DNA from: a virus | Reading direction: 5' to 3' (one strand) | Length of the DNA stretch: 22,787 nucleotides | IMG/VR virus record: IMGVR_UViG_3300009130_000145 | Span: 1-22,787 of that record | In this document: positions 1 through 22,787 of the stretch, piece by piece | Layout of the letters: each line of letters starts with the position of its first letter | How positions within the stretch are numbered: position 1 is the first letter of the stretch | The notes under the pieces: generated by a model | Database searches by the model: none | What the model saw: the letters and a program-made list of their open reading frames with translations, nothing else | What the model was told of the DNA's origin: nothing | Made by a program: the position numbers and the translations under genes

Positions 1-55
1 CCTCCACCACCACACACTCCAAACCATTTTAAAAATAAAACCTACTACCCCAAAG

Positions 56-120
56 GGTATAGCCCAAAGGTTTATTAAAGGTACAGAATTGGTATAGTAA
101 TAGGTCTAGAATTGGTACAG
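56..120 (+). repeat. Phased array of GGTNYAG heptamers
   Basis: Five heptamers fit GGTNYAG: GGTATAG at 56, GGTACAG at 80, GGTATAG at 91, GGTCTAG at 103 and GGTACAG at 114. Start-to-start spacings are 24, 11, 12 and 11 nt, close to one or two DNA helical turns, so all would face the same side of the helix. Three copies are preceded by AATT or a close variant (GAATTGGTATAG, GAATTGGTACAG). Such phased iterations are typical of protein-binding arrays such as operators or replication iterons. Which of these it is cannot be told from the sequence. Confidence 0.5.
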
Positions 121-272
121 GAAAGGTCAACCAATGAAGGGTACCCACCCCTTTTCGGCAATGATCTAAAAATATATATTGTATCCACCTATTTCCCAGA
201 AAAATAACCATTCTCCTATCCTAACCCATTGATATCACTAGGATTTTTGGGGGTAAAACTGCAATAGCCTAA

Positions 273-300
273 CTGAACAACTGTAAGTATATGATATATA
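273..300 (+). promoter_or_regulatory. Possible extended -10 promoter for the late operon
   Basis: TG-A-TATATA at 292-300 resembles an extended -10 element (TGnTATAAT). The best -35 candidate, CTGAAC at 273-278, matches TTGACA at only three of six positions with a 16-nt spacer. Transcription would start near 307, placing both large hairpins in the 5' untranslated leader. The local sequence is so A+T-rich that -10-like hexamers arise by chance, so this is only a candidate. Confidence 0.25.
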
Positions 301-346
301 AGGATAAAACCTAAATCGGCTAATATACTGTAGGAGCCTAGTTTTA

Positions 347-387
347 TATATATTCAAAGCGTTTCCTTGGAAACCTTTGAATATATA
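347..387 (+). promoter_or_regulatory. Long hairpin A in the leader (18 bp, one bulge)
   Basis: Positions 347-359 pair perfectly with 375-387 (13 bp) and 361-365 pair with 370-374 (5 bp). C360 is a single bulge and CTTG (366-369) is the tetraloop. The outer part is A/T, the apex G/C. It ends exactly where hairpin B begins and no T-run follows it, so it is not a classical terminator on its own. Possible roles are RNase processing, protection of the mRNA 5' end, or a protein-binding site. Confidence 0.7.
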
Positions 388-439
388 ATTTAGATTAAAT
401 TAAATCCCCTTTTGAGGGGGGATTTAATTTAATCTAAAT
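388..439 (+). promoter_or_regulatory. Long hairpin B in the leader (22-bp perfect stem)
   Basis: Positions 388-409 and 418-439 are perfect reverse complements over 22 bp. The loop is 8 nt (410-417). The core next to the loop is CCCC/GGGG and the rest is A/T-rich. The stem ends 8 nt upstream of the AGGAG at 448-452 that serves the first gene. Because each side of the G/C core is A/T-rich, it could work as a bidirectional terminator separating two transcription units. A perfect 22-bp stem would also be a strong RNase III-type target or a cruciform. Structure is seen; role is inferred. Confidence 0.75.
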
Positions 440-460
440 ATAAACATAGGAGTTTTGAAA

Positions 461-535
461 ATGACTAAATTTATAGGGTATTCCATTGGCATAGCCATAT
501 GGATGTTCACCCTATGGGGATTCTTAATTAGATGA
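461..535 (+). CDS. 24-residue membrane micro-protein, first gene after the leader
   Basis: An ATG at 461 lies 8 nt after a good ribosome-binding site (AGGAG, 448-452). The product of 24 residues is mostly hydrophobic from Ile5 to Leu23 (GYSIGIAIWMFTLWGFLI), with one Lys near the N-terminus and Arg at the end, which fits a single membrane-spanning segment. The stop overlaps the next start as ATGA (532-535), so the two genes are probably translationally coupled. No family is recognised. A role in the host membrane (holin-like, anti-holin or superinfection-type) is possible but unproven. A real gene is favoured over chance because of the ribosome-binding site, the overlap and the hydrophobic composition. 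Confidence 0.6.
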   Translation: MTKFIGYSIGIAIWMFTLWGFLIR

Positions 536-708
536 AACTGATGAGGTTAGATGATTATGGGACCATAACCAATATGGTGTGTGCCCTCTTGAGATCAAAT
601 GAAGACAGAGAAAGAAATGCGAAGGATAAGGCTAGAGCGGAAGAAGCGCACAAAGCCAGTTCCAGAAAAACCAAAAAGAAAAAAACCCTACGACAGGACG
701 GAGAATAA
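532..708 (+). CDS. Small highly basic protein, 58 aa, unknown
   Basis: The ATG overlaps the stop of the preceding micro-gene (ATGA), and the gene ends 3 nt before the next start at 712, so it fits the packed operon. The protein begins with a short ordinary stretch (MKLMRLDDYGTITNMV). From about residue 22 it becomes strongly charged, with alternating Arg/Glu/Lys/Asp typical of one long helix. The C-terminus holds a Lys cluster (RKTKKKKTLR, residues 45-54). Such tails often bind nucleic acid or acidic partners. No family is recognised and no separate strong ribosome-binding site is seen, so expression probably relies on coupling. Confidence 0.55.
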   Translation: MKLMRLDDYGTITNMVCALLRSNEDRERNAKDKARAEEAHKASSRKTKKKKTLRQDGE

Positions 709-711
709 AAA

Positions 712-981
712 ATGGTAACATTAATTGAGGCAATCGGTTATATGGCGATTGCATGGGGGTCCCATTCGGCACTCCCCTTGGCTGACGCTGTTGACAGATA
801 TAACAACAGGTTTGCCCACCGGGTGGATGCAGGAAGGTCCTGCTTCGACCGCATTGGTGGAGAGGTGGGTTCCTATGGGTCACCGGAAGATTTCGATCTA
901 GACCCATTGTGTAACTACAGACTAGAAACGTATGAAGTGGAGGACACTGTAACCAAGTGGCGTTTGATACGAAGTGACTAA
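712..981 (+). CDS. Hypothetical protein, 89 aa
   Basis: The ATG at 712 follows GGACGGAG (697-703 region) at a usable distance. The stop TAA shares one base with the ATG of the iron-sulfur carrier gene (TAATG at 979-983), so the two are likely co-translated. The N-terminal 25 residues are mildly hydrophobic (LIEAIGYMAIAW, then ALPLADAV). The rest is polar, with two cysteines (Cys44, Cys67) and an acidic middle. It is not recognisable as a known family. Its coupling to the iron-sulfur carrier makes a joint role conceivable, but two cysteines alone do not indicate metal binding. Confidence 0.6.
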   Translation: MVTLIEAIGYMAIAWGSHSALPLADAVDRYNNRFAHRVDAGRSCFDRIGGEVGSYGSPEDFDLDPLCNYRLETYEVEDTVTKWRLIRSD

Positions 982-1295
982 TGAAGGTATCAGAAGAAGC
1001 AAGAGCCTACTTGATAGAATTATTGAAAGACTCAGAAGGTCTTATCATAGACTTGACTTCGGGAGGATGCACTGGGTATCAGGTTTCCCTGAAGAAGACC
1101 CCCTTGAGCGAATGTACCGGATCGAACATAGAAGTATGTGGGAGAGTATTTATGCCGAAAGGCCAGACCCAGCGGATTTTACAAGGCGCTGAGTTAATAT
1201 ACAAAGACGACGGATTTAACAAGGGATTGCACGTTGTGCCTCCCACCAACTACGATGCCTGCGGATGCGGGTCTTCGTTCGCACCAAGAGGATAG
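981..1295 (+). CDS. A-type iron-sulfur cluster carrier (HesB/IscA-like)
   Basis: A-type carriers accept an Fe-S cluster from a scaffold and pass it to target enzymes in the cytoplasm. This 104-residue protein is full length for the family. It carries the family cysteine signature: Cys30 in SGGCTGYQ and the C-terminal CGC pair Cys94/Cys96 in DACGCGSSF. The spacing is Cys-X63-Cys-Gly-Cys, the same as I recall for E. coli IscA. The middle (VFMPKGQTQRILQGAELIYKD region) fits the family's beta-sandwich. The gene overlaps its upstream neighbour by one base and is followed 4 nt later by the next gene. Fe-S carriers of this type are known as auxiliary genes in aquatic phages. The target here is unknown; no Fe-S enzyme is encoded in the window. 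Confidence 0.9.
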   Translation: MKVSEEARAYLIELLKDSEGLIIDLTSGGCTGYQVSLKKTPLSECTGSNIEVCGRVFMPKGQTQRILQGAELIYKDDGFNKGLHVVPPTNYDACGCGSSFAPRG

Positions 1296-1299
1296 AATA

Positions 1300-1845
1300 A
1301 TGGGATCAGCACACGCACAACAAATTCAAGACGGGCACAATGATATAGTAAATGGACCCGGGTCAAGCGTCGGTGTTTCTTATACCGACAGAACACAATT
1401 TCCCGTGACCGCCGTAATGCCCCATCCCCCCGGCCCCATGGGTGGTGGACCCGGGGCAGTGCCCGCCGTAATGCCACAACCCGGCGACCCAAGAGTCAGA
1501 TGGGGAATCGGGGGTGGTGGGCCAAACCATCCCGGTTTTATGCCCGAACCCAAGCCTTACCCACCGAATGGATCAGTTCTGCATACCGGTGGACCCGGCT
1601 TGATGCCCGAACGGCCGGGAAATACCCGAATCGACGGACCAGTTAATACCATGCCGGGGATATTACCGCCTGAAACGAAACCAATGACTCCACCACGGCC
1701 CCAACTACAGAAAGGAACGATGGCAGGAGTCAAGGGACACATCCAAGCAGGAAATATGGGCAAAGCAAAAAAAGCCTATGAAGCCGGTGGTGGTAAGTGG
1801 AACAAGAAGGTCCGTGCTAGGATGAGGAAGAAATACGGGGGGTAA
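1300..1845 (+). CDS. Pro/Gly-rich protein with basic C-terminus, 181 aa
   Basis: The ATG at 1300 is chosen because AAGAGGA lies just upstream (about 1286-1292) and it starts 4 nt after the previous stop; a longer in-frame form from 1234 would overlap that gene by 60 nt. Residues 35-130 are rich in Pro and Gly and carry five spaced Met/Leu-Pro motifs: VMPHPP, VMPQPG, FMPEPK, LMPERP and ILPPET, about 16-23 residues apart. Residues 140-181 become basic and helix-prone, ending RARMRKKYGG. The first part is probably disordered. No family is recognised. A flexible virion or nucleic-acid-associated protein is a reasonable guess, no more. Confidence 0.7.
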   Translation: MGSAHAQQIQDGHNDIVNGPGSSVGVSYTDRTQFPVTAVMPHPPGPMGGGPGAVPAVMPQPGDPRVRWGIGGGGPNHPGFMPEPKPYPPNGSVLHTGGPGLMPERPGNTRIDGPVNTMPGILPPETKPMTPPRPQLQKGTMAGVKGHIQAGNMGKAKKAYEAGGGKWNKKVRARMRKKYGG

Positions 1846-1873
1846 AATCCTTAACCGCTAGGAGGCGGAACGT

Positions 1874-2245
1874 ATGAGCAAAATTAAGACAAGCAAGGTT
1901 GAACCTAGAACCCCTCAGGGAACCCTAGTATTGGGATCAGATGAGGGCACGATAATGTTTGAGGGTACAGTAGTAATTCCGGGGTATGCAGCAGAAACCA
2001 ACGGACAGATCACGGCTGATGTTATTGACACCGGCCCTAATGCTGCCGGCTACCTTAAATTCGATGGAGAAGAGCGGGTTAGATGGTCCGGTGGAATGGT
2101 CTATATCTACAAGATTCTGCACATGAGAGGGAATACCATACAAGATGTAGGTGATCCAGTGTACTCAGAAGATGCCACAAACAAGCAGTACGTAGATGAC
2201 AAAATCGCAACGCTGGAAGCAAGAATAGCAGCCTTAGGGGGATAA
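1874..2245 (+). CDS. Short fibre-like virion protein, 123 aa
   Basis: A strong TAGGAGG (about 1859-1865) precedes the ATG at 1874. The N-terminal 80 residues are Gly/Thr/Val-rich and beta-prone. The C-terminal 35 residues hold the motif EDATNKQYVDDKIATLEARI. The DATNKQYVD element is common in tail fibre proteins, where it precedes a trimeric coiled coil, and the heptad-like IATLEARIAALGG at the end fits that. This suggests a short trimeric virion appendage or fibre component. It lies about 13 kb from the main fibre genes and directly before the glycosidase-like gene. Function by motif only. Confidence 0.7.
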   Translation: MSKIKTSKVEPRTPQGTLVLGSDEGTIMFEGTVVIPGYAAETNGQITADVIDTGPNAAGYLKFDGEERVRWSGGMVYIYKILHMRGNTIQDVGDPVYSEDATNKQYVDDKIATLEARIAALGG

Positions 2246-2247
2246 TT

Positions 2248-3327
2248 ATGCGCTGGGCAATCGGCCTGATAGCCTTGTTGGTTATCGGTGCCACAGCAAC
2301 CACGGACTTGGTTGCAGACTTCAAAAGTAGTTTTCTAGTTGATGGAAGGAAGCACTCCACACTATCGTACCTATCTGATGACAGGGATGATAGTTGGAGA
2401 AGTACAGTAAGAACTTTAATATTGGCAAACGGTGACACACACGCTGACATCTTTGCCAGAAATACGGACAAACCTTGGGGGATGGTAGACGGTGTTGGGG
2501 ATAATTGGAATGAGCGTCTTAACGGGCTGCGTAATAGCGGTATTAGTCCGGTCATTTGGTTGAGATCAGATGATTCACCTGAACTTGATGCTTTACCGAT
2601 ATCAGATACACTGGATTATAATGATCGTGTCGTTCAAAAAGTGGATTCACAAGTATCTCACTATGTGGCGTGCTTGGAGTGTGACGAATACTACTCTGTA
2701 CCGGAACTTAACGTGGTTATTCAACGACTACGTAAAGCAACGGATAAACCGATTGGGGTACACCTTACGCCGGGAATGCGGGGTAAGGAAGCCTATATCA
2801 AGAATGCTGATGTCATCTACCTTCAGACGGGATTTGGAAAATCTGAACAGGAGTTTAGGGCCGAAATTGAGTACGCTCTCACGCTTGGTAAACCTGTTGT
2901 CGTGTCTGAGTATCACATGGATTCGGATAGTCCAGAGGCTAAAGCGCTGGGTGATATAGCCTGTAGTTATTCCGGTGTAGTAGGAACAGGCAATGGCAGA
3001 GGTTCAGCCGTATGTGGTAGTCTTGTGACCAAGGTAGAGAAAGAGGAGTGGCATGAGGAGTATGATGATGAACTGGCGGTCTTTATGCTTGCGCTAGTGT
3101 TCCTGTCCGCATCATACGGATTGAAGATGAACCTACCCTTTGAGGCTAAATTTAATTACATACAGGACGACAAGTATGAAGTAATGCTTGCTGCACCGAT
3201 AAATGAAACCACTACGGTGGGATCAACAGTAAGGGATGATGGAAGAATTATGATGTTTATCAACAAGACGTTTGGTAAAATAAGATGGGGACAACCCGCA
3301 AATAAGGAGAAAACGTATGAACGGTAA
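2248..3327 (+). CDS. Signal-anchored TIM-barrel glycoside hydrolase-like protein
   Basis: This 359-residue protein begins with a short hydrophobic segment (residues 3-18, WAIGLIALLVIGATAT), which fits a signal peptide or signal anchor. Residues about 52-250 look like a (beta/alpha)8 barrel. Successive hydrophobic strands end in polar residues: RTLILANGD, PVIWLRSDD, YVACLECDEYY, KPIGVHLTPG, DVIYLQTGFG, KPVVVSEYH and SGVVGTGNG. Glu144 or Glu147 on one strand and Glu221 on a later strand sit where clan GH-A enzymes place acid/base and nucleophile. A C-terminal domain (about 280-345) looks beta-rich. It could degrade peptidoglycan or a surface polysaccharide. The next gene starts inside its 3' end. 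I do not recognise a named family, so the fold call is by strand pattern. Confidence 0.6.
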   Translation: MRWAIGLIALLVIGATATTDLVADFKSSFLVDGRKHSTLSYLSDDRDDSWRSTVRTLILANGDTHADIFARNTDKPWGMVDGVGDNWNERLNGLRNSGISPVIWLRSDDSPELDALPISDTLDYNDRVVQKVDSQVSHYVACLECDEYYSVPELNVVIQRLRKATDKPIGVHLTPGMRGKEAYIKNADVIYLQTGFGKSEQEFRAEIEYALTLGKPVVVSEYHMDSDSPEAKALGDIACSYSGVVGTGNGRGSAVCGSLVTKVEKEEWHEEYDDELAVFMLALVFLSASYGLKMNLPFEAKFNYIQDDKYEVMLAAPINETTTVGSTVRDDGRIMMFINKTFGKIRWGQPANKEKTYER

Positions 3328-3400
3328 AGATTGGATACATTCAGCAGTAACAGCAGTGATGGTGGTTGTATTAATGCACGTAGTGTCTTGGATCATATGA
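3317..3400 (+). CDS. 27-residue single-span membrane peptide
   Basis: The ATG at 3317 has a strong ribosome-binding site, AAGGAGA (3304-3310), 6 nt upstream, inside the end of the glycosidase-like gene, which it overlaps by 11 nt. The product has a polar start (MNGKDWIHS) followed by 18 mostly hydrophobic residues ending WII, a typical single membrane helix. Lying between a putative cell-wall hydrolase and a small membrane protein, it may be a lysis component (pinholin-like or regulator). No family is recognised. The quality of the ribosome-binding site is the main argument that it is real. Confidence 0.6.
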   Translation: MNGKDWIHSAVTAVMVVVLMHVVSWII

Positions 3401-3427
3401 CAGAGGGAGAGGAGATACCGTATTATT

Positions 3428-3649
3428 ATGGCGCTTAAACATCTTGAACACGTTGGATATTGGAAGCACTTATGGTGCGCCCTTGGATGGGCGTACCTTT
3501 TGTGCGTTGCTGGGGTCCTTGGCTTCATACACGCAGTGTTCCCATTCATGTTTAAAGACAGCATGACTACGATAGTATCAAAAGTCAAAGCAAGTATGGG
3601 CGCTGAGAAAAGAAAGAAACGCACAAGGGCTAGAAAGAGTGGCAGGTAG
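3428..3649 (+). CDS. DUF6356-like small membrane protein
   Basis: The 73-residue product starts LKHLEHVGYWKHLWCALGW and runs through a hydrophobic stretch ending FIHAVFPFMF. The early His, the Tyr-x-x-His and the His-Ala-x-x-Pro-x-x-Phe motif match the pattern I know for DUF6356, a short family found in phages and bacteria and sometimes labelled capsule-biosynthesis. One membrane span is likely (about residues 15-42). The last 20 residues are strongly basic (EKRKKRTRARKSGR). Size, single span and basic tail resemble a holin, and the position next to the glycosidase-like gene supports a lysis role. Family function is not established. AGGAG at 3410-3414 is 13 nt upstream, rather far. Confidence 0.7.
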   Translation: MALKHLEHVGYWKHLWCALGWAYLLCVAGVLGFIHAVFPFMFKDSMTTIVSKVKASMGAEKRKKRTRARKSGR

Positions 3650-5357
3650 AAAGCCACCCATCCCTGAGGGCTGGGTATACGATAGCCCATGGGATGATGT
3701 TGTTATTGAGGGAGATGGTCAGGTCAGTGATCTCCCTATAATTCCCGGTGTAGTAAAGGGAGTCAACGACTTCTCCAACTACCTGATGGACCAAGGCTCA
3801 TGGACTAATCCTCTCACGTGGCCGGGCGTACTTGCTGGCGCACTGGGTGAAGGGATTACCGACGCACCTAACAAGTTCCTCCAAGGTGAGGATGTTAACA
3901 TGGCTGATGCCACGTTATTCGGGATGGAGTTTATCCCCGGTGTTGGCTTTGTTAAGAAAGGGGTACAGAGGGTAGCGGGACACCTTGCCCTGCCTCAAGA
4001 TATTACAAGGCGTAATCATGCACATCAGGCTAAAGAGGCTGTTAGACCTTGGTATGCCACCAAGAAAAGACCTGACGGTAAAAGTAAAAATCCTGTAGTA
4101 AGAAAAGTTCAGAGTGCATTAGATTCTAAACCGGTAAATAGGGCTGTCCACCTTGGTCATATGGCGAACCAAGGTTTGGTGAAGCAGCCATTCAGAAGGC
4201 TGTGGGATACAGAGGCAGACGCACTCTATCGTAAGCACAAAATCTCTGATAGCCAGAAGAAAGAATTTGAAAGGGCATTTGATTACATGGACTCCGGTGG
4301 TACACGCCAGAGAGCAAATCAGAATGAGATTATATCTAACGCACAGTACATAGAATCTATTCTGCAGAAATACTTCCCTAATAATACAGCATTCGCTGAC
4401 GACTTCAAGAAAGTTCTATTCCCCAAAACAGTGCAGACTCATGGTTCATCAATGATGGAATCCGCACTCCCTGTTCGCAAGGTACTTGATACAGGGTTTG
4501 CATCTAATGAAGATGTTCTAACTCATATCTCAAGACCAATAGTAGGCGCACTAGGCTTGCAGGGAAAGAAGGTGGTCCTGAACTCCAAGCACTGGCTAGA
4601 ACCCAATCAGATGGACAGGATCAAGAGATCAGTTGGGAGAAGTCCTAGTAATGATATGCTTAATATCATAGATGAAATGCCACGTGATGTCCCGCTTACT
4701 TGGGAGAATCTACATGCACAAATACTTAAACACAATAACAGGATATCCACAGATTTGGTTGCATTGGAAAAGAAGATCATGGACAGTATGCCAAGAAAAA
4801 AGAATGGCGAACTGAGAAAAGATTGGGAAGGCTCATTCTCAAACAAACTTGAAGAGGCAAGAGTTTCTTATCAATCAAAGTTTGGTGGTGGAAATAGGTA
4901 TATACGCATTGATGATGTCATGAAAGATATGCAGGAGACTGATAGGTTTATTTCATTTGGCGGAAGATCATTGGGTGAGGATAGACTATTAGGAAACTAC
5001 AATCACAGACTTATAGTAGATAAGCATAGTGGTGAGATATCTATTCTCAAGTATGATGAGATGCGTCAGGGGTCTCACTCAGCAACGTTGGATGCCGTCT
5101 TAAACGCAAGCACTCCTGAAACCGTGGCTATAGATATCATCCCATTTACACGTAATGCTACAGGTGGATACAAGCAAGGGAACTCAGTTGCTAAAGTCAT
5201 GACACAGGCAGAGCAGGCACAGGAAGTACGTAAAGGAATGGAACAAATGATGGGTTACGAATCCACACTTGGCGACCGTGCAAAGACGGCTGCCAAGATG
5301 GGTGGCGTACTCACAGCAGGAGGGCATTTAGGTGGCTACATCACAGAAGAAGACTGA
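3639..5357 (+). CDS. Large cysteine-free protein of unknown function, 572 aa
   Basis: A GTG start at 3639 overlaps the previous stop by 11 nt, with AAGGG at 3625-3629 upstream. The protein contains no cysteine. Near the N-terminus are Gly/Ala-rich hydrophobic segments (residues 61-75, WPGVLAGALGEGIT; 95-107, GMEFIPGVGFVKK), and another lies at the C-terminus (about 551-568). The middle is long, polar and largely helical with many Lys/Arg/Asp. Length, absence of cysteine and amphipathic Gly-rich segments are compatible with an internal virion or DNA-ejection protein. However, these usually sit near tail genes, not before TerS. No motif names it. Its end overlaps the TerS start by 26 nt. Confidence 0.75.
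   Translation: MAGRKPPIPEGWVYDSPWDDVVIEGDGQVSDLPIIPGVVKGVNDFSNYLMDQGSWTNPLTWPGVLAGALGEGITDAPNKFLQGEDVNMADATLFGMEFIPGVGFVKKGVQRVAGHLALPQDITRRNHAHQAKEAVRPWYATKKRPDGKSKNPVVRKVQSALDSKPVNRAVHLGHMANQGLVKQPFRRLWDTEADALYRKHKISDSQKKEFERAFDYMDSGGTRQRANQNEIISNAQYIESILQKYFPNNTAFADDFKKVLFPKTVQTHGSSMMESALPVRKVLDTGFASNEDVLTHISRPIVGALGLQGKKVVLNSKHWLEPNQMDRIKRSVGRSPSNDMLNIIDEMPRDVPLTWENLHAQILKHNNRISTDLVALEKKIMDSMPRKKNGELRKDWEGSFSNKLEEARVSYQSKFGGGNRYIRIDDVMKDMQETDRFISFGGRSLGEDRLLGNYNHRLIVDKHSGEISILKYDEMRQGSHSATLDAVLNASTPETVAIDIIPFTRNATGGYKQGNSVAKVMTQAEQAQEVRKGMEQMMGYESTLGDRAKTAAKMGGVLTAGGHLGGYITEED
5318..5324 (+). promoter_or_regulatory. Ribosome-binding site that fixes the TerS start
   Basis: AGGAGGG lies 7 nt before the GTG at 5332, inside the coding end of the preceding gene. 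It is nearly a full anti-16S match and supports the GTG start although the two genes overlap by 26 nt. Confidence 0.7.
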
Positions 5358-5721
5358 AGCACAAGAGAAATGGTTTGAGTATTATATGCTCTCAGGGAAT
5401 GCAGCCAAGGCTGCTGAGTTTGCTGGCTATGGCTCACCCAAACAGCGTGGCTACGAATTAAAGAACCGCTTCAAGAAAGAGATTGAAGAGAAACAGAAGG
5501 CTATGATTGTTGACGCAGTGCCCGGTGTGATCGCAAAGATCATTGAGATGGCACAAAGCGCAGAATCAGAAGCCGTCAGACTGAATGCTTGCAAGGACCT
5601 CATGGACCGTGCTGGCTTTAAACCTATTGACAAGACCGAAACGGAGATCACTACTACGGAGGCTAAGACTACAGAGCAACTAGAACAGGAACTTGCTGAT
5701 CTTACAAGGACTCTTCAGTAG
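5332..5721 (+). CDS. Terminase small subunit (TerS)
   Basis: TerS recognises phage DNA at the start of packaging and hands it to the large subunit. The 129-residue product starts with GTG and a strong ribosome-binding site. The N-terminal region EKWFEYYMLSGNAAKAAEFAGYGSP (about residues 12-36, cited in outline) has the 'Gly-Asn-Ala-x-x-Ala-Ala-x-x-Ala-Gly-Tyr' pattern of TerS helix-turn-helix domains. It is followed by a helical linker with VIAKIIEMAQSAESEAVRL, a typical oligomerisation helix. The C-terminal 25 residues are acidic. The stop shares a base with the next GTG start (TAGTG). Unusually, TerL does not follow directly: a 2.2-kb gene lies between. Confidence 0.8.
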   Translation: MATSQKKTEAQEKWFEYYMLSGNAAKAAEFAGYGSPKQRGYELKNRFKKEIEEKQKAMIVDAVPGVIAKIIEMAQSAESEAVRLNACKDLMDRAGFKPIDKTETEITTTEAKTTEQLEQELADLTRTLQ

Positions 5722-7925
5722 TGGCTAAGAAGGGGCAAAAGGCTAAGAGGGCTAGAGGCCCGAAGATTTTTAGGAATGAGCCTCAACCACCAGTAATAAC
5801 GCCGACTCATGAAATACATGAGTATGCTAAGAGGTATTTTAAAGGAGATACTTGGCTTACTAAAACTCTGGCTGAGGTTGCCAAAGGTGGGCAGTTTGAT
5901 CCCAATACCGGAAAGGTAAAGACAAAAGAGCAGTTAAAGAAGATAGAGGATCGGGCTAAACGAAAGGCTGAGGCTGCAGAGAAAAAGTCTAGAGAGAGAA
6001 GGGTAAAAGCAAATAAGGCTGTTGAAGCAAGACATCTTAGGGAAGACACTATTGCCAAGATACAGGAGATTCAGCCCAACTTCAGTGACCCTGATAAAGT
6101 CCTTAGCCAAAGCCAATTAGATAAAAGATTGGCTGATTGGCAACTCAGGAAGCCATTTCTTGACACCATCAAGTCTGGCAGCCAAGAGTTATACGAACAG
6201 TATTTAACATCTGGAAGAATGCCCGATATAAGGAAACTTGAGGCAGATGCTGATTACTATTTACGTGGTGGAGCAGGTGATCCAAATGCTGACATCAGTC
6301 AGAGGAAGGGACCCAAAGGTATTCTGGAAACAGAACTACCCCCACAACTAAATCAGGCAGAGATAGATAGCACTGTTGGTATAGCAGGTTCAAAGGTCAG
6401 GCCAACCATAGAAATTGACAGGACTGGCTCTGATCCACAGTTTCACGCAAAACAATGGAATGGTTTGGTAGAGCAGGCTGCCGACAAACTTGAGGCGAAT
6501 GGCCAAATTGAACCGGGATATTCTAATGTGCGTAGGCCGAAGAACTATCCGGGTGATGGTTCTGCTTCACCATTCCTTACAAATAAGGAATTGTGGAAGG
6601 CTGAAAGATTACTAGAGTACGGACATCTTGGTTCAGCATCACAACCGGGATTCTTTTATGTAGTAAACTATGACGGCAATGGACATCCAGAGTTTGCGTT
6701 GTGGAACAGACAGACAGACGCAGGAATGACCCCTACTGAGTACGATGTTGCAGGAAAGAGGATTGGTTCTGGAAGAGGGTTTGAGTGGGATAGAGTAAAC
6801 AGGGGTAGGTTTGATGGTTATCTTGATGAGATTCTTGATGTCCTTGGTGACAACGAAAAAGCATTTGACAAGGTATCTCAAACACTTGGATACTTTGAGG
6901 ATTTAGATGAATCACCGTGGCATTTAGATGATCCTCAAAGAGATTACGTAAGTAGAACAGCAATACAAGACAGGCCAAACCTTGACCCTGATTCATCTTA
7001 TCTTTTAACCAATGATCACAATAACTTTACGCTTGACAATTTCACCCGGGATCAAAACTTAGAAGTTAGAAAGGCTGCTATTAGAGCCAGAATTGGTTTC
7101 ATGAAAAGCATACCGCAGGTAGATTTAAAGGCTGCTCTAGGGGGTGCTAAGGGCTTGATCACCGCTAGAGGGGAGCAAGCATTAGATTTAAAAGTATCAG
7201 AAGAGGCCAAGGTAGTAGAAACGCTAACCGATGAAGATTTAGCGATTCTACGTAAGTACGGTCTTGAGGTTATGGCTGAAGGTGAGAACCTTACTGTAGA
7301 CCAAGTTTTTAGAAGGGCTATAGGAAGAATGCCGAAGACCCCCGCAGCACTGGCTGCTGCGCTTGGGAACATAACTAAAGCATTTGCGGATGCTCCTGCT
7401 GATGAGGAAACTCTGATGACAGTCCTCAGAGGTCTGGAGATGTATGACCAGATGGGGCCGGGAACAGGTAGGGACCTGTGGATGAAGGGCCTTGAGAAGG
7501 TTGGACTAGATGGCGCAGTAAAGTACATGGATGATTCCATAGAAAGCGGTATCACAGGATTGACTGAAAGTGTTTCTGCTGAAGGATATGCCGGGGCAGA
7601 TGCAGCAGTCCTGAGATTCTTGAAACAACTTGGGGTTGACACTGTTACAGAAACGCCGGGTGTTATTTGGGATGCAGCAAAGAAGGTGTATGGTTGGATT
7701 GATCCTAACTCACCGACAAATCTTGGAACGCAACTTGAGGGAGTTTTAACTGGACCACCGTCCACGTTAGAAGATCAATGGTTAAGTTCATCGAATAGCG
7801 CACCACCTCAGGAACAGTTTTTTGATTTCCAAGCGAATCAACCAATACCTCAGAATGTGATGGAGTTATATCCAGAGGCTACACCTTGGAAGAAATACGG
7901 AGGCGTACTACAGAGGCAGTGGTGA
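5721..7925 (+). CDS. Large cysteine-free protein between TerS and TerL, 734 aa
   Basis: GTG at 5721 shares one base with the TerS stop. The product has a basic tail (MAKKGQKAKRARGPKIF), a charged coiled-coil stretch (about residues 66-108, KKIEDRAKRKAEAAEKKS), a long middle with FFYVVNYDGNGHPEFALWNR as its most globular-looking part, and an Ala/Gly-rich helical C-terminal third. A Pro/Gln-rich end closes at TerL. It contains no cysteine. I recognise no family. Being coupled to TerS on one side and TerL on the other, it may be a packaging accessory, or a virion protein put here by module shuffling. The cysteine-free, helix-rich makeup resembles the 572-aa neighbour. Confidence 0.75.
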   Translation: MAKKGQKAKRARGPKIFRNEPQPPVITPTHEIHEYAKRYFKGDTWLTKTLAEVAKGGQFDPNTGKVKTKEQLKKIEDRAKRKAEAAEKKSRERRVKANKAVEARHLREDTIAKIQEIQPNFSDPDKVLSQSQLDKRLADWQLRKPFLDTIKSGSQELYEQYLTSGRMPDIRKLEADADYYLRGGAGDPNADISQRKGPKGILETELPPQLNQAEIDSTVGIAGSKVRPTIEIDRTGSDPQFHAKQWNGLVEQAADKLEANGQIEPGYSNVRRPKNYPGDGSASPFLTNKELWKAERLLEYGHLGSASQPGFFYVVNYDGNGHPEFALWNRQTDAGMTPTEYDVAGKRIGSGRGFEWDRVNRGRFDGYLDEILDVLGDNEKAFDKVSQTLGYFEDLDESPWHLDDPQRDYVSRTAIQDRPNLDPDSSYLLTNDHNNFTLDNFTRDQNLEVRKAAIRARIGFMKSIPQVDLKAALGGAKGLITARGEQALDLKVSEEAKVVETLTDEDLAILRKYGLEVMAEGENLTVDQVFRRAIGRMPKTPAALAAALGNITKAFADAPADEETLMTVLRGLEMYDQMGPGTGRDLWMKGLEKVGLDGAVKYMDDSIESGITGLTESVSAEGYAGADAAVLRFLKQLGVDTVTETPGVIWDAAKKVYGWIDPNSPTNLGTQLEGVLTGPPSTLEDQWLSSSNSAPPQEQFFDFQANQPIPQNVMELYPEATPWKKYGGVLQRQW
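7912..7916 (+). promoter_or_regulatory. Ribosome-binding site that favours the GTG-7922 start of TerL
   Basis: AGAGG lies 5 nt before GTG at 7922. It lies only 2 nt from an alternative GTG at 7919 and downstream of a TTG at 7886. GTG-7922 also forms the classic GTGA overlap with the preceding stop. Confidence 0.55.
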
Positions 7926-9391
7926 GCAAGAAACAACAACTAGAGCAGGCCATAGCAAACGCTAAGGAACTCAAGAAACGCAAGAAGTACAACCGAATAG
8001 AATTCTACGATCCGTATCCATTCCAAAAGGAATTCCATGATACAGGGTTTCAGCACAATCAGAGACTGTTGATGTGTGCCAACCGTATCGGTAAGTCCTA
8101 TTCGGGAGCAGCAGAGATGGCGATGCACCTTACGGGAATCTACCCGGAGTGGTGGCAAGGAAAGAAATACAGGAGGGCGATCACAGCGTGGGTTGGTGGT
8201 GTGTCAAACGAATCAACCCGGGACATCTGCCAAGCAGAACTACTGGGTGCCCCAGAAGACCCTGAGGCTTTCGGTACAGGGACCATACCCCGTGAGTGCA
8301 TAGTCAGTACAGAACGTAAGCCGGGTATACCTAACGCCAAGGCAATAGCGTTGGTGAGGCATATCAGCGGTGATAACAGTAGCGTACACTTTAAGTCATA
8401 TGAGTCCGGCACTGAGAAATGGATGGGACGTAGTGTGGACTGCATCTGGTTGGATGAGGAACCTGATAGGGAACTTTACTCCCAGAGCGTCACACGTACC
8501 CTAGACAGAAGAGGAATGGTTTATCTGACGTTCACCCCAGAGAAGGGCATGACTGAGACTGTAAGTGCGTTCATGAATGATTTGAAACGTGGACAGTCCC
8601 TCACAAATGCTACTTGGGATGATGCGTCAGAGGATATAAGAAGTATGTTCGGTAAGCCCGGACATCTGGACCATGATACGATGGAACAGATTCTGGCTGC
8701 ATACTCACCGCATGAGCGGGAGATGAGGAAGTACGGGAAACCTACGATTGGTTCAGGATTGGTTTTCCCAATACCGGAAGAGAAGTTAACAGTAGATGAG
8801 TTCACCATCCCTGATCACTGGCCCCGTATAGCCGGGATAGACTTTGGGTGGGACCATGATACAGCGGTAATTTGGGGAGCGCATGACACAGAAGAAGACA
8901 TCTTCTACGTATACGATGCATATAACGCAAACAAGAGAAGTCCTGCGGAACATAGCAAAGAGATTCTTAGTCGCCCTAGTTTTATCCCTATTGCTTATCC
9001 CCACGATGGTAATAGGCGTGATAGCATGGGTAACCCGGGGCTGGCAGACCAGTATCGGAATCATGGGTGCAATTTTCTACTTGAGCATTTCACTAACCCA
9101 CCCGCTTTGGGCCAGAAGAAAGGGTCCAATTCCGTGGAAGAAGGCATACAGCAGATGGTTGTATTTATGGAAGAGGGACGGTTTAAAATCTTTAGCAACC
9201 TCAGCCATGTATTGCAGGAGTATAGGCAATATCACAGGAAAGAAGGAAAGATCGTAGCAATCAGGGACGACAGTATGAGTGCCATGAGGTACTGCTTTAT
9301 GAGCAGACGATGGGGAGTGGCAGGTGCAGATGAGACATGGAGTTTCAATTTTGAAAAACCAATACAATACCAGAATATGGGGATAGTGTGA
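7922..9391 (+). CDS. Terminase large subunit (TerL), ATPase and nuclease
   Basis: TerL docks on the portal, pumps DNA into the head by ATP hydrolysis and cuts the concatemer. From GTG-7922 the product is 489 residues, normal for the family. Visible motifs are the adenine-binding Gln region (YPFQKEFHD, 32-40), Walker A variant CANRIGKS (52-59), Walker B with catalytic Glu DCIWLDEEP (173-181) and coupling motif YLTFTP (201-206). The nuclease domain shows AGIDFGWDHD (304-313), PHDGNRRDSMG (360-370) and RDDSMSAMRY (448-457), which supply the acidic metal ligands. The enzyme therefore looks intact. It overlaps the 734-aa gene by 4 nt and the next gene by 1 nt. Confidence 0.95.
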   Translation: MSKKQQLEQAIANAKELKKRKKYNRIEFYDPYPFQKEFHDTGFQHNQRLLMCANRIGKSYSGAAEMAMHLTGIYPEWWQGKKYRRAITAWVGGVSNESTRDICQAELLGAPEDPEAFGTGTIPRECIVSTERKPGIPNAKAIALVRHISGDNSSVHFKSYESGTEKWMGRSVDCIWLDEEPDRELYSQSVTRTLDRRGMVYLTFTPEKGMTETVSAFMNDLKRGQSLTNATWDDASEDIRSMFGKPGHLDHDTMEQILAAYSPHEREMRKYGKPTIGSGLVFPIPEEKLTVDEFTIPDHWPRIAGIDFGWDHDTAVIWGAHDTEEDIFYVYDAYNANKRSPAEHSKEILSRPSFIPIAYPHDGNRRDSMGNPGLADQYRNHGCNFLLEHFTNPPALGQKKGSNSVEEGIQQMVVFMEEGRFKIFSNLSHVLQEYRQYHRKEGKIVAIRDDSMSAMRYCFMSRRWGVAGADETWSFNFEKPIQYQNMGIV

Positions 9392-9630
9392 TGAATCCAA
9401 AAAAAGAACTTGAGCATATTAAAAGGCTTAACAAAGAAGGTGCATTTAAGGAAGGAAGAACTTACAACAGAGATGGATCAGTTGTTGGGAAAGGTCAGAG
9501 GCCGAATCATATCGGAACAAAACCTAAGAGAAAAAAGAACCCGTCAAAGTGGGCAAAACCATTACCAGACCTAGAGAAAATTATCAGACAGCAGTCAAGT
9601 GGGAATTATTCTAAAACATATCGGGACTAA
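9391..9630 (+). CDS. Small basic protein between TerL and portal, 79 aa
   Basis: The ATG at 9391 shares one base with the TerL stop (TGATG) and has GGGG at 9379-9382 upstream; a GTG 3 nt earlier is possible. The product is polar and strongly basic, with a middle KPKRKKNPSKWAKPLP and no membrane segment. It ends 2 nt before the portal start. It is not recognised. Basic proteins in this position may bind DNA or assist packaging, which is speculative. Confidence 0.65.
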   Translation: MNPKKELEHIKRLNKEGAFKEGRTYNRDGSVVGKGQRPNHIGTKPKRKKNPSKWAKPLPDLEKIIRQQSSGNYSKTYRD

Positions 9631-9632
9631 AG

Positions 9633-11564
9633 ATGAGCGATAAAGTAATAACAGAAGAGAACATCGTAAGCCGGATAGACTCTGAGATAGCAGATGCTCT
9701 AGGCTATGGTGACTTGCTCAGTGAGCAACGTGCCAAGGCGATGTCTTACTACTACTCAGAACCATTGGGTAATGAAGTAGACGGTAGAAGCCACTATGTG
9801 GACTCTACGGTACAGGACTCAGTTGAGTGGATCAAGCCATCCCTAATGCGTGTGTTCGCTTCTGGTGACGAACTGGTGCAGTTCCAGCCCACTAATATGA
9901 ACGATGTGGCTGCTGCTGAACAGGCAACAGATTACGTCAACTATGTTCTGCAACGGCAGAACAATGGTTGGGAGATTCTTTACAACTGGTTCACTGATGC
10001 CCTCTTGCAGAAGAACGGCATCATCAAGGTATGGTGGGAAGAATCAGAAGGTTGGGATCGTGAGGAATACCATGGCCTGAATGACACTGAGATGGAAGCA
10101 TTGTTGATAGATGACTTTGTGGAAGTGGTTGAGCATGAAGAATACCCAGCCCCTGATGGATCAGTTCTACATGATGTGATTATCAAGAGAAGCCTTACAG
10201 ATGGTAAGGTTACTGTTGAGAATGTACCCCCTGAGGAATTCCTTATTAACCGGGAGTCAGAAACCATACAGGATGCAAGGTTTGTTTGCCATCGTGTACG
10301 TAAAACCTTATCAGAACTAAGGGAATTATACCCTGATCTTGATGAAGAAGAACTTAAAGGTGGTGATGGTGGACTCAATTATTCAATGGACATTGAGCGT
10401 GCAGCACGTTATATGTTTGATGACAGTTCAACTCCATACCCCATTGATAACTCACCCAATGAGGATGCATTAAAGGAATATTGGTTGCATGAATCATTCC
10501 TAAGAACAGACTATGATAATGATGGCATAGCAGAATTACGTAAAGTCTGCACCATAGGCAGCACAATACTTTCTAATGAAGAGGTTGATAACATCCCATT
10601 CATTAGCATCACACCAATCAAGATACCCCATAAGTTCTTTGGGCTATCTATTGCTGACGTTGTTATGCCACTACAGAACATCAAGAGTTCCATCATGCGG
10701 AACCTCTTGGACAATATGTACAACCAGAACTTTGGAAGGTTTGCCGTACTTGAGGGTCAAGCGAATCTGGACGATTTGCTTACAGCACGCCCGGGCGGTA
10801 TAGTCCGGGTTAAATCCCCCAACGCCGTCACACCTTTGGCTACCCCTTCACTGGAGCCTTATACGTTCCAGATGCTGGAGTACCTTGATGAGATACGTGA
10901 GTCCCGTACCGGGGTGAGCCGTACCAGTCAGGGTCTGAGCACAGATGCCCTCACATCCCATACCACGGCCACTGCCGTGAATGCGGTGATGACGGCTGCT
11001 CAGAGCCGGGTAGAATTAATTGCAAGACAGTTCGCAGAAACAGGTGTCAAGGAATTGATGTGTACGATCTATGAACTGCTGCTAAAGAATATGGATAGAA
11101 AGAAAGTAGTAAAATTACGTGAGGAGTGGGTTGAGGTAGACCCTTCATCATGGTCTGACAAGATGGATGCTACGGTATCTGTCGCATTGGGACACGGCAA
11201 CAAAGACCAACAGGTTATGCAATTAAATAACTTGGTCCAGATGGCATCCCAACAGGCAGGTTCACCCATGATTACCCCTGAGAATATGTATAACATTACG
11301 TCTTCACTATTGAAGGCAATGGGTTATCAGAATGTCAATGACTTCATCACACCACCTGAACAGCAGAAACAACCAGAACCTGATCCAGTGCAACAGGCTA
11401 CATTGAAAGCGATGGAAGTGGAAGACACTGTGAAGCAGGGTGAGTTGGAAGTTAAGCGCATGAAGGCTGAAAACGAAATCCAAGAAACCAAACTTGACGC
11501 ACAGTTCAAGATGGTGGAGATGGAGATGGAAGCCGACAGGGATGCCCCGGTGAAGATAGGATAA
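9633..11564 (+). CDS. Portal protein (P22-like)
   Basis: The portal is the dodecameric ring at one head vertex through which DNA enters and leaves and on which the capsid nucleates. The product is 643 residues, within the range of P22-type portals. Features fitting the family are the N-terminal region with RAKAMSYYYSEPLGNEVDGRSHYVDSTV, quoted in outline at 33-60, and the DSVEWIKPSLMRVFASGDE motif (62-80). Also fitting are the PPEEFLINRE wing segment, the KIPHKFFGLSIADV segment and the LEYLDEIRESRTGVSRTSQGLSTDAL tunnel-loop region, again in outline. A long charged C-terminal helix (about 590-640) follows. Nucleotides from about 10781 to 11019 are visibly more G+C-rich than the flanks. The TerL upstream and scaffold downstream confirm the role. 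Confidence 0.92.
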   Translation: MSDKVITEENIVSRIDSEIADALGYGDLLSEQRAKAMSYYYSEPLGNEVDGRSHYVDSTVQDSVEWIKPSLMRVFASGDELVQFQPTNMNDVAAAEQATDYVNYVLQRQNNGWEILYNWFTDALLQKNGIIKVWWEESEGWDREEYHGLNDTEMEALLIDDFVEVVEHEEYPAPDGSVLHDVIIKRSLTDGKVTVENVPPEEFLINRESETIQDARFVCHRVRKTLSELRELYPDLDEEELKGGDGGLNYSMDIERAARYMFDDSSTPYPIDNSPNEDALKEYWLHESFLRTDYDNDGIAELRKVCTIGSTILSNEEVDNIPFISITPIKIPHKFFGLSIADVVMPLQNIKSSIMRNLLDNMYNQNFGRFAVLEGQANLDDLLTARPGGIVRVKSPNAVTPLATPSLEPYTFQMLEYLDEIRESRTGVSRTSQGLSTDALTSHTTATAVNAVMTAAQSRVELIARQFAETGVKELMCTIYELLLKNMDRKKVVKLREEWVEVDPSSWSDKMDATVSVALGHGNKDQQVMQLNNLVQMASQQAGSPMITPENMYNITSSLLKAMGYQNVNDFITPPEQQKQPEPDPVQQATLKAMEVEDTVKQGELEVKRMKAENEIQETKLDAQFKMVEMEMEADRDAPVKIG

Positions 11565-11567
11565 ATC

Positions 11568-11813
11568 ATGTCAAATGAGTTACGTGAAGAACACGCAAAA
11601 CGGCTGATTAAGGATACTCTGTTTCAGGAATCCTTTGTTACGCTGAAAGATCAACTGATGAATGAGTGGATGCACAGTCAGCATCTGGATGTGGAGCGGA
11701 GAGAATCATTATGGCTCTCAGTGAAACTGGTAGATAGATTGAAAGCGCACTTTGAATCAATTGCAGAAACAGGCAAAATGTCTGAATACCTAAAAACACA
11801 CCCTTACATATAG
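11568..11813 (+). CDS. Small conserved head-region protein, 81 aa
   Basis: The ATG at 11568 is 3 nt after the portal stop, and the gene ends 9 nt before the scaffold start. The helical, charged product contains AKRLIKDTLFQESFVTL, then RRESLWLSVKLVDRLKAHFES. The pattern 'RE-x-LW-x-x-x-K-x-x-x-x-L-x-x-x-x-x-x-x-x-x-TGK' recalls a short family that often sits beside portal or scaffold genes in phages. No function is established for it that I know of. An assembly accessory is a reasonable guess from position. Confidence 0.7.
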   Translation: MSNELREEHAKRLIKDTLFQESFVTLKDQLMNEWMHSQHLDVERRESLWLSVKLVDRLKAHFESIAETGKMSEYLKTHPYI

Positions 11814-11822
11814 GATTTAATT

Positions 11823-12875
11823 ATGAACGACAACACAGCGGATAATGCTCCGGCACCCGCACCAGAGTTGGCAGAAGCCATTAATTTGGCACAAGCACAA
11901 GAAGCCATCTTAAAGCACTTGGACGCTGACGAAGCGCAACCAATTGCAGATGAAGAGGCAAGCACTACAGAAGAAACAGAATCGCAACCTGTAGAGGACG
12001 AAGAAGTTTTGGAGAGTGAGGCAGAAGACGAATCGGAATCGGAAGAGGAAGATGAGTACGAACCAGAAGATAATCGTGAAGAAGAAGGCGCAGATGACGA
12101 AGAGGTTTTCATTGTTAAGGTTAACGGTGAAGATACCGAAGTCTCATTTGATGAACTTCTAGAAGGATATTCACGAACATCTGATTACACCCAGAAGACG
12201 CAAGGTATAGCGGAAGAACGAAAGGTCATTGAACAAGCCAAAGAGCAATTCAGGTCTGAGTATGGTCAACTGCAAGTCGAACGTCAGCAGTATCAGCAAG
12301 CACTTGGACAGTTAGGCGCACAACTTAACGCCGGTATTATGAAGTACCAGAGTGTAGATTGGGCAGCGTTGAAACAGGATGATCCGATTGCATACGTCAC
12401 TAAGCGTGATGAGTTCCGTGAAGAACAGGAGCGCATTAAGGCGATACAGGGACAGATGCAAGCGGTTAATCAGCAGCAGCAAGCGGATGCAGAAAGAATA
12501 CATCGTGAATCTGTGGTTGAACAGACGGCCAAACTAGGTCATCTAATTCCAGAATGGAATGATCCTAAGAAACAACCCGAACTAGCAAGGAGCATACGTG
12601 AGTATGCACTGGGCGAAGGATACGAAGGAGCAGAGGTTGATGGACTGATTGATGCACGATCAGTTAACGTACTCCTTAAGGCGATGCGGTATGATGCTCT
12701 GCAAAAAGCAGATGTCAAAACCAAGAAGGTGCGTAACAAACCCAAGATGGTAAAGCCCGGTGCAAAGAGGGCGAAGACTGATGCAGCAAAAAGGCGTAAA
12801 GCCGAACTTTCAAATAAACTCAAGAAGTCAGGCAGCGAAAAGGATGCTGCTAAACTTCTGGAAGAACTCTTATAG
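11823..12875 (+). CDS. Capsid scaffolding protein
   Basis: Scaffolds guide coat subunits into a procapsid and then leave. This 350-residue protein shows the expected architecture. It has an Ala/Pro-rich start and a very acidic stretch (about residues 36-95). The module VFIVKVNGEDTEVSFDELL (95-113) plus EGYSRTSDYTQKTQ is common in phage scaffolds, and a long Gln-rich coiled coil follows (about 128-235). The C-terminus is strongly basic (about 295-335, KKVRNKPKMVKPGAKRAK), of the kind that binds coat protein. It lies directly upstream of the capsid gene, and its stop overlaps the capsid ribosome-binding site. Confidence 0.88.
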   Translation: MNDNTADNAPAPAPELAEAINLAQAQEAILKHLDADEAQPIADEEASTTEETESQPVEDEEVLESEAEDESESEEEDEYEPEDNREEEGADDEEVFIVKVNGEDTEVSFDELLEGYSRTSDYTQKTQGIAEERKVIEQAKEQFRSEYGQLQVERQQYQQALGQLGAQLNAGIMKYQSVDWAALKQDDPIAYVTKRDEFREEQERIKAIQGQMQAVNQQQQADAERIHRESVVEQTAKLGHLIPEWNDPKKQPELARSIREYALGEGYEGAEVDGLIDARSVNVLLKAMRYDALQKADVKTKKVRNKPKMVKPGAKRAKTDAAKRRKAELSNKLKKSGSEKDAAKLLEELL

Positions 12876-12878
12876 GAG
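12874..12878 (+). promoter_or_regulatory. Strong ribosome-binding site of the capsid gene
   Basis: AGGAG lies 8 nt before the ATG at 12887 and overlaps the scaffold stop codon (TAG, 12873-12875). High capsid output is expected. Confidence 0.7.
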
Positions 12879-12886
12879 AAATTACT

Positions 12887-13810
12887 ATGGCAGTACCCGC
12901 AAATACACGGGAAACTTACGATGCGTCGCAGGCTGATGGAAAATCTGCTGGCATCCGTGAAGACCTTTCCAATATCATATATAACATTTCACCGGAGGAA
13001 ACCCCCTTCATGAGTGGAATTGGCAAATCAACTTGCGACAACACTTACTTTGAGTGGCAAATTGATACGCTTGCCGATCCCACCGCTAACCGGCAGATTG
13101 AAGGTGATGATGCTTCCGTGCTGGCCGTCGTTGAGCCTGATCGTGTAGGCAACTATACGCAAATCAGTGCGAAAGCGGTGAGGTCCAGTGGGACGGCTGA
13201 GGCTGTCGATTTTGCTGGCCGTAAGTCTACTCAGGCTTACCAGATGGCGAAGCGTGCGAAGGAGTTGAAGTTGGACATGGAGTCCATGCTTCTGGCTGCG
13301 AATCAGGCCCCGACTGCTGGTTCGTCCGGCGTTGCCCGTGCCACTGGTTCGGTCGGCAACTGGATCACCACTAATGCTGTGGTTGGTACGGTTGTATCTG
13401 AAGACGACATCAAGGAAGTGATGGAACTGTGCTGGGAAGCCGGTGCCAAACCTAAAATCCTGATGTGTGATGGAGTTGTCAAACAGGCTATCTCTGCATT
13501 GTCGCAGAGTGTGTCAGAGTTGCGTACCGCAGCGAATGACAAGTCACCGGCATACGTCGTGGCTGCTGTTGACATCTATGTTTCCGATTTCGGAAATCTT
13601 CAGATTGTACCTAACCGTCTGATGCCCGCAGAGACTGCGTACTTCTTGGACTATTCGTTCTGGGATATCGCTTACCTGCGACCGTTTATGACGCATGACA
13701 TTGCACGTACTGGTGACAGTATCGCACAGCAGTTGATTGTTGAGTACGGCCTCCGGGCTAAGAACGAAGCAGCCAACGGTAAAGTTACCGGCTGGGCTCC
13801 TGCTCCGTAA
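12887..13810 (+). CDS. Major capsid protein, SU10 type (HK97-like fold)
   Basis: This is the main shell protein. Its 307 residues match the SU10 major capsid family (DUF5309 type) in length and motifs. The N-terminal segment contains REDLSNIIYNISPEETPFMS (15-34). Then come TYFEWQIDTLADP, ISAKAVRSSGTAEAVDFAGR, KRAKELKLDMESMLLA and AGAKPKILMCDGVVKQAIS. Near the C-terminus are VPNRLMPAETAYFLDYSFW and AYLRPFMTHDIARTGDS. The coding sequence is visibly richer in G/C at third positions and uses more CGT arginine codons than the upstream unknown genes, as expected for a highly expressed gene. It has a strong ribosome-binding site and a hairpin terminator just downstream. Confidence 0.92.
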   Translation: MAVPANTRETYDASQADGKSAGIREDLSNIIYNISPEETPFMSGIGKSTCDNTYFEWQIDTLADPTANRQIEGDDASVLAVVEPDRVGNYTQISAKAVRSSGTAEAVDFAGRKSTQAYQMAKRAKELKLDMESMLLAANQAPTAGSSGVARATGSVGNWITTNAVVGTVVSEDDIKEVMELCWEAGAKPKILMCDGVVKQAISALSQSVSELRTAANDKSPAYVVAAVDIYVSDFGNLQIVPNRLMPAETAYFLDYSFWDIAYLRPFMTHDIARTGDSIAQQLIVEYGLRAKNEAANGKVTGWAPAP

Positions 13811-13815
13811 ATCAA

Positions 13816-13851
13816 TTAGGGGATGGGGACCTACGGGTCCCCTAACCTTTT
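13816..13851 (+). terminator. Hairpin after the capsid gene, probable leaky terminator
   Basis: GGGGACC (13825-13831) and GGTCCCC (13836-13842) form a perfect 7-bp G/C-rich stem closed by the loop TACG, an extra-stable UNCG-type tetraloop. Only a short T-run (13848-13851) follows, so termination may be partial, letting some transcription continue into the tail genes. A second pairing, TTAGGGGA (13816-13823) with TCCCCTAA (13838-13845), overlaps and would compete. Confidence 0.65.
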
Positions 13852-13860
13852 GGAGAAACA

Positions 13861-14001
13861 ATGAAACTTAAAAAGAAGCATTTCGATAAACAACCGGAAA
13901 AGAAAATTAAGGGCAAGAAGATTGACCCTATCAAAGAACTCAAGAGAGCATATGCTAAACCAACCAAAGTTGCAGAGGTAGGTGGAAGAGGATTTGTTTA
14001 A
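13861..14001 (+). CDS. Very basic small protein, 46 aa
   Basis: The ATG at 13861 has GGAGA (13852-13856) 4 nt upstream and the gene ends immediately before the next ATG. About a third of the residues are Lys or Arg, starting MKLKKKHFDKQPEKKIKGKK. The end is Gly-rich (VGGRGFV). No membrane segment and no family are recognised. Because it directly follows the capsid gene, it could be a minor virion or DNA-binding protein. This is inference from charge and position. Confidence 0.6.
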   Translation: MKLKKKHFDKQPEKKIKGKKIDPIKELKRAYAKPTKVAEVGGRGFV

Positions 14002-14313
14002 ATGGGTAAGACTATATTCGACAAGGATGAGCATACGACAACGACTTTTGAAGAGTCGGCAGGTACGTTCACTCTTACTAAGACTCAGGATGCTGAACCA
14101 ATCCTTAAACAGAATGCGATTGAGAGAAATACCGGCGCAAACAATTCCACTGGGACTGCGCTGGGAAGGAAGGTGGCATCTATACCGTTAGTGGTATGGC
14201 AGAACTGGATGAAAGAAACCAATGGTGAGATTCAGAAAGACCCAACACTGCTGGCAAAATATTTAAACGACCCGGACAACGCATTCTTACGAACACACAA
14301 TAGCAGGGTATAA
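14002..14313 (+). CDS. Conserved head-proximal phage protein, 103 aa
   Basis: The ATG at 14002 directly abuts the previous stop and is preceded by AGAGGA (13987-13992). The N-terminal half is Thr-rich (HTTTTFEESAGTFTLTKTQ). The C-terminal half, IPLVVWQNWMKET, then LAKYLNDPDNAFLRTHNSRV, fits a pattern I associate with small conserved phage proteins encoded between capsid and adaptor, ending in 'LNDPDN-x-x-FRT-x-x-x-RV'. Function is not known to me. A head-completion or decoration role is suggested by gene order only. Confidence 0.7.
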   Translation: MGKTIFDKDEHTTTTFEESAGTFTLTKTQDAEPILKQNAIERNTGANNSTGTALGRKVASIPLVVWQNWMKETNGEIQKDPTLLAKYLNDPDNAFLRTHNSRV

Positions 14314-14315
14314 TT

Positions 14316-14921
14316 ATGGCATTTAACTCATACGATGAACTGAAGACCAGCATAGCAAACTGGGCTGACCGGGATGATCTAACAGCGTTTATTCCTGATT
14401 TCATTGCGTTAGCAGAGGCACGGTTCAACCGTGAGTTACGACTGCGTTCAATGGAGCAGAAGCAGGTTGCCAATACTGTGGGTGGACAATCTAACTACGA
14501 ACTGCCTGTGAACTATTTACAGATGCGTGAATTTAGATTGAACCTGAATCCAACGGTATCACTAACCTATGTCTCACCTGAGATATTTGAGGCATGGAAT
14601 CTTGGATCAGGACAACCAAAGTTTTACACAATCATAGCGAATGAGATTAGGGTTGGACCTACACCTGCTGGCGTATATGAAATGGAGATGTTGTTCTGGA
14701 GAAAGTTCCCGAACCTTACCTCCACCGTGGCATCTAACTGGATGCTGCTTAACTCACCTGATGTGTACCTGTATGGGGCGCTGATGGAGATGGAACCATT
14801 CATCCAGAATGACGCAAGGACTGCACTATGGATGGCTGGTTACCAGAGAGCAATAGAAACCCTGCAACTACAGGATGACAAAGACAGGCATAGTGGTTCA
14901 GCATTGACGGTACAGTCTTGA
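14316..14921 (+). CDS. Head-tail adaptor, SU10 type
   Basis: The adaptor ring binds beneath the portal and carries the tail. The 201-residue product has the family start SYDELKTSIANWADRDDL, then FIPDFIALAEARFNRELR. Next come the YELPVNYLQMREFRLN segment, the YTIIANEIRVGPTPAG-like beta hairpin and the C-terminal helices with DVYLYGALMEMEPFI and WMAGYQRAIETL. This layout matches the adaptor family seen with SU10-type capsids, in agreement with the capsid call. Its stop overlaps the next start by one base (TGATG). Confidence 0.85.
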   Translation: MAFNSYDELKTSIANWADRDDLTAFIPDFIALAEARFNRELRLRSMEQKQVANTVGGQSNYELPVNYLQMREFRLNLNPTVSLTYVSPEIFEAWNLGSGQPKFYTIIANEIRVGPTPAGVYEMEMLFWRKFPNLTSTVASNWMLLNSPDVYLYGALMEMEPFIQNDARTALWMAGYQRAIETLQLQDDKDRHSGSALTVQS

Positions 14922-15208
14922 TGCACATTCCTGATTGGGGACAATGGCCTGAGATATGGGCGATCCAACAGACCGACGTAACGACACCGGGGCCTAAGTA
15001 CCCCTTTCCGTGGTTGACTGACTACCGCTCATGGGTGCCAGATGTTCTGGACACAGGATTTGTCTGGACCACAGAAGGCAATATCATAGATGAAGACATC
15101 ATGATGACGATAAACAAATTAACAGATGGTGCTGTACAGGTTGACTTGTGGAATCCAGCACCCAAAGGAGATAGGACGATATGGCACGATGTAATCTATC
15201 CGAAGTAA
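14921..15208 (+). CDS. Hypothetical virion-region protein, 95 aa
   Basis: The ATG at 14921 shares one base with the adaptor stop; a TTG 3 nt earlier is less likely. The product is rich in Trp and Pro (IPDWGQWPEIWAI, KYPFPWLTDYRSWVPDV) and contains an acidic turn (IIDEDIMMTINKL). It has no membrane segment and no cysteine. It is not recognised. It overlaps the next gene by 28 nt, whose ribosome-binding site it contains. Its position between adaptor and fibre genes suggests a neck or tail part. Confidence 0.65.
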   Translation: MHIPDWGQWPEIWAIQQTDVTTPGPKYPFPWLTDYRSWVPDVLDTGFVWTTEGNIIDEDIMMTINKLTDGAVQVDLWNPAPKGDRTIWHDVIYPK

Positions 15209-15693
15209 ATTTCTCAAGCACGTATCATACCGTCTGCACCGACGCATTTGGTGATAAGAAGTGGGAAGAAACTACAAAGAACCTAGTGGTAGATGAGGGT
15301 ATCATGCACCTGATGGAGCGTGGTTTCAATGTTGAAACCGTAACTCCAGAGGAGTGGTGGGTAGGACTGTTCATCTCAGGAACCGCACAAAGCACAGATA
15401 CGATGCAATCGCATCCCGACTGGCATGAGTTCCTTGGGGTAACTTCTATCTTCCGTGGGCCTATAGCATTCTCACCAAAAGAAGAGCAGACAGCATCTGA
15501 GGCAATGGTAGGTGGACCATCCCAGATTGTCATAGCAACCGCTGGAACAATCTCCGGCGCATTCCTGACTACAGGCAAGGACCGTGGAGGGAGTGAAGGA
15601 CTCCTGTACGGAGTCACACCTTTTAGTGAACAACGGTATGTTGTTGTTGGTGACGCAATACAAGTAACAATCACATTGGGAGGCAATGGATAA
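15181..15693 (+). CDS. Conserved phage virion-type protein, 170 aa
   Basis: The ATG at 15181 lies downstream of AAGGAG (about 15165-15170) within the preceding gene. After a variable start, the product shows KNLVVDEGIMHLM, WWVGLFISGTAQSTDTMQSH, PDWHEFLGV, a beta-rich middle and TISGAFLTTGK, then GLLYGVTPFSEQRYVVVGD and a Gly-rich end. This 'N-L-V-x-x-x-G-x-x-x-L-x ... W-x-V-G-L' pattern recurs in small phage proteins encoded near tail or fibre genes. A minor tail or decoration role is likely, but no family name is assigned. Confidence 0.7.
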   Translation: MARCNLSEVNFSSTYHTVCTDAFGDKKWEETTKNLVVDEGIMHLMERGFNVETVTPEEWWVGLFISGTAQSTDTMQSHPDWHEFLGVTSIFRGPIAFSPKEEQTASEAMVGGPSQIVIATAGTISGAFLTTGKDRGGSEGLLYGVTPFSEQRYVVVGDAIQVTITLGGNG

Positions 15694-17099
15694 TGGCAAA
15701 GCCAACAATTAACATAAATATGCCCATTGATGCTGAAGAGATTGGGCAAGGTGCGCAGCGCATCAGAGAGACAAGAAAGGCAATATACGAAATATTACCT
15801 ATCAACCCGGAAGACCTTAACTACAACGTAGAGGGCAACTGGTGGCCTGCTGGATCACTTACAGGTGGCATGGACCCAGAGGTGGTTGATGAGACTAAGC
15901 CTCCCTATTCTGGAATGCAGGATAGGGCATTCCTTATTGGGGATAACGCCCTACAGTTTGATTACACAATTCCTAACGGAAAGAATGCCATCACACCGGG
16001 GCCTCTCACCATAGGTGATGTCACCGTAACAGTGCCTGAGAACTCCACATGGACTATTGTGGGTGAGGAAGACATTGGGGTACAGTACCTCCGTGATCTT
16101 GCTGACGTTGAAGCAGGTGCATCTGTAACAGATCAAGACGCATTGCTTTGGCAGAACGATACCCAGATGTGGAAGCCGGGTCCAGCACCAGTGGGTCCAC
16201 CGGGACCACCGGGACCGGGATTCAATTTTGAAGGAACCGTACCAACCAAGGAGGATATCCCGGGTTGGCCTGATTCCTATAACGGAAAGGTTGGTGACGT
16301 TTATGTCACTGAAGATAGTGATCATATCTGGGCATGGTCCGGTGATGAATGGTATGACGTTGGACCTATGGGTCAGAAGGGTAAGGGTTGGACAGGAGGC
16401 TCTTACGACAGTGCTACAGGTATCACAACCTTTACCTCTGATGATGGACTAGGATTCTCTACCACCGATATACGTGGTGCAAAGGGTGATCCGGGTGCTC
16501 CATTCGATCCGTCTGGAAATTACACAGTAAATGGCACATGGAACTTCACAAATGCAGGCAACACCTTTAAGGGTGATGGCTCTGGCCTTACCAATCTTCC
16601 AGATAACAGCAAGACATACGACATTGGAGTATCAGGAACTGATATTGTTTTAAATGACAGTGATGGTGGGACCTCCACGGTACTAATGGATGGCGGGAGT
16701 GGAATCACCATTTCCAACCTTGCTGGTCAGGGTCTAAGGATTTCCTCTGATGGCATGGACCTCTCCAATACCCAGCCATGGACCTACGGCCAGTACAACG
16801 CTCAGGCAGCGGACGCTGCTAAGGCTGGCTCAGGTATTAGCACCAGATATTCATGGGATGCACAGCAGAAGCCTGTCATGTCCCTGTCTGACAACAGCGC
16901 ACCGACCTATATCGCATCACCCTACGCCCCAACAGTGAACGGGATGTTCATCTCCATCACTTGGGTGTCCTATGGGGGCGGTCAGGTATGGACGTTGAGC
17001 GATGACTTTGATAGCAAGTTAGGACCGCCAGAGGATACTGGTGAGAACGTAACCAGAGTATTCCATTCACGATTCGGCAAATGGTGTGATGTAGCGTAA
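15693..17099 (+). CDS. Collagen-motif tail fibre protein
   Basis: ATG at 15693 shares a base with the previous stop, with GGGAGG (15678-15683) as ribosome-binding site. In the 468-residue product, an N-terminal anchor-like domain (1-125) is followed by LRDLADVEAGASVTDQDALL (133-152) and a short collagen triplet run GPPGPPGPG (168-176). A beta segment with DSYNGKVGDVYVTEDSDHIW follows, then a second Gly-x-Pro patch (RGAKGDPGAP, 261-270) and WNFTNAGNTFKGDGSGLTNL (283-302), a common fibre repeat. The C-terminal part is beta-rich and probably the receptor-binding tip. Trimeric fibres of this build are common in aquatic phages. It is followed directly by the large adhesin. Confidence 0.85.
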   Translation: MAKPTININMPIDAEEIGQGAQRIRETRKAIYEILPINPEDLNYNVEGNWWPAGSLTGGMDPEVVDETKPPYSGMQDRAFLIGDNALQFDYTIPNGKNAITPGPLTIGDVTVTVPENSTWTIVGEEDIGVQYLRDLADVEAGASVTDQDALLWQNDTQMWKPGPAPVGPPGPPGPGFNFEGTVPTKEDIPGWPDSYNGKVGDVYVTEDSDHIWAWSGDEWYDVGPMGQKGKGWTGGSYDSATGITTFTSDDGLGFSTTDIRGAKGDPGAPFDPSGNYTVNGTWNFTNAGNTFKGDGSGLTNLPDNSKTYDIGVSGTDIVLNDSDGGTSTVLMDGGSGITISNLAGQGLRISSDGMDLSNTQPWTYGQYNAQAADAAKAGSGISTRYSWDAQQKPVMSLSDNSAPTYIASPYAPTVNGMFISITWVSYGGGQVWTLSDDFDSKLGPPEDTGENVTRVFHSRFGKWCDVA

Positions 17100-19432
17100 T
17101 GCAACAAGTAAAAGCACAACATACTTCTAGTGGCTCCGGCTATGAGATTGGGCAGTCGTTGCTGATAGAGGAAGGCTGCAGTCTAAAGCAGTTCCCTAAC
17201 AAGAATAGTACGTCCAGAAAGCAGTGGACTTTCAGTACATGGCTCAAACTTAACAATCCTGATGATAACAAAAACAAATACCTCATTACGGGGAATAAAG
17301 TGTCTACAGGAATTGAGCGGGATCAGAACCACACAGAGATAGCCTATTGGGATGACGGCGATGGAGTGCAACTTTTCTTTAATCAGAGAACTAACAATGA
17401 ATTTGCTGGAAACATAACTTATGAAGGTCGTCTGGTAGATCAGAGTGCGTGGTATCACATTCATGGCATATATGATTCTCCAAATGCTAATGCAGATGAC
17501 AGGTTTAGGTTATACCTAAATGGTGTTCGACTTCAGGCTATTGGGGGTAACTCAGAAATATCTCAGAATGCTGACAGTTGGATGATGTTCGATGGTGGGA
17601 CCACGAATGTCGGAGGTGATTGGTTTTCCTCAACTAGGGAGGCTAAAGGGTATCATGCAGAAACACACTTCATTGATGGGCAAACATTAGGCCCGGAACA
17701 GTTCGCACTGACAGACTCCAACGGAGCCTACAACCCCACCCCCTACACCGGGACATACGGAACCACCGGATTCTATCTTCCGTTTGAGGCATCAGACATT
17801 GGCGCAGACAAGTCAGGAAATGACAACGATTTCACACCAGATGGATTCACCTCAGAGTCCGTGGTTGCTGACAGTCCGACGAACAACTACTCCGTATGGA
17901 TGCCTTTCCCTGCTTGGTTTACTTCTGCTAATGACCTCCCAAATTATTCAGCCAGTAATGGCAACAAGTCGATTCAACAATCTGGAGCAGGTGAGCAGGG
18001 AGCGTATATCGAAAGCATACAGTTAAGCACCGGAAAGTTTTGGAGGGCGTGGCATATTGATACCTACGAATCTAACGGAAGTTACGATTATATGTATGTT
18101 GGATTCGCAAGCACAGGAGCAGATTACAGATTACAGGATAAAGGAATCTGCGTTAATAATACTAGCGGAGTCGTTAAGTTTTGGGATGGAGCAGCACCCA
18201 ATGTCAATGTTCCATCGCTTACCTATGGTCAAGGCGATACCATCGGATTTGCCGTAGACCTAGATGCAGGTATTGTTGGGATATACAAGAATGGATCACT
18301 GGAATACACTTCTGATCCTTCATCGTGGGTTCCGACAAGTGATGCGATTGTATTTGGGCTTGAATTCTATACACCAACCGCTACCATGAAAGCCACAATA
18401 TCAGATGAGGGGGCACCTGATGGATACCTTCCAGTCTGCACCCAGAATCTCCCAGACGCTCTGGTCAACCCGAAGAAGAACTTCAAGGCTGTGACGTACT
18501 CAGGGAATAGCGGTACACAGTCGATCACAGCAGGAATGCAGCCCGCCATGACATGGATAAAGGGGATGACTGACAATCCAAATCATAGGTTGACAGATTC
18601 TATTAGGGGGGCTACTAAAAGTCTTTCCTCAAATGACACAAATCCAGAAGCGACAGAGCCAGATGGATTGATAAGTTTCAATGCAGATGGATTTAGTGTG
18701 GGCCCAGAAGGGGGGTATAACAAACAGGGGGAATCATTTGTCTCTTGGAACTTCCGTGGAGGGGATACAGTAACCAACAACGACGGCAGTATCCCATCGG
18801 AAGTCAGTGCCAACAAGGACATGGGATTCAGCGTGGTTAAGTGGACTCAGAATCTACAGCAACTTTACACAATTGGGCATGGCCTTGGGAAGATTCCAGA
18901 CCTAATCATAACCAAGAAGTTGAATGACCCCCAGAGATGGGAAGTTTACAGCACCCCCACTGGAGTTGATAACGGATTAGTTTTGAATGAAGCAGCAGCA
19001 TCAGCAACCATGAATACATGGGGATCATTCCAACCCACTGACAAACTGTTCATGTTCACCCAGACACCGGGAGACTACATCGCCTACTGCTTCACCAACA
19101 CTGAGATGCTTCAAGTGGGGTCGTATCAGGGGAACAACAGTGTTGAGGGTCCATTTATTCCATTGCCGTTCAAGCCTGCATTTTTCATGGTGAAGAGAAT
19201 AGATTCTGACGCTAATTGGTTGGTTATGGATAGTGCTAGAGATGAATACAATTATGTGGATAAGTACCTATATCCAGATAATGATTTTGCAGAAAGTATT
19301 AGCCCTAGATGTGATTTTCTATCCAACGGAATCAAAATTATAACCGAATCAATTGCGATGAACAACGCTTCGGGGAGTTATATGTACCTAGCAATCGCAG
19401 AACAACCTTTCAAACACGCAAGAGGACGATAA
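17099..19432 (+). CDS. Large LamG/SPRY/DUF7483-like adhesin or tail fibre
   Basis: The 777-residue product appears to have three parts. Residues about 15-235 look like a LamG/concanavalin-like lectin fold (KQWTFSTWLKLNNPD, AWYHIHGIYD, RFRLYLNGVRL, AETHFIDGQTLGPEQF). Residues about 260-440 look SPRY-like, with YDYMYVGFAS, GDTIGFAVDLDAGIVGIYKNG and VFGLEFYTP. Residues about 455-772 resemble DUF7483 (FVSWNFRGGDTVTNNDGSIP, HGLGKIPDLIITKK, YIAYCFTNTEMLQVGSYQGN, PAFFMVKRID, SGSYMYLAIAEQPF). All are beta-sandwich modules suited to binding surface sugars or proteins, so host recognition is the likely role. The start shares one base with the previous stop. Domain names are by motif memory. Confidence 0.8.
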   Translation: MQQVKAQHTSSGSGYEIGQSLLIEEGCSLKQFPNKNSTSRKQWTFSTWLKLNNPDDNKNKYLITGNKVSTGIERDQNHTEIAYWDDGDGVQLFFNQRTNNEFAGNITYEGRLVDQSAWYHIHGIYDSPNANADDRFRLYLNGVRLQAIGGNSEISQNADSWMMFDGGTTNVGGDWFSSTREAKGYHAETHFIDGQTLGPEQFALTDSNGAYNPTPYTGTYGTTGFYLPFEASDIGADKSGNDNDFTPDGFTSESVVADSPTNNYSVWMPFPAWFTSANDLPNYSASNGNKSIQQSGAGEQGAYIESIQLSTGKFWRAWHIDTYESNGSYDYMYVGFASTGADYRLQDKGICVNNTSGVVKFWDGAAPNVNVPSLTYGQGDTIGFAVDLDAGIVGIYKNGSLEYTSDPSSWVPTSDAIVFGLEFYTPTATMKATISDEGAPDGYLPVCTQNLPDALVNPKKNFKAVTYSGNSGTQSITAGMQPAMTWIKGMTDNPNHRLTDSIRGATKSLSSNDTNPEATEPDGLISFNADGFSVGPEGGYNKQGESFVSWNFRGGDTVTNNDGSIPSEVSANKDMGFSVVKWTQNLQQLYTIGHGLGKIPDLIITKKLNDPQRWEVYSTPTGVDNGLVLNEAAASATMNTWGSFQPTDKLFMFTQTPGDYIAYCFTNTEMLQVGSYQGNNSVEGPFIPLPFKPAFFMVKRIDSDANWLVMDSARDEYNYVDKYLYPDNDFAESISPRCDFLSNGIKIITESIAMNNASGSYMYLAIAEQPFKHARGR

Positions 19433-19433
19433 T

Positions 19434-19949
19434 ATGTGGTATTCAGAAGAACTGGGGACGTTCTCTACAGCACGACCCTTCAAATACAACGGGACATCAT
19501 ACCCCGCAACAGCCTTCAAGAACCCAGAGGTGCTGAAGGATGCAACCATCTACCCGCTACGGGTGGAGAAGGTGGACACCAAGTATTACACGCAGGGGGC
19601 TATGACCAGAACCTTTGATGGGTCCATGTGGGTAGAGTCCTATGAGGCTGTGCCTAAGGACTTTGAAGTGCTTCAGAAGGAACTGGTGAGGTATTACCTC
19701 AACCTGCTAGACACCACGCTAGCACGCACTGACAAGTTCCTGACACGCTCTGATGAGATGGCTCAGTGGTTCAGTAAGTGGACTATCAACCCTGCGCTGC
19801 AACAGTGGAGGGATGGCATATATCTGCTCTTCAATGTCAGGATGAACAGCATCACTGAGGCAGTCACCTTTGAGGGTCTGGTCCTTGCAGATGAGCAGAC
19901 TTTTGATATTCCAGATCAGCCAGAACCATACGAAGTGGAGACAGAATAA
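19434..19949 (+). CDS. Possible tail fibre assembly protein, 171 aa
   Basis: ATG at 19434 follows AGAGGA (19421-19426) at 7 nt. The N-terminal part (WYSEELGTFSTARPFKYNGT) recalls fibre-associated proteins that start with a short recognition of the fibre tip. The C-terminal part is helical: LVRYYLNLLDTTLARTDKF, then LTRSDEMAQWFSKW and LQQWRDGIYLLF. This resembles the 'TDW-x-x-x-R' helical region of fibre assembly chaperones (DUF4376-like). It lies directly after the large adhesin and before a second fibre gene, as such chaperones often do. The alternative is a structural fibre base protein. Confidence 0.5.
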   Translation: MWYSEELGTFSTARPFKYNGTSYPATAFKNPEVLKDATIYPLRVEKVDTKYYTQGAMTRTFDGSMWVESYEAVPKDFEVLQKELVRYYLNLLDTTLARTDKFLTRSDEMAQWFSKWTINPALQQWRDGIYLLFNVRMNSITEAVTFEGLVLADEQTFDIPDQPEPYEVETE

Positions 19950-20650
19950 TGGCATACGAAGAAGCAACCTACATCAACCAACTTGATAAAAATCTGCCGA
20001 AGGGTAGTGATTCTGTATCAGAAGGCGACATACATTTAAGGACTATCAAAGAAGTCCTGAAGAATAGTTTTCCTAACGTAGACATACCTGTCAACGCTAT
20101 CCACACTGGAGAAACTGAACCCACCCTGCATTCAGCGGGTACGGTATGGTTTGACACATCCAGCGGTCTTATAAAGATGCGGGATAAGACAGACAGTGAG
20201 TGGTTGAACATGGCTCATGGTGAGGCAGGTGGGTTAGGTTCCATTCTCAAGATGGATTGGATCACTTGGAGTGGAATTACACTAAGGAATAGTTCCATGG
20301 AGTTGATCAAAGACTTTACTATCACACCACTATCCCCAACCTCAACCTTTATCTTCTCTATGACAGGGTACGCATCATCATGGGGGTACTCCGCTGCTCA
20401 GACAACGTATGTGCAATTTAAAGATGACACCTCAGGCGTGGAGATTAGCGCAGAGAAGCCAGTTGTTGGATACCAACACGTTGATGATGGTGGAAACTTT
20501 GAGATCAAGTGTGCATTCTCAACCAAGGACAGATACCCCAACCACCCTGCCGGACCTTTTGAGTTAGGACTATACGCAAGATGCGCTGATGGTAGTAATG
20601 GCGGTTACGAATTAGAAGGCATTACAATTGAAGTGCTTGAGATAGAATAA
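19949..20650 (+). CDS. Second tail fibre protein, 233 aa
   Basis: ATG at 19949 shares a base with the previous stop (TAATG). The N-terminal 60 residues, with TYINQLDKNLPKGSDSVSEG, DIHLRTIKEVLKNSFPNVD, match the virion-attachment start used by many phage fibre proteins ('G-S-D-x-x-S-x-G-D-x-H-x-R-x-I-K-x-x-L-x-x-x-F-P-N'). This is followed by TVWFDTSSGLIKMRDKTDSEW, a typical 'tail fibre short repeat'. The C-terminal part (about 100-233) is beta-rich and likely forms a globular tip. It is short, so a side fibre or a base to which a longer fibre attaches are both possible. Confidence 0.75.
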   Translation: MAYEEATYINQLDKNLPKGSDSVSEGDIHLRTIKEVLKNSFPNVDIPVNAIHTGETEPTLHSAGTVWFDTSSGLIKMRDKTDSEWLNMAHGEAGGLGSILKMDWITWSGITLRNSSMELIKDFTITPLSPTSTFIFSMTGYASSWGYSAAQTTYVQFKDDTSGVEISAEKPVVGYQHVDDGGNFEIKCAFSTKDRYPNHPAGPFELGLYARCADGSNGGYELEGITIEVLEIE

Positions 20651-22338
20651 TGCCCTTGCTTCCTGTCGAAAATGTAGGCGCAGGTGGGATCATATCTGAC
20701 TTCAAGCCATACCAACTACAGCCTAACCAGTGGTCAAGTGGGCGTAATGTAGAATTCACTGATGGTTCCATATCTAAGATAGAGGGATATCGTGAGGTTA
20801 TGGAGACTTGCCCTATCGAACCTTGGCACCTTGGTGTTTATCAGGACTTTGATTTAAGTGGCAAGCAGGCACGTGATGGATTCTATTGGATTGCCTTTGG
20901 GATGGAAGAGATATATGTGTATAACACAAGTAAAGACCCGAAGTGGAACAATGTAACAAGGGACGGGGGATACAATACTGAGGAAGGTTCTAACTGGAAG
21001 GTGGAGCAATCTGGTGCGCTTTTGATTGCTACCAATGGTATTGATACTCCACAGATTTGGCCTCTGGATGAAGATAACAAGGTTAGTGTTGATAACAAGT
21101 TTGAGGATATGCCATCATGGGTGAATCATAACACTCCGAACGAAGTCGATATCACCTGTCAGTCCTTGTCTGGGTTTAAGAACCACATCATCGCTACCAA
21201 CATACTTAGAACTTTGGATAACAGTCCTGTCAACCAGATACAGGACCGTATGATCAAGTGGTCAACGCAGCATGGGCACTACGCTGAACCTAGCACATGG
21301 GATGTTACTGACAAGGATCAGGATGCCGGTGAATACGAACTCCTAGATACACCCGGGCCTATCGTGGATACCCTGCCTATGGGTGAAGTGTTCATGATCT
21401 ACAAGACCGATAGTATCTACATGATGAGTTATGTTGGTACTCCTTATATATTCTCATTCAAGGCATTGGACCCGGATACCGGCATCATATCAAAGGGTGC
21501 GGTTACTGAGTTTCCCGGTGGGCACTTCCTTGTTTCTTTTGCTGACTGCTATGTCAACAATGGGCAACAGGTTACGCCTATTCTGACCGGCAAGGTACGG
21601 GATGAGTTGTTCAACAACTTGAATGGCAATCACTATGACCGCATATTCTGCGTCACTCAACCTCATTACAATGAGATATGGGTGTGCTACCCAACGTCAG
21701 ATAATGACTACTGTGATCGTGCTATGGTATGGAACTACAAGGATAACACCTTCACCTTCCGTGATCTGCCTAACATCACAGACGCTAAACTTGGCGTGGC
21801 AGCGGTAAGGGCCAGCACAGAACAGAGTCTATCTTGGGATGATATTGATCCAAACCCATCAGTACCTGATGTCCCTTGGGATTCATTAACCACTATGAAG
21901 TGGGGAACTGTCATGTACGATAATGTGGTAACCAACTTGGTTATGGCATCACCTGAGAATATAAAATTGTTTAGGGATAGGGCGGGACAATTAAATGATG
22001 TTGATGTTATGTATGCGTTTGTAGAGCGCACAGGCATAGACCTTGGCGACCCTTCAGCGGTCAAGCAACTGAGAGCGGTATGGCCTAAGATCGAAACCAG
22101 TGGCAAGTCTATTCCAATGAAGGTGTACACAGGGTACCAGATGGCAACAGACAAGCCTGTGACATGGGAAGGACCGGTTACGTTTGACCCGGATACACAG
22201 TCTAAGATATCTGTACGGGCAACCGGGAAGTTCTTAGGCATTAGGTTTGAAAGCCAGTCTGATACCAGTTGGACAATCTCAGGATTAGAACTGGAGTATG
22301 AGAACTCAGGGAGAAGGGGATCAAGGAACTATGCGTAG
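20650..22338 (+). CDS. Tail nozzle / tail tubular protein B-like
   Basis: The nozzle forms the distal tube of podovirus tails. The 562-residue product has the expected opening GAGGIISDFKPYQLQPNQW, then SGRNVEFTDGSISKIEGY (about 10-47). Repeated beta-propeller-like blades follow (YWIAFGMEEIYVYN, GALLIATNGIDTPQIW, FKNHIIATNILR, GEVFMIYKTDSIYMMSYVG, EIWVCYPTS) with a C-terminal beta domain. Length and layout fit nozzle proteins of T7 gp12 or SU10 type. It starts on the last base of the fibre stop (TAATG) and overlaps the next gene by 8 nt. Confidence 0.82.
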   Translation: MPLLPVENVGAGGIISDFKPYQLQPNQWSSGRNVEFTDGSISKIEGYREVMETCPIEPWHLGVYQDFDLSGKQARDGFYWIAFGMEEIYVYNTSKDPKWNNVTRDGGYNTEEGSNWKVEQSGALLIATNGIDTPQIWPLDEDNKVSVDNKFEDMPSWVNHNTPNEVDITCQSLSGFKNHIIATNILRTLDNSPVNQIQDRMIKWSTQHGHYAEPSTWDVTDKDQDAGEYELLDTPGPIVDTLPMGEVFMIYKTDSIYMMSYVGTPYIFSFKALDPDTGIISKGAVTEFPGGHFLVSFADCYVNNGQQVTPILTGKVRDELFNNLNGNHYDRIFCVTQPHYNEIWVCYPTSDNDYCDRAMVWNYKDNTFTFRDLPNITDAKLGVAAVRASTEQSLSWDDIDPNPSVPDVPWDSLTTMKWGTVMYDNVVTNLVMASPENIKLFRDRAGQLNDVDVMYAFVERTGIDLGDPSAVKQLRAVWPKIETSGKSIPMKVYTGYQMATDKPVTWEGPVTFDPDTQSKISVRATGKFLGIRFESQSDTSWTISGLELEYENSGRRGSRNYA

Positions 22339-22603
22339 TTTAGACAAACGTCGCTCTGATTACTTCACTCCTGACGTACCGCCAGACAAACCAGAAGACT
22401 TACCAACATGGTTGTTTACTCAACTAAAGAATATGTCTGATGCTGTGTTTAATATTAACTCATTACACACTGAGAGGTTGTACTCTCTACCACCTAGATA
22501 CAAACCTAGAGAGGGAGATATCATCTTGGCTGCTGGTGGAGTAGTAGGTGTGTCTGATGGATTGTATTACTTCAATGGAATTGATTGGGTATTCATAGCA
22601 TGA
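22331..22603 (+). CDS. Small conserved tail-region protein, 90 aa
   Basis: ATG at 22331 overlaps the nozzle stop by 8 nt, with AGGGG and AAGG a few bases upstream (about 22313-22326); an in-frame ATG at 22298 would give a longer overlap. The C-terminal half has PPRYKPREGDIILAAGGVV, then GDGLYYFNGIDW-like GLYYFNGIDWVFIA. The pattern 'Pro-Pro-x-x-x-x-x-x-Glu-Gly-Asp ... Gly-Leu-Tyr-x-x-x-Gly-x-x-Trp' occurs in short phage proteins near tail genes that include a fibre-type beta tip. Function is not known. Confidence 0.65.
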   Translation: MRSLDKRRSDYFTPDVPPDKPEDLPTWLFTQLKNMSDAVFNINSLHTERLYSLPPRYKPREGDIILAAGGVVGVSDGLYYFNGIDWVFIA

Positions 22604-22787
22604 GAGAAAGATTTGAACATGAAGGACAGGAGTTCTACATAGTATTAGTGGAACCAGAGGATGTAGATGAGGTCTGGCCCTTTGTACGTGAAGGGGTATT
22701 AAAAGCGATGACGCACTCTGATAGCGTGATGCAGGGGGATGACTTCTACCCAGAGTTAATAAACGGTAAGAGCAGGCTATGGGCATT
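22600..22787 (+). CDS. Partial gene cut by the window edge
   Basis: ATG at 22600 overlaps the previous stop (ATGA). The reading frame stays open to the end of the window, giving 62 residues: MRERFEHEGQEFYIVLVEPE and on to a WPFVREGVLKAM helix and NGKSRLW. The layout recalls the N-terminus of GNAT-like small proteins that podoviruses encode near their internal virion proteins, but too little is present to decide. The 3' end lies outside the window. Confidence 0.55.
   Translation, partial: MRERFEHEGQEFYIVLVEPEDVDEVWPFVREGVLKAMTHSDSVMQGDDFYPELINGKSRLWA

Follow-up and report, generated by a model that had tools for sequence, protein, structure and literature searches.

We identify F3, a predicted exported barrel protein resembling the clan GH-A glycosidases, as the best candidate for the host-opening enzyme of a large uncultured group of ocean phages. 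The F3 gene (positions 2248–3327, + strand; 359 residues) lies in a 22.8-kb phage fragment, the IMG/VR virus record IMGVR_UViG_3300009130_000145 (positions 1–22,787), called the window below. The reading that we prefer, with about even confidence, is that F3 is an exported GH-A-like glycosidase that acts in envelope lysis and replaces a canonical endolysin, its activity and substrate being predictions.

The window and the F3 family

The window carries head and tail genes of podovirus type, assigned with PHROGs: those for the terminase, the portal, the scaffold and the major head protein. The portal protein shares 37.5% identity with its counterpart in Pelagibacter phage HTVC106P. F3 and two small genes that follow it sit upstream of the terminase gene. 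A perfect-looking 20-pair hairpin (TTAGATTAAATTAAATCCCC...GGGGATTTAATTTAATCTAA; positions 390–437), possibly a bidirectional terminator, separates the AT-rich left end from the run of genes. The left non-coding region also encodes a tiny hydrophobic peptide (MTKFIGYSIGIAIWMFTLWGFLIR; 461–534) with an AGGAG ribosome-binding site, the second such peptide in the window. Positions 1300–1845 encode a 181-residue protein rich in Pro, Gly and Met, in which motifs like AVMPxP and PGxMPE recur and which matches no family. A neighbouring 572-residue protein (3639–5357) has one match only in IMG/VR.

Relatives of F3 are encoded on at least 108 marine viral stretches in IMG/VR, which makes the gene real and more than a chance reading frame. 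The best 80 of 108 relatives were fetched, and gene neighbours were counted in 75 loci. A search of 50,697 phage records gave no match to F3, and thus no relative in a cultured phage. Against Pfam, the window protein was without a match at E 1 and single family members matched weakly (E 0.09 or worse); the GH5 profile PF00150 was not found in the window. The best PHROGs match (E 0.34) is meaningless, and a search of PDB sequences yielded no relative, the best hit (E 0.14) being a ribosomal protein. The C-terminal part of F3 was considered as a domain common to other phage proteins and rejected, as it matched nothing outside the F3 family.

Glu144, Glu147 and Glu221, the paired glutamates to which the first-pass annotation had drawn attention, are invariant in all three alignments that we made (28 close homologues; 11 members including distant ones; 13 members including two chromosomal ones), as is Leu143. 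The 28 close homologues also keep D108, D109, H138, D146, H172 and four cysteines. Most of the conserved residues persist in phage homologues that are 35–38% identical and in the two chromosomal homologues at 34%, and the cluster formed by E144/D146/E147, D108, H172 and E221 is invariant even in the 13-member set.

The chromosomal homologues (L191:7845-9023 and L190:15-1193) come from two marine gammaproteobacterial MAGs, the only two of 284 related genomes to encode one. The L191 gene directly follows a tRNA-Ala gene. Both homologues are arranged tail-to-tail with a methyltransferase-PAAR-Sel1 gene set, and a ClpV-like gene occurs further on in L191. Membership in a type VI secretion cluster was rejected, since the L191 gene lies tail-to-tail with the PAAR/ClpV set and not inside it.

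F3 is predicted to be an exported GH-A-like barrel

The leader of F3 (residues 1–23; 2248–2316, + strand) is a hydrophobic stretch closed by an Ala-Asp junction at residues 23/24, the expected position of a signal peptidase I site. The Ala-Asp site is conserved, and the -3/-1 rule is satisfied in 44 of 45 distinct F3 leaders. The leader therefore looks like a cleavable signal peptide, with predicted cleavage between A23 and D24, and not like the signal anchor described in the first-pass annotation. An oxidising compartment would fit the four invariant cysteines. A second hydrophobic helix, at about residues 275–292 (3070–3123, + strand), has a hydropathy of 1.2–1.9 in 11 homologues and is helical in both structural models (see below); it is a possible membrane or envelope anchor. 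F3 would thus resemble SAR and signal-peptide endolysins as a Sec-exported enzyme, as opposed to one released through a holin, but it differs from them in fold, and its leader appears cleavable and not a retained SAR helix.

An AlphaFold2 model of F3 shows a (β/α)8 barrel whose core spans residues ~40–250, with block-mean pLDDT mostly between 80 and 96. Comparison of this model with the PDB by VIA-align placed clan GH-A on top (GH5, GH2, GH113, GH140 and related families; best Z 18.5, 2.9 Å over 224 residues), and Foldseek placed clan GH-A glycosidases high in its list with other barrels mixed in. A second AlphaFold2 model, of a relative 38% identical to F3, again matched clan GH-A best by VIA-align (Z 18.9), with other barrel families also mixed into the plain Foldseek list; in this model the barrel is followed by a helix and then by a C-terminal sheet of four strands. 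The structural matches of the F3 models also include PslG, an exopolysaccharide hydrolase from Pseudomonas. The first-pass annotation had proposed a TIM barrel and suggested comparing the predicted structure with GH-A enzymes; both models agree with the proposal, neither of them being a fold without a barrel.

In the F3 model, the two predicted catalytic carboxylates follow the fourth and seventh barrel strands, which corresponds to the clan GH-A arrangement. Glu144 (codon 2677–2679, + strand; motif CLECDEY), the putative acid/base, comes after strand 138–140 at the end of β4, and Glu147 (2686–2688, + strand) belongs to the same motif. Glu221 (2908–2910, + strand; motif GKPVVVSEY), the putative nucleophile, comes after strand 217–220 at the end of β7. 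In an hhalign comparison of F3 with GH5, the sole pairing, a weak one (P 0.023), sets GKPVVVSEY on the I-x-V-T-E-W motif of GH5, the comparison overall being not significant (probability 2%). An Asn directly before the acid/base is a common hallmark of clan GH-A, present in most families though not universal; F3 has Leu143 in this position.

F3 is therefore like the clan GH-A glycosidases (GH5/GH113 β-mannanases, GH2, GH35, GH140 and GH164) in its predicted barrel, its β4/β7 carboxylates and the best structural matches of both models. It is unlike them in being only ~10% identical in sequence and matching no Pfam family, in the Leu-for-Asn difference, in its C-terminal hydrophobic helix and small β sheet, and in being phage-encoded and linked to genes for envelope proteins.

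F3 is linked to a module of envelope-protein genes in related phages

Across the 75 loci, the gene directly upstream of F3 encodes the virion protein F7 in 40, F8 in 25 and F78 in 4; in the remaining 6, F3 is the first gene on its contig. Where F8 is directly upstream, the two genes mostly overlap, by 4–11 bases. F3 itself overlaps a following F22 gene by 4 bases in 4 loci, and in 29 it is within three genes of F22, F35, F46 or F8. The direct placement of F8 before F3 amounts to linkage of the endolysin type, with partners that are putatively holin- or spanin-like.

F8 is an outer-membrane lipoprotein by its lipobox cysteine; its middle is rich in glycine, and a membrane helix lies at its C terminus. 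An alignment of 13 members has an invariant Gly-Cys and a conserved helix, GGWxL..PM..GW..P. F8 has 343 relatives and no match among the 50,697 phage records. A weak match to F8 is TraT-like, TraT being a surface-exclusion lipoprotein. In topology, F8 resembles the unimolecular spanin gp11 of phage T1 (PMC6139136), which likewise joins a lipobox cysteine to a membrane helix at the C terminus, but the middle of gp11 is β-rich where that of F8 is glycine-rich. We regard F8 as putatively u-spanin-like.

The genes around F8 form variable sets that draw on F22 (secreted), F35, c9, c11 and c42 (each with one membrane helix and a predicted coiled coil), F46 (DUF6356) and c7 (HesB-like). The c7 family recurs beside DUF6356 and F8 in related phages, with 21 copies in F8 loci. 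Only F3, F46 and a c7-type gene of this module are present in the window; F8, the lipoprotein gene most often coupled to F3, is missing from it. The right end of the window stops soon after F7, a tail/virion gene, so the other parts of the module may lie beyond the ends of the fragment. The c7-type gene (family f56/c7; 981–1295, + strand) encodes a small relative of the A-type Fe-S carriers (HesB/IscA-like), matching PF01521 at E 7e-4 (below the curated cut-off), phrog_17776 at 1e-9 and the c7 profile at 1e-20.

The two small genes downstream of F3

The first-pass annotation had drawn a lysis cassette consisting of the barrel enzyme and two small membrane proteins. Both small reading frames are present. 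The first (3317–3400, + strand) overlaps the end of F3 by 11 bases, has a good ribosome-binding site (AAGGAG) and encodes a 27-residue hydrophobic peptide, MNGKDWIHSAVTAVMVVVLMHVVSWII. The second (3428–3649, + strand) encodes a 73-residue protein with one membrane helix and a basic tail; it is a true member of DUF6356 (PF19883; E 6e-12, 46 bits against a cut-off of 24.4). A close search with this protein found no relatives in IMG/VR, and none were found among the 50,697 phage records, but the family profile does find it in relatives of the window phage, where it recurs in the module as F46.

The linkage of the enzyme gene to envelope-protein genes thus extends to relatives, while the 27-residue peptide does not: none of 95 F3 copies in relatives is followed by a comparable in-frame peptide, other hydrophobic reading frames there lying over the next gene, and a role as a conserved holin was rejected. 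We know of no lysis role for DUF6356, which accompanies the module but gives no evidence of lysis. The three-gene cassette as first drawn is too narrow.

The endolysin families searched for were not found in F3 phages

Searches of the window with PHROGs (over its whole length) and Pfam (over its first ten genes) revealed no gene for a lysozyme, amidase or transglycosylase, in agreement with what had been claimed for it. The search for a standard endolysin was extended to relatives. A six-frame search of 11 larger F3 records (25–49 kb) detected no Peptidase_M15_3, SLT, Phage_lysozyme or Amidase_2; applied to HTVC106P, this M15 search did recover the gene. Two of the relatives, G002 (38.3 kb) and G005 (39.7 kb), are near complete, since the ends of G002 prove adjacent when set against gene order in G001 and G005 has a 112-bp terminal repeat. 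An all-Pfam scan of 53 proteins of G002 and 51 of G005, most of the proteins of these phages, detected no endolysin-type families. The complete standard lysis cassette that would speak against the proposal did not turn up in these searches.

A transglycosylase domain hidden in the internal virion proteins of the F3 contigs was considered and rejected. In G002, the member of F41, which is large and resembles internal virion proteins, aligns with phrog_342 at profile positions 295–407 only, and the SLT search was empty in the 11 records; phrog_342 is an internal virion protein with an endolysin domain that we take to be outside these positions. One contig with the F8 module and no F3 (G018) is partial and was not counted as an exception. 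Among other genes of these relatives, G002 encodes a Mom-like DNA modification protein (L085:14132-14854; phrog_1384, 3e-52), and both G002 and G005 encode a ribonucleotide reductase (PF02867), the G005 copy with the insertion domain of the B12-dependent class II enzymes.

F3 and the M15 peptidase exclude one another in the loci examined

The lysis gene of HTVC010P-type pelagiphages is stated to be an M15 peptidase (PMC10504331). In HTVC106P the M15 peptidase is gp31; next to it lies gp30, a relative of c20, and near it are gp39, a relative of c11, and gp37, a relative of c36. In 80 M15 loci, c11 occurs in 31, c20 in 17 and c36 in 14, and F3, F8, F46 and F22 in none. Conversely, the M15 profile matched no protein of the F3/F8 loci, and F3 was not found in 25 larger M15 records with a query that does match elsewhere. 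Because the two kinds of loci share module genes and the enzymes were not found together, two alternative enzyme sets occupy modules with some genes in common. The HTVC106P-type M15 endolysin is like F3 in being encoded in a module with c11, c36 and c20 relatives and in its presumed lysis role; it has a peptidase fold in place of the glycosidase fold predicted for F3, and its sequence is without an apparent signal peptide. F3 may have replaced the M15 enzyme, or the reverse. Common descent of two clades could give the same mutual exclusion, which would then reflect phylogeny rather than replacement.

Discussion

We propose that F3 would be made late in infection and exported through Sec, its signal peptide then being removed. 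In the periplasm, the barrel with its Glu144/Glu221 pair would cut an envelope glycan of the host, and this cleavage would be the chief degradative event in lysis; F3 would here stand in for the M15 peptidase endolysin of related pelagiphages. Its partners would be small envelope proteins encoded in the module: in relatives, the u-spanin-like lipoprotein, DUF6356 and holin- or spanin-like coiled-coil proteins with a membrane anchor. Computation gives the fold, the export signal, the invariant carboxylates, the linkage, the lack of hits to the endolysin families tried and the mutual exclusion with the M15 enzyme; catalysis by F3, the late timing, peptidoglycan as the glycan and the roles of the partners are what we infer. 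More narrowly, F3 might cleave peptidoglycan itself, as a true glycosidase of this polymer, and be the only endolysin that a large group of marine phages has. This claim is a tentative one, which we doubt more than we believe; to our knowledge, no clan GH-A enzyme cuts peptidoglycan. Other points also weigh against a lysis enzyme. In more than half of the loci (40 of 75), F3 directly follows the virion gene F7, outside the envelope-protein module; with nothing to time its action, an exported enzyme might lyse the host too early; the true endolysin may come from a family foreign to Pfam and PHROGs; and the sequence has Leu143 where most GH-A families have Asn, with a GH5 profile comparison that falls short of significance overall.

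F3 could instead be an active exported GH-A glycosidase acting on capsule, exopolysaccharide or a periplasmic glucan and affecting progeny escape or superinfection, with the true endolysin an unrecognised protein. We consider this unlikely, though it is the most serious of the alternatives. The closest solved structures are β-mannanases and other polysaccharide glycosidases, with PslG also listed, two homologues are encoded by chromosomes of marine bacteria, and many phage genes are without an assigned role. Against this, F3 is present in every larger record of the F3 group that was examined, is exported and not built on a tail fibre, is coupled directly to the spanin-like gene in a third of the loci (25 of 75), and is accompanied by no endolysin candidate in the 11 larger records.

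The frequent position after F7, often with F20 or F21 and the tail/ejection genes of F30 coming next, would also suit a part in the virion or in DNA entry, with F3 as a glycosidase of the tail that acts at infection. A signal peptide with so well kept a cleavage site would, however, send F3 out of the cytoplasm, where virions assemble, and the gene changes settings, including one beside the lipoprotein gene and away from structural genes; we regard a virion role as improbable. Least probable of all, in our estimate, is a catalytically dead or regulatory barrel, such as a binding protein or a superinfection-exclusion factor. The Leu143 substitution and the TraT-like match of F8 are consistent with it, but the E144/D146/E147, D108, H172 and E221 cluster is invariant even in the chromosomal homologues, as expected of an active site. 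We retain F3 as a glycosidase of envelope lysis as the preferred reading.

Few phage enzymes have been surveyed as thoroughly as endolysins, nearly all of which come from a short list of folds. We know of no endolysin or other cell-wall hydrolase of a GH-A-like fold class. A large ocean phage group in which the usual families were not found, and which conserves one exported GH-A-like barrel instead, offers a clear, testable case of a new lysis enzyme. If the proposal is true, F3 would represent a previously unseen type of lysis enzyme and a new catalytic scaffold for opening Gram-negative cells, and it would explain the apparently missing lysis gene in the annotation of such phages.
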